Shown here: positions 1-64,000 of the stretch, one piece after another | Position numbering within the stretch: the stretch's first letter is position 1 | How the letters are laid out: each line of letters starts with the position of its first letter | Assembly (NCBI GenBank): GCA_009926205.1 | Contig: RFPI01000002.1 | Span: forward strand, 1-64,000 | Direction of reading: 5' to 3' | Length of the DNA stretch: 64,000 bases | Source: Methylophilaceae bacterium | GTDB lineage: Bacteria; Pseudomonadota; Gammaproteobacteria; Burkholderiales; Methylophilaceae | Translations under genes and position numbers: made by a program | The notes under the pieces: generated by a model | Databases searched by the model: none | The model's input: the letters and a program-made list of their open reading frames with translations, nothing else | Told to the model about the DNA's origin: nothing

Positions 1-64
1 TGATATGCAAGTCAGTACAAGGTCAAAAATAATCTCGGCATCGAGCGCACGAACGCTAAACAAA

Positions 65-976
65 CTAAGCCAATAAAGCTGCGCCTAACATCCCAGCAAT
101 ATCATCAGACTGTGATACCCGAATATCTAATGCGCCGCGCAGGACGGGAATCAAATCCCACTCTAGCTGTTGTCTAAGCGCAGGCAAAATCCAATCTTGG
201 GCTTGCATCACTCCTCCACCCAACACCCAATGCTGGATATCCACAATCTTGGCGGCATGGGCCATCGCTATCGCTAAATATCTGCCCGCTTCGGCAAACG
301 CCTGCTGGGCTGCCACATCCCCCTGTTGCGCCTTTTGTGATATTTGTTGCGCGCTCAGATGTTGTCCACTCGCTTGCGCGTAGTTTTGTACCACGCCGCC
401 TGCGGAGGCATATTGCTCAACACAACCGTGATTGCCACAGCCACATAGCCTGCCGTCAGGCACCACAATGAGATGGCCGAACTCCATAGCAACACCATGA
501 TCGCCGGGGAATGGCTGACCAAGGTAGATCAGACCTCCGCCTATGCCTGTGCCCAAACCGATATACATGAGACTCTGCGGTGGCGCGAGCTGCGCAAGAT
601 GATATTCGGCCAATGCCGCACACAATGCATCGTTTTCGATATGTACTGGGCGTTTAATCGTAGAAGCAACTGGCTTGGCGATATGTGCGTGGTGTAAACC
701 CGGCAAATTGGGCGATTGAATAATAGCTTGTGTAACAGGATCGATAAAACCGGGAAAGCCTATGCCCACACTTTCCACTTGGGGATATTGTTGCAAGACG
801 CTGCTGATTTGCTCTGCTAATAAATCAATGATGCGCTCTAGCGCTTGATTCGGTTGTTGTTTGCAAAGCGCAGAAAAATCTGCCTGAAAACGTTGCTGAT
901 GTAACAACTTTAATCCATCGAAGACACCCACGCGGAGATTCGTTCCACCCACATCAATACCAATGCGCAGCGCCAT
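65..976 (-). CDS. glk: ROK-family glucokinase
   Basis: Probable ATP-dependent sugar kinase (glucose to glucose-6-phosphate) of the ROK family, cytoplasmic, 303 residues, the normal ROK length. The N-terminal phosphate-binding stretch IGIDVGGTNLRVGVFD (5-20) is seen, the catalytic Asp is D116 in ENDA, and the ROK zinc site is complete: H168 (EFGH) with C178, C180 and C185 of the CGCGxxGC motif. There is no DNA-binding domain, so it is a kinase and not a ROK repressor. Its ATG overlaps the stop of malQ by one base (TAATG), implying translational coupling in a glgC-GH57-malQ-glk unit, which suggests it phosphorylates glucose released from glycogen. Other ROK substrates (fructose, N-acetylglucosamine) cannot be excluded from sequence alone. 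Confidence 0.85.
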   Translation of the reverse strand: MALRIGIDVGGTNLRVGVFDGLKLLHQQRFQADFSALCKQQPNQALERIIDLLAEQISSVLQQYPQVESVGIGFPGFIDPVTQAIIQSPNLPGLHHAHIAKPVASTIKRPVHIENDALCAALAEYHLAQLAPPQSLMYIGLGTGIGGGLIYLGQPFPGDHGVAMEFGHLIVVPDGRLCGCGNHGCVEQYASAGGVVQNYAQASGQHLSAQQISQKAQQGDVAAQQAFAEAGRYLAIAMAHAAKIVDIQHWVLGGGVMQAQDWILPALRQQLEWDLIPVLRGALDIRVSQSDDIAGMLGAALLA

Positions 977-2433
977 TAATGCAACCTACCATATTGTTGT
1001 AATTGAGTTTGTAAATCACGGCAATATTGCTCATTGACTTGCGACCAATCGAATTTCCACTGCCAATTGCCCTCTACAGTACCGGGAACATTCATCCTAT
1101 GATGCCCATCCAGTCGCAATAGATCTTGCATAGGAATAATGGCTAAGAAGGCAGAACTGGCCAATGCAAGACGCATCAAATCCTCTGGCATTTGGCAGGT
1201 ATCACCTTCTTGCTTCCAGTCATGCGCGATTAAATAATTCAATACTATTTGCTGCTGCTCCACTGTAAGGCTCTGATACCAACCCAGCGAGGTATCATTG
1301 TCATGCGTACCGGTATAGACGACATCTTCAGCCATGATGTGCGCTGGCAAATAAGGATTATTCGCACTGCCGTCAAAGGCAAATTGCAATATTTTCATGC
1401 CGGGCAAACCAAAGCTTTGTTTCAATGCTTCGACTTCAGGGGTAATGATGCCCAAGTCTTCGGCTATCAGTTTCAGCGCAGGCATGCTTTGCTGTATGGC
1501 CTGTAACAAAGCTGCACCCGGTGCCTCTTGCCAACTGCCATTGATGGCAGTAGCTTCTTGTGCAGGAATTTCCCAGGCAGCTTGTAAACCACGGAAATGA
1601 TCGATACGAAGAATATCGAATAGCACGGACTGCGTCTGCATACGCTGTATCCACCAAGAGAAGTGTTGCTCTTGCATAGCAGGCCAGTTGTAGTGTGGGT
1701 TCCCCCAACGCTGACCGGTAGCGGAAAAATAATCAGGCGGCACTCCAGCCACCACGGTCATGTTCAACTGATCATCTAATTTGAATTGCTGAGGTTGTGC
1801 CCAAACATCAGCACTGTCGTAAGACACAAATATGGGAATATCCCCAAATAGCTGTATGCCACGCAAATGCGCATATTGTTTCAGTTGTTGCCACTGACTA
1901 AAAAACAAAAACTGCACAAATTGGTGAAAATTGATGGCCTCGTGAAGCGCCTTCCGGGCGGTATCTAGCGCATGTGGCACACGCAACTTTATTTCCTGCG
2001 GCCATGTATTCCAAGGCTGTTGCACATAATGCTCACGCAAACTGAGAAACAAAGCAAAATCATCTAGCCAATACGCATGGCGCTGACAAAACTCTGATAA
2101 TGCGTGTTTTTCAGCGTCATTAGCATGCGCATTAAACTCATGAAATGCCATACTCAACGCCGCCGCCCTTTGCTCTGGTAGTGTTTGTTGCAGCCATGTT
2201 TGCTGTTGCAGTTCAGCGAGTGAGATAAATTCAGGATTGCCGGCATGGGCCGATAAACATTGATAGGGAGATTTGTCCCCATGCGTCATATTCACTGGCA
2301 AAGTTTGCCATACCTGACAACCACAGCCCTTCAGTAAATCGATAAAGCGATAGGCATCTTCACCCATGCTACCACTCGGCAAAGAGCTAATATGCAACAA
2401 CAATCCGGCTATTTTTTGTTGGTAATTAAACAT
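976..2433 (-). CDS. malQ: 4-alpha-glucanotransferase (amylomaltase, GH77)
   Basis: Transfers 1,4-alpha-glucan segments between maltodextrins and releases glucose. It has 485 residues, the length of a compact bacterial amylomaltase without the long N-terminal extension of E. coli MalQ. GH77 catalytic residues are visible: nucleophile D278 in RIDHFRG, acid/base E325 in IAEDLG, and D378 in the HDND motif. The gene lies between the GH57 gene (8-bp overlap upstream) and glk (1-bp overlap downstream). The expected flow is glycogen or maltodextrin to glucose to glucose-6-P within one operon. Confidence 0.95.
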   Translation of the reverse strand: MFNYQQKIAGLLLHISSLPSGSMGEDAYRFIDLLKGCGCQVWQTLPVNMTHGDKSPYQCLSAHAGNPEFISLAELQQQTWLQQTLPEQRAAALSMAFHEFNAHANDAEKHALSEFCQRHAYWLDDFALFLSLREHYVQQPWNTWPQEIKLRVPHALDTARKALHEAINFHQFVQFLFFSQWQQLKQYAHLRGIQLFGDIPIFVSYDSADVWAQPQQFKLDDQLNMTVVAGVPPDYFSATGQRWGNPHYNWPAMQEQHFSWWIQRMQTQSVLFDILRIDHFRGLQAAWEIPAQEATAINGSWQEAPGAALLQAIQQSMPALKLIAEDLGIITPEVEALKQSFGLPGMKILQFAFDGSANNPYLPAHIMAEDVVYTGTHDNDTSLGWYQSLTVEQQQIVLNYLIAHDWKQEGDTCQMPEDLMRLALASSAFLAIIPMQDLLRLDGHHRMNVPGTVEGNWQWKFDWSQVNEQYCRDLQTQLQQYGRLH

Positions 2434-4156
2434 TCACTTCCTGACCACGTCGCATCGTGCCGACATTGTCTGCTGCTTGGGTACCTTGGCTAATCGATTG
2501 CGTCAAATGTTCAGGCACATCCTCTTTGAGGAGTTGATATAAATTGGCCAGATTGCGGCGATACAATCTATCAAAGCTTTGCACGCTCACCGCATCGTTA
2601 TAATCGCCAAACCACCAAAACCAATCCGAGCCTTCACAAATAGCCAACTGTCTTTCACAAGCTTTTTGCTCATCTGCGCTTAATTGTGCAGAAGCCATCA
2701 CACGGTCATACACAAGTTTGGCATCGCATAACAAATCCCAAGCATTGTTTTTATCGTGCTCCCCTATCCAAGTACTAAAGCTGCCATATACCCAACTACC
2801 GGCGGCAATATCACTCAACGTTGTAGGTGGAGGTAACTGGCCTTGTTCGGTCAGGGTAAGTACTTCGCTAAAGGTCGTGGTTTGAATCACGGGATGCTGA
2901 GCAAGCGCCTCATAGAGCTCTTTAAGGAAATAGAAACCGTTATAGGGATAATATTCCCAAGCGTTTTCTCCATCCAAAATCACGCTCACCACGGCTGGGC
3001 CATTGCCATTGCGTTGTGCATGTATCTCTTCTAGCTCATGGATAAAATCTGCCACCGCCACACTGGCGTGTTGTTTGGCATATTCAAACCCTATCTTGTC
3101 TGACAACATGTCATCACGGAAGAAACAGACAATCTTGTGTCCCTCATGTTGTATCGCATAGCTTTGGTATAAGTAATCCGCTTTATCGGGAATATTGCTA
3201 TGGCTCATTTTTTGCAGACTATTAGCGAGCACCCCTTGTCCGGTCGCAGCCCAATGCACCCCTTCCGCTGCCATTAATCCCAAGCCTTCATAACTGACTG
3301 CACCCTCGGCTGGCCACATACCATTGGGCTGACTACCGAAGCGTTTTTTGTGAGATTGTTGAGCGGAGCGAATATGCGCCAAAGCACGTTGTTTGCCATT
3401 AGGGTAGGCTTTATGCAGAGGCAAAGGCGCAAACGGCATAGCGTCTCGCGTGGACTTAAAATCCAACAACAAAGGTAATATAGGATGGTAATGCGGTGTA
3501 GAAGAGACCTCGATACGCCCTTGTTTAGCCAAGTGCTGATAACGTCCTGGCAGCTCACGCATAATTTGCGCTATCAAATTGAATAATTTCTGACGTTCTT
3601 GCACGGTAAATTGTTCGCCCTTGCTCATCAAGCTTTGAACGAACAAATTATGGCGTTTAATACTTTCACCCATCCAAGCCAAGTGATACCAAGTGATCAA
3701 ATCGGCCATATATTGCCCAGACAGGTAGTTAGAGGCTGTCGATTCCTCATGCTTGAGTGCCCGATAAATATTGTGCAAACGTTGATATTGCGCATAGGGC
3801 GCGAGCATTTTCTCGTGATGGCTTTTAAAGCAGCTATCTACGATTAAGCAACGCTCATGCTTTTCCAAGTACTCCAAGTTCTCGCGTGCCAACATCGCCA
3901 ACAGAGGATCACGAATCTCAGCGCTATCAAACTGTTGTACGTAGTCCTCTATTTGATCCAGTAGCACTGGCACAAAGTTGAAAGTGACTTTGACATGTGG
4001 GTTCTGCTCCACGTGATAAGCCATATCGGTATAGTCTTTAATGGCGTGCAAATAGGTCCAAGGCAACACATATTCGCCAGTCAGGGTGTCGCGGTAATCC
4101 GGCTGATGCATGTGCCAATACAAATTGAGGTAAAGCTTGGACGGGTGGTCAGACAT
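2426..4156 (-). CDS. GH57 family alpha-glucan hydrolase/transferase
   Basis: Glycoside hydrolase family 57 protein acting on alpha-glucans (alpha-amylase, amylopullulanase or 4-alpha-glucanotransferase type; substrate unresolved). The open frame extends to 4219, but the first 21 codons give an implausible hydrophobic/Arg-rich leader. The ATG at 4156 is preceded by GGAAG at good spacing and starts MSDHPSKLYLNLYWHMHQP, placing the family HxHQP motif at residues 15-19, as is usual. Further GH57 landmarks are GMWPAEGAV (nucleophile Glu) and LDGENAWE (acid/base Asp region), giving about 576 residues. There is no signal peptide from this start, so it is cytoplasmic. It sits between glgC and malQ, pointing to a role in glycogen turnover. 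Confidence 0.88.
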   Translation of the reverse strand: MSDHPSKLYLNLYWHMHQPDYRDTLTGEYVLPWTYLHAIKDYTDMAYHVEQNPHVKVTFNFVPVLLDQIEDYVQQFDSAEIRDPLLAMLARENLEYLEKHERCLIVDSCFKSHHEKMLAPYAQYQRLHNIYRALKHEESTASNYLSGQYMADLITWYHLAWMGESIKRHNLFVQSLMSKGEQFTVQERQKLFNLIAQIMRELPGRYQHLAKQGRIEVSSTPHYHPILPLLLDFKSTRDAMPFAPLPLHKAYPNGKQRALAHIRSAQQSHKKRFGSQPNGMWPAEGAVSYEGLGLMAAEGVHWAATGQGVLANSLQKMSHSNIPDKADYLYQSYAIQHEGHKIVCFFRDDMLSDKIGFEYAKQHASVAVADFIHELEEIHAQRNGNGPAVVSVILDGENAWEYYPYNGFYFLKELYEALAQHPVIQTTTFSEVLTLTEQGQLPPPTTLSDIAAGSWVYGSFSTWIGEHDKNNAWDLLCDAKLVYDRVMASAQLSADEQKACERQLAICEGSDWFWWFGDYNDAVSVQSFDRLYRRNLANLYQLLKEDVPEHLTQSISQGTQAADNVGTMRRGQEVNV

Positions 4157-4218
4157 ATCAATACTTCCAAATACAAAAAAACAAAATGCCAGCGCGAAAC
4201 CGCGACGGCGAATAATCA

Positions 4219-5496
4219 CTAGCGAATTCTATGGGTTGGCTTTCCCAGCATAGCAGGCGTCACCAGCGTAATCCCTTTGTCAGTGACATAAAAGCGCTTT
4301 TTGTCCTCTTCTGGATTAAAGCCTATCTCCATGCCTTCAGGAATCTCTGCCCCTTTGTCGATGACCACGCGATTTAATTTCACATTTCGCCCTATGGTGA
4401 CCTCGGGCAAGATGACGGAGTCTTTGATCTCACAAAAACTATGGACACGTACATCCGAAAACACGACTGATTGATTGATGACAGAACCACTGACAATACA
4501 TCCACCAGAGATCAAAGAGTCTGTCGCCATACCACATCGGCCTTTATTGTTAAAAACAAACTTGGCAGGTGGCAGTTGCTCTTGATAGGTCCAAATGGGC
4601 CAATCACGGTCGTATAAATTCAACTCAGGGGTCACCTTGGTCAGTTCCATATTGGCCTCCCAATAGGCATCCACTGTCCCTACATCACGCCAGTAGTAAT
4701 TGCCATCTTTGGCGCCAACACAACTATCGGTAAAGCGATGGGCATACACACGATATTTGTCAATGATGCGTGGAATGATGTCTTTGCCAAAGTCATGCTC
4801 TGACTTGCTATCGTCCGCATCGTAAATCAATTGCTCATATAAAAATGCCGCAGAGAAGACATAAATCCCCATACTGGCAAAAGCCTGCTCAGGATTATCC
4901 GGCAATGCTTTGGGATGATCAGGTTTTTCTTGAAATTCGATGACGCGGTCTTCATTGTCCACACCAATCACACCAAACGCTTTTGCATCTTGCAAAGGCA
5001 CATTGATACAGGCGATGGTTAAATCGGCTTTATTTTTTACATGGGCAGCCAACATCTGACCGTAGTCCATTTTGTAGATGTGATCACCGGCCAAAATCAA
5101 CACATATTCTGCACCGATGTTGCGCATAATATCTAAGTTTTGGAAAACCGCATCAGCCGTACCTTTGTACCAATCTTCCTTAACTCGTTGTTGTGCAGGC
5201 CATAACTCGATAAATTCATTAAATTCACCGCGCAGAAAACCCCAACCGCGTTGGATATGTTGATTCAAGCTATGCGATTTATATTGTGTCGCAACACCAA
5301 TGCGACGAATACCCGAGTTGATGCAGTTCGACAGAGGGAAATCAATGATGCGGAATTTGCCGCCAAATGGCACCGCCGGCTTAGCACGAGCGTCCGTCAA
5401 GCTTTTTAGGCGAGACCCTCGTCCGCCTGCAAGTATCAGGGCGACCGTATTTTTGGTCAGCGTACTAATAAACCGTGATGTCATTTCCTGCTGCAT
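4219..5496 (-). CDS. glgC: glucose-1-phosphate adenylyltransferase
   Basis: Makes ADP-glucose from glucose-1-P and ATP, the committed step of bacterial glycogen synthesis. The start is placed at the ATG at 5496 (MQQEMTSRF), preceded by a strong GAGGAG; the frame remains open to 5562 but that extension lacks support. It is about 425 residues, a normal GlgC length. The nucleotide-binding loop [11 protein letters not shown] is at 20-30, the WYKGTADAV sugar-binding segment at 109-117, GDHIY at 137-141, and a left-handed beta-helix C-terminal domain follows from about 300. It is first in the minus-strand unit glgC-GH57-malQ-glk and divergent from glgB, which implies joint control from the 5497-5649 spacer. 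Confidence 0.97.
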
Positions 5497-5549
5497 GATA
5501 CAACTCCTCAGTGTTTTTTCATTGTTAGCGGCAAGATGCGCACGACAAT

Positions 5550-5558
5550 TGCTATAAT
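5550..5558 (+). promoter_or_regulatory. extended -10 promoter upstream of glgB
   Basis: TGCTATAAT contains a perfect TATAAT hexamer (5553-5558) preceded by the TG of an extended -10 element. No convincing -35 hexamer is present at 16-18 bp, as is common for extended -10 promoters. The predicted start near 5565 would give a leader of about 85 nt before the glgB start at 5650. The spacer also lies upstream of the divergent glgC. Confidence 0.55.
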
Positions 5559-5649
5559 GCACAGATGCTGGTGTTCATTATAGGCACGATAGCAAAGGAT
5601 AATCCAGCCCCCAAATCAAGCCTTCCAACAAAGTTGTTAAGAGATTAAT

Positions 5650-7815
5650 TTGAACCAAATTTCAGCCTCACTGATACAGGTAGTGCAAGCCACCCAGCAT
5701 GACCCCTTTGCTTGCTTGGGAGCACATGCTATTGACGACAAAACATGGTCGGTCACCTGCTTTCAGCCTTATGCTGACCAAGTCGAATTTCTCCAAGGCA
5801 AAAAATGGCTGCCACTGGAACGCATCCATGCCGACGGTCTGTTTCAATGGCAGGGCAAACAGGCGGTAAGCTCGCCCTATCAAATTCGCATTACCCAAGG
5901 GCAACATCAATATGTTGTGTTTGACGCTTATAGTTTTCCCCACAGCATTTCTGCCGATGATTTATACCTGTTTGGGGAAGGTCGCTTAAATCAGGCCTAC
6001 CTTATGTTGGGTGCACAGCGTATGCAACTAGAAGGCATAGAGGGTGTGCGCTTTGCAGTATGGGCCCCTAACGCCGAAAGAGTCAGCGTGGTCGGCGACT
6101 TTAATCGCTGGGATGGCCGTATGCACAGTATGCGTAGCCATGGCAGCAGTGGCGTATGGGAGATTTTCGTCCCACACCTACAAGCTAATGATTTATACAA
6201 ATTTGAAATGCGTAACCGGCAAAGTGGCCAAGTCTTGGTGAAAACAGATCCTTATGGCTTTGCCTTTGAGCCACGTCCCGGCACAGCGGCTAAAGTGGTC
6301 GATTTGGACAACCATCAATGGGCTGACCAAGACTGGTTAAAAGCTCGCTGCGAGGCAGATTGGTTGCATCAACCTTTCAACTGCTACGAGTTGCATCTCG
6401 GCTCATGGCGCAGAAACGATGACAAAACTTTCCTCAATTTTGAGCAAATTGCCGATCAACTTATTCCCTATATTCAACAAATGGGTTATACCCACGTTGA
6501 ATTAATGCCAGTATCGGAACACCCCTTGACCGAATCATGGGGCTATCAAACCACAGGCTACTTTGGTGTCACCAACCGTTATGGCACACCGCAACAATTC
6601 AAATCCTTTATCAACCGTTTGCACCAAGCCAATATCGGAGTGATTTTGGATTGGGTTCCTGGTCATTTCCCCAAGGATGATTGGGCCTTGGCTCGCTTTG
6701 ACGGCACGGCCCTGTTTGAACATGAAGATCCGCGTCTTGGTGAACATCAAGACTGGGGGACATATATTTTTAATTATGGCCGTAACGAAGTCCGCAATTT
6801 CTTATTGGCCAACGCCTATTTTTGGCTTAACGAATATCATATTGATGGCTTGCGCGTCGATGCGGTAGCTTCGATGTTGTATTTGGACTATTCCCGCAAA
6901 GAGGGCGAATGGTTGCCCAATCAATATGGCGGTCGTGAAAACTTAGACGCTATCGAATTTCTTAAACAACTCAATTTAATGGTGCACGCTGATTTCCCTG
7001 GTGCCTTTACCATAGCTGAGGAATCTACCTCATGGCCGATGATTTCTCGCCCAGTATATGCGGGCGGATTAGGCTTTTCTATGAAGTGGAATATGGGCTG
7101 GATGAATGACACGCTTAGCTATATAGAAAACGATCCTGTGCATCGTAAATACCATCATCACAAGCTCACCTTTGGTCAGTTATACGCCTACAGCGAAAAC
7201 TTTGTTCTGCCCTTTTCACATGACGAGGTAGTGCATGGTAAGAAATCTTTGCTGGATAAAATGCCCGGCGACGCATGGCAAAAATTCGCCAATTTGCGTC
7301 TATTGCTGACCCATCAACTTTGCACGCCCGGCAAAAAGCTCAATTTTATGGGCAATGAAATAGGCCAAGGACGTGAATGGAATGTGAATGGCAGTATAGA
7401 CTGGAGCCTGCTAGAGTCGCATTGGCACGCTGGCATCCAAAAGGCTGTAGAAGATTTAAACCAATTATTATTAAAAACCCCTGCGCTTTATGAGCTCGAT
7501 TTTGAGGGTCAAGGATTCGAATGGATTGATTGTAATGATGAGAATCATTCCACGCTAAGCTACATAAGACGCGCACGAGACGGGCGTTTTGTATTAATAT
7601 TACTGAATTTCACTCCTGTTCCGCGCCACCACCATCGTATCAATGTGCCGGAAACTGGGGAATATGTAGAACTTTTTAACAGTGATAGCGCCGAATATGG
7701 TGGTAGCAATCTCGGTAATGCCGGTCGTATCCATACCGAGCAAGTCGCATGGATGGGGCCTCACCTGCATTTAACCTTGCCGCCTTTGGGCGCTCTGATA
7801 CTGCAATTAGCCTAA
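5650..7815 (+). CDS. glgB: 1,4-alpha-glucan branching enzyme
   Basis: Introduces alpha-1,6 branches into glycogen. It is 721 residues, a typical GlgB with an N-terminal CBM48 region (FAVWAPNAERVSVVGDFN, about 135-152) followed by the GH13 barrel. GH13 residues are visible: D404 nucleophile in GLRVDAV, E457 in TIAEES, and H524/D525 in FSHDEVVHG. The start is TTG at 5650, preceded by a weak AAGAG; no in-frame ATG before the conserved domain suits better. It is followed 40 bp downstream by pgi on the same strand, so the two probably share a transcript ending at the 9556 terminator. Confidence 0.96.
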   Translation: MNQISASLIQVVQATQHDPFACLGAHAIDDKTWSVTCFQPYADQVEFLQGKKWLPLERIHADGLFQWQGKQAVSSPYQIRITQGQHQYVVFDAYSFPHSISADDLYLFGEGRLNQAYLMLGAQRMQLEGIEGVRFAVWAPNAERVSVVGDFNRWDGRMHSMRSHGSSGVWEIFVPHLQANDLYKFEMRNRQSGQVLVKTDPYGFAFEPRPGTAAKVVDLDNHQWADQDWLKARCEADWLHQPFNCYELHLGSWRRNDDKTFLNFEQIADQLIPYIQQMGYTHVELMPVSEHPLTESWGYQTTGYFGVTNRYGTPQQFKSFINRLHQANIGVILDWVPGHFPKDDWALARFDGTALFEHEDPRLGEHQDWGTYIFNYGRNEVRNFLLANAYFWLNEYHIDGLRVDAVASMLYLDYSRKEGEWLPNQYGGRENLDAIEFLKQLNLMVHADFPGAFTIAEESTSWPMISRPVYAGGLGFSMKWNMGWMNDTLSYIENDPVHRKYHHHKLTFGQLYAYSENFVLPFSHDEVVHGKKSLLDKMPGDAWQKFANLRLLLTHQLCTPGKKLNFMGNEIGQGREWNVNGSIDWSLLESHWHAGIQKAVEDLNQLLLKTPALYELDFEGQGFEWIDCNDENHSTLSYIRRARDGRFVLILLNFTPVPRHHHRINVPETGEYVELFNSDSAEYGGSNLGNAGRIHTEQVAWMGPHLHLTLPPLGALILQLA

Positions 7816-7855
7816 ATTTTTTTAAAAGCATTTTGAACGAACAATAGAAATAAGC

Positions 7856-9511
7856 ATGACAAATCCAACACAAACGCCTTCATGGCAAGCGCTTAGCCAA
7901 CACTACCAAGAAATTTTTCCGCAACATATGCGAGATATGTTTGCCGAGGATGCACATCGCGCAGAAAAACTATCGCTAAAACTCGATGACTTTCTGCTGG
8001 ATTATTCCAAACAGAGAATTACCAGCAAAACGCTGGAATTGTTATTACAGCTCGCGCGTGAGACCGATGTGGAAAACTGGCGTGAGCGTATGTTCACCGG
8101 CGAAAAGATTAACTTTACCGAAAATCGAGCAGTGCTTCACACCGCCCTGCGCAACCGTAGCAACACACCAGTATTAGTCGATGGCAAAGATGTCATGCCA
8201 GAGGTGAATCGTGTATTGAAAAAAATGCGTGAATTCACCGAGCAGGTTCGCGCTGGAAAATGGCAAGGATATTCCGGCAAGCGCATCAACACCGTGGTCA
8301 ATATTGGTATTGGTGGTTCTGATCTTGGTCCTGTTATGGTCTGCAACGCCCTCAAAGCCTTTGCCAGCCCTGATTTAGATGTGCATTTTGTGTCCAATAT
8401 TGATGGCACTCACCTAGCACAAACCTTGCAGGTATGTGACCCAGAGACTACCTTATTTATTGTCGCTTCTAAGACATTTACCACACAAGAAACGATGACC
8501 AATGCTCGCTCTGCACGCACTTGGTTCCTGCAGCATGCCAATGACAGACAACATATCGCTAAGCATTTTGTGGCACTCTCCACCAATGCCATGGCGGTTG
8601 AGGAGTTCGGCATAGACCCAGTGAATATGTTCGAATTTTGGGACTGGGTAGGCGGTCGCTACTCTTTGTGGTCAGCGATAGGTTTATCCATCGCCCTTTA
8701 CATCGGCATGGACAATTTTGAGCAACTGCTCGCAGGCGCACATGAAATGGATCACCATTTTAGAACCGCCCCGCTTGAAAAAAACATGCCCGTGATCATG
8801 GCGATGTTAGGCATCTGGTATAACAATTTCTTTAATTGTGAGACCCACGCCATTCTGCCATATGACCAAGGCTTATCGCGCTTCCCTGCTTACTTACAGC
8901 AAGGCGATATGGAAAGTAATGGCAAATTCGTCAATCGCAAAGGCGAGCGAATTGAATACTCGACTGGTCCCATCATTTGGGGCGAAGCTGGCACCAATGG
9001 GCAGCACGCTTTTTATCAGTTGATTCACCAAGGCAATAAACTTATCCCTTGTGATTTTATTGTGCCCATCAAGAGCCAATATCAAGTGGGTGAACACGGT
9101 AACGAGCATCACAATATTTTGTTGTCCAATATCTTGGCGCAAACCAAAGCGTTGATGCAGGGCAAGACCTCGAAAGAAGCTAAAGCAGAACTTGAAGCAC
9201 AAGGCTTAGATCACCATCAAATCATGACGCTGTTACCGCATCGTGTATTTGGTGGCAATCGTCCAACCAATACCTTGATGATAGATGAGCTGACCCCTAA
9301 AAGTTTAGGTAAATTGATTGCTTTGTATGAGCATAAAATTTTCGTACAAGGGATCGTATGGAATATCAATTCATTCGACCAATGGGGCGTCGAATACGGC
9401 AAACAAATCGCACAGAAGATTTTGCCGCAGCTTTCCAGCAAAGACAGCATCAGCGACCATGATGGTTCCACCAATCGACTTATCAATTATTTTAAGCAGC
9501 ATCACAAGTAA
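7856..9511 (+). CDS. pgi: glucose-6-phosphate isomerase
   Basis: Interconverts glucose-6-P and fructose-6-P. It is 551 residues, matching the long E. coli-type Pgi. The signature [11 protein letters not shown] begins near residue 149, the phosphate-binding SKTFTTQET is at 205-213, and active-site E353 (in MES) and H384 (GTNGQHAF) are present, with the catalytic Lys in VEYGKQIA near the C-terminus. It lies 40 bp behind glgB, linking gluconeogenic hexose phosphates to glycogen synthesis. A strong rho-independent terminator lies 45 bp after the stop. Confidence 0.97.
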
Positions 9512-9549
9512 TATAGCCCGTCAGATTTTTGCCTTGGCTTAAATCCCAA

Positions 9550-9578
9550 AAAAAACCCCGCACAAGCGGGGTTTTTTA
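9550..9578. terminator. bidirectional rho-independent terminator after pgi
   Basis: A perfect GC stem CCCCGC (9556-9561) / GCGGGG (9566-9571) with a 4-nt ACAA loop is flanked by an A-run on the left and a T-run on the right. It can terminate pgi on the plus strand and the convergent sppA transcript on the minus strand. Confidence 0.9.
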
Positions 9579-9588
9579 TCATACAAAG

Positions 9589-9745
9589 CTAAACCACATT
9601 AAAGTTATACGTCACGATTTGGCTATTGCCGGCCAAATCCGATACAGTCAAAGCGACACTCGCTGGTCCTGCATTGGTGGCGACGAAAGAAACCGAGTCA
9701 AGCATATCGGTTGAACTGCGTTTAAATACCAAGCCCGCAGAAAAG
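9589..9745 (-). pseudogene. C-terminal remnant of an Ig-like extracellular protein
   Basis: The minus strand between the sppA stop and the terminator reads, in a frame different from sppA, as about 50 codons ending at TAG (9589-9591). The translation contains SVSFVATNAGPASVALTV followed by SDLAGNSQIVTYNFNVV, which has the alternating beta-strand pattern and DxAGN turn of bacterial Ig-like/adhesin domains. No start codon with a ribosome-binding site precedes it and it abuts the sppA stop directly, so it reads as the stranded 3' end of a lost larger secreted or surface protein. Assignment to a fold is by eye only. A chance frame is possible but unlikely given the pattern and its clean end. Confidence 0.5.
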
Positions 9746-10687
9746 TTAACGCATTTCAAAGGACTTTGCTAAGGTTTGCGTCATCGATGCGCCGATGCGC
9801 TTTGCTAAACGATTGGCAAAATCCTCTTTGCCAGTGAAGTCGACTATATTTTCTTGCTTGATGACTTCACGCGCTACATAGTCAGCACTGCCCATGCCGT
9901 CTGCAAGACCAAGCTGAACACTGCGCTCGCCATTCCAAAATAGTCCGCTAAAAATTTCTGGATTGTCTTGCAAACGGGTCCCGCGACCTTGTTTTACGAC
10001 ATTAATAAATTGTTGATGCACTTCATCCAAGACAGACTGAACATACTGTTTATGTTTGGTATTCACTGGGGAGAATGCATCTAACATAGCTTTATTCTCG
10101 CCAGCAGTCATCAAGCGACGCTCTACTCCTAGTTTTTGCATCACACCGGTAAAGCCAAAACCATCCATAAGGACACCAATAGAGCCTACGATACTGGCTT
10201 TATCTACATAAATCTTATCTGCGGCAACAGCAATGTAATAACCACCTGAAGCACAAATATCCTCGACGACGGCATACACGGGAATATTGGGATGTAGATG
10301 CTTTTGACGACGAATTTCATCGTTGATAATTCCTGCTTGCACTGGGCTGCCGCCAGGACTATTGATGCGCAAAATAATGCCCTTGGTAAAGTGATTATCA
10401 TAAGCCTCGCGTAAACTAGCGATGACATCATCTGCCACCACATCATCCTCAGCTCCAATCACACCATGGATATCAATCAGTGCAGTGTGATTGCTGTTGC
10501 TGCGCAGTTGGCTGTCACCTATCCAATCAAACAAATAGAATAGCAATAGGAATAGATAGATAAAGGTCAGGATTTTGAAAAATACCCGCCAAAATCTATT
10601 TCTCTGTTGTTCTTTAACGGCCACTTGCAAAAGTTTTTGCAGGGCTTCTCTCTCCCAGTGGTTGGGTTGTTCCTGTTGATTTGCCAT
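9746..10687 (-). CDS. sppA: signal peptide peptidase SppA, S49 short form
   Basis: Membrane-anchored S49 serine protease that degrades cleaved signal peptides. It is 313 residues, the short single-domain form. One transmembrane segment (about 37-56) follows a basic N-terminus. The Ser/Lys dyad is visible: S147 in CASGGYY and K199 in ENKAM, the same numbering as the dyad known for Bacillus subtilis SppA. It lies 10 bp after the Rieske protein gene and is probably last in the rluC-HAD-Rieske-sppA unit. Its stop runs straight into the Ig-like remnant. Confidence 0.92.
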   Translation of the reverse strand: MANQQEQPNHWEREALQKLLQVAVKEQQRNRFWRVFFKILTFIYLFLLLFYLFDWIGDSQLRSNSNHTALIDIHGVIGAEDDVVADDVIASLREAYDNHFTKGIILRINSPGGSPVQAGIINDEIRRQKHLHPNIPVYAVVEDICASGGYYIAVAADKIYVDKASIVGSIGVLMDGFGFTGVMQKLGVERRLMTAGENKAMLDAFSPVNTKHKQYVQSVLDEVHQQFINVVKQGRGTRLQDNPEIFSGLFWNGERSVQLGLADGMGSADYVAREVIKQENIVDFTGKEDFANRLAKRIGASMTQTLAKSFEMR

Positions 10688-10697
10688 TTAACTCACA

Positions 10698-11051
10698 CTA
10701 TCCGTCAATTTGAATAAAAACTTGTTGATTACTTTCTAATACTTTTAATTTGCGTAGGTATTTTCCTGCACAAGGTCCTGCAACACAATAGCCGCTGTGC
10801 GGCTCATACAATGCGCCATGGGTAGCACAGATGAGATATTGACCTTGTTTATCGAAAAACTCACCATGATTCCAATCGAGCTCTACTGGCAAATGCTGAC
10901 ATTGATTGAAGTAGCCGTAGACTTGACCTTGGTGGCGAATTACAAAACAGGAAACATCCTCTGCCCCGCCCAAATTGACCATCACACGCTTACCTAAGCC
11001 GCTATTGTGCAAGTCCTCACTGGCGCAGACTGGAATTAATTTTTCAGGCAT
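10698..11051 (-). CDS. Rieske-type [2Fe-2S] ferredoxin
   Basis: Small soluble Rieske protein of 117 residues. The cluster ligands form the CQH ... CATH pair, i.e. C-x-H then C-x-x-H, characteristic of Rieske ferredoxins, and a GxC-containing tail surrounds the cluster. Such proteins pass electrons to oxygenases or reductases, but no partner is adjacent. The ATG overlaps the end of the HAD phosphatase gene by 8 bp, so it is translationally coupled. Its presence between a phosphatase and sppA looks like operon hitch-hiking. Confidence 0.85.
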   Translation of the reverse strand: MPEKLIPVCASEDLHNSGLGKRVMVNLGGAEDVSCFVIRHQGQVYGYFNQCQHLPVELDWNHGEFFDKQGQYLICATHGALYEPHSGYCVAGPCAGKYLRKLKVLESNQQVFIQIDG

Positions 11052-11709
11052 GTTGCTTTAGCCAAAGCGCTAGGTCAGAAAATACATCAAAACACGCCAG
11101 TGGCTCATGTGCCAGCAAGCGTTGTTTAGGATGAGCGCCAAAGGTGACACCGACACCCGCCACACCCGCATTCTGCGCCATCTGCAAATCAAAGCTAGTA
11201 TCACCTACCATCAAAGTTCTCTCAGGCACGGTCATGGCTTCTTCCATCATTTCTTGCAACATCTGTGGATGTGGCTTGGAAAAACACTCGTCTACCGTGC
11301 GTGTCGCCATAAAGTGATGTTTTACACCGCTACGATCTAATGCTCGATTCAAACCTGCACGACCCTTACCGGTGGCAACCCCCAGTTGTATATCCACTTG
11401 GCGCAAATGCTCGATGATTTCTTGTGCGCCATCGAATAAAGGGATGTCATTCTCCCCGGCCCCATAATAATAAGTGTAGCGCGCGGTGATTTGACTCAAC
11501 AGCGTATCAGGAATTTTTCCGAATAACTCATATACGGCTTCGCGAAAGCCCAAACCGATAATCGAGCTTGCCGCCTGCTGCGTGGGCGCAGGTAATCCCA
11601 CATCGACACTGGCCTGACAAATGGCATCCACAATAAGCTGTGTAGAGTTGGCTAGGGTGCCATCCCAATCAAAAACAATAAGATCATAATTTTTCTGTAC
11701 GGTGTTCAT
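11044..11709 (-). CDS. HAD-superfamily hydrolase (phosphoglycolate phosphatase-like)
   Basis: HAD subfamily IA phosphatase of 221 residues. Motif I is DWDGTL near residue 15, motif II contains ATGKGR, and motif III/IV is MVGDTSFDLQMA. An alpha-helical cap lies between motifs I and II. It resembles the Gph-like phosphatases usually found beside rluC. The real substrate cannot be told from sequence. Its ATG overlaps the rluC stop (ATGA, 11706-11709), and its own end overlaps the Rieske gene. Confidence 0.85.
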   Translation of the reverse strand: MNTVQKNYDLIVFDWDGTLANSTQLIVDAICQASVDVGLPAPTQQAASSIIGLGFREAVYELFGKIPDTLLSQITARYTYYYGAGENDIPLFDGAQEIIEHLRQVDIQLGVATGKGRAGLNRALDRSGVKHHFMATRTVDECFSKPHPQMLQEMMEEAMTVPERTLMVGDTSFDLQMAQNAGVAGVGVTFGAHPKQRLLAHEPLACFDVFSDLALWLKQHA

Positions 11710-12770
11710 GCTGATGACTTTGTATTTTGTTTTAAAGTAGTTTTAATAAATAAATCTAATTCTGTCGGCAAAGGTGCCTCAAGTTCGAGCTCTTGCTTGG
11801 AGACAGGATGCTGAATGATGGTTCGGTAAGAGTGCAAAAACATTCTCTTTAGGCCTTGTTTCTGCAACTGCTTATTCAATTCAAAATTGCCATACTTTTC
11901 ATCACCTAGAATTGGGAACCCCAAATGCGCCAGTTGCACCCGCAACTGATGCGTTCTGCCGGTGACCAAATGTGCTTCAAGCAAGCTAAATTCGCCCACC
12001 TGCTGTTTTAAATAAAACACCGTTTCGGAATGTTGCACTTCGATGCCGTGTGAGCTTGCCTTAGGCAAGGCGGTGGATTTTACTACGGTTACTTTACGCT
12101 CGCCGTTAGCCAGCGTATGTTTTTGCAGATTAAGACGTACCCGCTGTTGCTGGTTTTTCCACACACCCGCGACTAATACCAAATATCGCTTATCCGTTTC
12201 GTGACGGCGTATTGCATCTTGCAGTGCCACCAATGCAGCACGCTTTTTAGCCAACATCAAAACGCCAGATGTTTCTTTATCCAAGCGATGTACCAATTCT
12301 AAAAATTTGGCATGTGGACGCTCTGCGCGAAACTGTTCTATGACTCCACGACTGACGCCACTGCCCCCATGGACGGCGATACCCGCTGGTTTATTAATCA
12401 CAAGCAATGCTTCATCTTCAAAAATTACACTGGCTTGCAAGATGGGTTTGCTGGTGGTGGATACATGACTGGTCTTGGGTAATGTCTTAATCGGCGGAAT
12501 ACGAACAGCGTCACCCAACTGGAGCTTATAAGAAGCATCTACGCGTTTTTTGTTCACACGCACTTCACCACTTCTAAGAATGCGATATAAATGACTTTTT
12601 GGCACATCTTTATAATGCTTAGCCAGATAATTATCGATACGCTGGGATTCGCTACTCTCGTCCACAGTCAGGATAAGTACCTGTTGCTGAAGCTGATTGT
12701 GCTTTATTTTGCTTAAATTCGTCATCTCGCCTATACTAGTACCTTCTGAATTGGTATGCACATTTTGCAT
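11706..12770 (-). CDS. rluC: 23S rRNA pseudouridine synthase RluC
   Basis: Pseudouridine synthase of the RluA family with an N-terminal S4 domain (about 44-95) and the catalytic motif HRLDKETSG (catalytic D164 in the 354-residue numbering). In E. coli RluC modifies three uridines of 23S rRNA. The start is uncertain: the ATG at 12770 has GAGG directly abutting it, the in-frame GTG three codons later has that GAGG at an ideal 9 nt, and the ATG at 12725 would remove a poorly conserved leader. The divergent position to rne is the classic rluC/rne arrangement and supports the RluC assignment over RluD. Confidence 0.9.
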   Translation of the reverse strand: MQNVHTNSEGTSIGEMTNLSKIKHNQLQQQVLILTVDESSESQRIDNYLAKHYKDVPKSHLYRILRSGEVRVNKKRVDASYKLQLGDAVRIPPIKTLPKTSHVSTTSKPILQASVIFEDEALLVINKPAGIAVHGGSGVSRGVIEQFRAERPHAKFLELVHRLDKETSGVLMLAKKRAALVALQDAIRRHETDKRYLVLVAGVWKNQQQRVRLNLQKHTLANGERKVTVVKSTALPKASSHGIEVQHSETVFYLKQQVGEFSLLEAHLVTGRTHQLRVQLAHLGFPILGDEKYGNFELNKQLQKQGLKRMFLHSYRTIIQHPVSKQELELEAPLPTELDLFIKTTLKQNTKSSA

Positions 12771-13264
12771 CCTCAGAATTTTTAGAATTACTTCATAAAA
12801 TCATAAAGTTATTACAGATTTATATGAAGATGAATTTTGGTTAATTTCGCTCGCCAAGAAAAACTAAGTAGCGATTTGTAAAAACTATATTGCGCTCATA
12901 CTGGACATATAAGGTTCAAACCTAAATGGTTAAGCCCTAAGGGGTCAGTAGGCAACGACTTGAATTTTAGCTGATTTCATCAGCTGATTTGTAATTAAAC
13001 AGATTTATTTAGCAACCATCACAGACGAGGTCAAACACTTAATCTTTCCCAAGCAGCTACTTTATGCATATCATTCTATTCGTTGATATGTCACATTGAT
13101 GGGCCTAAAACCGAGGCCTTTCCGCCAGTGAAGCGCAAATCGCTAACTGAGCTAATGCCAAGCCTGCTTAAAGATTAATTGTTGGATACATCCTCGTGTT
13201 GTTAATAATCCTAATTAAGTCATTCCTCCCCCACCCTGCAGTGTAGAGCGCAGGGAGCCTCATA
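12771..13264 (+). promoter_or_regulatory. rluC-rne intergenic region and rne leader
   Basis: This 494-bp non-coding spacer separates the divergent rluC and rne. It carries several self-complementary elements readable on the rne strand: AGCTGA/TCAGCT (12969-12985), GGCCT/AGGCC (13102-13118) and CCCTGC/GCAGGG (13234-13255). A long structured rne 5' leader is known in enterobacteria, where RNase E cuts it to autoregulate. The equivalent role here is inferred from position and structure, with no sequence match to the E. coli leader. A weak promoter-like pair (TTGTAA near 12876 and CATACT near 12897) has too short a spacer to call. Confidence 0.55.
13234..13257 (+). promoter_or_regulatory. hairpin overlapping the rne ribosome-binding site
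   Basis: CCCTGC (13234-13239) can pair with GCAGGG (13250-13255), leaving a 10-nt loop. The right arm contains most of the GGGAG Shine-Dalgarno (13253-13257), which lies 7 nt before the rne ATG at 13265. Pairing would hide the ribosome-binding site, a simple way to limit RNase E synthesis. Confidence 0.5.
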
Positions 13265-15799
13265 ATGAAAAGAATGTTATTTAATGCAACGCAATCTGAA
13301 GAATTGCGCGTTGCGATTGTCGATGGTCAAAAACTCATCGATCTCGATATTGAATCCGCTGGACGTGAACAACGTAAAAGCAATATCTACAAAGGCGTGA
13401 TTACACGCATTGAACCCTCTCTTGAAGCAGCATTTGTCAACTACGGTACCGACCGTCATGGTTTTTTACCTTTCAAAGAAATCGCTCGTAGCTACTTAAA
13501 AGGTGATGGCGAGAGTGGCAAACGTATACAAGATCAAATCAAAGAAGGTCAGGAACTTATCGTTCAGGTTGATAAAGATGAGCGTGGCAACAAAGGTGCC
13601 GCCCTGACTACATTTATCTCCTTGGCTGGTCGCTATCTGGTATTGATGCCGAACAATCCACGTGGTGGTGGCGTTTCTCGCCGCATCGAAGGCGAAGATC
13701 GCAATGAATTGCGTGACACCATGGCACAGTTGGAATTGCCTGCCGGCATGAGCATGATTGCGCGCACTGCCGGTATTGGCCGTACTGCAGAAGAGTTGCA
13801 GTGGGATTTGAATTATTTGATTCAATTATGGACGGCTGTAGAAAATGCCTCCACTATTCAAGAAGGCCCTTTCTTGATTTATCAAGAAGGCAGTTTGGTC
13901 ATCCGTGCTATTCGTGACTACTTCCAACCGGATATCGGCGAAATTTTGATTGATACGCCTGATATCTATGAACAAGCCGTTCAGTTTATGAATCATGTAA
14001 TGCCTAACAATGTCACCAAGGTGAAGTTGTATCAGGACCAGATTCCTCTATTCTCCCGATTCCAAATTGAACATCAAATCGAAACCGCGTTTGCGCGTGA
14101 AGTTAGATTACCTTCAGGTGGCGCAATTGTGATTGACCATACCGAAGCTCTAGTTTCTATTGACGTAAACTCTGGACGTGCTACCAAGGGTAGCGATATT
14201 GAGCAAACCGCGTTCAATACTAACCTTGAGGCCGCTGAAGAGGTAGCTCGTCAATTAAGACTGCGCGATATTGGCGGTTTGATTGTGATCGACTTTATTG
14301 ATATGGAAAATCAACGCAATCAGCGCGATGTAGAAAACCGTTTACGCGACGCATTGCATTATGACCGTGCACGCGTTCAAACCGGCAAGATTTCTCGCTT
14401 TGGTTTGCTCGAGTTATCCCGTCAACGCCTGCGTCCAAGCTTGGGTGAAGGCAACCATATCCCATGCCCACGTTGTCATGGCATTGGTCATATCCGTGGT
14501 ATTGAATCCACCGCTTTGCATATCTTGCGCATCACACAAGAAGAAGCTATGAAAGAAAACAGCAAAGCGATTCAGGTGCAATTGCCTGTCGAGGCAGCTA
14601 CCTTCTTATTGAATGAAAAGCGCTCAGATATTCATAAAATTGAACAACGTACCGGCGTTGAAATTATTCTTATTCCGAACATCCATCTTGAAACACCTAA
14701 TTACAGCATCGTTAGAATTAAAACGGATGATAGCCGCGATGATGGTCCAAGAAGCTATGAGTTGGTAGAAATGCCCACCGAGGAAGAATTGTCAGCCGCG
14801 CAACAAGAGGTTCCAGCTGCAAAAATGCAAGCGGCAGTTAAAGGCATTACTCCAGTTGCACCTGCGCCTATGGCTAAAGTTGAGCAAAATGGCTTGTTGA
14901 GTAAAATCAAGAAAACCATCGCTGGCTTTTTTGTGCGTCAGCAAGACGACGGCAAAGACAAATTCGACCGCAACGGCAATCGCCGTGACCGAAACCGTAG
15001 AAGCCGCGGTGGTCGCAACCGTAATGATCGTAACCAAGCACGCTTTGAGCCTAATGGTCAAAAAGAGCAACGCCCACCATTTACGCCACGCAATGAGCAA
15101 GCATCAGCAAAACCACAACAAGCTGCTATTGTTGAGTCTGATGCTAACGCTGCTTCACCTCAGGGACTTGGACAACAAGAAGGTAGAGAGAATCGCGAAT
15201 CACGCAATAGCCGTCGCAATAGAAATCGTCGCGATCGCAACCGACAGAATCGCCAAGGAGAAGTGGGTGAAAAACCATTTACCCCTAATCCAGTTGCTGA
15301 ACAAGTCACTACTGAATCAACAGCTAGTCCAGCGAAAGTTGAAACTGTGGTTGTAGAAACACCTGCAGCGAATAACAATGAAGTTGCGGCCAAACCTGCA
15401 AAAACGACCTCTGTCAAAGCAGAGAAAGCTGCAAGACCAGCGAAGAAGACGGCGCCTGCGAAAGCAAGTGAGGCCTTGCCAGAAATTGTAGAGACCAAGG
15501 CCAAGCCTGCTGCTAATGAGGTAGCTGAAGTTGATGCAGATGATAAGCCAGGCAAGAAAAAGGCACGCACTCCAGCACGCAAACCTGCTAAGACTAGCAA
15601 GGCAGGCAAAGCGGATAATGCTGAAGTGTCAATCCAATTGGTTGAAACAAAGTCAGATGCAGTTGCCAGCGTAGTCAACGAAGCAAGCGCTCCGTCACCT
15701 GCAAAAAAACCTAAAAAAGCTGCCGCTTGGCAAAAGAAAGATGCCAAACCAGCGAAAGATGAGCCATTGATGATTGTTCAAACCAATCCCAATGAGTAA
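13265..15799 (+). CDS. rne: ribonuclease E
   Basis: Essential endoribonuclease and degradosome scaffold, 844 residues, longer than RNase G and so RNase E. An S1 domain occupies about 36-120. The DNase I-like catalytic centre has D300 (VSIDVNSG) and D343 (IVIDFIDM), and the Zn-link is CPRC (401-404). A short amphipathic helix GLLSKIKKTIAGFFVRQ (543-559) resembles the membrane-targeting segment of E. coli RNase E. An Arg/Asn-rich disordered region follows (about 565-600 and again 640-665), typical of RNA-binding sites, then a Lys/Ala/Pro-rich tail. It is divergent from rluC, with a strong terminator after the stop. Confidence 0.97.
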   Translation: MKRMLFNATQSEELRVAIVDGQKLIDLDIESAGREQRKSNIYKGVITRIEPSLEAAFVNYGTDRHGFLPFKEIARSYLKGDGESGKRIQDQIKEGQELIVQVDKDERGNKGAALTTFISLAGRYLVLMPNNPRGGGVSRRIEGEDRNELRDTMAQLELPAGMSMIARTAGIGRTAEELQWDLNYLIQLWTAVENASTIQEGPFLIYQEGSLVIRAIRDYFQPDIGEILIDTPDIYEQAVQFMNHVMPNNVTKVKLYQDQIPLFSRFQIEHQIETAFAREVRLPSGGAIVIDHTEALVSIDVNSGRATKGSDIEQTAFNTNLEAAEEVARQLRLRDIGGLIVIDFIDMENQRNQRDVENRLRDALHYDRARVQTGKISRFGLLELSRQRLRPSLGEGNHIPCPRCHGIGHIRGIESTALHILRITQEEAMKENSKAIQVQLPVEAATFLLNEKRSDIHKIEQRTGVEIILIPNIHLETPNYSIVRIKTDDSRDDGPRSYELVEMPTEEELSAAQQEVPAAKMQAAVKGITPVAPAPMAKVEQNGLLSKIKKTIAGFFVRQQDDGKDKFDRNGNRRDRNRRSRGGRNRNDRNQARFEPNGQKEQRPPFTPRNEQASAKPQQAAIVESDANAASPQGLGQQEGRENRESRNSRRNRNRRDRNRQNRQGEVGEKPFTPNPVAEQVTTESTASPAKVETVVVETPAANNNEVAAKPAKTTSVKAEKAARPAKKTAPAKASEALPEIVETKAKPAANEVAEVDADDKPGKKKARTPARKPAKTSKAGKADNAEVSIQLVETKSDAVASVVNEASAPSPAKKPKKAAAWQKKDAKPAKDEPLMIVQTNPNE

Positions 15800-15812
15800 G
15801 TCTTGATAGAAC

Positions 15813-15844
15813 AAAAAAGCCTTGGCATTGCCAAGGCTTTTTTA
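15813..15844. terminator. bidirectional terminator between rne and uvrB
   Basis: GCCTTGGC (15819-15826) pairs perfectly with GCCAAGGC (15830-15837) across a 3-nt loop, with A6 on the left and T7 on the right. It serves the convergent rne (plus) and uvrB (minus). Confidence 0.92.
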
Positions 15845-15866
15845 TTGTCCATGTCTTATAGAAATA

Positions 15867-17900
15867 TTAGTTACTATCCCCTACATCTGCTCCATAAAAC
15901 ATGGTCTTAAGCTTTTTCAATTGATCGCGATAATCGGCAGCTTTTTCAAACTCCAAATTCTTGGCGCTATCATGCATGGCTTTTTCTAAACGTTTGATCT
16001 CTTTAAGCATCTGCTTCTCTGACAAGGCGTGATAACTCTTCAGTTCTTGTGCTGCTTTTCGTTCCTGCACAATTTCATCTTTGGTATAAGCCCCCTCAAT
16101 GATATCTTTAATACGCTTGCTTACTCCTTTAGCAACGATGCCATGCTCTTCGTTGAATGCTAGCTGCTTGGCTCGACGACGACCTGTTTCATCCATCGCC
16201 ATCTTCATGGACTTGGTGATTTGATTGGCATAAAAAATTACCCGGCCATTCAGATTACGCGCAGCACGACCTGCAGTCTGTATCAGCGAGCGACTGGAGC
16301 GCAAAAAGCCCTCCTTGTCCGCATCCAACACTGCTACCAAGGCCACTTCTGGAATATCCAAGCCCTCACGCAACAAATTAATTCCAACGAGGACATCAAA
16401 CTCACCTAAACGCAAATCACGAATGATTTCTACACGCTCTACGGTATCAATATCCGAATGCAAGTAACGTACTTTAATGCCATGTTCTGACAAGTAATCG
16501 GTCAAGTCTTCGGCCATACGCTTGGTTAGCGTAGTCGCCAACACACGCTGTTGTTGCTGCACACATACCTGAATTTCTGAGAGCAAATCATCTACTTGGG
16601 TATCTGCTGGTTTAACAGTGATCTCTGGATCAACTAAGCCAGTCGGCCTAACCACTTGCTCCACAACTTGTTGGGTATGGCTTTCCTCATAATCTGCTGG
16701 AGTTGCCGAAACAAAGATTGCTTGGGGCATAATTCTTTCGAACTCCTCAAACTTGAGAGGACGGTTATCCAGAGCTGAGGGCAGACGGAAACCATAGTCC
16801 ACCAAGTTAGCTTTACGCGACAAATCACCACGGAACATCCCGCCGATTTGCGGAATAGTGACATGACTCTCATCGAGTATCATCAAAGCATTTTTGGGTA
16901 GATAGTCAATCAATGTTGGCGGTGCATCTCCTGGCGCACGACCTGATAAATGTCTGGAGTAATTTTCAATCCCTTTACAAAAACCAATCTCATTCAGCAT
17001 TTCTAAGTCAAAACGCGTACGTTGCTCGATACGTTGCGCCTCAAGTAGCTTGTTGTTCTTAATAAAGAAATCGACGCGCTCGCGCAGTTCTGCCTTGATT
17101 TTCTCAATCGCCAATAAAGTGGTTTCACGCGGAGTCACATAGTGACTGGATGGATATACCGTGTAACGTGCCACCTTATTCAAAATTTGCCCGGTTAAGG
17201 GATCAAACAGCGTGAGATGGTCAATCTCATCATCAAACAGAGAGATACGCACTGCGGTTTCGCTGTTTTCTGCAGGGAAAACATCAATCACGTCACCGCG
17301 TACACGGAAACAACCTCGGGAGAAGTCAAAGTCATTACGCTCATATTGCATACCAATCAAGCGCATCACCACATCGCGCTGACTCATTTTGTCACCCTGT
17401 TGTAGGTGTAATACCATGCCATGGTAATCCACTGGGTCGCCGATACCGTAAATTGCCGATACAGAAGCCACGATAATACTGTCAGGGCGCTCTAGTAATG
17501 CCTTGGTTGCGGATAAGCGCATCTGCTCTATATGCTCATTAATGCTGGAATCTTTCTCAATAAACAAATCACGCGAAGGGACATAAGCTTCCGGCTGATA
17601 ATAATCGTAATAAGAAACGAAATATTCAACCGCGTTATTAGGAAAGAACTCTTTAAATTCTGCATACAATTGTGCGGCCAATGTTTTATTGGGAGCCATC
17701 ACAATGGCAGGACGGCCTGAGCGCGCAATCACATTGGCCATGGTGTAAGTTTTACCAGAACCCGTCACACCTAATAGGGTTTGATATTTCAAACCATCAT
17801 TAATGCCATTCAATAGCTTCTCTATGGCTTGAGGTTGATCTCCTGCTGGAGGAAACGGCTGAAATAACTGGTACTGACTGTTGGGAAAAGAGACAAACAC
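15867..17900 (-). CDS. uvrB: UvrABC excision nuclease subunit B
   Basis: DNA-damage verification helicase of nucleotide excision repair, 677 residues, normal length. Walker A GVTGSGKT is at 44-51, the damage-probing beta-hairpin [15 protein letters not shown] is at about 94-108, helicase motifs include DESH and QTAGRAARN, and a C-terminal UVR coiled-coil domain (about 633-668) binds UvrA/UvrC. The start is GTG at 17900 with GAGGTGA at good spacing. It is a single gene convergent with rne and divergent from the periplasmic protease gene. Confidence 0.97.
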
Positions 17901-18084
17901 AAATCACCTCGATAGTTAGCCTTTGATTTTATCAGGCAATCTCTAGATAAAGCTAATAACTCGCAGCGAATCTATAGTGCATGTTGGATGTAATTCTAAA
18001 AAGCGAACTTTATCCTGATAACCATTGTCATTAAGAGGACTTTAAATATTTCCCTACGTCAATGATAAGGCCAGGTATTCCTCT

Positions 18085-19161
18085 ATGAATCAAATTACCG
18101 CAACAAACTCCATCATGAGTCATATCGCCAACAGAAAAAAATTATTTGCTTTTGGCATGTTGATTACTTTTTCTTTATTGATGTTGCAGGCTAAACCCAG
18201 CCATGCCTATGACAAAGCCAAATTATTTGATGCCTTTTTATCTATTGTCATGATCAAAGGCTACACCATGGACGGCAGCATGGCCTATGGTTCTGGCGTT
18301 GTTGTTTCGCAGAATAAGGTATTGACCAACTGCCATATCATGCGGGAGACAAAAGAGCCTTGGGTGGCCAAGGGTGAAGATACCTTTGCTATTAGTTCGG
18401 TGCAGGCCGATCGTTATCACGACTTATGCTTGGTTCATGTTGATAACCTTCCTTACAAGCCAGCTTTGATTGGTTCGATTAGCCAACTCAACAAAGGTGC
18501 TCCTATCGTCAGTATAGGTCACTCTAGCGCTAACCCTTCACCAGTGACGGCCATAGGCAAAGTGCGAGCGGTATATCCTTTCCATGAGGGATTGGTGATT
18601 AGTGGCACTGCCCGATTCAGTATGGGCGCGAGTGGAAGCGGTATGTTTGATGATGTAGGCAATTTGATTGGGATTAATACCTTTAAGTCACCAGGCCGCA
18701 ATGCGTATTTCTATGCCCTGCCAATTGAATGGCTCAAGCAGGTTGAGAAATTACCTGTTGAGACGAAATTTCCTATCCCAGGCAAAGCCTTTTGGGAAGA
18801 GGCCGAACAGGACAAACCTTACTTTATGCAAGTGGTACAACCTGAACTAAATGGAAATTGGGCAGCATTGCAAGAAATTGCTTTGAAGTGGACCAAGGCT
18901 GAAGCGAATAACGCCGAGGCATGGTACGAATTGGGTTTTGCACTTGAGATGAACAAACAAACGGTGCAAGCTTTAGATGCCTACCGTAAAGTTTTGAAAC
19001 TCAATCCACAGCACACAGAAGCGATGTTTAGATTAGGTTTAAACGCCGCTGAAAAAGGCAATCAGAGCGAACTGGAGAGTTTGCAAAAGCAATTGGCTAC
19101 CCTGGACGGTGACCTTGCGGATCAATTAAGCAAGATAGCCAATTGTAAATCTGAGTGTTAA
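18085..19161 (+). CDS. periplasmic trypsin-like serine protease with TPR tail
   Basis: Secreted S1-type protease domain joined to tetratricopeptide repeats, 358 residues. A basic N-region and hydrophobic core (about 20-36) ending in PSHA-Y give a signal peptide with cleavage near 41/42; an in-frame ATG at codon 11 is an alternative start. The catalytic triad is readable: H84 in TNCH, D113 in YHDL, S183 in GASGSG. At least one clear TPR hairpin (AEAWYELGFALEMNKQ and onward, about 272-310) follows a linker, and the C-terminus has a C-x3-C pair. There is no PDZ domain, so it is not DegP/DegS-like. The target is unknown. It stands alone between uvrB and the aminotransferase gene. Confidence 0.75.
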   Translation: MNQITATNSIMSHIANRKKLFAFGMLITFSLLMLQAKPSHAYDKAKLFDAFLSIVMIKGYTMDGSMAYGSGVVVSQNKVLTNCHIMRETKEPWVAKGEDTFAISSVQADRYHDLCLVHVDNLPYKPALIGSISQLNKGAPIVSIGHSSANPSPVTAIGKVRAVYPFHEGLVISGTARFSMGASGSGMFDDVGNLIGINTFKSPGRNAYFYALPIEWLKQVEKLPVETKFPIPGKAFWEEAEQDKPYFMQVVQPELNGNWAALQEIALKWTKAEANNAEAWYELGFALEMNKQTVQALDAYRKVLKLNPQHTEAMFRLGLNAAEKGNQSELESLQKQLATLDGDLADQLSKIANCKSEC

Positions 19162-19252
19162 TCAGCTAATTATGGGCTTTTGCTGTTTATCCCAACTAAT
19201 TTTATGAGTAAAATTACGGGTTTGATTTCCCCTACAAGGATTGCAACCCGTC

Positions 19253-20458
19253 ATGTCAGGCTCGCCACTCTCACAACGCGTTTTATCGATTAAAGAATCC
19301 CCGACTTTGGCGGTAACAGCCAAAGCCGCAAGACTCAAGGCCGAAGGAAAAGATATTATCGGTCTTGGTGCAGGCGAGCCGGACTTCGATACTCCCCAAC
19401 ACATCAAAGACGCTGCTAAGAAAGCTATCGATAGTGGCTTTACCAAATACACCCCTGTCGCTGGTATTCCCGGTTTGAAAAAAGCCATCGTGGCAAAATT
19501 CAAACGTGACAATCAGTTAGATTACAACGAAAAGCAAGTCATCGTCGGCGTAGGCGGTAAACAGTGTATTTTTAATTTAGCCTTAGCCGTTCTCAATCCT
19601 GGAGATGAAATTGTAGTCCCAGCACCCTACTGGGTCTCATACGCTGATATTGGTATGGTGGCTGGTGCAAAGCCTGTGATTATTGAGTGTGGCATTGAGC
19701 AGGACTTCAAACTTAAGCCTGAGCAATTGCAAGCTGCCATCACAGCAAAAACCAAGCTTTTCATGATTAACTCGCCATCTAACCCTACTGGCTCAGTGTA
19801 CACGCTAGATGAGCTGAAGGCCTTGGGCGAGGTGCTAAAACAACATCCGCACGTACTCGTTGCGACAGATGATATGTATGAACATGTCAATCTGACTGGC
19901 CAACCTTTTTATAACATCTTAAATGCAACACCCGAATTGAAAGATCGTTGCATCGTGCTGAATGGAGTTTCCAAAGCATACTCTATGACAGGCTGGCGTA
20001 TTGGTTATGCTGCTGGTCCAGAAGCGATTATTAAAGCCATGGAAATTCTGCAATCACAATCCACTTCTAACCCAACCTCTATTTCCCAAGTTGCTGCACA
20101 AGCTGCTTTAGAAGGCCCGCAAGAGTGCATACAACCCATGGTGAAAGCATTTATTGAACGTCATGCGTTTGTCGTCGACCGTTTTAATCAAATGCCAGGC
20201 CTGAATTGTATTAAAGCTGGTGGTGCTTTCTACGCCTTCCCTGACGCCCGAGCAGCCATTGAGAATCTCTTCAAAAAAGGAAAAATCCCTGCTGCAACCG
20301 ACCTAGCCTTGGCAGATTATTTATTGGATGAATTCGGTGTAGCGGTCGTACCAGGTAGCGCCTTTGGTGCAGAAGGCTATTTCCGTATTTCATTTGCCAC
20401 CTCGATGGAGAATTTAAAGAACGCTTTGGACAGAATTGAACGTGCTTTAAGCGTTTAA
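19253..20458 (+). CDS. aatA: pyridoxal-phosphate aspartate aminotransferase (class I)
   Basis: Fold-type I aminotransferase of about 401 residues, closest by eye to the bacterial aspartate (or aspartate/prephenate) aminotransferases that start with SPLSQRVLSIKESPT. The GLGAGEPDFDTP segment, the NSPSNPTG motif, the PLP Schiff-base Lys in GVSKAYSMTGWRIGY and the C-terminal FRISFA with the substrate-carboxylate Arg are visible. The frame is open from TTG at 19241, but ATG at 19253 with AAGGA 12 nt upstream is the likely start. It supplies aspartate for the asd, arg and pyrimidine pathways, several of which are encoded in this window. Confidence 0.92.
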   Translation: MSGSPLSQRVLSIKESPTLAVTAKAARLKAEGKDIIGLGAGEPDFDTPQHIKDAAKKAIDSGFTKYTPVAGIPGLKKAIVAKFKRDNQLDYNEKQVIVGVGGKQCIFNLALAVLNPGDEIVVPAPYWVSYADIGMVAGAKPVIIECGIEQDFKLKPEQLQAAITAKTKLFMINSPSNPTGSVYTLDELKALGEVLKQHPHVLVATDDMYEHVNLTGQPFYNILNATPELKDRCIVLNGVSKAYSMTGWRIGYAAGPEAIIKAMEILQSQSTSNPTSISQVAAQAALEGPQECIQPMVKAFIERHAFVVDRFNQMPGLNCIKAGGAFYAFPDARAAIENLFKKGKIPAATDLALADYLLDEFGVAVVPGSAFGAEGYFRISFATSMENLKNALDRIERALSV

Positions 20459-20493
20459 TGGTAATAAATTTGCGCTTTTTCGCAGATTGCTTA

Positions 20494-20522
20494 TTGACCA
20501 AAACGGCTCAAATCTTTATTAT
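20494..20522 (+). promoter_or_regulatory. sigma70 promoter of tRNA-Asn
   Basis: TTGACC (20494-20499) and TATTAT (20517-20522) are separated by exactly 17 bp, each matching consensus at 5 of 6 positions. Transcription would begin near 20529, nine bases before the mature 5' end of the tRNA. Confidence 0.8.
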
Positions 20523-20537
20523 CACGCCTTCACCGAT

Positions 20538-20613
20538 TCCCCGATAGCTCAGTCGGTAGAGCAACGGACTGTTAATCCGTGTGTCGCTGGTTCGAGCCCA
20601 GCTCGGGGAGCCA
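20538..20613 (+). tRNA. tRNA-Asn (anticodon GTT)
   Basis: A 76-nt cloverleaf. The acceptor stem TCCCCGA pairs with TCGGGGA, the D-arm is GCTC...GAGC, the anticodon stem is ACGGA/TCCGT with loop CTGTTAA (GTT at 20571-20573), and the T-arm is GCTGG-TTCGAGC-CCAGC. Discriminator G and an encoded CCA end at 20613. Its own promoter and terminator flank it, so it is an independent single-tRNA unit. Confidence 0.98.
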
Positions 20614-20618
20614 GATTT

Positions 20619-20645
20619 AAATACCCGCTTAGGCGGGTATTTTTC
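20619..20645 (+). terminator. terminator after tRNA-Asn
   Basis: ATACCCGC (20621-20628) pairs with GCGGGTAT (20633-20640) over a TTAG loop, followed by TTTTCTTTC. It starts 8 nt after the tRNA CCA end. Confidence 0.9.
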
Positions 20646-20732
20646 TTTCTAAAGTTTGCGCTAAATCAATCCTGGCTCGTATCAATCGTTCTAGCATTTT
20701 GTTGTAACCACAAAACAACAAAGGAATTGATG

Positions 20733-20864
20733 ATGCTAGATATCTTATTTAAAACGCCCGTGGGTTTATTATCTGTCCTCACGCTGGTGATGGTGTTTGT
20801 CATCATGGGCTTTATATATCGCTACTTCTACAAAAAAATGCGTGAGGAACGCAAAGGCAAATAA
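20733..20864 (+). CDS. DUF3149-like single-pass membrane micro-protein
   Basis: A 43-residue protein starting MLDILFKTPVGLLSV with one transmembrane helix (about 11-32) and a strongly basic tail ending KKMREERKGK. The N-terminal LFxTPVGLLS pattern recalls DUF3149 small proteins of betaproteobacteria (from memory). AAGGA (20721-20725) supports either this ATG (7 nt spacing) or the one 3 bp upstream. Function is unknown; the basic tail predicts an N-out/C-in orientation. Confidence 0.75.
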   Translation: MLDILFKTPVGLLSVLTLVMVFVIMGFIYRYFYKKMREERKGK

Positions 20865-20944
20865 GTCAATTGTAGGATAGATACTGCACTAATTCTTGCT
20901 GATGTATAATCAGACTCATCTTATTTTTTTGCTCGAGCTTCGAT

Positions 20945-21340
20945 ATGAAACCAAATAGATTTACCCAATTCGCCCAAGCCATCATGAGTGGAATAGGACA
21001 AATCGTCTTACTGGTCATTACCTTGGCGACTGTGTTTGGTATCGCCCAAGAGATAGGTATTATTTGGAGTAATCGTGCCATCGCGGTCAGTGATATCTTG
21101 ATGCTATTCCTCTACCTCGAGGTGATGTCCATGTTGAATCACTATCTTGGTTCAGGCAATTTGCCGGTGAGATACCCACTCTATATCGGCATTATTGCAC
21201 TGGCGCGTTTTTTGGTGCTGGATATCAAAGAGCTTGATGGCTTAAGAATGTTTGCTTTGTCTGGTTCAATTTTGTTAATTTCACTCGCCATTTTAATTGT
21301 GCGATATGGTCATGTGCGTTTCCCCTATAACGACGACTAA
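20945..21340 (+). CDS. psiE: PsiE-like phosphate-starvation-inducible membrane protein
   Basis: A 131-residue integral membrane protein with four predicted helices. Segments such as SDILMLFLYLEVM, RYPLYIGIIALAR and LVLDIKELDG match the PsiE family as I recall it. E. coli PsiE is induced by phosphate starvation and has no established biochemical activity. It stands 80 bp after the DUF3149-like gene and 14 bp before the YeeE/YedE pair, so it may be co-transcribed with them. I see no convincing Pho box upstream. Confidence 0.8.
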   Translation: MKPNRFTQFAQAIMSGIGQIVLLVITLATVFGIAQEIGIIWSNRAIAVSDILMLFLYLEVMSMLNHYLGSGNLPVRYPLYIGIIALARFLVLDIKELDGLRMFALSGSILLISLAILIVRYGHVRFPYNDD

Positions 21341-21354
21341 TCAAGAGTCATTAG

Positions 21355-21780
21355 ATGCAAATTAATTGGAATGAATTTAGCCCAATAGCGTCTTTTGCTG
21401 GCGGTTTGTTAATTGGTTTATCGGCGGCTCTATTGCTGTTATTAAATGGCCGTGTTGCTGGAATCTCAGGAATTATCAGACAAGCCATTTTCGCTTCGAA
21501 TAAAGAGATGACATGGCGCTTGAGTTTTATTTTAGGCATGCTGATTTCTCCATCAATTTATTTTGTTTTATTCCCCTACGCTCCCATTCAAATCCATGAC
21601 AATGTCACTTTATTAATGATTGCTGGAGTACTTGTTGGCTATGGCACCTCAATGGGGGCTGGTTGCACTAGCGGACATGGAATTTGCGGCCTATCCAGAT
21701 TATCCTTGCGATCACTGACCGCTGTCGTGTTATTTATGTCAGCCGCGGTGCTAACAACTTTCTTGGTAAAACATTTCTAA
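21355..21780 (+). CDS. YeeE/YedE family membrane protein, half 1
   Basis: A 141-residue protein with about four transmembrane helices and the family motif GAGCTSGHGICGLSRLS (about 101-117), containing two Cys. YeeE/YedE (TsuA-type) proteins move thiosulfate or another sulfur species, using conserved Cys. This is one half of a two-gene form (about 140 residues each), where full-length TsuA is one chain of about 350 residues. The stop is 1 bp before the start of the second half. Confidence 0.85.
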   Translation: MQINWNEFSPIASFAGGLLIGLSAALLLLLNGRVAGISGIIRQAIFASNKEMTWRLSFILGMLISPSIYFVLFPYAPIQIHDNVTLLMIAGVLVGYGTSMGAGCTSGHGICGLSRLSLRSLTAVVLFMSAAVLTTFLVKHF

Positions 21781-21781
21781 G

Positions 21782-22204
21782 ATGAATATGCTGATGCTCA
21801 TCATCTCATTATTTTGTGGCTTGATCTTCGGGTTAGGTTTGCTTATTTCTGGAATGGCAAATCCGCAGAAAGTATTGGGTTTTCTTGACATCACCGGTCT
21901 TTGGGATCCAAGTCTGATCCTGGTAATGGCTGGGGCTATATTGGCTGCTTTACTGCCGTTTCAATGGGCTAAAAATCAGTCGCGCAGTCTGTTAGGACAA
22001 ACCATGCAATTACCTGACAAAACGCAAATTGATAGACCGCTTATTGTAGGTAGCCTTCTGTTTGGGATAGGTTGGGGGTTAGCGGGGATATGCCCCGGCC
22101 CCGCGATAGTGTTGCTGGGGCTCAAGCAAATCAATGCAATTTATTTTGTGTTGGCGATGTTGGCTGGGATGTGGATATTTCAAATACTGCAAAAACGCAA
22201 ATAG
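21782..22204 (+). CDS. YeeE/YedE family membrane protein, half 2 (DUF6691-like)
   Basis: A 140-residue partner of the preceding gene with about four transmembrane helices. GLLISGMANPQKVLGFLDI (about 20-38) and GWGLAGICPGPAIV with its Cys are the recognised motifs of the second half-protein. The two subunits presumably form one pore for a reduced sulfur compound. They are convergent with hpt (stop 9 bp before the hpt stop), with no good terminator in between. Confidence 0.85.
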   Translation: MNMLMLIISLFCGLIFGLGLLISGMANPQKVLGFLDITGLWDPSLILVMAGAILAALLPFQWAKNQSRSLLGQTMQLPDKTQIDRPLIVGSLLFGIGWGLAGICPGPAIVLLGLKQINAIYFVLAMLAGMWIFQILQKRK

Positions 22205-22213
22205 ATCTCAGTG

Positions 22214-22759
22214 TTACCTCAAAGCTCTCACCTCGGGCAAATTCCTCCACCAACCATATACATCCATGCCACACCCAAACACATACCGATCTGGCACTTG
22301 TAGTCCAACATAATCCGCTTGAACCGGCTTTTTATTTGGTAACACTTTCTCAAATAACACAGCAATTTTGACTTGCTTAGCCCCCATGTCGAGACATTTC
22401 TGCTTGATTGCGGCTAGGGTGATGCCTTGATCTAGGATGTCATCTAATATCAGCACAACCCTACCCTGCACGTTCAGAGGCGGCTCAACTTTCCAAATCA
22501 ACTCTGCACCCGATGTTTGCATGCCATAGCGAGATGCTTGTACATAGTCAAAATGCAGAGGGAATGTAAGTTTAGCGAGCAACTGTCCAGCGAAGTAGAC
22601 TGCTCCACCCATCACTGCCAAAACAATCGGCTCAACACTCTCAAAATCCTGACAGATTTGATTGGCCACCAAGTCTGATGCCTTTTGCACTTGTGAGCAA
22701 TTGAAGACTATATCCGAGGAGTCTAATATTTGCTGAGGAGACATAGTCGATGAACTCAT
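22214..22759 (-). CDS. hpt: hypoxanthine-guanine phosphoribosyltransferase
   Basis: Purine-salvage enzyme converting hypoxanthine or guanine plus PRPP to IMP/GMP. The PRPP-binding motif VLILDDILDQGIT is clear, and AVMGGAVYFAGQLL is the N-terminal substrate loop. The open frame reaches 22783, but the ATG at 22759 (MSSSTMSPQQ) has GGAGCG about 10 nt upstream and begins just after the sugar transferase stop, giving 181 residues. Hypoxanthine is the likelier main substrate for this betaproteobacterial type. It is coupled to the glycan cluster by position only. Confidence 0.88.
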   Translation of the reverse strand: MSSSTMSPQQILDSSDIVFNCSQVQKASDLVANQICQDFESVEPIVLAVMGGAVYFAGQLLAKLTFPLHFDYVQASRYGMQTSGAELIWKVEPPLNVQGRVVLILDDILDQGITLAAIKQKCLDMGAKQVKIAVLFEKVLPNKKPVQADYVGLQVPDRYVFGCGMDVYGWWRNLPEVRALR

Positions 22760-22763
22760 ATTG

Positions 22764-24029
22764 TTATTTCGCTCCAAAACCACTAAATATCACTCTAATC
22801 GTACGGAATACAATCAGCAAGTCGAGCCAAAATGAGAAATGTTTGATGTAGTAGAAATCATAAGTCAACTTAGTCCACGCTTGATCTGAATTAGAAGTAT
22901 ACCCATGCATAACCTGCGCCCAACCAGAGATACCTGGGCGAACAATGGCACGATAAGCATAAAAAGGTACGCTCTTTTCATATTCCGCATGCAATACCGC
23001 GGTTTCAGGTCTAGGCCCAATCAAGCTCATATCGCCTTTTAATACATTCCATAACTGAGGTAACTCATCCAATCTATATTTACGTAATTTAGCGCCTATA
23101 GGAGTTACGCGATGATGATCATCAGACAGCTTTTGCGGTTTACTTGAGTCTTGGGGTGTCATCGTACGAAATTTATACATAGCAAACTTTTTCCCAGCCA
23201 ATCCAATGCGTTCTTGAACAAATAAAACACTACCATACCCGTCACGCGATACTATCAAAGCTACCAATAAAGAGAGCAGGATAATCACTGGAGAAAAAAC
23301 AATAATTAATAATGATTCAATCAAACGTTTGATTGCCATATACAATTTGGATGGGGCTAACACACCAAAATTATTTTCCATCAAATGGTTGATGTCCACA
23401 CTACCGGTCATCGCCTCGTACAAGTGATTTGCGCTATAGACAGGAATACCATTGATGGCTGCATGCGCTACAAAACTTTCCCACTCTTTACTTAAATTAC
23501 CAGATCTAAAATCTACAACAAGACCATCAAAAGATCGTAAAGCGCTAATTTGATGTTGTAGCGTCAATGTTTCACTTAATAGAGAAAATTTATGTGGTTT
23601 AATAGATTTAAATCGGTCTGTAATTCCGCAGGGAATAAGCGCTAGATTAAGCCGACTTTTATTCACATTGGCCTTTATCATCAAACTCAATTGAATGCCA
23701 CTAATCACAAAGCCTGTCAGTAGTATCTTAATGGAATAAGGCAGACGAAATACTAAAATGACCAACATCAAAGAAATATAAATAGCCAACAACATATTGA
23801 TTGAACTGCTTATTTTTTGATTTCCGGCAAATCTATCAAAGCGATAAATCATAATTAGAGTAAAAACATATGCCAAGAAATTGACGAAAGTCGATATTTG
23901 TATCGTTGGGACCAAAAAGTTTTGTAAATAATTGATCTTTACTGGCATTAAGAGCACAGGTAACGCGATTAATACCAAACAACAAATTAGTAAAAATATA
24001 GCTTGCAAGCCATAACGCAAAATGGTCAT
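22764..24029 (-). CDS. polyprenyl-phosphate sugar-1-phosphate transferase (WbaP/WcaJ type)
   Basis: Initiating transferase that loads a sugar phosphate onto undecaprenyl phosphate for exopolysaccharide or O-antigen synthesis. It is 421 residues, with about four N-terminal transmembrane helices (12-30, 45-63, 80-98, 102-118), a soluble middle, a further helix near 235-258, and the C-terminal PF02397-type catalytic domain. Landmarks are FVQERIGLAGKKFAMYKFRTM, RKYRLDELPQLWNVLKGDMSLIGPRPE and RPGISGWAQV (motifs given as separate short pieces of one domain). The middle region lacks the full CoA-binding-like fold length of long WcaJ homologues. It is first of a minus-strand glycan run, reading away from the two glycosyltransferases. 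Confidence 0.9.
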   Translation of the reverse strand: MTILRYGLQAIFLLICCLVLIALPVLLMPVKINYLQNFLVPTIQISTFVNFLAYVFTLIMIYRFDRFAGNQKISSSINMLLAIYISLMLVILVFRLPYSIKILLTGFVISGIQLSLMIKANVNKSRLNLALIPCGITDRFKSIKPHKFSLLSETLTLQHQISALRSFDGLVVDFRSGNLSKEWESFVAHAAINGIPVYSANHLYEAMTGSVDINHLMENNFGVLAPSKLYMAIKRLIESLLIIVFSPVIILLSLLVALIVSRDGYGSVLFVQERIGLAGKKFAMYKFRTMTPQDSSKPQKLSDDHHRVTPIGAKLRKYRLDELPQLWNVLKGDMSLIGPRPETAVLHAEYEKSVPFYAYRAIVRPGISGWAQVMHGYTSNSDQAWTKLTYDFYYIKHFSFWLDLLIVFRTIRVIFSGFGAK

Positions 24030-24056
24030 TAAAAAAGCCTTAAATTTATAATCAAA

Positions 24057-24851
24057 TTATCCTGAGCTTTTGACTATCCTCAGAATTAGAACTTTCTTTA
24101 TTTTATTCAGAATATTCGCGCATAGATAGAAAAAAGATAAATCCATGGGAAGTTTTTCAATTTGATGAAATACCTTCCAATTATATTTTATCAAGGATAG
24201 CCTATTACTAGATACGGAGTTGGGTGTTTTACGATAGTCTGCAAGACAAATTTTCAGACCATGTCCATAGGGAATTTTCTTAAGCAATCGAAGCCATAGA
24301 GCATAATCTTGTCGCTTAATTAGTGGTGGAAAATATGCTTTTCCTAATTGATAGGCATCATAAATAACTGTTGAACAGCATATTTTGTTTTCAAACAGCA
24401 TTTGCTTATGCGTTACCACATCTGGAATATCATATTTATTGGTGATAGGTCTTGAATATTGATCCATCAAATCATAAGCAGTATAAGAAAAGGAGATTTG
24501 GCTACTTGTCATAAAATCTATCTGATGGGCAAGTTTCTCTGGTCGCCATTTATCATCACTATCTAGAAAAGCGATATATCTTCCATTAGCCTTCTTAATT
24601 GCAAGATTTCTAGCGCGCGCGGGCCCAGAATGTTTTCGTAATTTGTAAAATTTCACACGTTTATCGGCCTGCTGCAATTCCTCGATAAACTGCTTTGTTT
24701 GGTCATGTGAACAGTCATCGACCACGATAATTTCCAAATTTGAATAACTCTGATTTAATACAGACTGCACAGCTTCAATCACATAAGGCATAGAATTATG
24801 TGTCGGCATGATGACTGAGACTAAATCTTGTTTTGCATTATTGTTAGACAT
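24057..24851 (-). CDS. family 2 glycosyltransferase
   Basis: GT-A fold inverting glycosyltransferase of 264 residues. SVIMPTHNSMPYVIEAVQS opens the nucleotide-binding domain (about 12-30), VVDDCSHD holds the first Asp pair and FLDSDDKW the metal-binding DxD. It is similar to the GT2 enzymes that extend polysaccharide repeat units. The donor and acceptor sugars are unknown. Base composition is visibly AT-richer than in the flanking metabolic genes. It lies 27 bp upstream of the sugar transferase gene. Confidence 0.88.
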   Translation of the reverse strand: MSNNNAKQDLVSVIMPTHNSMPYVIEAVQSVLNQSYSNLEIIVVDDCSHDQTKQFIEELQQADKRVKFYKLRKHSGPARARNLAIKKANGRYIAFLDSDDKWRPEKLAHQIDFMTSSQISFSYTAYDLMDQYSRPITNKYDIPDVVTHKQMLFENKICCSTVIYDAYQLGKAYFPPLIKRQDYALWLRLLKKIPYGHGLKICLADYRKTPNSVSSNRLSLIKYNWKVFHQIEKLPMDLSFFYLCANILNKIKKVLILRIVKSSG

Positions 24852-24895
24852 GTCTTCCTCTCTATTTAAATATTATTGTTGGAAACTAGATTTAA

Positions 24896-25798
24896 TTAAT
24901 AAGGCACTCCATACAAATTTATTAGCGATTCAATCGCCAAATCATTGTTATTACTCTCTTGATCGCGAGCATATAAGCTTTCACGCTGACTAAAAGGCCA
25001 AGTAATTAAAAATCGATTTTCTGAGATTTTTTTATAGACATAGCCATTCATGCGAATCATCCAATACATCCAGATATCATCTGATAAAGGGCTAGCAAGT
25101 TGAAATATTTGTGATTGACATACATCATGGTGGAATACATCTGGTGGATACAAAACACCTGCCCCTGATGTCGCAAGTAGAAATCTAGGATTGATGACAT
25201 CTGAAAAACCAACATCATGTTTCCATTGATGATAGGGATTAGGTTTTTTTGTTATATCCAGCGTAATTAAATGGCCTCGGTTACAAATCACCTCACGCTT
25301 ATGAGGTTGAAACGAATTAATTAATCTTTCGACCATTTTTGCTTCATAGAAAAGATCATCATCCACAGTAATCACATAGCAATTTGGGTAAGCCTGCAAA
25401 GTAGGAATAATTTTTTTATAAGATTTTGTATCCTCACAAAAATGAATTTTTAAACCATCGCCACACAAGCCAAGTACCTCGTTAGGTATTGTTGACTGAT
25501 CTGTATAAGCAATCCACAGCACGACTTGGTCTGGTTTTATTGTTTGCGTAAGCAAACATCTCAATGTGTAGACTAGTGTTTTGTATCTTGCTGGATATGA
25601 TGTTAAAGATAGGATGAGTGGCGCATCTAAATCATGCTTTTTCTGCGGATGCCTACGAAACCACCAACGATATTGGACAACCCCTATGGCGATCATACCA
25701 AGGAGAAATCTCAATAAGGCAAATACTCTAAGTTGCCGAAGAATACGATAGAGAAATAGGTTTTTTAAAATGCTAAACAAAGCATGAAAGTAATGCAT
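24896..25798 (-). CDS. putative glycosyltransferase, membrane-associated
   Basis: A 300-residue protein with a hydrophobic N-terminal stretch (about 25-44) and then a GT-A-like domain starting at LILSLTSYPARYKTLVYT. The ITVDDDLFY motif supplies a DDD metal site, and a second acidic site is LSDDIWMYW. These fit a GT2-like or capsule-type glycosyltransferase, but it is less canonical than the neighbour and could be a stealth-like or unclassified family. It is AT-rich. It is the first minus-strand gene of the glycan run, divergent from the OpgB-like gene. Confidence 0.65.
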   Translation of the reverse strand: MHYFHALFSILKNLFLYRILRQLRVFALLRFLLGMIAIGVVQYRWWFRRHPQKKHDLDAPLILSLTSYPARYKTLVYTLRCLLTQTIKPDQVVLWIAYTDQSTIPNEVLGLCGDGLKIHFCEDTKSYKKIIPTLQAYPNCYVITVDDDLFYEAKMVERLINSFQPHKREVICNRGHLITLDITKKPNPYHQWKHDVGFSDVINPRFLLATSGAGVLYPPDVFHHDVCQSQIFQLASPLSDDIWMYWMIRMNGYVYKKISENRFLITWPFSQRESLYARDQESNNNDLAIESLINLYGVPY

Positions 25799-25972
25799 TC
25801 GATCGATCCATTTTTGTTGGAATTTTTATTAAAAAATCAGTTATTTTTTTGCGATATGACTCGTAGCTGAGCCATATTTATTTCTTATTCACATTATTAT
25901 TAGTTTGTAAAAACGCAGTAATAAGCGACATTCAATAGCAAAGGATATATTAATTTTTCTATATGCTTTAAT

Positions 25973-26001
25973 GTCACACACTTAATAGCTTAGATTATAA
26001 T
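25973..26001 (+). promoter_or_regulatory. promoter of the OpgB-like gene
   Basis: GTCACA (25973-25978, 4 of 6) and a perfect TATAAT (25996-26001) are separated by 17 bp, within the 247-bp AT-rich spacer 25799-26045 between divergent genes. Predicted initiation near 26008 leaves a leader of about 38 nt. No other structure stands out in this spacer. Confidence 0.55.
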
Positions 26002-26045
26002 AGCCAAAACAGCAAAAATTTTAAACATAAAAGCAAGAATATATT

Positions 26046-27626
26046 ATGAAAATTAGACACTCTATCAAGTATTACTTGATTTACTTCTGCGCTTTTTTCA
26101 TCATGAGCGTCGCTTATTGGATGAAAAAACATTTTGGCCAAGTCAGCCTGAATGAAATAGTGACCAATGTGGTATTGGCCAATAATATTGGCGCATTACC
26201 TAACTTACACATCTATCAATATTTTATATATAACCCTCTTGCACTTACCTTAATCATCATTCTGCTAGAGCGCATGGTGAGTTATTGTTTGCAGCATGGT
26301 GTTAGAAAAATGGTCGCGCAAATGATTGATCATCATGTATGGAGTCATGTTAAGCACACCATCTCTAGGATTTATCAATTTAATGTACCGCTCGCGCTAC
26401 TTGGAATTTCTTGTTTATATTTTTTAACATCGATAAGCAATATTTCATCATTTTCTTCTGGGATGATTTCCCATTCCTTAGATTTTTACAAACAGAATTA
26501 CCACATTGGAAGTGTCACTCATCCAACTCCAGCCAAAAAAAATCTTATTTATATCTATGTTGAAGGCCTAGAAAACACCTACAGTGATCTCAACTTTTTT
26601 AGTAAGGATCATCTATTTCAAATGCACGCATTAGAGGATAGCAAATATGGCTATACCTATCACTTCGATCGATTTAAGCAATATGAAGGGGCCAACTTTA
26701 CTATCGCTGGATTAGCGGCTACTCAATGTGGTTTACCCATCACACCACAAGTGATGCAAGCATCCAAAACTTTCGAAAGATTTAAGAAAAGGCAATTTTT
26801 ACAGGTGAAATGTTTGGGTGACTACCTTACTGAGCAAGGATATTACAATGTCTTTATGGGCGGCGCGTCTTTAGAATATGCCAAAAAGGGAAATTTTTTT
26901 AGGAGTCACCAATATCATGAAGTCTATGGCAGAGAAGAATGGCAACGTTTAAAAATTTCTTCTAGCGACTTTCACAAACTGGGGGGCTGGGGATTGTATG
27001 ACGATAGTCTATTTCGCCAAGCCAAAGATAAAGTACTAGAGCTTCATAAAACCAAACAGCCATTTAATTTAACCATGCTGACCGTTGATACGCATATGCC
27101 CATAGGCTACTTATCCAATACATGCAATAACGCGAATTTCAAGGCGACCGTATTTACTGACATCATTGAATGTACGGCTTATCTTGTATATGACTATATA
27201 GAATTTTTACAGGCGAATGGCATATTAAAAAATACATTAGTGGTCATTAGCGGCGACCACATTGGTATGGATGGTTTATCAATTTCCAATAAATTAAAAC
27301 TCAATCCTAATCGAACAGTATTTAATCTATTTATATCGCCCACACCATTGGAAATAAATAGAAAAGAGTTTTCTCATTTTTCCATGTTGCCAAGCGTATT
27401 AGAGGCTCTGGATTTTAAGGTAGAAGGCAAACGTCTTGGGCTTGGTTTGTCTGGGTTTGGCGAGATTGATGATATGTTAAAGAAGACACATCTATGTCTC
27501 CTCAAACAATCAACCCAAGAATTATTGCACCGTCAGATTATTACAATCGCTTTTGGTAGGGTAGCAATAATCCGTATAGCTATAGATGAGACTCAAGCGA
27601 CACTAAATTTTCAGTATTGTTTTTGA
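26046..27626 (+). CDS. OpgB-like phosphoglycerol transferase (sulfatase fold)
   Basis: Alkaline-phosphatase-fold enzyme that probably transfers phosphoglycerol (or another phospho-alcohol) to periplasmic glucans or a surface glycan. It is 526 residues, much shorter than the roughly 760 of E. coli OpgB. Hydrophobic segments occur at about 8-25, 56-76 and 115-135. The periplasmic catalytic domain starts at NLIYIYVEGLENTYSD, the nucleophile Thr lies in NFTIAGLAATQCG (about 218-230), and SGDHIGMDG carries metal-binding Asp/His. The AATQCG motif is closer to OpgB than to LtaS or EptA. Its last 24 bp overlap the convergent galE. It is AT-rich. Confidence 0.75.
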   Translation: MKIRHSIKYYLIYFCAFFIMSVAYWMKKHFGQVSLNEIVTNVVLANNIGALPNLHIYQYFIYNPLALTLIIILLERMVSYCLQHGVRKMVAQMIDHHVWSHVKHTISRIYQFNVPLALLGISCLYFLTSISNISSFSSGMISHSLDFYKQNYHIGSVTHPTPAKKNLIYIYVEGLENTYSDLNFFSKDHLFQMHALEDSKYGYTYHFDRFKQYEGANFTIAGLAATQCGLPITPQVMQASKTFERFKKRQFLQVKCLGDYLTEQGYYNVFMGGASLEYAKKGNFFRSHQYHEVYGREEWQRLKISSSDFHKLGGWGLYDDSLFRQAKDKVLELHKTKQPFNLTMLTVDTHMPIGYLSNTCNNANFKATVFTDIIECTAYLVYDYIEFLQANGILKNTLVVISGDHIGMDGLSISNKLKLNPNRTVFNLFISPTPLEINRKEFSHFSMLPSVLEALDFKVEGKRLGLGLSGFGEIDDMLKKTHLCLLKQSTQELLHRQIITIAFGRVAIIRIAIDETQATLNFQYCF

Positions 27627-28625
27627 GTATGTTTGCCAACGCCAAGTATCAGCACACATTTGCTGGATATTATATTTTGCCTGCCAACCCATCAATGTTT
27701 TTGCCAAACTTGGATCAGCATAACAAATTGCGACATCCCCTGCCCGTCTTTGCGTAATTTGATATGGCACACTCTGCTCTGTCACTTGCTCGAATGCATG
27801 TACTAATTCAAGCACGCTATGAGGTTGGCCTGTCCCTAAATTCACAGTAATGGAAGTATTCTTCTCAAGCATATAGCGTAGGCTTTCTAGATGCCCAGCA
27901 GCCAAATCTTGAATATGAATATAATCGCGCAATCCTGTACCATCTGGGGTTGGGTAATCATTGCCAAACACGTTCAAATGGGTCAACTCACCACTGGCTA
28001 CTTTGGCAATATAGGGCATTAAATTATTGGGAATACCATTAGGATCCTCGCCTATGTATCCGGAAGGATGGGCGCCCACAGGATTAAAGTAGCGTAATAT
28101 TCCCACCCGCCAACTTGCGTCACTGGCTTGAATATCCCGCAGAATCTGCTCCACCATATACTTGGTTTGACCATAAACGTTGCTTGGGCTTAACGCTGAC
28201 TGCTCATGATACTTGCCAACACCATCATCTCCATAAACAGTCGCAGAAGATGAAAATAAGAGCGTTTTGACACCAAATGACTGCATAGCCTGAAATAAAC
28301 TTAGGCTGCCTGAAACATTATTTTCGTAATAGCGCATGGGCTGTGACTGTCCCTCACCCACGGCTTTCAATCCAGCAAAATGGATAACTGCGTCTATCGG
28401 ATTATTCTGAAATACTTGATGCAAACATTGATCGTCACGAATATCACCTTGGATAAAGCTGACTTTTTTTCCGCTGATTTTTTCCACACGTTGGACAACA
28501 TCTGCTTTGCTATTACTGAGATTATCCAGCATGATCACTTGATAGTCAGCTTCAAGCAATTGCACGGCGGTGTGCGAACCTATATACCCTGTACCTCCGG
28601 TGATTAGTATCGTTTTTTTTGTCAT
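27603..28625 (-). CDS. galE: UDP-glucose 4-epimerase
   Basis: NAD-dependent short-chain dehydrogenase/reductase that interconverts UDP-glucose and UDP-galactose, 340 residues, the normal length. The Rossmann motif GGTGYIGSH is at about 10-18, the active-site SSSATVYG is present, and the Tyr/Lys pair is in YGQTKYMVE. GNDYPTPDGTGLRDYIH is the typical GalE substrate segment. Its ATG and the hslR stop share bases (TAATG at 28625). It provides UDP-galactose for the adjacent glycan genes. Confidence 0.95.
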   Translation of the reverse strand: MTKKTILITGGTGYIGSHTAVQLLEADYQVIMLDNLSNSKADVVQRVEKISGKKVSFIQGDIRDDQCLHQVFQNNPIDAVIHFAGLKAVGEGQSQPMRYYENNVSGSLSLFQAMQSFGVKTLLFSSSATVYGDDGVGKYHEQSALSPSNVYGQTKYMVEQILRDIQASDASWRVGILRYFNPVGAHPSGYIGEDPNGIPNNLMPYIAKVASGELTHLNVFGNDYPTPDGTGLRDYIHIQDLAAGHLESLRYMLEKNTSITVNLGTGQPHSVLELVHAFEQVTEQSVPYQITQRRAGDVAICYADPSLAKTLMGWQAKYNIQQMCADTWRWQTYSKTILKI

Positions 28626-29023
28626 TACAAATAATCTATCCCTGTAAATTTTCGTATATCGCGAAGCTGGCGTTTTGTTGGTCGCCCAGTGCCTCGCTCA
28701 CGCTTACCATGCTCAGCCAACTTGGTGACTTTTGCATCTTCTCTACGCTGAATACTTTTCTCAGTTTCTTGGTAAAGTAATTGAGCTTCTGGAGCCCCAC
28801 GTCTCACTGAGGATAAGGCAAGCACAACAAGCTCAATTTCAAAATCTTTGCGTCTGATGAATAAGGTAGCGCCGATTTTTACCTCTTTTGATGGCTTGAC
28901 ACGATCATTATCGACCAGCACCTTGCCACCTTCTATGGCATCAGTGGCTAGACTGCGCGTCTTAAAAAATCTTGCCGCCCACAGCCATTTATCAAGCCTA
29001 ACTTTTTCACCATCCAGCGCCAT
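28625..29023 (-). CDS. hslR: S4-domain RNA-binding protein, Hsp15-like
   Basis: A 132-residue S4 protein, with the S4 domain at about 6-66 (RLDKWLWAARFFKTRSLA through KVLVDNDRVKPSKE) and a basic C-terminal tail. Hsp15 binds stalled 50S-nascent chain complexes in E. coli, and the N-terminal sequence is typical. The C-terminus (GRPTKRQLRDIRKF) is the family's conserved basic segment. It is embedded between ugd (6-bp gap) and galE, so it is co-transcribed with envelope genes without an obvious functional tie. Confidence 0.88.
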   Translation of the reverse strand: MALDGEKVRLDKWLWAARFFKTRSLATDAIEGGKVLVDNDRVKPSKEVKIGATLFIRRKDFEIELVVLALSSVRRGAPEAQLLYQETEKSIQRREDAKVTKLAEHGKRERGTGRPTKRQLRDIRKFTGIDYL

Positions 29024-29028
29024 GATGA

Positions 29029-30195
29029 TTAATCCTGACCGAATAAATCTCGGCTATATACTTTATCCAGAACGTCTTGCAAATCAGGGGTTACACGATT
29101 GGCTACAATCACATCTGACAGTTGCTTAAAAGCAGTTAAGTCATTCACTACACGTGAGTTAAAAAAACTACTTTCGCTTAACACTGGTTCATAAACGATG
29201 ACTTCAATACCCTTAGCCTTGATACGCTTCATAATGCCCTGGATACTAGAGGCACGGAAATTATCTGAGCCAGCTTTCATAATGAGACGGTATATTCCCA
29301 CTATTTTGGGATTTCTTTCTACAATGGTATTCGCAACATAATCTTTTCGTGTGGTATTCGATTCAACAATCGCCTTAATCAGATTTTGTGGAACCTCTCC
29401 ATAGTTGGCATATAGCTGCTTGGTATCTTTGGGCAAACAGTAACCGCCATAACCAAATGAGGGGTTGTTATAGAAATCACCTATACGCGGATCCAAACAT
29501 ACGCCTTGTATGATTTGTTTTGTATCTAATCCGTGACTGGCAGCATAGGTATCTAATTCATTGAAATATGCTACTCGCATGGCAAGATAAGTATTGGCAA
29601 ATAATTTAATGGCTTCGGCTTCTGTACTATCTGTTAATAGCACAGGCGCATCATGCTGGGCCGAACCTTGAAGTAACAAATTGGCAAATAGTTTCGCACG
29701 CTCTGATTGCTCGCCAACAATGATGCGCGAGGGATATAAATTGTCATAAAGTGCTTTACCCTCGCGTAAAAACTCAGGCGAGAAAATGATGTTATCGGTG
29801 TTAAACTCTGACTTTAGTTTTTTGGTGTAGCCCACCGGCACAGTTGATTTAATGACCATCACTGCACTCGGATTAATCGCCATCACATCACGCACAACTG
29901 CCTCAATCGACTTGGTATTAAAGTAATTGGTCTCAGGGTCATAATCAGTGGGCGTAGCAATCACAACAAAATCTGCATTGCTATAAGCATCCTGCTTATC
30001 CAAAGTGGCCCGTAAATTAAGTGCTTTATGGGCTAAATATTCTGAAATCTCTTTGTCTTCTATTGGAGATTGCTTGCGGTTAATTAAATCTACTTTTTCC
30101 GCCACAATATCCAAAGCCACAACTTCATTTGCTTGGGCAAGTAATACCGATATGGACAAACCAACATATCCAGTACCTGCAATCGCAATTTTCAA
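29029..30195 (-). CDS. ugd: UDP-glucose/GDP-mannose 6-dehydrogenase family
   Basis: Oxidises UDP-glucose (or a related nucleotide sugar) to the uronic acid. The Rossmann motif AGTGYVGLS sits at the very N-terminus when TTG at 30195 is used as start. That TTG has GGGAG 7-8 nt upstream, whereas the open frame up to 30246 would add an unlikely Cys/Arg-rich leader. This gives 388 residues, matching E. coli Ugd. Catalytic Cys is in [14 protein letters not shown], and [10 protein letters not shown] is the second signature. Together with galE it supplies activated sugars to the glycan cluster. Confidence 0.9.
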
Positions 30196-30230
30196 TTTTC
30201 GCTCCCTATTTTTACAGCAATATGCAATTG

Positions 30231-30689
30231 CTATTCTATTAACCACGCTTGTTTTGCCAGCTCATCACTGGCTTTTGCTTCAACCCAATGTTCACCTGCG
30301 GGCAGTATTTCTTTTTTCCAAAAAGGCGCTTCTGCTTTTAGATAATCCATCACAAACTCACACGCAGCAAAAGCCGCTTTTCTATGTTCAGAGGCCGTCA
30401 ACACCAACACGATTTGGGCGCCGGCAGGCAATCTACCCACTCGATGAATGACGCGTACAGCAGTTAAAGGCCAACGCTGCATTGCCATCTCAGCCATGTG
30501 TGTAATAGATTTTTCAGCCATTACTGGATAGTGCTCTAGCTCGATAAAGTCAACAATGTTTGACGCATCTTTTCCTCTAACCAAGCCAACAAAACTAGCA
30601 ATCGCACCGCAATTATCTGTCGCCTGACGCATCCAAGCGAGTTCAATGGAGATATCGAAATCTTGGGTTTGAATATCCACTTTTATCAT
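30231..30689 (-). CDS. moaE: molybdopterin synthase large subunit
   Basis: Catalytic subunit of MPT synthase, inserting sulfur from MoaD thiocarboxylate into precursor Z. It is 152 residues. Conserved pieces are [22 protein letters not shown], and the catalytic [10 protein letters not shown] near the C-terminus. A near-perfect GGAGGT, formed by the last codons of moaD, stands 4 nt before its ATG, indicating tight coupling. Other molybdenum cofactor genes are absent from this window. Confidence 0.95.
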
Positions 30690-30690
30690 A

Positions 30691-30951
30691 TTAACCTCCA
30701 GATACGGGAGGAAAAAATCCTACTTCGTCTTTATCTTGAATAAGGTATTCATCGCTTACCAATTCATGATTGACTGCTGCACGTATTTGTTTATCTGCCG
30801 AGAATATTTCTGACCATGATTCACCGCGCTGTGCAAGCAGACGTTTCAAATCACTAATAGTGTGAATACTCTCTGGTAGGGATAATGGCTCGATAGAGTA
30901 ATTGAGCTTTTCTTTCACGCGAGCAAAGTACAGTATTTGAATATTACGCAC
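30691..30951 (-). CDS. moaD: molybdopterin synthase sulfur carrier subunit
   Basis: Ubiquitin-like sulfur carrier ending in the essential C-terminal Gly-Gly (FFPPVSGG). The open frame extends to 30987 and overlaps rmuC, but GTG at 30951 with AGGAG six bases before it lies 1 bp beyond the rmuC stop and gives the canonical 86 residues starting VRNIQILYFARVKE. The beta-grasp fold signature YFARVKE near the start is typical. It is a partner of moaE immediately downstream. Confidence 0.92.
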   Translation of the reverse strand: MRNIQILYFARVKEKLNYSIEPLSLPESIHTISDLKRLLAQRGESWSEIFSADKQIRAAVNHELVSDEYLIQDKDEVGFFPPVSGG

Positions 30952-30952
30952 A

Positions 30953-32284
30953 CTACTCTCCTGCATCGGGTAAAGCCTCGATATCATCTACGGCTAACTT
31001 TAAGTTTTCTTCAGCTGGACTCAGTTCTACACGCTCAATTTGAGAAAAGCGACGTGAAATTTTTTGCGTGGTGATATGGATATCTTGCACATCATCATTG
31101 GCCTGACGAATATGCGTAGCTAGATTTTGCATACGCCTATCAAACAATCCAAAGTCTTTGCTTAACTTGGACAATTCATCCTTGATGATATGCACTTGCT
31201 TGCGCGTTTCGACATCTTTAAGCACAGCACGGGCAGTGTTTAATACCGCCATCAAAGTAGTCGGAGAGACCACCCAAACCCGTTTATTCATAGCGTAATC
31301 GATTAAGTCACGGTGACTGGCATGGATCTCAGCAAATACCGCCTCCGCCGGAATAAACATGACTGCACCATCAGAGGTCACATTACTAATAATGTATTTT
31401 TGCGAAATATCATCAATGTGTTTTTTAACATCGGCTTTGAACTGGGTTTGTGCGCGTTTTCTTTCCTCATCACTGGCAGCACTGTCGCTGAGTCTATGGT
31501 AGTTTTCTAGGGGGAATTTGGAATCTACAGCTACAGTACCGGTGGGCTCAGGTAAAAATAATGCACAATCAACGCGCGTGCCGTTGGGCAATGTATGCTG
31601 CATCGCATAAGATTCACTAGGCATAATATTTTTCACTAAGCCTTCTAATTGCACCTCACCAAACGCACCACGTGAACGTTTGTCGCCTAACAATGCCTGT
31701 AAACTCACCACATTGGTAGTGAGGCCATCGATTTTCTCTTGTGCCTTATCTATCGTTGCCAAACGTTCCATCACACGGGTAAAGGTTTCATTGGTTTTCT
31801 TAAAGCCTTCATCCAATCTCTCCGTGACCTTGCCACTAATTTCTTGCAATCGCTCATCCACCACTTGTCTTAAAGTGGCAACACTCTCGGTCAATTGCGT
31901 CGATGTCCTCAACATGGTGTTTTGAATCAACGCTTGTTCGGCTTGGCCTTGCTCGGTCAGGGTGGTATGTAATTTTTCTAGCACTTCGATACGTGTTTTA
32001 GACAAACTTTCCGTTTGCGCCAACTGCATGGCAGCTAAAGTCTCGCGGGTTTGCCCTAGCTCTTGAGCTACCGCATTGCGTAAACGCTCATTACTCTCTT
32101 GCATCTGATTAGCTAAGCGGTCACCTAGTCGATTTAAACCATCGTTTAAATCTCGTAACATGGAGATATGTTTTTCTTCTAGGGTTTTGGCTAATACATC
32201 GGCGCTATTTTGCTTGTTACGCAAAAGCAGTAACAACAGCAAAATAAAGATGGCAATCAGTAATGTAATAACAACAATTTGCAT
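30953..32284 (-). CDS. rmuC: DNA recombination protein RmuC
   Basis: Inner-membrane-anchored coiled-coil protein with a restriction-endonuclease-like core, linked to limiting inversion-type rearrangements in E. coli. One N-terminal transmembrane helix (about 2-21) is followed by a long predicted coiled coil (about 30-170), then the nuclease-like domain with GDKRSRGAFGEVQLE, DSKFPLENY and VWVVSPTTLMAVL. I use ATG at 32284 (MQIVVITLLIA); the frame also has an ATG three codons upstream. Length is about 443, within the family range. Confidence 0.93.
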   Translation of the reverse strand: MQIVVITLLIAIFILLLLLLLRNKQNSADVLAKTLEEKHISMLRDLNDGLNRLGDRLANQMQESNERLRNAVAQELGQTRETLAAMQLAQTESLSKTRIEVLEKLHTTLTEQGQAEQALIQNTMLRTSTQLTESVATLRQVVDERLQEISGKVTERLDEGFKKTNETFTRVMERLATIDKAQEKIDGLTTNVVSLQALLGDKRSRGAFGEVQLEGLVKNIMPSESYAMQHTLPNGTRVDCALFLPEPTGTVAVDSKFPLENYHRLSDSAASDEERKRAQTQFKADVKKHIDDISQKYIISNVTSDGAVMFIPAEAVFAEIHASHRDLIDYAMNKRVWVVSPTTLMAVLNTARAVLKDVETRKQVHIIKDELSKLSKDFGLFDRRMQNLATHIRQANDDVQDIHITTQKISRRFSQIERVELSPAEENLKLAVDDIEALPDAGE

Positions 32285-32320
32285 GTCACACATTATACTC
32301 CAGCTCGCCTAAATATCCCT

Positions 32321-32350
32321 GTCTAAGTAGACGCTTAGGCAATCCTAAGC
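32321..32350. repeat. two adjacent palindromes upstream of the dienelactone hydrolase gene
   Basis: GTCTAAGTAGAC (32321-32332) is an imperfect-centre palindrome, immediately followed by GCTTAGG-CAAT-CCTAAGC (32333-32350), a perfect 7-bp inverted repeat. No T-run follows on either strand, so a terminator is unlikely. The position between the divergent rmuC and hydrolase genes suits an operator. Confidence 0.45.
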
Positions 32351-32420
32351 TGGAAGAGGCAGGCCAAGTTCGTGTAAAATTACGAATCATGATTAAAATA
32401 ACCCTGCTGAGGAGATAGGC

Positions 32421-33158
32421 GTGAATATTCAGAGCCATATTGTTGACTTAAATACCCCATCTGGCGTGATGAGAACCTATATTCACCGCCCTGCTGGCGA
32501 AGGACGCTTCCCGGCTATTTTGTTTTATTCTGAAATATTTCAACAAACTGGACCGATTGAGCGTGCCGCACGTTTTATGGCTGGTCACGGTTATGCGGTA
32601 TTAGTCCCAGAAGTTTTTCATGAGCTGAACCCAATAGGTACCGTCTTAGGCTATGACGATGCAGGTCGTGATAAAGGCAATGCTGACAAAGCTGCCAAAG
32701 ATGTGCAAGGCTACGACACAGACAATCGCGCTATGATTGAATACGTTAAACAGCAAAGTTGGTGCACGGGCGATATCGGCGCCATGGGTTTCTGCATTGG
32801 TGGTCATCTTGCATTCCGTGCCGCCTTGCAGCCTGAAGTAAAATCGACAGCTTGTTTCTATGCGACTGACTTACATACGCAGGTAATCCCAAATAAACCT
32901 GGTCAGCACTCTATGGAAAAACTAGACCATATCAAAGGTGAATTGCTGATGATTTGGGGTAAACAAGACCCGCATATTCCGGCTGCTGGTCGTGCTGAAG
33001 TGTATGCAAAATTGAATACTACCGATATTAAGTTCACTTGGCATGAGTTCAATGGACAGCATGCATTTATGCGCGATGAAGGCGATCGGTATGACCCTCA
33101 ATTAGCCTCAATTGGCTACCAATTAGCATTACAAATGTTTGGACGAACATTAAGATAA
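32421..33158 (+). CDS. dienelactone hydrolase family protein
   Basis: Alpha/beta hydrolase of 245 residues. The nucleophile is Cys in GAMGFCIGGHLAF, the acid D in WGKQDPHIP and the base H in NGQHAFMRD, i.e. the Cys-Asp-His triad characteristic of dienelactone hydrolases. The start is GTG at 32421 with GAGGAG upstream. These enzymes open dienelactones in chlorocatechol pathways, but many paralogs act on other esters or thioesters, and no ring-cleavage genes are nearby. It is a single gene, ending in a strong terminator. Confidence 0.85.
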   Translation: MNIQSHIVDLNTPSGVMRTYIHRPAGEGRFPAILFYSEIFQQTGPIERAARFMAGHGYAVLVPEVFHELNPIGTVLGYDDAGRDKGNADKAAKDVQGYDTDNRAMIEYVKQQSWCTGDIGAMGFCIGGHLAFRAALQPEVKSTACFYATDLHTQVIPNKPGQHSMEKLDHIKGELLMIWGKQDPHIPAAGRAEVYAKLNTTDIKFTWHEFNGQHAFMRDEGDRYDPQLASIGYQLALQMFGRTLR

Positions 33159-33175
33159 ACGAGATATTGACAGTC

Positions 33176-33208
33176 AAAAAAAGGGGGCAATATCGCCCCT
33201 TTTTTTTA
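33176..33208. terminator. bidirectional terminator between hydrolase and metZ
   Basis: GGGGC (33184-33188) pairs with GCCCC (33195-33199) over a 6-nt loop, extended by a long A-run on the left and T-run on the right. It ends the plus-strand hydrolase transcript and the long minus-strand metabolic run. Confidence 0.92.
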
Positions 33209-33218
33209 TGCTGATAGC

Positions 33219-34403
33219 TTAGCGCGTCAGAATCGCCAAATCAGCTTTCAAATCATCGATATGTTCTAATCCAACCGCAATTCTCACCAAATTATCGCGT
33301 ATACCAGCAATTGCCCTATCCTCTGCCGTGACCCGACTATGGGTAGTCGTCGCCGGATGGGTAATTGTGGATTTGACATCCCCTAAATTGGCTGTAATTG
33401 AAATCATCTTGGTCGCATCAATGACTGCCCATGCTGCTTCTTGTTCGGTTTGCCCTGGCTTTGCCTTTACCTCAAAGCTCACAATACCAGCACCACTACT
33501 CTGTTGACGCATGGCCAACTGGTGTTGAGGATGCGAGGCCAAACCTGGGTAATAGACGCGTTGCACACCCGCTTGTTGTTCTAACCATGCGGCTAATTTC
33601 AGCGCGTTATCGGCATGGGCTTGCATACGAATATGCAAGGTTTCCAAGCCTTTAAGAAATACCCATGCATTGAAAGCGCTCATCGTCACGCCAGCAGTTC
33701 TGAGGAATCCATATACTGGCTCCATCAAAGTCTTACTTCCTAACACCGCACCACCCAAACAGCGACCCTGACCATCAATATATTTGGTCGCGGAATGAAT
33801 AACAATATCTGCCCCAAGCTTAATCGGTAATTGAATGGCTGGCGTACAGAAACAGTTGTCTACTACCAATAATGCACCTTTGCTGTGGGCCAATTTCGCC
33901 ATAGCGGCAATATCACAAACTTCTGTCAGTGGGTTTGATGGCGTCTCTACAAATAATAACTTGGTATTAGCTTGTATCGCATTTTCCCATTCAGCAATAT
34001 CAGTCAGTGACACAAAGGTCACCTGCAAGCCCCAACGTTTAAGAATATTGCCAAACAGCTGCACGCTAGTACCAAAAATACTGCGCGAGGCCACGACATG
34101 GTCGCCGCTGTTGCATAAGCCCATGACGCAAGCCAGAATTGCAGCCATACCGCTGGATGTCGCCACACACTGCTCTGCACCTTCTAATGCCGCCAGTTTG
34201 TTTTGCAACATGGTGACCGTAGGATTAGTAAATCGTGAGTAGATATTGCCTGGCTCGCTACCACCGAATCGAGCGGCTGCCTGAGCGGCATTTTTAAAAC
34301 GGAAACTGGAATTCAAAAACAATGCTTCGGAGTTCTCACCAAATTCGGTCATCTCCGCCCCAGCCCTCACTGCCAAGGTATCAAAATGTAATGACTTGCT
34401 CAT
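33219..34403 (-). CDS. metZ: O-succinylhomoserine sulfhydrylase
   Basis: PLP enzyme converting O-succinylhomoserine plus sulfide directly to homocysteine, 394 residues. The Cys/Met-metabolism family signature with the Schiff-base Lys is in HSATKYIDGQGRCLGGAV. The NSSFRFKNAAQAA N-terminus and NLGDVKSTITHPATTTH near the C-terminus are typical of MetZ. Start ATG 34403 has AGGAAAC upstream. The adjacency to purF (31 bp) is the common betaproteobacterial arrangement. Confidence 0.92.
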   Translation of the reverse strand: MSKSLHFDTLAVRAGAEMTEFGENSEALFLNSSFRFKNAAQAAARFGGSEPGNIYSRFTNPTVTMLQNKLAALEGAEQCVATSSGMAAILACVMGLCNSGDHVVASRSIFGTSVQLFGNILKRWGLQVTFVSLTDIAEWENAIQANTKLLFVETPSNPLTEVCDIAAMAKLAHSKGALLVVDNCFCTPAIQLPIKLGADIVIHSATKYIDGQGRCLGGAVLGSKTLMEPVYGFLRTAGVTMSAFNAWVFLKGLETLHIRMQAHADNALKLAAWLEQQAGVQRVYYPGLASHPQHQLAMRQQSSGAGIVSFEVKAKPGQTEQEAAWAVIDATKMISITANLGDVKSTITHPATTTHSRVTAEDRAIAGIRDNLVRIAVGLEHIDDLKADLAILTR

Positions 34404-34434
34404 AGCATAGTTTCCTGATTAGGCTGGTTGAACA

Positions 34435-35991
34435 TTAAGCGGACTCGTCAGCATCAGCATAATCATCCGCTGATTGCGAACCTACAAGATTTAAATCTAG
34501 TTGCGTAATCGAATCCGTGGGACGCTTCACTTTTTCCCCGTCCCCACGGGCATTTTCCACAGCGGACAAATAAGCCTCATCGATATCACCGGTGACATAT
34601 TTACCATCAAAACAGGAACAATCGAATACTTTAAGTGCTGGATTGCTCATCTGCACTGCGTGTACCAAAGCATCGAGATCTTGATAAATCAAAGCGTCTG
34701 CACCGATTTCACGACAAATTTCTTCATCACTGCGCCCTGTAGCCAACAACTCATGACGACTAGGCATATCAATGCCATACACATTTGGGAAGCGCACAGG
34801 TGGGGCTGCAGAAGCAAAAAATACCTTATTTGCGCCCGCATCACGGGCCATTTGTACTATCTGTTGTGAAGTAGTGCCACGTACAATAGAGTCATCCACT
34901 AACAGAACGTTTTTTCCCTTAAATTCCATGCCTATCGGGTTAAGTTTTTGTCTTACCGACTTCTTGCGCAATGCTTGTCCCGGCATAATAAATGTTCGAC
35001 CAATATAACGATTCTTGATGAAACCCTCACGATAAGTCAGGCCTAATTCATTGGCTAACTGCAAGGCACTGGGGCGACTGGTGTCAGGAATCGGAATCAC
35101 TACATCGATTTGTAGGTGTGACCACTCTCGACGAATTTTCTGCGCTAAACTTTCGCCCATATGGAGTCTTGTTTGGTAAACAGACACACCATCCATCAAA
35201 GAGTCTGGACGAGCAAGATAGACATACTCAAAAATACAAGGGGTTAATTTGGCATTTTGTGCACATTGACGACTGAAAAAATTGCCATCCATGTCAATAA
35301 AAACAGCCTCACCAGGCTCGACATCTCGCACCAACTGAAAGCCCAGCACATCAAGCGCCACACTTTCAGAAGCAACAATATATTCAATCCCTTTTTCTGA
35401 CTCGAGCTTACCTATTACTAATGGACGTATGCCTTGTGGATCACGGAAAGCAAGTAATCCATAGTTAGCCACCATCGCTACAACAGCATAAGCACCTTTG
35501 ACACGCTTATGAACGCCAGCGACAGCATCAAAAATCATATCCGCATCCAATACCGCACTATGGGCAGTTTGCTCAATCTCATGCGCCAACACATTCAACA
35601 ATACTTCTGAGTCAGAAGTGGTATTGATATGACGCAAATCCTGACGGAACATTTCTTGTTTCAGTTGAGCCGAGTTGGTCAAATTACCGTTATGTCCCAA
35701 CACGATACCGAATGGAGAGTTCACATAAAAAGGCTGGGCTTCTGCCGCAGATGAAGAGCCTGCAGTGGGATAACGCACATGTGCAATCCCCGCGTTACCA
35801 ATCAAACTTCTCATATGGCGGGTCTGAAAGACATCTTGCACCAAGCCATTATTTTTGTGCATGTAGAAAGTACTGCCATCGCAAGTCACGATACCCGCAG
35901 CATCTTGCCCACGATGCTGAAGTACCAATAAGCCATCATACAATAGCTGATTGACAGGGGTTTTTCCGACGATACCTAAGATTCCGCACAT
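34435..35991 (-). CDS. purF: amidophosphoribosyltransferase
   Basis: First committed step of purine synthesis: PRPP plus glutamine to phosphoribosylamine. The mature nucleophile Cys follows Met1 (MCGILGIVG). The glutaminase domain covers roughly 2-230, and the PRTase motif [17 protein letters not shown] lies near 365-381. It has 518 residues. It lies 20 bp downstream of cvpA, the classic cvpA-purF pair. Confidence 0.97.
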
Positions 35992-36011
35992 ATATGATGA
36001 CCTATAGCGAT

Positions 36012-36503
36012 TTACTCAAAATGAACTTTTTCTGCAACGACTGCAGGCATCCATGGCAAAAGTTTACCTACCATAGCCTCAATTGGCGCACTTAACAAGG
36101 CAGAGCGCCATGCAGGATGCTGCGGCAAAGTGGTTAATCCGCATAGCATCACGACAATAGTCACAATAAAAACACCTCGGACGAATCCAAAAAAGCCGCC
36201 TAACAGTCTATCGACCCAGCCCATTCCCGCTACTTTTACCACTTGTGATAAAGCGATACTGAGCAGCGTAAAAATGAGTAATGTCGCCAAAAATAAAATA
36301 ATAAATCCCGCTAAATAACGCAGAGAGTCATTGGGGATGGAGTCAGGTAACAAATTGGAAAGCTGCACGGTATACAACTTAGCCACAATAAAAGAAACGA
36401 CCCAAGCCAATATGGATAGCAACTCTTTGACAAAACCTCTCATGATACTCAGCAGCACAGAGCAGGCAATCAAAGCCAAAATAGAATAATCGAAACTAGT
36501 CAT
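36012..36503 (-). CDS. cvpA: CvpA family membrane protein
   Basis: A 163-residue inner-membrane protein with four predicted helices (about 4-22, 28-46, 65-87 and 100-122). The motif [16 protein letters not shown] (about 23-38) and [16 protein letters not shown] are family hallmarks. CvpA is needed for colicin V production in E. coli and for envelope stress tolerance; its mechanism is unresolved. It overlaps dedD upstream by 8 bp and precedes purF. Confidence 0.93.
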
Positions 36504-37026
36504 TCACAATCATCGGGTTGAATTTAAGAGATTGTAATTTTGCAATGGCAGTATCTGCCTCAGCTTTCGAAGAATAAGGGCCCACACGTACACGCACTTT
36601 ACCATTGGCATAAGCATTGGATTGAACCTTAAAGCCATTAGTCTCTAGTTTACTTTGGATTTGTTTAACATTAGCCGTATCAGCAAATACCCCCACCTGA
36701 ACCATCACATTAGTGACTGTGGTATCCGTTGCGACAGTTTTTTCTGATACTTCGTCATTGGCAGCGGCTTCGTCGCTGGGGTTGGTTTGCGTAGCGGCTT
36801 GGTTTTCAATAGGCGCTGGAGCTTCTGGGGCGGCTGGGATGGTCTCTTCACTGGGGATAGTAATAATCAGATCTTGTTTGGGTAAGTCCTCGCGCTTATC
36901 CACCAATATCATAGGCAATAAAACTATCATCAATAATACTAAGGCGATGGAGCCTACTAGCCTTCTGCGCGCCCGCTTTTTAAATTCGATTTCCTGATAA
37001 TCCGATTGCGAATTTTCTACGACCAT
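36496..37026 (-). CDS. dedD: SPOR-domain cell-division protein, DedD-like
   Basis: Single-pass membrane protein with a short cytoplasmic N-terminus, one transmembrane helix (about 24-44 after the chosen start), a Pro/Ala/Glu-rich linker and a C-terminal SPOR domain (about 105-176; MVQVGVFADTANVKQIQSKL then VRVGPYSSKAEADTAI). SPOR domains bind denuded septal peptidoglycan. I choose ATG 37026 (MVVENSQ), which has GGGGA upstream. The frame also permits ATG 37038, which overlaps the folC stop. Confidence 0.88.
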   Translation of the reverse strand: MVVENSQSDYQEIEFKKRARRRLVGSIALVLLMIVLLPMILVDKREDLPKQDLIITIPSEETIPAAPEAPAPIENQAATQTNPSDEAAANDEVSEKTVATDTTVTNVMVQVGVFADTANVKQIQSKLETNGFKVQSNAYANGKVRVRVGPYSSKAEADTAIAKLQSLKFNPMIVND

Positions 37027-37038
37027 TAATTTCCCCAT

Positions 37039-38316
37039 TTATTCTGGCAGGATTTGCATGATTGCTGCTACGGTAAAGAATGAACCGAACACGATAATTC
37101 TATCATTTTCAGTGGCCTGCTTGTAAGCCTCACGATATGCGATTTGTAGATTTTCATATGAAAAGATTGCGGTATTGATACCAGCGTTCTGAATTGCATC
37201 AAGTAATACAGGCAAATCAGCCGCTCGAGGATGTTGTAAGGCAGCGACATGCCAGACATCGATTTCAGCTGACATAATTTTGACCACTGCACAAATATCT
37301 TTATCGGCCAACATGGCCATCACAGCCATCGTCTTTCCAGTACATCGTTCAGCAGCAAGATTGGACATTAAGGCTTGCGCTGCATGCGGATTATGGGCAA
37401 CGTCAACGATGACTTGTGGTGACTTTAATAAGGTTTGATAACGCCCCGCCAAGACAATATTGGGTAAGACTTGATGAAGTATCTGCCAATTAAGTGGCAG
37501 TTTTTCTTGCATCTGGAGTAAAGTCATGAGCACTATACTGGCGTTATCTAGCTGAAACTTGCCCTTGAGCGATGGCATAGGCAAGTTCTGCAAGTTCAAA
37601 TCAGCACAGTTAAATTCCCAGCTATCGGCATCGTGACGATAGTCAAAATCACGGCCGATTAAATACAGATGACTATCGATATGTTTAGCGTGGTCTAAAA
37701 GTGATTGCGGAGGGTTTCTGTCTCCACAAATAGCAGGCTTATGCGCTCTAAACACACCCGCTTTTTCAAAGGCAATCGCCTCTCGGGTTGGACCTAGATA
37801 TTCCATGTGATCCAAATCTATACTGGTCACAAGACTGCAATCCGGTTCAAATATATTAACTGCGTCCAAGCGGCCACCCATGCCAATTTCCAGTATCGCG
37901 ACATCAACCTCAGCTTGTTGAAAATGCCACATAGCAGCCAATGTACCGAACTCGAAATAGGTCAGCGCAGTACTTTGACGGGCATTTTCTACCGCATTAA
38001 ATGCTGCGCAGGCTTGCTGCTCGCTAATCATATTCTGATTAACTCGAATTCGTTCTTGATAGTGAATTAAATGCGGAGAGGTATAGCTGGCGACACGATA
38101 ACCTGCAGCTTGATAAATTTGGGACAGCATGGCACAGGTGGAGCCTTTGCCGTTTGTACCTGCCACGCTAATGATGGGGAATTTGGCGTCTAATCCAAGT
38201 CTATGGGCTACGTCACTCACCCTTTGCAAGCCCAGCTCGATATCTTTGCTATGCAAAGCCTCGATATAGTTAAGCCAAGCTTCTAAATTGGTTGGAAGTG
38301 AGTGACCAGAATTCAA
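37039..38316 (-). CDS. folC: bifunctional dihydrofolate synthase / folylpolyglutamate synthase
   Basis: Mur-ligase-fold enzyme of folate synthesis, 425 residues. The P-loop VAGTNGKGSTCAML is at about 51-64, TSPHL is at 79-83, LEIGMGGRLDAVN is the Mg-binding segment, and DVAHNPHAAQAL marks the C-terminal domain. It is 10 bp after accD and directly precedes dedD, the canonical accD-folC-dedD-cvpA-purF order. Confidence 0.95.
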   Translation of the reverse strand: MNSGHSLPTNLEAWLNYIEALHSKDIELGLQRVSDVAHRLGLDAKFPIISVAGTNGKGSTCAMLSQIYQAAGYRVASYTSPHLIHYQERIRVNQNMISEQQACAAFNAVENARQSTALTYFEFGTLAAMWHFQQAEVDVAILEIGMGGRLDAVNIFEPDCSLVTSIDLDHMEYLGPTREAIAFEKAGVFRAHKPAICGDRNPPQSLLDHAKHIDSHLYLIGRDFDYRHDADSWEFNCADLNLQNLPMPSLKGKFQLDNASIVLMTLLQMQEKLPLNWQILHQVLPNIVLAGRYQTLLKSPQVIVDVAHNPHAAQALMSNLAAERCTGKTMAVMAMLADKDICAVVKIMSAEIDVWHVAALQHPRAADLPVLLDAIQNAGINTAIFSYENLQIAYREAYKQATENDRIIVFGSFFTVAAIMQILPE

Positions 38317-38326
38317 ATCAAAATTT

Positions 38327-39199
38327 TTATTGTTTGGTTGGCGCTGGCTTATTCATCAATGCAGTGATGATATTGGACAAGCGATCGCGCATTTCACGAC
38401 GGTCAACAATGATATCAACCGCGCCATGTTCCAATAGGAATTCTGCTCGCTGAAAGCCTTCGGGCAATGTTTCACGTACCGTTTGTTCAATTACTCGCGG
38501 ACCCGCAAAACCAATTAATGCTTGAGGCTCTGCCACAATCACATCACCCAACATGGCAAAACTTGCTGAAACACCGCCCATGGTCGGGTCGGTCAGCACA
38601 GAAATAAAAGGTAGTTGCGCTTCACTGAGCTTGGTCAAAGCTGCGCTGGTTTTTGCCATTTGCATAAGAGAGAACAAGCCTTCTTGCATACGTGCACCAC
38701 CGCTGGCAGAGATACAAATAAACGCTGACTTGCTGGCGATTGCCGCTTGTACGCCTCGCACAAAGCGCTCACCCACGACCGAGCCCATAGAGCCGCCCAT
38801 AAATTTAAATTCAAATACAGCCACCACCACTGGTACGGCATTGATGCTGCCTTGCATCACAATGAGGGCATCTTTTTCGCCAACTTCAGATTGGGCTGAC
38901 TTCACACGGTCAACGTATTTTTTACTATCCTGAAATTTCAAAGGATCGACTGGTTCAACCTCGGCAGCAATCTCTTTGCGACCCTTGGCGTCTAATAATA
39001 GATTCAACCGATCTCTAGCAGAGATACGGCTGTGATACGCACACTTAGGACATACTTCAGCATTTGCCTCAAGATCAGTTCGATAAAGCACTGAGTCACA
39101 TTTGGGACATTTGCTCCATAAGCCTTCTGGCACATTTTTTTTACTTGGACCAGCTGAACGTTTAATCTTAGGTGGAAGAATTTTTTCTAGCCAACTCAT
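38327..39199 (-). CDS. accD: acetyl-CoA carboxylase carboxyltransferase subunit beta
   Basis: Beta subunit of carboxyltransferase for fatty-acid synthesis, 290 residues. An N-terminal zinc ribbon uses C31, C34, C50 and C53 (CPKC and CPKC). The crotonase-like core has [12 protein letters not shown] and the oxyanion-hole segment [12 protein letters not shown]. It begins 37 bp after the trpA stop, as usual in this lineage. Confidence 0.97.
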
Positions 39200-39235
39200 C
39201 GAAAACTCCTTTGTTTTTCTTTCAGCTCAGTATGA

Positions 39236-40033
39236 TTAGGCGTCAATCGCTTGACGCAGAGAACGTGTAAGTTGGGCAGTATTTGCCACGACATTGTCCA
39301 CAGACGACTGTTCAATTTCTTGCACCATGCGACTGCCTACAACAACCGCATCAGCAAAGCCAGCAACAGCAGTAGCAGTTGCAGCATCGCGCACACCAAA
39401 ACCCACCCCTATGGGCAGGCCAGTCATCGCACGAATTTCAGCAACACGTTGCTGCACCTCCTGAACATCCATATTCTTTGCACCAGTCACACCTTTGAGT
39501 GAAACGTAGTAAACAAAACCACTGGCTTGCTCAACGATGAGTTTTACTCGACTAGCTTCAGTCGTAGGCGACAACAGAAATACTGGATCCATATCATGTG
39601 CTTTTAATTGTTGAGTGAAATCGCTGCATTCCTCTGGCGGATAATCCACCGTCAACACCCCATCAACACCAGCTTGTTTAGCCAAATCAGCAAATTTTTG
39701 TGTTCCCATAGCTTCAATAGGATTAGCGTAACCCATCAGCACGATAGGCGTTTTGTTATCTTGTGTACGGAATTGTTGCACCATATTCAATACATCACGC
39801 AGGCCTACCTTAAATGCCAAGGCACGTTCACTGGCGCGCTGAATCACTGGACCATCTGCCATAGGGTCAGAAAATGGCACACCCAACTCAATTACGTCTG
39901 CACCCGCTTCAACAAGACCATGCATAATCTCAACCGTTTTATCTGGATGTGGATCACCTGCCGTGATATAGGGAATAAGTGCTTTTTTTTGCTGTTGCGC
40001 CAGTTGCGCAAATGTATGGGTTAAACGTGACAT
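39236..40033 (-). CDS. trpA: tryptophan synthase alpha subunit
   Basis: Cleaves indole-3-glycerol phosphate to indole. A start at 40033 ([11 protein letters not shown]) gives 265 residues; the longer frame to 40108 overlaps trpB and is unlikely. Catalytic Glu is in [15 protein letters not shown] and Asp in [20 protein letters not shown] and VGFGVRD form the phosphate-binding end. The start lies 5 bp after the trpB stop. The Shine-Dalgarno is weak, so translational coupling to trpB is likely. Confidence 0.96.
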
Positions 40034-40037
40034 AAAT

Positions 40038-41240
40038 TTACAGATTGATTCCTGAGATATTGGCGACTGTGTTGATATCTTTATCACCACGACCAGACAA
40101 GTTAACAAGTATGACTTCTGATGGCTTCATAGTTTTAGCGAGTTTTTCTGCATAAGCCAAGGCATGGCTGGACTCTAGAGCAGGAATAATCCCCTCAACA
40201 CGACATAAATTATGGAATGCTTGCATTGCTTCATCATCAGTCACCGCAACGTATTCTGCACGACTGCTATCTTTTAACCATGCATGCTCAGGGCCTACAC
40301 CAGGGTAATCTAAACCAGCCGATATAGAGTGGGTTTCGATAATTTGACCATCTTCATCTTGCATCAGATAGGTACGGTTACCATGCAAAACACCGATAGC
40401 GCTATTGCTGGTCAGTGGAGCAGCATGTTTTCCGGTTTCGATACCATGGCCAGCAGCCTCTACCCCAATTAAACGCACATTTGGTACATCAATATAAGGA
40501 TAGAAAATCCCCATGGCATTAGAACCGCCGCCAACACAAGCCACTACCGCGTCGGGTTGACGTCCCACAATCTCTTGCATTTGGATTTTGGATTCCACAC
40601 CAATCACCGCCTGAAAATCTCGCACCATCATGGGATAAGGATGCGGTCCTGCGACGGTACCGATAATGTAGAAAGTATTTTCAATATTGGTCACCCAATC
40701 ACGCATCGCTTCGTTTAATGCATCTTTAAGTGTTTTTGAGCCACTTTCCACAGGTACCACGGTTGCGCCCAATAGTTTCATGCGGAAAACATTGGGGGCT
40801 TGACGCTTCACGTCCTCTGAACCCATGTATACCACGCATTCCAAACCCATGCGCGCAGCGATTGTAGCGGTAGCAACACCATGCTGACCTGCCCCCGTCT
40901 CCGCAATCACCCGTGGTTTGCCCATACGCTTAGCAAGCAAGGCCTGACCTACGGTATTGTTTACTTTATGCGCACCAGTATGGTTAAGATCTTCACGCTT
41001 CAAATAAATCTGCGCACCACCCACACGTTCAGACCAACGCTTGGCGTGATAAATTGGGCTAGGACGACCCACAAAATGTTTGAGATCATGGGCAAATTCA
41101 GCCAAAAATTCCGGGTCAAAACGATATTTTTCGTACATGACGCGCAATTCTTCCAAGGCCTCGACCAAGGTCTCTGCGACAAAGATACCGCCAAAAGGTC
41201 CAAAATGGCCTCGCGCATCTGGCATATCATAGGGTTGCAT
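40038..41240 (-). CDS. trpB: tryptophan synthase beta subunit
   Basis: PLP enzyme joining indole and serine. The ATG at 41240 ([14 protein letters not shown]) has AAGGAG 7 nt upstream and gives 400 residues, the family length. The PLP Lys is in [10 protein letters not shown], the phosphate-binding loop is [10 protein letters not shown], and substrate Glu is in ETGAGQHGV. It overlaps the trpF 3' end by 14 bp. Confidence 0.97.
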
Positions 41241-41850
41241 GTCTAACTCCTTGCATGAAAGCAACTATTTTCTGTTTGGATTTGATACCTTTAGCTTGTT
41301 CCACACCGCCACTCACATCAACGGCATAGGGCTTTACGGTTTGTATAGCTTGACGCACGTTTTCAGCAGATAAGCCACCTGCTAGCACGATAGGTATTGG
41401 CAAGTCGTGAGGAATCAAATCCCAATCAAACGATTGCCCGGTTCCACCGGGTACCCCTTCCACATAAGCATCTAACAAAAGTGCTTGCGCGTCATCAAAC
41501 TGGCGCACGTATTGTAGCAAATTTGACTGTGCATGAACGCGAACTGCGCGCATATAAGGCAAATTAAATTGACGGCAAAACTCAGCAGGTTCGTCACCAT
41601 GAAATTGTAAACACTGCAATGGCACTTGCGCCAATACTTCGCGAACCTCAGACTCGCTGGCATTCACAAATAAACCCACTACAGTGACAAAAGCAGGCAC
41701 TGAGCGGGAAATCTGGGCAGCAAGGACAGGCGTCACATAGCGTGGACTGTGCGGATAAAACACCAAACCAATCGCATCGGCACCAGCATGTACTGCTGTT
41801 TGAGCGTCGATTAGGTTAGTAATTCCACAAATTTTTACACGGGTTCGCAA
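41227..41850 (-). CDS. trpF: phosphoribosylanthranilate isomerase
   Basis: Amadori isomerase of tryptophan synthesis, 207 residues, a stand-alone TrpF. Catalytic Cys is in VKICGITN (about 5-12) and Asp in [21 protein letters not shown] closes the barrel at the phosphate site. It is the first of trpFBA, 42 bp after the truA stop. The other trp genes (trpE, G, D, C) are not in this window. Confidence 0.95.
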
Positions 41851-41892
41851 GGCTGAAAACTTCTAAAATAAACAGCCCTATTTTAATGAATT

Positions 41893-42678
41893 TCAGGCGA
41901 TTAGTAACGATATATTGCTGATTGAGGCGGGCAAATTCCATTCCTGTGCATAACTCACCCCGGTTAGGTAGAGACCATCTCCAGGAAAGGTGGGCGGGGC
42001 TAATTTTCTATCTTTTTGTAACAGCAGTTGTTGAATATCGGTCGGCGCTAAATTACCTTTCCCCACATAAACCAATGCTCCCACCATATTGCGTACTTGG
42101 TGATGCAAAAAGCCATTAGCACTAAAACTGAATAAAAAATAATCCCCAAACTGTTGTAGCTCAGCTCGCTGCATCTGCCTAACTGGACTTGCCGCTTGGC
42201 ACTCAGAGGCGCGAAAGGCACTAAAATCATGCTCACCAAGAAAGTACTTGATGCCTTGCTGCATGGCCATCAAATCTAAAGGTAAATGAAACCAACTGAC
42301 TTTTTGCGCGCGCACCGCAGAATTCACACGACGATTGAGTAGCAAAAATTGATAGTGTCGGGCATGTGCTGAAAAACGCGCATGAAAATGATCGTCTACT
42401 GGGTGAGCCCATAATATTCTGATGCTATCTGGCAAATAGCTATTCACGCCCCTCACCCAGGCATCCATAGGGCGTTCAGTTTGTGTATCAAAGTGTGCCA
42501 CCTGCATCATGGCATGCACACCGCTATCTGTTCGGCCTGCACCCACGACCTCTATCGGGTGAAGGGCGACTTTGGCAATGGCGACTTGCAATGTATCTTG
42601 CACTGTCCTACCTTGCGTTTGGGTTTGCCACCCATGATAAGGACTACCATCATATTCAATGCCTAAAGCAATCCGCAT
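41893..42678 (-). CDS. truA: tRNA pseudouridine(38-40) synthase
   Basis: Modifies U38-U40 of the tRNA anticodon arm. With ATG 42678 (MRIALGIEYDG) it is 262 residues; the frame to 42732 runs into the preceding gene. The start shares a base with that gene's stop (TAATG). The catalytic Asp lies in GAGRTDSGVHA, and HHQVRNMVGALV is the family's second signature. Confidence 0.95.
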   Translation of the reverse strand: MRIALGIEYDGSPYHGWQTQTQGRTVQDTLQVAIAKVALHPIEVVGAGRTDSGVHAMMQVAHFDTQTERPMDAWVRGVNSYLPDSIRILWAHPVDDHFHARFSAHARHYQFLLLNRRVNSAVRAQKVSWFHLPLDLMAMQQGIKYFLGEHDFSAFRASECQAASPVRQMQRAELQQFGDYFLFSFSANGFLHHQVRNMVGALVYVGKGNLAPTDIQQLLLQKDRKLAPPTFPGDGLYLTGVSYAQEWNLPASISNISLLIA

Positions 42679-43319
42679 TAGTATCGCCCCCATGCCAAGA
42701 TCAAGCTCAACAGCATCAGACTGATAATGCAATAATCTAATAGGACAAATTTAAGCGTAGGTATGGTTACTTGGCTCAATGATGAATTTTTAGACTGACT
42801 CACTTGCTTTGTTTGTTGCAAAAACTCATCTAAAAACTGCTTGCCTTGCTTTTTATGGCGCGCAGTTGCCATATGCGATTGGATATAGTTGATGGTCAAC
42901 CACAACCTCGTCGCCAGACGCTCTGGCGAGAGTGAGAGAAAACGGATGGGTTTAGACAGAGAATAAAAAGCGCACAACAACTGTTCAGTTTTTAAGGCGC
43001 TAGTCATCAAAGCAATCAACAGTAGCATCAATGCCAAACGGGCTATTTGTATGCCGCCCTGCGTTAGACCCTCGTAGGTTGGCGCGATATACCATGGCCA
43101 AAAAGCCAGCACCTCTCCTGGGGTATTAAACGCCATAATCAATAAAATACTCAGCCATAACCAACGCATGCGTTGCAACATAGCAAATAGAAACCGTCTT
43201 CCAGCTTGATTAAGGCCGAGGAAAATAAACAATGCACTGAGTAAGATAAAAGCGATGGAGAGTTGTGGCATCAGCAAGGCCATCAACAAGATAAGCAAAA
43301 GATAGATGATGGGATGCAC
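42678..43319 (-). CDS. EcfT/CbiQ-like transmembrane protein, orphan
   Basis: A 213-residue integral membrane protein with five or so helices (about 3-35, 50-66, 82-106), resembling the T component of energy-coupling factor transporters. The C-terminal cytoplasmic region contains SLSPERLATRLWLTINYIQ and a Lys-rich segment. ECF T proteins normally bind two ABC ATPases, but no ATPase or substrate-binding S gene is adjacent. It overlaps truA by one base and follows fimV closely, so it is expressed with them. The assignment is by eye; it could be a fast-diverging CbiQ homologue with a different role. Confidence 0.6.
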   Translation of the reverse strand: MHPIIYLLLILLMALLMPQLSIAFILLSALFIFLGLNQAGRRFLFAMLQRMRWLWLSILLIMAFNTPGEVLAFWPWYIAPTYEGLTQGGIQIARLALMLLLIALMTSALKTEQLLCAFYSLSKPIRFLSLSPERLATRLWLTINYIQSHMATARHKKQGKQFLDEFLQQTKQVSQSKNSSLSQVTIPTLKFVLLDYCIISLMLLSLILAWGRY

Positions 43320-43334
43320 TGAGACAATCCCAGA

Positions 43335-44873
43335 CTATTTGAGATCGCTTAACATTTTGCGCGCTCTCGCTTGTTGCAAATCATTGCCATTCTGAATAAT
43401 GTCCTGCAAAAGTTTAGATGCGCCGATTTGGTCACCCATATCCAAATAACTTGCGACTAGGTCAAATTGGGTATCTACGCTACTACCCTGGGGCGTCTTT
43501 GTTACTAATGATAATCGACTAGCACTCGCTGACTTTGAATCAGACAGGGTTAAATCAATGTCTTGTAATAACTGTGCGGTTTTTTCCATCACATTAGCCG
43601 CGTCTGCAGTCGACTGAGGATACACAGAACTCTCTGCACCAGAATCAGGCTGAGTTTGACGAATATCTGCCAGCATGACTTGTAATGCTTGCTCTGCACG
43701 ACGTTTGCTTAGTTGATGAATAGCCAATAGGAAGCTCAGCATGGTAAATAGCAGTACTAGAATGAATACCCAAGGATGCGAGGCTAACCATTTGGACAGT
43801 TTAGACCACCAAGGTCTTAGCAACTCTTGTTGTTGCAAAGATTTATCTTTCATCAAAATAAGATTTTGCATTTCTTGAATTTGTTTTTCTAAGGCAGCAG
43901 TTTTTTGGTTGGCTTCCTTAATGCTGGCCTCATGAGCGGCAATCTCATCGCGCAGTGCATTAATTTCTTCCTGTACGGTCAACCCTTGCACTTTGCTATT
44001 AGCGACAGCAGGATTAGTCAGTCTAACAATGTCTCGGGCTTGTGGTGCAGCATAGGCATTCTCGTCTGCAGGCAAGGTCGCATTGGGTGGCACTTCTTGA
44101 TTGGCTGACTGTACAGCATCTGAATTTTGTTGGCGATATTCACGCCACATCGTACCCTGCTGTTGTACTTCTTCTGCTGCCTGTTGACGATTTACCGACT
44201 GCCATTCCTCTTGGGTCGGCAACTCCAATACGCTGCCTTGTTTGAGCATATGAATATTTTTATGGATAAAAGCGTTAGGATTGCGCTGCAAAACTGCCAG
44301 CATAAATTGATTAAACTCTAATTCCGACACCCCTAACTGTCTCGCCACATTCATCAGCGTCTCGTCTGCTCCAACGATATAAGGCTTACCTGCCTGCGGT
44401 GTTTCATTTGCTGTTTCAGGGATGCTTTCTGTGTTCGCGCTAACAGGCAAATCATTACCAGGCTGGGCATCCAATACCAGCAGCAAATCCCGCACTTGAT
44501 GTTCATCCATAGGGGACGAGAGCACCAGCACTAAATGGAACACTGACTCGGAGATAGGATTGTGTGAGCTCAGCTTTAATTGTGCGGTTTTGCTAGATTT
44601 TTTATTGGACTGCAGTTGACATTGAATGTCATCCACAAAACTCGCTTTGCTCATCCCCAAACTTGAGAAGTCGTCTGGCTCCCCCACTTTACAATGCATT
44701 TCATTAACACGCTCGCCCGCGGCAAGTTTTAACTGCATGCTGATATTGAGTGGTTGCTCAAGAAAGCTACGACTCAGTATGGTGCCCAATTCAGCCGCAT
44801 GCAAAGACACTGAGGTCGCTAGACCCCAGCAGAGCATGCCAACGGAAAGAGTTGAGCGCAAAGATTTATACAT
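43335..44873 (-). CDS. fimV: FimV-like peptidoglycan-associated protein
   Basis: Inner-membrane protein linked to twitching and polar assembly in Pseudomonas FimV. It is 512 residues, shorter than the roughly 920 of P. aeruginosa FimV. The order is a signal peptide (1-26, HAA-E), a beta-rich N-terminal region, a LysM-like segment (about 165-218), a coiled coil (about 303-343), a transmembrane helix (about 356-376) and a C-terminal FimV domain (about 465-512, SYLDMGDQIGASKLLQDI). Its asd-fimV-truA position is conserved in betaproteobacteria. No type IV pilus genes are in the window. Confidence 0.88.
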   Translation of the reverse strand: MYKSLRSTLSVGMLCWGLATSVSLHAAELGTILSRSFLEQPLNISMQLKLAAGERVNEMHCKVGEPDDFSSLGMSKASFVDDIQCQLQSNKKSSKTAQLKLSSHNPISESVFHLVLVLSSPMDEHQVRDLLLVLDAQPGNDLPVSANTESIPETANETPQAGKPYIVGADETLMNVARQLGVSELEFNQFMLAVLQRNPNAFIHKNIHMLKQGSVLELPTQEEWQSVNRQQAAEEVQQQGTMWREYRQQNSDAVQSANQEVPPNATLPADENAYAAPQARDIVRLTNPAVANSKVQGLTVQEEINALRDEIAAHEASIKEANQKTAALEKQIQEMQNLILMKDKSLQQQELLRPWWSKLSKWLASHPWVFILVLLFTMLSFLLAIHQLSKRRAEQALQVMLADIRQTQPDSGAESSVYPQSTADAANVMEKTAQLLQDIDLTLSDSKSASASRLSLVTKTPQGSSVDTQFDLVASYLDMGDQIGASKLLQDIIQNGNDLQQARARKMLSDLK

Positions 44874-44881
44874 AAGCGTGA

Positions 44882-45997
44882 TTATGCAGCGCGTTGCACC
44901 AAAATCATCAACATGCGACGCAGAGGCTCAGCAGCTCCCCACAACAATTGGTCACCCACGGTAAAGGCAGAGAGATATTCACCGCCCATGCCCATTTTGC
45001 GTAGACGACCTACTGGCGTACTCAAGGTACCGGTAATCGCCGCAGGGGTGAGATGCTGCATGCTTTCCTCGCGAGTATTAGGAATAACCTTAGACCATGC
45101 ATTAGCCTTGTCTAACATATCCTCAATCTCATCTAAAGGCACATCGCGTTTTAACTTGATTGTGAGGGCTTGCGAATGACAGCGCATAGCGCCAATCCGG
45201 ACACACAAGCCATCCACAACAATGGCTTGGTCTAGGCCCAAAATCTTATTGGTCTCAGCACAACCTTTCCATTCTTCTTTGCTTTGTCCATTGCCTAGAT
45301 CTTTGTCTATCCATGGAATCAAGCTACCCGCCAATGGCACGCCAAAATGAGCATGCGGCAGGCTATCACTGCGTATGGTCTCAGCCACTTGTCTATCAAT
45401 GTCCAAAATAGCGGAGGCAGGATCGCTCAACAATTCGGCAACATTGCCATGTATCACGCCCATTTGCTTAATCAATTCACGCATATTTTGCGCGCCAGCG
45501 CCCGAAGCCGCCTGATAAGTCATGGAGCTAATCCACTCAATCAGATTCGCTTTAAATAAACCATCCAGCGCCATTAACATGAGGGATACAGTGCAATTAC
45601 CGCCTATCCAGTTTTTTCCGCCTTGCGACAAAGATTGATCAATCACATGCATATTCACAGGATCTAAAATCACTACTGCATCTTTTTCCATACGTAAGGT
45701 AGAGGCAGCGTCAATCCAATGTCCTTGCCAACCACTATTGCGCAACTGCGGGAATATCTCGCTGGTGTAATCGCCACCCTGACAAGAAACAATTACGTCC
45801 ATGTGCGACAAAGCAGCAATGTCTTTGGCGTCTTTTAGTGCTGGAGTGTCTTTACCAACATTTGGGCCATTTGCACCGACTTGTGAGGTAGTGAAAAATT
45901 GCGGATTGATGTGGCTAAAATCGTTTTCTTCGCGCATGCGCTGCATTAGCACAGAGCCCACCATTCCACGCCAGCCTATGAAACCTACATTCAACAT
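44882..45997 (-). CDS. asd: aspartate-semialdehyde dehydrogenase
   Basis: NADPH-dependent enzyme making aspartate-4-semialdehyde for lysine, threonine, methionine and diaminopimelate. It is 371 residues. The N-terminal [14 protein letters not shown] nucleotide motif, the catalytic Cys in GGNCTVSLM, and the [15 protein letters not shown] segment are diagnostic. It lies between leuB and fimV. Aspartate from the aminotransferase at 19.3 kb feeds this step. Confidence 0.97.
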
Positions 45998-46034
45998 GAC
46001 CTATATCCTTTTAAAGCAACGCCATCAAAGCGCA

Positions 46035-47090
46035 TTACAAAGCGGCAACCACCGCATCTCCCATTTCGCTACATTTCACCTTGCGACAACCATCAGTAAA
46101 AATATCTGCGGTACGATAGCCTTGCGCCAAAGCTTTTTTAACCGCATTTTCAATGCGGTCTGCGTTAGACTCATCCGCAAAGGTATAACGCAACATCATG
46201 GCCGCCGACAGAATCGTTGCCAATGGATTTGCGATATCTTGGTTAGCAATATCAGGGGCTGAACCATGGCTGGGCTCGTACATGCCCTTATTGTTTGCGT
46301 CGAGCGAAGCAGAGGGCAACATACCAATAGAGCCAGTCAACATTGAAGCCTCATCGGACAAAATGTCGCCAAAAATATTCCCTGTCACCATCACATCAAA
46401 CTGTTTAGGTTGGCGAATCAACTGCATCGCAGCGTTATCCACATACATATGGCTTAACTCAACCTGTGGGTATTCTTTAGCCACTTCTATCATAACCTGA
46501 CGCCATAATTCTGTCGTTTCCAACACATTGGCTTTATCTACAGAGCAAACTTTCTTATTGCGTTTCATCGCAATCGAGAAGGCTATATGAGCAATACGAC
46601 GAATTTCAGACTCGCTGTAGCGCATGGTGTTAATCCCCTCACGCTCACCATTGGCTAGTGTAGAAATACCTCGTGGCTGTCCGAAATAAATATCCCCCGT
46701 TAACTCACGTACGATCATGATATCTAGGCCAGAGACGACCTCAGGTTTCAGCGTCGAAGCACTGGCCAATTCAGGATAAAGCAAGGCAGGACGTAAGTTG
46801 GCAAATAAATTCAATTCCTTACGAATACGCAATAATCCACGTTCAGGACGCATATCGCGCGGCAAGCTGTCATATTTCCAGTCCCCTACAGCACCCAATA
46901 AAACAGCATCCGCTTGTTTGGCTAAAGCCAAGGTCTCCGCCGGCAATGGATCGCCAGCCGCTTCATAGCCTGCACCACCAATAGGGGCATGATCCAACTG
47001 CATATTCAAGTTGAGCGCTTCTAATACCTTAACGGCTTGCGCCACGATTTCCGGACCTATTCCATCCCCTGGTAATACTGCGATTCTCAT
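46035..47090 (-). CDS. leuB: 3-isopropylmalate dehydrogenase
   Basis: Oxidative decarboxylation of 3-isopropylmalate in leucine synthesis. It is 351 residues. GDGIGPEIV (8-16), the [13 protein letters not shown] substrate loop, [13 protein letters not shown] and the metal-binding [13 protein letters not shown] segment are present. The order leuC-leuD-leuB-asd is conserved. Confidence 0.97.
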
Positions 47091-47142
47091 AAGCTGTTCC
47101 TGTCTTCTTGTTTGATTGAGCTAAATGTTTGGTATTGAGCGA

Positions 47143-47781
47143 TTAATTAAATAACCATGGCTGCGCTTGACGATGTTGATCCTCAAAAGCGCGTATCTTG
47201 TCTTGATGCTGCATGGTCAAACCGATATCGTCTAAACCGTTCAGTAAACAATGTTTGCGGAAGGCATCGACACTAAAACTAAATGATTCACCCGTTGGCG
47301 TAGTGACCGTTTGCGCACTCAAATCCACGGTCAATTGATATCCCTCTTGGGCTTGTACTTGTTGAAACAAGAGATCAACTTCCTGCTCTTTCAGCACGAT
47401 GGGCAACATGCCATTTTTGAAGCAATTATTAAAGAAAATGTCGGCAAAACTTGGTGCAATAATCGCTCGGAAACCGTAATCTTCTAATGCCCAAGGCGCA
47501 TGCTCGCGGCTGGAACCACAGCCAAAGTTTTCCCGCGCAAGCAATATGCTAGCGCCCTGATAGCGCGGCAAATTCAATACAAAATCTGGATTAATGGGAC
47601 GCTTGCTATTGTCCATCCCAGGCTCACCGTGATCGAGATAACGCCACTCGTCAAATGCGTTCGGACCGAAGCCACTACGCTTAATCGATTTCAAAAATTG
47701 TTTAGGAATGATGGCATCGGTATCCACATTGGCTCTATCCAATGGCACCGCCAATCCTGTCAATGTTGTAAAAGCTTGCAT
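47143..47781 (-). CDS. leuD: 3-isopropylmalate dehydratase small subunit
   Basis: Small subunit of isopropylmalate isomerase. ATG 47781 (MQAFTTLTG) has AAGGAAA upstream and gives 212 residues; the longer frame to 47814 runs into leu[17 protein letters not shown]-like residues ([14 protein letters not shown]) and [13 protein letters not shown] are the signature segments. It begins 11 bp after the leuC stop. Confidence 0.96.
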
Positions 47782-47791
47782 AAGGATTTCC

Positions 47792-49204
47792 TTAGATATT
47801 TCTGATGTCGACAAAGTGGCCTGCGATCGCTGCAGCGGCAGCCATTTCAGGACTGACTAAATGGGTACGTCCACCTTGTCCCTGACGGCCCTCGAAATTA
47901 CGATTAGAGGTTGAAGCACAACGCTCGCCAGGCTCTAGGCGGTCTGCATTCATGGCCAAACACATAGAGCAGCCAGGCTGACGCCATTCAAATCCAGCCG
48001 CAGTAAAGATTTTATCCAATCCTTCTGCTTCCGCTTGTGCTTTAACCAAGCCAGAGCCCGGAACCACCAGCGCCAATTTGATATTGCTGGCAATTTTCTT
48101 GCCTTGCGCCACTTTGGCGGCAGCACGCAAATCCTCGATACGCGAATTGGTACATGAGCCGATAAACACTTTGTCTATGGCAATGTCTTGGATGGGCGTA
48201 TCTGCTTGCAAGCCCATATATTCCAAAGCGCGCAACATCCCAGATTTCTTCGTCGCGTCTTGCTCCTGTGCAGGATTAGGTACCTTGCCGCTGACCGGTA
48301 CCACCATTTCTGGCGAAGTCCCCCAAGTCACTTGCGGTGCGATATCGTCTGCATGCAAGCTCACCACTTGGTCAAAATGCGCGCCAGCATCACTGACCAA
48401 GGTACGCCAATAGCTGACTGCTTGATCCCACAGCGCCCCTTTAGGGGCATAAGGTTTGTCTTGCAAATAATCTATCGTGGTCTGATCTACCGACACCATC
48501 CCTGCTCGCGCACCGGCTTCAATCGCCATATTACAGAGGGTCATGCGGCCTTCCATACTCAAGCCACGAATTGCAGAGCCAGCAAATTCAATGGCATAGC
48601 CTGTACCACCCGCAGTGCCTATCTTGGCGATAATCGCCAATGCCACGTCTTTGGCGCTAACACCATGACCCAATTGACCGTCGACTTGTATCAGCATAGC
48701 TTTGGATTTTTTTTGCACCAAACACTGGGTCGCCAGCACATGCTCAACTTCTGAGGTGCCGATACCATGTGCCAATGCACCGAAAGCACCATGCGTACTG
48801 GTATGCGAATCACCACACACCACTGTCATACCTGGCAAGGTAGCGCCTTGTTCTGGACCTACCACGTGCACGATGCCTTGGCCTTTATCCATAAAGGGGA
48901 AATAAGCTTTGGCACCAAACTCTTTGATATTGCTATCCAGCGTCATGATTTGTGTTTTAGAGACTTGGTCGGCAATTCCCTCAAGCCCTTTTTCCCAACC
49001 AGTGGTGGGTGTGTTATGGTCGGCAGTCGCCACAACACTATCTGCACGCCATGGTTTACGCCCTGCCAAACGCAGTCCCTCAAAAGCTTGCGGACTGGTG
49101 ACTTCGTGTACCAAATGACGGTCGATATAAATCAGTGCTGCACCGTTTTCCTCATGCACTACATGAGAGTCAAACAGTTTGTCATACAGGGTTTTTGCTG
49201 CCAT
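47792..49204 (-). CDS. leuC: 3-isopropylmalate dehydratase large subunit
   Basis: Aconitase-family [4Fe-4S] subunit, 470 residues. The cluster Cys ligands are in [13 protein letters not shown] and [10 protein letters not shown], and active-site [13 protein letters not shown] is present. The start ATG 49204 has AAGAGAG upstream. It begins the leuCDB-asd run; the small gap 49205-49274 before it shows no clear terminator. Confidence 0.97.
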
Positions 49205-49274
49205 AAATTACTCTCTTACATTCACTATCGTTGGCCGTTGCACAGGCTTTTTTAATTTAATAAAAAACTTTAAC

Positions 49275-49769
49275 TTAATCTCGGAAGTTACCGAATTGCA
49301 AAGGGAAATCGGTAATCGACTTTTTCACCAAAGCAATCGTATCTTGCAGTACATCACGTTTTGCACCGGTCACACGTACGGTGTCACCTTGTATACTGGC
49401 CTGTACTTTTAAACCGCTATCTTTAATCAATTTCACCAATTTTTTGGCCAACTCTGCGTCTATGCCGGCACGAATTTTCAAGGCTTGTTTTACCTTGTTG
49501 CCTGAGACTTTTTGCACCGGCTGATGATCTAGTCGCTTTGCACTATCGGGCTCTTTTTTCTCCATGGCTGGCAAAAGAATGGCTTTGACTTGATCCAGTT
49601 GAAAATCAGAATCCCCCAACAAAGTCATTTCTTTGTCTTTTTCATTCAGCTCAACGGCAGCACTGGTGCCTTTAAAGTCATAACGCGTAGCAATCTGGCG
49701 TGAAGCAACATCGACTGCGTTTTTTAACGCCACCATATCTACTTCTGAAGTGATATCAAATGAAGGCAT
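49275..49769 (-). CDS. yajQ: YajQ family nucleotide-binding protein
   Basis: A 164-residue protein of the YajQ family, duplicated RRM-like fold. MPSFDITSEVDMVALKNAVD is the conserved opening and DFKGTSAAVEL the central strand. A Xanthomonas homologue binds cyclic di-GMP; whether this one does is unknown. It lies 38 bp after ppnP on the same strand. Confidence 0.92.
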   Translation of the reverse strand: MPSFDITSEVDMVALKNAVDVASRQIATRYDFKGTSAAVELNEKDKEMTLLGDSDFQLDQVKAILLPAMEKKEPDSAKRLDHQPVQKVSGNKVKQALKIRAGIDAELAKKLVKLIKDSGLKVQASIQGDTVRVTGAKRDVLQDTIALVKKSITDFPLQFGNFRD

Positions 49770-49807
49770 AACAACTCCTCAAAAACACAAATGACTCATG
49801 CTAGTTC

Positions 49808-50119
49808 TTATTCAAAGTGGCAAACATAATCCAGGGTTTCCAGAATTTCGATATCAAAACTGGAGTTGCCCGGTACAGTAAACTTGTCGCCCTGCTGATA
49901 GGTTTTCCATTCGCTTTCACCCTGAAGCTTGACACGACAACTGCCAGAATTAATTTCCATCAACTCAGGCGCAGCGGTGTTGAAAGTTAGTTGCGCTGGA
50001 AACATCACGCCTATGGTGCTGCGCGTGCCGTTAGGAAACATGACTGTATGGCTAACACATTTACCATCGAAATAAACGTTGGCTTTTTTCTTTACACTTA
50101 CATTATCAAATTGCGCCAT
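49808..50119 (-). CDS. ppnP: pyrimidine/purine nucleoside phosphorylase
   Basis: Small cupin enzyme (103 residues) that phosphorolyses several nucleosides in E. coli (PpnP, DUF1255). The motifs [20 protein letters not shown] and [14 protein letters not shown], with the [12 protein letters not shown] cupin strand, match the family. It lies 10 bp after argG in the same direction. Confidence 0.9.
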
Positions 50120-50129
50120 ATTCAGCTCC

Positions 50130-51359
50130 TTATGCTTTATGTTTGCGGTTGGTTAAATTAGCGGCGATACGCATTCTTAAAGCGTTAAGCTTGATAAAGC
50201 CACCCGCATCACGTTGGTCGTAAGCACCTTGATCATCTTCAAAAGTCGCAATAGTTGGGTCAAACAAAGAGTCGGTTTTTGAATCACGTCCCACCACAAT
50301 CACATTGCCTTTATACAACTTCAATCTCACCCAACCGTTCACGCTTTGTTGCGTGTGGTCTATCAGTGCCTGTATGGCTTTACGCTCTGGACTCCACCAA
50401 TAACCGTTATAAATCATGCTGGCATAGCGTGGCATCAAATCGTCTTTGAGATGTGCGACCTCTCTATCCAAGGTCAGGGATTCAATGGCGCGATGCGCTT
50501 TCAGTAAAATGGTGCCGCCGGGCGTTTCATAACAGCCACGGGATTTCATACCGACATAGCGGTTTTCCACCAAGTCCAAACGACCGATTCCGTGTTTGCC
50601 ACCCAATACATTGAGAGCCGCCAATAACTCATGGGCTTTCATGGCCTTGCCGTTGAGGCTTATAGGGTCGCCATGGCGATACTCAAGCTCGATATATTCA
50701 GCTGCATCAGGTGCTTTTTCTGGGGACACTGTCCAACGCCACATCTCCTCTTCTGCTTCGGCAGCAGGGTCTTCCAAGTGGCGACCTTCATAGGAAATAT
50801 GGAGTAAGTTGGCGTCCATACTGTAAGGACTGCCCCCTTGCTTATGCTTCATCTCGACTGGGATGCCATGTTTTTCGGCATAAGCCAATAATTTTTCACG
50901 CGATAACAAATCCCATTCACGCCAAGGAGCGATGATATGGATGTTTGGATTCAATGCATAAGCACCCAATTCAAAACGCACTTGGTCATTCCCTTTGCCT
51001 GTAGCGCCGTGGGAAATCGCATCCGCATTCGTCTCACGCGCAATTTCAATCAAGCGCTTAGCAATCAAAGGACGCGCGATGGAGGTGCCTAACAGATACT
51101 CACCCTCATATACGGTATTGGCACGGAACATAGGAAACACAAAATCACGCACAAACTCTTCACGCAGGTCATCAATATAGATTTCCTTAACGCCGAATTT
51201 CTTGGCTTTTTCACGCGCAGGCTCTAACTCCTCGCCTTGACCTAGGTCGGCAGTGAAAGTCACCACCTCACATTGGTATTCGTCTTGTAGCCACTTCAAA
51301 ATGACTGAAGTATCCAAACCACCAGAGTAGGCCAATACGGCTTTTTTGATTTTGCTCAT
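50130..51359 (-). CDS. argG: argininosuccinate synthase
   Basis: ATP-dependent ligation of citrulline and aspartate. It is 409 residues, the short argG type. The PP-loop [10 protein letters not shown] is at about 10-19, and [15 protein letters not shown] and [19 protein letters not shown] are signature segments. It is 4 bp downstream of argF in an argD-argF-argG run. Confidence 0.97.
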
Positions 51360-51363
51360 TGTG

Positions 51364-52284
51364 TTAAACCTTTATTTTTCCCTTAACCAAATATTCCATT
51401 AGCGCTTTTTGCGTATGCAGACGGTTTTCTGCTTCATCCCATACCACGGAATGTGCGCCATCAATCACATCAGCAGCCACCTCTTCGCCACGATGGGCTG
51501 GCAGACAATGCATAAACAATGCGTCAGACTTGGCCACACGCATCATGTCTGCGTCCACCTGCCAATCGGCAAAGTCACGCATGCGCTCTTCGTTTTCCGC
51601 CTCAAAACCCATAGAAGTCCATACATCAGTGGTCACCAAGTCAGCACCACGAGCTGCTTCCATAGGGTCGGCAAATTGTTGATAGTGCTGATTGCTGTAC
51701 AAGCCAGCACGCTCAGGCTCTACTTCATAACCAGGCGGAGTAGATACATTGACATTAAAGTCCAATACCTCAGCGGCCTGCAGCCATGTGTTGCAGACAT
51801 TATTTGAGTCCCCTATCCATGCCACTGTTTTGCCCTGAATAGAACCGCGATGCTCAATAAAAGTGAAAATATCCGCCAAAATTTGGCAAGGATGGTATTC
51901 ATTGGTCAAGCCATTGATGACGGGCACGCGTGAATGCTTGGCAAAACGCTCAATAATCTCTTGCTCAAAAGTCCGTATCATCACCAAGTCGCTCATACGC
52001 GAAATAACTTGCGCAGCATCTTCAACGGGTTCACCACGACCTAATTGCGAATCACGCGTATTCAGATAAATCGCTGAACCCCCCAGTTGCTGCATACCCG
52101 CCTCAAAGGAGAGACGTGTGCGTGTGCTGGCTTTTTCAAAAATCATGACCAAGGTTCTATCGACCAAGGGCCAATACTGACGATAGGCTTTAAACTCGGC
52201 CTTAATCCAAGCCGTTCGCTGAAATAGATAATCCAGCTCATCTCGGCTTAAATCATTAAATTGTAGAAAATGTTTGATTTCCAT
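51364..52284 (-). CDS. argF: ornithine carbamoyltransferase
   Basis: Ornithine plus carbamoyl phosphate to citrulline. It is 306 residues. The carbamoyl phosphate site STRTRLSF (about 55-62), the HPCQILAD motif and the HCLPAHRG motif with the active Cys are present. It lies between argD (25 bp) and argG (4 bp). Confidence 0.97.
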
Positions 52285-52309
52285 GATGCTTCCTTAAGCA
52301 CAGCGCCTG

Positions 52310-53500
52310 TTATTTGGACGCGCTATGCTGTAAAAACTTCTTCACTACGGCGGATAGCTTGCTGACCAAGTGCGCTACTTCTGACTCATTGATGACCAAT
52401 GGCGGTAATAAACGGATGACGCGCTCAGCAGTCACATTAATCAGCATATGTTCTGCCAATGCAAGCTTCACCAGCTCGGCACATGGTCTGTCTAATTCAA
52501 CGCCTATCATCAAGCCGGCGTTGCGGATACTGACCACTTCAGGGGTGTCGGCAAACGCTGCACGGAAACCTTGAGCAATCAGATTGCCCATTTTGTCGGC
52601 ATTCTCTCTGAGCTTTTCCTCTTGAATAATACTCAGCGTCGCCAAACCTGCTGCTGTCGCCAGAGGATTACCGCCAAAGGTGGAACCATGTTTTCCAGGT
52701 GTGAAGGTCTCCGCAGCAACACCACGCGCCAAACATGCGCCAATAGGCACACCAGATCCGAGTCCTTTTGCTAAGGACATCACATCCGGTTGTATTTCAG
52801 TGTGTTGGAATGCAAACCAAGTGCCAGTCCGGCCTATACCCGTTTGCACCTCATCCACCATCAACAACCAGCCCTGCGTATCGCATATTTCTCTTAAAGC
52901 TTTGAGATATCCGGTAGCGTCATGTGGAATATTGATGCCGCCCTCACCTTGGACTGGCTCCACCAAGATAGCGACGACATTTTTGTTATTTAGGGCAACT
53001 TGTTTGACCGCCTCAACATCATCATAGGGCACACGCACAAAACCACTCACCAAGGGCTCAAAGCCGGCTTGTGCTTTACGATTGCCAGTGGCAGACAATG
53101 TCGCTAGGGTACGTCCATGGAAAGATTTTTCCATCACAATGATTTCTGGATTAGCCACGCCACGTTGATGCCCATACAAACGGGCCAATTTGATAGAGGC
53201 CTCATTGGCCTCACAACCAGAATTACAGAAGAACACCTTGTCCATGCCAGACACTTCGCACAACTTATCCGCCAACAACTCTTGTTCTCGAATATGGTAG
53301 ATATTCGAAACATGGATTAATTTAGCTACTTGTTGGTTGATTGCTTGTATCAGCTTGGGGTGGGCATGACCAAGACCATTTACGGCTACGCCTGATAATG
53401 CATCCAAATACTTCTCGCCATGATTATCAAACAGCCATACCCCTTCACCTTTTTCAAAAGTGACAGGCAATCTGCCATAGGTATTCATCAAATGTGACAT
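52310..53500 (-). CDS. argD: acetylornithine aminotransferase
   Basis: PLP class-III aminotransferase of arginine (and possibly lysine) synthesis. The start at ATG 53500 (MSHLMNTYGRLPV) gives 396 residues; the frame stays open to 53569, but that section overlaps a hairpin and T-run and has no suitable ribosome-binding site. ATG 53488 (MNTYGRLP) is an alternative. The PLP-binding FCNSGCEANEAS and the Lys-containing MSLAKGLGSGVPIGA are visible, and DEVQTGIGRTG is the family motif. It leads argD-argF-argG. Confidence 0.95.
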   Translation of the reverse strand: MSHLMNTYGRLPVTFEKGEGVWLFDNHGEKYLDALSGVAVNGLGHAHPKLIQAINQQVAKLIHVSNIYHIREQELLADKLCEVSGMDKVFFCNSGCEANEASIKLARLYGHQRGVANPEIIVMEKSFHGRTLATLSATGNRKAQAGFEPLVSGFVRVPYDDVEAVKQVALNNKNVVAILVEPVQGEGGINIPHDATGYLKALREICDTQGWLLMVDEVQTGIGRTGTWFAFQHTEIQPDVMSLAKGLGSGVPIGACLARGVAAETFTPGKHGSTFGGNPLATAAGLATLSIIQEEKLRENADKMGNLIAQGFRAAFADTPEVVSIRNAGLMIGVELDRPCAELVKLALAEHMLINVTAERVIRLLPPLVINESEVAHLVSKLSAVVKKFLQHSASK

Positions 53501-53566
53501 AAATCGCTCAAAAGTTAATTGCAGTAATTTTTTTGCCGAAATAAGGCCGGTAGCCAGTTCCAGACG

Positions 53567-53596
53567 CAAAAAAGAAAATGGCGGCCGTTTGCCGCC
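53567..53596 (-). terminator. intrinsic terminator in the argD leader
   Basis: Read on the minus strand, GGCGGC (53596-53591) pairs perfectly with GCCGCC (53585-53580) over a 5-nt loop, followed by ATTTTCTTTTTT. It lies about 70 bp before the argD ATG and inside the transcript expected from the promoter at 53641-53670. Confidence 0.6.
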
Positions 53597-53640
53597 AAGC
53601 GAAGATAAACATCCTTTTTGAACCTTATCTTGAACCCGTT

Positions 53641-53670
53641 ACTTTATCGCAAAACCACCTGCAAAATCAA
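53641..53670 (-). promoter_or_regulatory. sigma70-like promoter upstream of argD
   Basis: On the minus strand TTGATT (53670-53665) and TAAAGT (53646-53641) are separated by 18 bp, each 4 of 6 to consensus. Initiation near 53634 would place the terminator hairpin about 40 nt into the transcript. Confidence 0.45.
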
Positions 53671-53911
53671 GCAAATTCGGGCAATACAGGCAGATTGCCG
53701 GACTCTATGATGAGCATCCACTGAACTGGATTTGCCGAGCAAGGTCACAAACCATACAGATGACCCTCTATACAAAGCGCCCATCCGCCTTTGAGGCCAT
53801 TGAAGCCAGCTAAAATTTCACTTGAAAAAATTTGGGGTTAGGGCAAAATCATGCCCCTTTTGCAACCCCCTGATTGATTAAATTGAATTAGACCAAACAG
53901 AATAAACACTT

Positions 53912-55024
53912 ATGATTTCATCAAGCGCATTGGATTTGCAACTCAAGTTAAGCGAAACGCAGGTACAACTCCCCGTATCGTGGTACACAGATCCAGAAAT
54001 TTATCGACTCGAACAACAGCATATTTTTGCTCATGCCCCTAACTATATTGGCCATCAACTGATGGTGCCCAATCAGGGTGATTATTACGCACTTGAGTGG
54101 ATGAACAATGCCAAAACTTTGGTGCATCACGAGCAAGGCATCAGCCTAATGAGTAATATCTGCCGCCATCGCCAAGCCATCATGTTGGAGGGTAAAGGCA
54201 ATACCAAACATATCGTATGCCCTTTGCATCGCTGGACTTACAACATTCAAGGTGAGCTCATTGGCGCCCCTCATTTCAAAGAAAATCCTTGCCTGCACTT
54301 GACGCAAACTCCGCTAAAAAATTGGAATGGCTTGCAATTTGATGGCGCGCGTGACATTGCAAAGGATTTACAAGCTTTAGGTTGTAAGCAGGACTTCGAT
54401 TTCACTGGCTATATGCTGAATCGCGTCATGATAGAAGAATACAATTTCAATTGGAAAACCTTTATTGAAGTGTACTTGGAAGACTATCATGTGGGTCCCT
54501 TCCACCCCGGCCTGAATCAATTTGTGGATTGCGAAGAATTGCATTGGCAATTTGCCGATGAATTCAGCGTCCAAACCGTGGGCTTTAAATCTTCCCTCAA
54601 CCGCCCCGGCAGCCCTATTTACCAGCAATGGCAACAACAGGTAGCTCAATATCATGGAAAAACGCAGCCCAAGTATGGTGCTATTTGGATGGTGTATTAC
54701 CCCTTCTTGATGATTGAGTGGTATCCAAATGTATTGGTGGTTTCCAATATTATTCCGCGTGACGTCAATCATTGCACCAATGTGGTGGAGTTTTACTATC
54801 CAGAAGATATTGCCTTGTTTGAGCAAGCTTATGTGGAGGCTCAGCAAGCCGCTTACAACGAGACTGCCATCGAGGATAAGGAGATTTGCCAACGCATGCA
54901 TAATGGTCGCGTCGCCTTACATCAGCTTGGCGTCGACGAGCGCGGTCCTTACCAGCACCCCATGGAAACTGGGATGCAACATTTCCATCAATGGTTGCGT
55001 CAACGCCTGAACCCACACCTGTGA
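53912..55024 (+). CDS. Rieske non-heme iron oxygenase alpha subunit (CntA/choline-monooxygenase-like)
   Basis: A 370-residue Rieske oxygenase. The [2Fe-2S] ligands are C84/H86 (CRH) and C103/H106 (CPLH). The mononuclear-iron site is in EDYHVGPFHPG, with H193 and H198. The bridging position, three residues before the first His, is Glu190; the known carnitine monooxygenase CntA also has a bridging Glu there, while typical aromatic dioxygenases have Asp. That makes an N-methyl/quaternary-amine or similar substrate more likely than an arene, but this is inference. No dedicated reductase or ferredoxin is adjacent; the Rieske ferredoxin at 10.7 kb is far away. Its end overlaps the DMT transporter start. 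Confidence 0.85.
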   Translation: MISSSALDLQLKLSETQVQLPVSWYTDPEIYRLEQQHIFAHAPNYIGHQLMVPNQGDYYALEWMNNAKTLVHHEQGISLMSNICRHRQAIMLEGKGNTKHIVCPLHRWTYNIQGELIGAPHFKENPCLHLTQTPLKNWNGLQFDGARDIAKDLQALGCKQDFDFTGYMLNRVMIEEYNFNWKTFIEVYLEDYHVGPFHPGLNQFVDCEELHWQFADEFSVQTVGFKSSLNRPGSPIYQQWQQQVAQYHGKTQPKYGAIWMVYYPFLMIEWYPNVLVVSNIIPRDVNHCTNVVEFYYPEDIALFEQAYVEAQQAAYNETAIEDKEICQRMHNGRVALHQLGVDERGPYQHPMETGMQHFHQWLRQRLNPHL

Positions 55025-55881
55025 ACCAACAAAACTTAGGTAGTTTATGGATGCTGGCCGCGGCTTTATGTTTCGCGGTGATGGGGGCATTTGTCAAATA
55101 CTGCGGGGACTATTATTCCAGTGCCGAGTTGGTGTTCTATCGCTCTTTGTTTGGACTTTTGCTGATTTCCGCTTACGCCTTGTGGCGCAATCTTAGTATT
55201 CGTACCCCGCTGATTAAAAAACAAATCACTCGCTCGACATATGGATTTATTTCCATGGTGATGTTTTTTTATGCGCTCAGCCATTTACCGCTGGCGAGTG
55301 CTATCACCCTGAACTACACCTCACCTTTAGCGATGGCGACTATCCTCACCATTAGTCATCACGAAAAACCTCGCCCTATGCTAATCGCAGCTTTAGTGAT
55401 GGGTTTTGCTGGGGTGGTGTTATTGCTTCGACCCAGCTTGCATATGGATGAGTTACTCGCTGGTGGCCTAGGCTTGCTTTCAGGCATTCTCGCTGGCTTG
55501 GTATATGTCCATGTTATGCAATTAGGACGTGCGCATGAACCTGATTGGCGCACCGTGTTTTATTTCTCTTTGACTTGCAGCTTAGGGGGCGGGTTATGGA
55601 TGTTAATCCATGAGTATCATCCGCTACGCAGCGAAGATATCTTGCCCTTGCTCAGCCTAGGGGCATTTGCCACGATGGGGCAATTGACCATGACCCGCGC
55701 CTATAGAACCGGCAATCCATTTGTGGTCGGCAGTCTGGCTTATACCACCGTAGTGATTGCCAGCTTGATTGCCTATCTGGTGTGGCAAGAGACCATGTCT
55801 ACGCAAAGTTGGTTGGCGATAGGCGGGATTATCTTGGCTGGGCTGATTAGCGTGTACAGCAATACTCACCCCAAAAAATAG
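55021..55881 (+). CDS. DMT-superfamily (EamA) transporter
   Basis: Ten-helix drug/metabolite transporter with two EamA repeats, about 286 residues from GTG at 55021. That GTG overlaps the oxygenase stop (GTGA). The frame is also open back to ATG 54991, which would add an unlikely Pro-rich lead before the first helix (LWMLAAALCFAVMGAFVKYC). The halves are roughly 6-140 and 150-285. It probably exports a metabolite, possibly a product of the coupled oxygenase, but specificity cannot be read. Confidence 0.88.
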   Translation: MNQQNLGSLWMLAAALCFAVMGAFVKYCGDYYSSAELVFYRSLFGLLLISAYALWRNLSIRTPLIKKQITRSTYGFISMVMFFYALSHLPLASAITLNYTSPLAMATILTISHHEKPRPMLIAALVMGFAGVVLLLRPSLHMDELLAGGLGLLSGILAGLVYVHVMQLGRAHEPDWRTVFYFSLTCSLGGGLWMLIHEYHPLRSEDILPLLSLGAFATMGQLTMTRAYRTGNPFVVGSLAYTTVVIASLIAYLVWQETMSTQSWLAIGGIILAGLISVYSNTHPKK

Positions 55882-55887
55882 GCTGGC

Positions 55888-56529
55888 TTAAGGGTCAATC
55901 AAACCACAACGCATGGCAATCAAGGCCAGCTCTGCAGAATTATTGGCATTCAATTTTTGCTTGATATTGTAAAGATGGGTGCCCACAGTACGTGGCGATA
56001 AGCTCAAGGTATCAGCAATCTCGTTTGTCGTCTTGCCTTTGGCCAAGGCGATAAACACCTCAAACTCGCGATCTGATAACACATCCACCGGATTTTGTTC
56101 ACCATTTAGCTGTTGGATCGCCATTTGTTGGGCGATATTCGCCTCTAAATACATCTTGCGACTAGCCACGGTGCGTATGGCTTTAATGAGCTCTTCTGCC
56201 GCACTGCGCTTGGTCAGATACCCCATAGCACCCGCATTCAGAACACGTTTGGGATGCACTGAGTCCTCATGCGCTGACAGAATCAAAATTTTGGCATGAT
56301 TGTCTTTGGCAAGAATTCTATCGGTGGCTTCCATGCCGCCTATGCCTGGCATAGTAATATCCATTACCACCACATCGGGCTGATGCTCCATGTAAAGCTT
56401 GATGGCTTGTTCACCACTCTCTGCCTCAGCCACTACTTTGATGTCAGAAGCCGACTCAAGTAGCATACGGAATCCCATACGTACTACAGCATGATCATCC
56501 ACCAACATTACTTTAACCGGTTCACTCAT
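55888..56529 (-). CDS. NarL/FixJ-type response regulator
   Basis: A 213-residue two-component regulator: REC domain with acidic pocket D11/D12 and phospho-acceptor D57 (VVMDITMPG), and LuxR-type HTH near 150-205 (LSDREFEVFIALAKGKTTNEIA). It is the partner of the histidine kinase upstream, with their stop and start overlapping (ATGA). The target genes are unknown. Convergent with the DMT gene. Confidence 0.93.
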   Translation of the reverse strand: MSEPVKVMLVDDHAVVRMGFRMLLESASDIKVVAEAESGEQAIKLYMEHQPDVVVMDITMPGIGGMEATDRILAKDNHAKILILSAHEDSVHPKRVLNAGAMGYLTKRSAAEELIKAIRTVASRKMYLEANIAQQMAIQQLNGEQNPVDVLSDREFEVFIALAKGKTTNEIADTLSLSPRTVGTHLYNIKQKLNANNSAELALIAMRCGLIDP

Positions 56530-57860
56530 AGCTTATCCTCAGGTATTACGATTGAAATTAGGGTGCCGCGTGAAGGTTGCGAACTCACTTGAAACTCACC
56601 ATGCAGAGCTTGTACACGCTCACGCATGCCCAACAAACCAAAATGCTGAGATTGATCTACTTCTGTCACATTCATCCCCTGCCCATCATCTTGAATAGTA
56701 AGACGCAATTCACGCCCAGTTTTTCTCGTTAAACTAATTTTTAAGTGATTAGCATTTGCGTGCTTAAGCGCGTTATTAACCGACTCTTGCACGATACGAT
56801 AAATATTAATGTTTATCGTCTCACCTAAGTCATTTAAATCGCCGCTTAAGTTCAATTCAAATTGCAATTCAGGGTATTGGTTTTGCCAGTTATTGACCAC
56901 ATCACGCAGGGTCTCCGACAGCCCAAGATTGTCCAAAGAGCCAGGGCGCAAGGTACGAATAATATTATGCATGCCATCATAAATATGATTGGCGGCTGAA
57001 ACGATGGTTTGCGCATTAGCACTGATGTCAGGCTGAGCCTGCTCGGTTTTCTTGACGATGCCGACCGCAAAGGTTTTGATGGCAGTCACATACTGCCCTA
57101 ACTCATCGTGCAATTCACGCGCCAGACTGCGGCGTTCATCTTCGATATGGCTCTGTATCAATTGCGTCAACTGACGGTTTTCTTCTAGCTGTCGCTCAGC
57201 TTCTAGGGATTCCGCCATACGATTTAAACTATGGGCGATATGATCAAACTCCGGTAGTTTAAAAGTACCCAATCGCACAGTTAAATCGCCGCCCTCGATA
57301 GCACGAATCGCCGCTAAAATTTGTTTCACTGGCTGCAGAGAAACACTCAATAACACATATACCAATACATTGAGCAGGATAAAGAAGCCTATGCCTAACC
57401 ACATGAATTGACGCACACCGCGCCACGCATCACGTATCGAACCCTCAGCGTTGGATTGAATAACCAATACGCCATAGCGTATGCGACGCTCAACTTTTTC
57501 ACCTTTGGGCTGGACCATTTTGACAAACCAATCGGGCGGATGTACTTCCGAGCGATAGGTAGATTTGGGTGACTCGTACAATACCCTACCATACAAGTCA
57601 TATAAAACGATGTGATTACTTCTGACATACCCCAATGAGCGCAAAAATTGGCTCAATACATCGCTGGTCAGACCCAAGCTAGGGTTCATGGTCGAGCTGA
57701 TAATGACGGTATCCAGCAGCTGTACAGTCACACGGGTTGCCGCCTCCACCCGCTCTTGGATAGAAGTCTTGGCATCCTGCACAATGACAATACCTGAAGC
57801 CACCATAAACAAAATCGAAATAGTGGTAATCAATAAATTTAATCTAAGTCGCAAACTCAT
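56526..57860 (-). CDS. NarX-family sensor histidine kinase with LapD/MoxY-like sensor
   Basis: A 444-residue membrane kinase: TM1 (about 9-27), a periplasmic domain (about 28-150), TM2 (about 152-172), HAMP (about 173-225), HisKA_3 with phospho-acceptor H251 in ARELHDELGQ, and a C-terminal HATPase_c with DDGQGM. The periplasmic segment, with PPDWFVKMVQP, reminds me of the LapD/MoxY N-terminal domain; that assignment is by memory. MoxY regulates methanol oxidation in Paracoccus, which would fit a methylotroph, but no methanol-oxidation genes are visible here. Confidence 0.88.
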   Translation of the reverse strand: MSLRLRLNLLITTISILFMVASGIVIVQDAKTSIQERVEAATRVTVQLLDTVIISSTMNPSLGLTSDVLSQFLRSLGYVRSNHIVLYDLYGRVLYESPKSTYRSEVHPPDWFVKMVQPKGEKVERRIRYGVLVIQSNAEGSIRDAWRGVRQFMWLGIGFFILLNVLVYVLLSVSLQPVKQILAAIRAIEGGDLTVRLGTFKLPEFDHIAHSLNRMAESLEAERQLEENRQLTQLIQSHIEDERRSLARELHDELGQYVTAIKTFAVGIVKKTEQAQPDISANAQTIVSAANHIYDGMHNIIRTLRPGSLDNLGLSETLRDVVNNWQNQYPELQFELNLSGDLNDLGETININIYRIVQESVNNALKHANANHLKISLTRKTGRELRLTIQDDGQGMNVTEVDQSQHFGLLGMRERVQALHGEFQVSSQPSRGTLISIVIPEDKL

Positions 57861-57891
57861 GTTTGGTTCTCTCTAGGTTTCCATCGCACAC

Positions 57892-58269
57892 TTATGATTT
57901 GGCGCTATGCACAAGATAAAAGCCCAGCGCCGTCATTAGCAATGCGCCTAAGACATGCAATGTGGTATGTAATAAAGCCCAGCCATACTGCTGACGCATC
58001 AGCAAGCCAAAAGATTCCCCAGAAAATGCCGAAAAGGTCGTGAGCCCACCTAATAAACCAGTGGTTAATAATAGACGCAAAGTGGGAGAAAAGTCGCTGC
58101 GTAGCTGCATCCAAGCTAACACCATCCCCATCAAGAAACCGCCAATGAGATTGGCGAGCAAAGTACCCATGGGCAATTGATCTGTGTAACGATTAAACAC
58201 GCAAGAGAAGCCCCAGCGTATCCAAGCACCTATTGCCGCACCGATTCCCACGGCCATCCAAGCCTGCAT
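57892..58269 (-). CDS. crcB: fluoride exporter CrcB/FluC
   Basis: Small dual-topology fluoride channel subunit, 125 residues, four helices. GAWIRWGFS near 15-23, the NLIGGFLMG motif (about 40-48) and GGLTTFSAFSGE (about 75-86) are the family signature. ATG 58269 is preceded by GGGAGAT. No fluoride riboswitch structure is evident in the 85-bp leader. It is divergent from glgA with overlapping promoters. Confidence 0.95.
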   Translation of the reverse strand: MQAWMAVGIGAAIGAWIRWGFSCVFNRYTDQLPMGTLLANLIGGFLMGMVLAWMQLRSDFSPTLRLLLTTGLLGGLTTFSAFSGESFGLLMRQQYGWALLHTTLHVLGALLMTALGFYLVHSAKS

Positions 58270-58290
58270 CCCTATCTCCCTTTTGTTACC

Positions 58291-58319
58291 TTGATTTGAA
58301 GTAAGCCTCTAAGTATGAT
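58291..58319 (+). promoter_or_regulatory. promoter of glgA
   Basis: TTGATT (58291-58296) and TATGAT (58314-58319, 5 of 6) are 17 bp apart. Start near 58326 gives a short leader before the glgA TTG at 58355. It overlaps the oppositely directed crcB promoter. Confidence 0.55.
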
Positions 58320-58340
58320 GGAGCGCTGTTTTTGATTCAA
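58312..58340 (-). promoter_or_regulatory. promoter of crcB
   Basis: On the minus strand TTGAAT (58340-58335) and CATACT (58317-58312) have a 17-bp spacer, 4 of 6 each. The -10 shares bases with the -10 of the glgA promoter, so RNA polymerase cannot occupy both at once. Confidence 0.5.
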
Positions 58341-58354
58341 CAGAAAGATATCAA

Positions 58355-59878
58355 TTGCGCATTTTATTTGCCACCTCCGAAGCCCACCCACTGATTAAAA
58401 CGGGCGGTTTAGCGGATGTCAGCGGCGCCTTACCCGCTGCACTTCATCAATTAGGGCATCAAGTAGAAATTCTCATACCCGCCTATCCAGCGGTATTAGA
58501 CAAACTTGCGGATGCTAAAAAAGTTTGCACGCTACATCATTTGCCTATGGTGGGTGAAGTGGAATTATGGCGCGGCACTATGCCGGATAGTGGTGTACCG
58601 GTGCTGGCATTACGCCATGAGGCACTGTATCAGCGTGCAGGGAATCCCTATTTAGATAGTCAAGGACATGATTGGCAAGACAATCCATTGCGCTTTGCCA
58701 CGCTGGCTCATGTGGCAGCGATCTTGGCCTGTGAAGATAGCCCTCTGCCTGAACATTTTGATATTGTGCATTGTAACGACTGGCAAACCGGCTTAACCCC
58801 AGCCTATCTATATTATAAGCGCAGTCAACGCACCAATCTTAAATGCGCCAAATCGCTGATGTCGGTGCACAATTTAGCCTTTCAAGGCAATTACTCGCCA
58901 TCTTGGCTCACCCAATTAGGACTTCCACAACAAGCTTTCCACTTGAATGGAGTTGAGTTTTATGGACAGTTTTCTTTCTTAAAAGCGGGGCTGTTCTACG
59001 CCGACAAGTTATCCACCGTCAGTCCTAGCTACGCTGCTGAAATCCAAACCGACGATTTTGGCTTTGGCATGCAAGGTTTGCTGCAAAGCCGTAAGCAAGA
59101 CCTAGTGGGTATTTTAAATGGCTTGGACACTCAAGCATGGGACCCGGCGACAGACCCTTACCTACCTGCGCATTATTCCGCCAAGCAATTAGACGGCAAA
59201 CAACAAGTCAAACTAGCCCTGCAAAACAGTATGGGCCTTGCAGAAGAAGCTGGTACAGCATTGCTGGGCGTGGTCAGCCGACTGACGCACCAAAAGGGCT
59301 TGGATATGCTGCTTGAGATTGCCGACGAGGTCTTGCAACAGCATGCAATCCAGTTAGTCGTGCTAGGCTCGGGCGAAGCCACCATGCAACAAGGATTTAT
59401 CGATTTAGCCTCGCGTTACCCCGGCAGAGTAGCTTGCCAGATAGGCTATGACGAAGGCCTATCACATCGCATCATGGCTGGCTGCGATTTATTTATTATG
59501 CCCTCACGCTTTGAGCCCTGCGGTTTGAATCAAATGTATGGCCTGCGTTATGGTACGCCACCTTTGGTCAATCGCACCGGTGGACTTGCCGATAGCGTCA
59601 TCGACAGCAATCAAGAAAGCATAGCGAGCAAACAAGCCAATGGTTTTGTCATGCATCGCGCTGAACCAGATGAGCTAAAAATGTGCATCACACGGGCACT
59701 TTCCTATTACGCACAAGAAAAACTTTGGCAACAGATTCAACGCCAAGGCATGAGCCAAGAGTTAGGCTGGGAACTAAGCGCAAAGCGCTATTTGGAGCTA
59801 TATGAAGAAATGTTAAAGCCGCAAAAAAGGGAGTCAAAAGAAGTATCGAGTAAAGTTGGCACAGTTTCTGCTAATTAA
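58355..59878 (+). CDS. glgA: glycogen synthase (ADP-glucose-dependent, GT5)
   Basis: Elongates alpha-1,4-glucan from ADP-glucose. It is 507 residues, slightly longer than E. coli GlgA because of a Lys/Ser-rich tail. KTGGLADVSGALP (about 15-27) is the ADP-glucose site, and PSRFEPCGLNQMYGLRYGTPP with RTGGLADSV mark the C-terminal Rossmann domain. Start is TTG 58355 with only AGAAAGAT upstream; the conserved N-terminus RILFATSEAHPL supports this start. It lies about 50 kb from glgC/glgB. Confidence 0.96.
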   Translation: MRILFATSEAHPLIKTGGLADVSGALPAALHQLGHQVEILIPAYPAVLDKLADAKKVCTLHHLPMVGEVELWRGTMPDSGVPVLALRHEALYQRAGNPYLDSQGHDWQDNPLRFATLAHVAAILACEDSPLPEHFDIVHCNDWQTGLTPAYLYYKRSQRTNLKCAKSLMSVHNLAFQGNYSPSWLTQLGLPQQAFHLNGVEFYGQFSFLKAGLFYADKLSTVSPSYAAEIQTDDFGFGMQGLLQSRKQDLVGILNGLDTQAWDPATDPYLPAHYSAKQLDGKQQVKLALQNSMGLAEEAGTALLGVVSRLTHQKGLDMLLEIADEVLQQHAIQLVVLGSGEATMQQGFIDLASRYPGRVACQIGYDEGLSHRIMAGCDLFIMPSRFEPCGLNQMYGLRYGTPPLVNRTGGLADSVIDSNQESIASKQANGFVMHRAEPDELKMCITRALSYYAQEKLWQQIQRQGMSQELGWELSAKRYLELYEEMLKPQKRESKEVSSKVGTVSAN

Positions 59879-59915
59879 CTACTGAGCTATCTCCTAGCTT
59901 CAGTTCTCCTCCCTC

Positions 59916-59955
59916 GGGGTGTCTTGTTGAGCGATCACTGGGCACCCCTTTTTTT
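59916..59955 (+). terminator. terminator after glgA
   Basis: GGGGTG (59916-59921) pairs with CACCCC (59943-59948), extended by neighbouring bases, over a roughly 21-nt loop, followed by seven T. It lies about 40 bp downstream of the glgA stop and 10 bp from the convergent orn stop. Confidence 0.75.
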
Positions 59956-59965
59956 GGCCATCGTT

Positions 59966-60520
59966 TTAGTCGTCACTCATGCGTATAAAATGCTCGCGGT
60001 AGTATTTCAGCTCATCGATGGATTCGTAAATATCCGCCAAGGCTTCATGCCGACTTTCTTTTTTAAATCCGTTATAAACTTTGGGACGCCAGCGTCTGGC
60101 TAACTCTTTAAAAACGCTGACATCCAAGTTGCGATAGTGGAAGTATCGTTCCAATTCCGGCATATAGCGCGCCATAAAGCGTCTGTCCTGACAAATCGAG
60201 TTGCCACACATAGGCGATTTACCAGCCGGCACATGTGGCTTCAAGAAATCTAAACAAAGTTTTTCTACAGCCTGTTCATCCAAGCTAGAGGCTTTCACTT
60301 TATCAATTAGGCCGGAGCGTCCATGCGTCCCTTTATTCCAGGCATCCATTGCATCCAATCGCTCATCGCTTTGATGCACAACCCATGCTGGTGACTCAGC
60401 CAATATATTTAAATCTGCGTCGGTCACCACCATCGCAATTTCAATAATGCGATCGTTGTCTGGGCTCAAGCCGGTCATTTCCATGTCCAGCCAAATTAAA
60501 TTGTCGTTGTTATTGCTCAT
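59966..60520 (-). CDS. orn: oligoribonuclease
   Basis: DEDDh 3'-5' exonuclease that removes 2-5 nt RNAs and pGpG. ATG 60520 ([18 protein letters not shown]) matches the E. coli start and gives 184 residues; the frame offers ATGs at 60523 and 60532 as well. DEDDh residues: DMEMTG (D/E), a central Asp in [10 protein letters not shown]-side region, and [10 protein letters not shown] (His/Asp). It is preceded by a hairpin and U-run on its own strand. Confidence 0.96.
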
Positions 60521-60532
60521 CATGATTTCCAT

Positions 60533-60573
60533 TAAAATAAAGCCCAGGCGTTCAATCGAATGAACCTTGGGCG
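60533..60573 (-). promoter_or_regulatory. hairpin plus U-run in the orn leader
   Basis: Minus-strand bases 60572-60542 form an inverted repeat GCCCAAGGTTCA / TGAACGCCTGGGC (one bulge), directly followed by TTTATTTTA and then the orn start region. It looks like an intrinsic terminator or attenuator inside the orn leader. Confidence 0.4.
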
Positions 60574-60585
60574 CACGAATCCTTC

Positions 60586-60591
60586 TATAAT
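60586..60591 (+). promoter_or_regulatory. -10 element upstream of the M48 protease gene
   Basis: A perfect TATAAT at 60586-60591 lies 35 bp before the ATG at 60626. No well-spaced -35 hexamer is apparent, so promoter strength is uncertain. Confidence 0.4.
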
Positions 60592-60625
60592 GCTAACTAG
60601 TTTAACTTAAAAATTGTTCTATCCT

Positions 60626-61873
60626 ATGGAAAACCAACTCAGCATTTTATTTGTTTTTGTCGTCGTCATTACCACTTGCGTTCGCTTTTGGCTTGGCCGC
60701 CGACACATTTGTCATGTTCAAGCACATAGGGAAAGTGTCCCCAGTGCATTTAACAAAGACATTTCCTTATCCGATCACCAAAAAGCAGCCGACTATACTT
60801 GTGCCAAAACTCGCTTGGTATTGAGCTCACTGGTTGTACAAGCGATTTTATTATTGTGGTTTACCCTAGGCGGCGGCTTGGAATTGATAGACCAATATTG
60901 GCGTGGTCATCTCGTAGGTCACGAATTTATTCGTGGCGGATTGGTGGTTTTGAGCGCTGTAGTGATTGGCGCTTTGGTTGAATTGCCATTTGATTACATC
61001 AAATCTTTTAGCGTGGATGAGCGTTTTGGCTTCAACAAAATGCGCCCTGGCATGTTTTTCTCAGACATGCTTAAGCACAGCCTAGTAGGTTTTATTATGG
61101 GTGCCCCTATTTTATTTGCAGCATTTTGGTTGATGCGCGAAGCCGGTGAATGGTGGTGGTTGTATTTGTGGATTTTGTGGAGCGCTTTCAATCTCTTGAT
61201 GTTGGCGGTTTATCCGACTTTTATTGCCCCCATGTTTAATAAGTTTTCACCGCTTGAAGATGACAAACTCAAAACCAGAGTTGAAAAATTGTTGAAGAAA
61301 TGTGGTTTTAAATCCCAAGGCCTATTTGTTATGGATGGCTCGGCTCGCAGCGCACATGGTAATGCCTACTTTACTGGTTTTGGCGCCAGCAAACGCGTCG
61401 TGTTCTTTGACACTTTGCTTGATCGCTTAAATACCAATGAAATCGAAGCCGTATTAGCCCATGAGCTTGGACACTTCAAGCATCATCATGTACTCAAGCG
61501 CATTATCAGTTTGTTTGTTATTTCATTTTTGGGCTTGGCTGTGTTGGGTTGGCTTAAACAACAAGCATGGTTCTACACTGGGCTGGGCGTGAGCATGTCA
61601 TCTGACTATATGGCTTTATTGCTGTTTATGTTGGTCAGCCCATCATTCTTGTTTGTATTGCGTCCATTGATGGCATGGTATGCCCGCAAAAATGAATTTG
61701 AGGCCGATGATTATGCTGTGAAGCATGCCAAAGCCAAGGATTTAATCGATGCATTGGTCAAGCTATATCGTGACAATGCCTCTACCCTAACACCTGACCC
61801 ATGGCATTCTGCATTCTATGATTCGCATCCACCTGCAAGCATACGGATTGCTAAAATTACCGGGAAAATGTGA
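60626..61873 (+). CDS. M48 family membrane metallopeptidase (Ste24/CAAX-protease-like)
   Basis: Zinc protease of about 415 residues, resembling Ste24-type multi-helix proteases in length. Starting from ATG 60626, it has an N-terminal helix and several more (about 66-88, 105-125, 150-170, 175-195, 285-305). The HExxH motif is in VLAHELGHFKHHH, with the third ligand Glu in NEFEADDYA. PDPWHSAFYDSHPP is the family C-terminal motif. The substrate in bacteria is unknown; quality control of membrane proteins is plausible. Its stop overlaps the cytochrome start (TGATG). Confidence 0.9.
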   Translation: MENQLSILFVFVVVITTCVRFWLGRRHICHVQAHRESVPSAFNKDISLSDHQKAADYTCAKTRLVLSSLVVQAILLLWFTLGGGLELIDQYWRGHLVGHEFIRGGLVVLSAVVIGALVELPFDYIKSFSVDERFGFNKMRPGMFFSDMLKHSLVGFIMGAPILFAAFWLMREAGEWWWLYLWILWSAFNLLMLAVYPTFIAPMFNKFSPLEDDKLKTRVEKLLKKCGFKSQGLFVMDGSARSAHGNAYFTGFGASKRVVFFDTLLDRLNTNEIEAVLAHELGHFKHHHVLKRIISLFVISFLGLAVLGWLKQQAWFYTGLGVSMSSDYMALLLFMLVSPSFLFVLRPLMAWYARKNEFEADDYAVKHAKAKDLIDALVKLYRDNASTLTPDPWHSAFYDSHPPASIRIAKITGKM

Positions 61874-62178
61874 TGAGAACCGCACTCTTGCTGATGCTTT
61901 TGTTTTCTGGCTTGGCGCTGGCACAACCCTTCTCTGAGGGCAATGCACAGATAGGCAAAGCCATGGTGGAAAAGCATTGCATAGAGTGCCATGCACGTCG
62001 CTTTGGTGGTGACGGCTCGAAGATTTATACGCGAGAAAATCGCATCGTCAATTCATCCAAAGGCTTGATTGCCCAAATACGCAATTGCAACACCATGTTG
62101 GGCATGAAATGGTTTGAAGATGAAGAGCTCAATGTGGCGGCTTTTCTCAACCAAAGCTACTATCACTTTGACAAATAA
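61873..62178 (+). CDS. small secreted c-type cytochrome
   Basis: A 101-residue periplasmic class I cytochrome c. Signal peptide 1-17 (LLLMLLFSGLALA), heme motif CIECH (about 36-40), and a distal Met candidate in TMLGMKW. The sequence NAQIGKAMVEKHCIECH is typical of one-heme proteins. It overlaps the M48 gene by 1 base and its 3' end is shared with the rsgA 5' region. No oxidase or dehydrogenase is nearby to name a partner. Confidence 0.88.
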   Translation: MRTALLLMLLFSGLALAQPFSEGNAQIGKAMVEKHCIECHARRFGGDGSKIYTRENRIVNSSKGLIAQIRNCNTMLGMKWFEDEELNVAAFLNQSYYHFDK

Positions 62179-63052
62179 ATCCCTGTTAAGCGGCCAAGTG
62201 GTGGCCAGTTATGGCAAACGCTATCAAGTCGAATTGCCGGATAAGAGCCTGTGGGACTGCGTGACGCGCGGCAAAAAACATGATGTTGCTTGCGGTGATC
62301 TGGTCGATATTCAGCCCACTGCCACAGATGCAGCCGTCATTGAGCATATCCATGATCGTCACTCGCTACTCTTCCGTAGCAATGCCTTCCGCACCAAAGT
62401 ACTCGCCGCCAATGTCACTCAGATCGTGATCGTGTTGGCGGCTGTGCCTAGCTTTTATGAATCCTTACTCAATCGTTGTTTGGTCGCTGCCAGCCATGCG
62501 GATATCCGCGTGCTGATTGTTTTAAACAAAGCCGATCTTGCTGAGAGCGCCTCTGCTTGGGAAAAGCTGAAACCCTATCAAACCTTGGGCTATCAGGTGA
62601 TACAACTGAGCGCGCAACAAGATATCAGTGCGCTACAGCCTTATTTGCAAAATCAGACCAGTATCTTGGTGGGGCAATCGGGTATGGGGAAATCCACTAT
62701 CATCAATGGTCTGTTGCCGGAATTGGCTGTGCGAACCCGGGAAATTTCCGGCGTATTAGACAGCGGCAAGCACACAACCACCGCTACCCATCTTTATCAT
62801 TTAGATGCCAACAGCCATATTATTGATTCACCCGGCTTGCAAGAATTTGGCTTATATCATTTGAGTATTGATGAAATAGAGCAAGCTTTTACTGAATTCC
62901 GTCCTTACTTGGGCAAATGCCGCTTTAATAACTGTCGTCATCTACATGAACCAGACTGTGCCTTGCTGAATGCGGTAAACGAAGGCAAAGTCAGCCCACA
63001 ACGCTTGGCGTTTTATCATGAGCTTTTGCAAGAGCTCAAACAAAGCGCATAA
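62132..63052 (+). CDS. rsgA: ribosome small subunit GTPase RsgA
   Basis: Circularly permuted GTPase that assists 30S maturation. An N-terminal OB fold (SGQVVASYGKRYQVEL) precedes the G domain with motif order G4 (LNKADL), G1 (GQSGMGKST), G3 (DSPGLQEFGL). A C-terminal zinc knuckle CRFNNCRHLHEPDC is complete. The start is uncertain: ATG 62132 has AAGAG upstream but overlaps the cytochrome; TTG 62168 (LTNKSLL...) nearer the OB fold is an alternative. About 300 residues either way. Confidence 0.9.
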   Translation: MWRLFSTKATITLTNKSLLSGQVVASYGKRYQVELPDKSLWDCVTRGKKHDVACGDLVDIQPTATDAAVIEHIHDRHSLLFRSNAFRTKVLAANVTQIVIVLAAVPSFYESLLNRCLVAASHADIRVLIVLNKADLAESASAWEKLKPYQTLGYQVIQLSAQQDISALQPYLQNQTSILVGQSGMGKSTIINGLLPELAVRTREISGVLDSGKHTTTATHLYHLDANSHIIDSPGLQEFGLYHLSIDEIEQAFTEFRPYLGKCRFNNCRHLHEPDCALLNAVNEGKVSPQRLAFYHELLQELKQSA

Positions 63053-63097
63053 CAAGCCCATCTCAATCTCGCTTGCTTCTCGTTTATAATAGCGGCT

Positions 63098-63538
63098 ATG
63101 CAAATCACTACACGTTTAGAATTTGATGCGGGTCACCGCATTCCCTGCCATAAAAGCCAATGCCGAAACCTGCATGGCCATCGCTATGCGATTGAAATCA
63201 CTTTGTCTGGCGATATCATTCATCAGGAAGGAAGCTCTGAGGATGGCATGGTGATGGACTTTTCCGATGTCAAAGCGATTGCCAAAAAAACCTTGGTCGA
63301 TGCTTGGGATCATGCCTTTTTGGTGTATGAAAATGACGAGCAGGTCATTCAATTATTGGCGCAAATTCCACAACACAAAACGGTAGTTTTGCCCTGCGTG
63401 CCGACCGCTGAAAATCTCGCTGCCGAGGCATTTAGGCAGTTATCTGCGCAGTACAAAGATGTCTATGGCAATCAACTGAAACTTGAGCGTATACGCCTGT
63501 ATGAAACCCCTAATAGCTGGGCAGACGCTACTCGCTAG
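63098..63538 (+). CDS. queD: 6-carboxytetrahydropterin synthase (QueD)
   Basis: T-fold enzyme converting dihydroneopterin triphosphate to 6-carboxytetrahydropterin for queuosine synthesis. It is 146 residues. Zinc His ligands are in the FDAGHRI and NLHGHRY segments, the catalytic Cys is in PCHKSQCRN, and Asp/His in DAWDHAFL complete the site. It overlaps dnaQ by 11 bp tail to tail. Confidence 0.93.
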   Translation: MQITTRLEFDAGHRIPCHKSQCRNLHGHRYAIEITLSGDIIHQEGSSEDGMVMDFSDVKAIAKKTLVDAWDHAFLVYENDEQVIQLLAQIPQHKTVVLPCVPTAENLAAEAFRQLSAQYKDVYGNQLKLERIRLYETPNSWADATR

Positions 63539-64000
63539 TGGTTTTTTCTAGATTCATCCAAACGCAGTTACCAGACTTATTCAAAGCCTCTAAATATTCC
63601 TGATGGGCGGCCAACTCTTCCGCACTGGCAAGAATTACTTTTTCACTACTGCCCGCCGGCAATGCCACACTATTTTCCAGTATTGCAGCAGCACTCATAC
63701 CCTCGCTGATTAGGCTATCTTGACCACGCGTCATAGCCAAATAGACCTCAGCCAATAGTTGCGCATCCAACAAAGCGCCATGCAGAGTGCGTTTGGAATT
63801 ATCTATATCATAATGACGGCATAGCGCATCTAGACTGTTGCGTTGTCCAGGGCGCATATCTTTTGCCATCTTCAGCGTATCGATAATATTACCCGCCACA
63901 GTCTCCAACATAGGTTTATCGATGCGACCCAATTCGCTATTCAGAAAACCGACATCGAATGGGGCGTTATGAATAATCAATTCGGCACCATCCACAAACT
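63528..64000 (-). CDS. dnaQ: DNA polymerase III epsilon subunit, 5' truncated by the window
   Basis: Proofreading 3'-5' exonuclease. Only about the C-terminal 157 residues are present; the frame continues out of the window (FVDGAELIIHNAPFDVGFLN at the edge). The Exo II motif IHNAPFDVGFLN and the Exo III motif HGALLDAQLLAEVYL (His/Asp) are visible. The Exo I motif lies outside. It ends convergently over queD. Confidence 0.95.
   Translation of the reverse strand, partial: FVDGAELIIHNAPFDVGFLNSELGRIDKPMLETVAGNIIDTLKMAKDMRPGQRNSLDALCRHYDIDNSKRTLHGALLDAQLLAEVYLAMTRGQDSLISEGMSAAAILENSVALPAGSSEKVILASAEELAAHQEYLEALNKSGNCVWMNLEKTTSE

Follow-up and report, generated by a model that had tools for sequence, protein, structure and literature searches.

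The arginine biosynthesis genes argD, argF and argG are preceded, in the 64 000 nucleotides of bacterial DNA analysed here (the whole stretch, hereafter the window), by a GC-rich stem-loop and an adjoining U-run. To judge from the sequences compared, this is probably a promoter-proximal intrinsic terminator (attenuator) of argD-argF-argG, an inherited element occurring across a large part of the betaproteobacterial order. The hairpin with its U-run is real, and it is ancient. Its conservation as a stop signal suggests that bacteria in which no ArgR was detected may restrain their arginine genes by ending part of the transcripts early. For the control of arginine synthesis in betaproteobacteria without ArgR, the terminator ahead of argDFG is a candidate. 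The window contains the following features:

50130 to 51359, minus strand: argG, argininosuccinate synthase (PF00764, PF20979), by profile match
51364 to 52284, minus strand: argF, ornithine carbamoyltransferase (PF00185, PF02729), by profile match
52310 to 53500, minus strand: argD, class-III aminotransferase (PF00202), by profile match
53568 to 53578, minus strand: U-run TTTTCTTTTTT, from the sequence; its position behind the stem is conserved among relatives
53579 to 53597, minus strand: terminator hairpin TGGCGGC-AAACG-GCCGCCA, from sequence and scan; same stem in all 24 family genera sampled and in 22 of 39 further families
53568 to 53636, minus strand: predicted short leader transcript of about 65-70 nt, both ends predicted
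53641 to 53670, minus strand: weak sigma-70-like promoter, TTGATT with GATAAA or TAAAGT, from the sequence; the best local alignment places it on the promoter of 4 out of 13 relatives
53912 to 55024, plus strand: divergent Rieske/ring-hydroxylating gene, a neighbour outside the element, by profile match

The hairpin has the loop AAACG, and the U-run lies directly 3' of its stem, so that the sequence confirmed an earlier note, which had claimed a GC hairpin with a U-run on the minus strand ahead of argD. The combination of a GC-rich stem-loop and an immediate U-run that characterises intrinsic (Rho-independent) terminators is present in the window and conserved in relatives. The distance to the argD start codon (53500) is 78 nt from the stem and 67 nt from the U-run. 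A search of the 64 kb for the palindrome GGCGGC-N3..6-GCCGCC gave a single occurrence, and none of 100 shuffles of the window contained it. A generic terminator scan of positions 50000-56000 was near chance (8 found, shuffle mean 5.7) and the overall fold of 53660-53498 was no better than that of shuffles (z -0.36); the case for the hairpin therefore rests on its conservation and not on a single match. Rfam covariance models (riboswitch, T-box, leader) gave no match up to E 5 in 53300-54000, and none reached the gathering threshold in 20 loci.

The window's family was taken to be Methylophilaceae, and the family sample consisted of 123 argD upstream regions, the window and 122 relatives hand-picked to spread over genera from 171 other genomes with an argD match. 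Using a set of permitted stem variants that had been drawn up after reading the sequences, the stem was found within 250 nt ahead of argD in 103 of the 123 regions and in every one of the 24 genera. The 20 regions without this stem, where the hairpin is thus dispensable, were 19 of genus g6 and one of g11. A first detector, which required hairpin and U-run within 200 nt, identified 102 of 123 regions, with control values of 9/123 on the reverse strand and 20/605 in shuffles. An energy test for hairpin and U-run at -10 kcal/mol or better, from which L018 and L132 were left out, was passed by 91 of 121 family regions compared with 4 shuffled and 1 reversed; applied to 45 ORFs of the window it was passed by two, argD not being one of them. 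A lack of hairpin conservation, named beforehand as grounds for abandoning the proposal, is not what was found, since hairpin and U-run are conserved ahead of argD. Among members of genus g6 that lack both the hairpin and the upstream gene X described below, L063 has an inverted repeat AAAACCTTG..CAAGGTTTT around the -35, a possible operator, and a weaker form of it is seen in L042, L043 and L069 (both by eye).

Elsewhere in the order, 130 genomes were drawn, 93 of them with a match, and 88 regions from 39 families were examined; four genomes already in the family set and G284, located at a contig edge, were left out, while five regions (L024, L026 and L028-L030) came from an earlier set of relatives. 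The strict stem was found in 36 of the 88 regions, including a spurious one inside the upstream gene (L148), and the remaining 35 with the stem ahead of argD span 22 of the 39 families. Hairpin and U-run were detected by the energy test in 45 of the 88 (6 shuffled, 6 reversed), the other 43 lying below the cut. A second set was obtained with a pattern combining the stem and the argD start, with no U-run required, and comprised 119 contigs among the matches listed, probably overlapping the order sample in part (L300 and L268 have contigs equal in length to G287:C2 and G306:C8). Titles among these listed matches include Thauera, Azoarcus, Aromatoleum, Nitrotoga, Nitrosospira and Sulfuricella; a few MAG titles among them name other groups, going by titles only.

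The U-run stays in place relative to the stem. Of 137 family and order stems, 136 had T at position +9 counted from the core and 135 had T at +10 (these and the loop and pair counts below leave out L148 and the truncated L132), and in 119/119 each of the listed second-set contigs, for which U positions had not been used in selection. A U-rich tail followed the stem on the argD strand in 86 of the 119 contigs listed, compared with 7/119 on the opposite strand at the same sites; the count was 83/119 listed contigs when the frame was shifted by one base. The tail was absent from 33 of the 119 listed, and the T stretch was very short in L234, L241, L246 and L264 of this set. Most of 130 'other' palindromes of the second set proved to be the opposite strand of argD sites and were then counted separately; 12 palindromes not linked to argD in the contigs listed had a U-rich tail in 4/12 cases and TT at +9/+10 in 1/12.

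Changes within the stem are consistent with a structure acting as RNA. In the family, 32 stems with one to three changes contained 33 altered pairs, 30 of which could still pair while 3 were mismatched. The pairable changes were 17 one-sided wobbles, 11 two-sided Watson-Crick and 2 two-sided wobble changes; 11 of the 13 two-sided changes affect a single pair in genus g13, and g15 and g7 account for the remaining two. Outside the family, mismatches made up 54 of the 71 altered pairs, a count in which the best hit was forced in every sequence and most of these are chance hits. The loop was 4 nt long in 114 of 137 stems, otherwise 3, 5 or 6, and in 97 of the 119 second-set contigs among the matches listed. 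Beyond the six core pairs, pairing in the 137 stems exceeded that of shuffles at pair 9 (99 against 76.2) and pair 11 (87 against 63.7), and was not above shuffles at pairs 10 and 12. A DNA operator palindrome is disfavoured by the 30 of 33 altered family pairs that stay pairable and by the loop of 3-6 nt; this rejection is not absolute, because the loop is mostly 4 nt and 11 of 13 two-sided changes represent one pair in g13. A generic repeated terminator was also considered and set aside: when copies of the palindrome were counted in 25 genomes, 16 of them from the window's family, it was single-copy and identical with the argD hairpin in G000, G008 and G014. The single copy is another site in G012 and G015, whose argD stems are variants, and 11-18 copies were present in G002, G004, G009, G010 and G013.

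The promoter is less firmly placed than the hairpin. The pair claimed in the earlier note is present, as TTGATT at 53670-53665 and GATAAA at 53648-53643 with a spacer of 16, or with TAAAGT at 53646-53641 as an alternative -10 at a spacer of 18, but it is weak by consensus, matching 8/12 bases with either -10. It was missed by a consensus scan with a threshold of 9/12, which also gave no site between hairpin and argD and whose promoter-like sites were at chance overall (8 found, mean 9.2). An automatic hexamer pick chose a different pair, TTGCGA/GATAAG. The window promoter shares 13 bases, GGTTTTGCGATAA, with the conserved promoter of the relative L130; in comparisons with 13 relatives, the best local match of the window fell on their promoter in four (L130, L013, L007 and L103) and elsewhere or shifted in nine, including four of the neighbouring genus g20. 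A promoter-like TTGCnnAA..TTTTGnGnTAAnCT (or close) was present in nearly all of 23 family loci read by eye, before a small ORF described below, and several order regions had a promoter-like CTTGCA..GGCTAAATAT before the stem (by eye). By the automatic pick, the gap between the end of the -10 and the stem is 9-40 nt in families f7, f12, f15, f24, f36, f46 and f48; for others of the order the pick failed or fell far upstream. Conservation of an upstream promoter, the lack of which the earlier note had likewise named as a refutation, supports the attenuator less firmly than does that of the hairpin. In the window the start site is predicted; with transcription beginning near 53636, the RNA would be about 65-70 nt long. 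Further upstream, positions 53813-53850, a promoter-like stretch of the divergent Rieske gene, are 89-94% identical over 31-38 nt in three relatives.

What lies between promoter and hairpin differs among relatives. In 74 of the 123 family regions, a gene designated X, encoding a PuuD-like membrane protein (Urate_ox_N match, PF06181), is located directly upstream. The hairpin is present in all 74, and its median distance from the stop codon of X is 22 nt (15-50 nt in 72/74). A conserved small ORF (MKNPLDS..GT..SG..LT...) was observed between promoter and X, for example in L036, L002, L007, L008, L013 and L019; its start motif was found in 66 of the 74 X regions, its length is most often 34 codons, and by eye it is probably a single-span membrane protein. 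In genus g9 (L017, L126, L127, L128 and L129), another membrane-protein-like ORF of about 50 codons replaces X before the hairpin (by eye). The window has neither gene X nor the small ORF, and promoter and hairpin are side by side. The U-run adjoins the stem throughout, but the distance between stem and ATG ranges between 12 and 143 nt. This distance is 30 nt or less in 39 of 103 family regions (11 genera), in 18 of 35 other regions and in 66 of the 119 second-set contigs among the matches listed, for which the pattern allowed 12-42; such a gap is too short to hold a promoter together with a ribosome site, and transcripts of argD in these cases are therefore expected to cross the hairpin.

An arrangement in which, in 74 of 123 regions, the hairpin sits after the stop codon of the upstream gene, as the terminator of that gene would, speaks against an attenuator, and the hairpin might be the terminator of X, left behind where X is absent, as in the window. 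The invariable presence of the hairpin shortly after X agrees with this. X-less family regions nonetheless keep the stem in 29 of 49 cases (two of the 29 are contig ends where X would not be visible), and X was found in only two of the 88 other-family regions, both f50, yet of the 86 without X, 51 score as having a hairpin in the combined test, with L148 as a spurious case among them. Several of these X-less regions also have promoter-like sequence directly before the hairpin (by eye). The same hairpin before argD in families without X sets this explanation back as the whole story, and we consider it rather unlikely. The 67 nt between U-run and argD in the window could also hide an undetected promoter. 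A role other than termination, as a 5' UTR structure for mRNA stability, translation or binding of an Hfq/ProQ-type protein, would fit the short distance from the -10 to the hairpin picked automatically in several families, and a stem sequence that varies unusually little for a terminator, in part because of how the search was built; since the position of the U-run follows the stem rather than the start codon, we regard this as improbable.

The earlier note had left the choice between a small RNA and an attenuator. Conservation of hairpin and U-run favours the second, while the small RNA gained no support of its own: promoter-like sequence and terminator do frame a short transcript, but no conserved leader 5' of the stem was seen between genera (by eye) and there was no Rfam match, making a free-standing RNA of about 65 nt with trans targets very unlikely. 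That the hairpin is a fortuitous terminator-like sequence without a role is scarcely credible; the chance-level generic scans and overall fold would allow it, but the shuffled windows lacked the palindrome and its conservation across the family, the order and the second set refutes it.

With the hairpin as an attenuator, we infer a start site, a partial stop in the cell and a role in arginine control. RNA polymerase would start about 40 nt upstream of the stem and make a short leader; at the GC hairpin and U-run it would either release an RNA of about 65-70 nt or read through into argDFG. ArgD is required for arginine synthesis, and termination at the hairpin therefore cannot be complete. In the window, the stretch from the predicted start to the hairpin yielded neither a leader peptide nor an antiterminator, so that readthrough would most likely depend on a leaky terminator or on some factor acting in trans. 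No antiterminator arm was found within 45 nt ahead of the stem, where the best duplex was equalled by a fraction of 0.34 of shuffles. The earlier statement that no obvious Arg-rich leader peptide is present needs qualification, as an ORF of 46 codons with 5 Arg codons exists (53784-53644, minus strand); it ends inside the predicted -10, hence ahead of the predicted start, and counts only if transcription begins further upstream. A second ORF of 34 codons (53612-53508, minus strand) runs through the hairpin, contains 2 Arg codons and ends 7 nt before argD. Its start falls directly on the AAGG, closer than a ribosome site would normally lie.

Repression of arg operons by ArgR would serve the same purpose as the proposed attenuator, but ArgR (PF01316) was over the cut-off in none of 41 genomes, with two weak partial matches; a control search gave a match in 9 of 14 known genomes. 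In an excerpt of a published article, ArgR is described as highly conserved in many gammaproteobacterial groups and absent in other classes (PMC5343134).

The attenuators of the trp, his, leu and thr operons consist of a promoter, a short leader and an intrinsic terminator ahead of a biosynthetic operon, and the element before argDFG, with its predicted promoter and leader, resembles them in these parts. To our knowledge, arginine is not among the classical cases of ribosome-mediated attenuation. The window differs from this type in that an antiterminator was not found and the sole Arg ORF between predicted start and hairpin is the one running through the hairpin, with two Arg codons. In attenuation of the pyrBI type, the terminator is located just before the first structural gene. 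This is also true of the window, with its terminator just before argD and the 34-codon ORF passing through the hairpin; unlike pyrBI, the spacing of the AAGG is unsuited to a usual ribosome site, and in some relatives the predicted transcription start is just a few nt away from the hairpin.

Naville and Gautheret (2010; PMC2965389, as excerpted) described premature intrinsic terminators that are conserved 5' of gene families, a trait shared by the argD hairpin, as well as 3' terminators exapted as 5' regulators; the terms argD, arginine and ornithine did not appear in its main text as available. An excerpt on Burkholderia cenocepacia reports 82 short 5' UTR transcripts, some arising by attenuation (PMC5688073), and arginine and acetylornithine were absent from its main text as available. 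Term searches of the accessible parts of PMC3110155, PMC5688073 and PMC4176332 gave nothing of this kind on argD. Among the literature matches listed, no title or abstract opening named an attenuator at argD, and no earlier arginine leader-peptide attenuator was found.

Betaproteobacteria, seemingly without ArgR, might control argDFG by an old, undescribed attenuator with a fixed terminator and an exchangeable sensing part, a broader proposal that we put forward tentatively and consider doubtful. The terminator would be bare, and leaky or factor-controlled, in the window and many other families; two genes would lie between promoter and terminator in most family members; and one genus would have a true arginine leader-peptide attenuator. 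That genus, g10 of the same family, may combine the same terminator with an apparently classical leader peptide containing Arg codons and an antiterminator, and is a natural comparison for the terminator with and without a sensing module. Of an antiterminator fold, whose covariation in related genomes the earlier note had suggested looking for, no sign was found in the window, and a candidate was found in this genus.

All six g10 genomes (L020, L090, L091, L092, L093 and L094) contain, before the argD terminator, an ORF of equal length (28 codons) with 4-5 Arg codons, one of them with a GTG start. An upstream arm can pair with the 5' arm of the terminator at -9.7 to -15.9 kcal/mol and lies 1-2 nt after the stop codon of the ORF in five, L091 using a different arm that overlaps the ORF end. 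Pairing of six or more arm bases at -9.5 or better, a threshold chosen with these six genomes already in view, was found in 6/6 compared with 3/130 other leaders; L018, L132 and L148 were left out of the antiterminator, leader-ORF and arm-pairing counts. Between 6 and 44 of 300 shuffles were as good as the g10 pairing. The duplex of leader and 5' arm beat 95% of shuffles in 3 of 62 X-less leaders, all of genus g10, and did not in the other three g10 genomes. The list of leader ORFs, which required a ribosome-site score and several Arg codons and is incomplete, has entries outside g10 that look like ends of neighbouring genes or chance ORFs. No coding constraint beyond the shared core was detected in the ORF of these six related genomes, with 68 synonymous and 242 non-synonymous codon differences over pairs and differences at codon positions 1-3 of 189, 182 and 227 of 405; alternatively, the ORF may encode a small basic-tailed membrane protein. 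The candidate leader ORF, with several codons for the product of the pathway, and the predicted antiterminator arm at its stop codon are further features in which g10 resembles the trp/his/leu/thr type.
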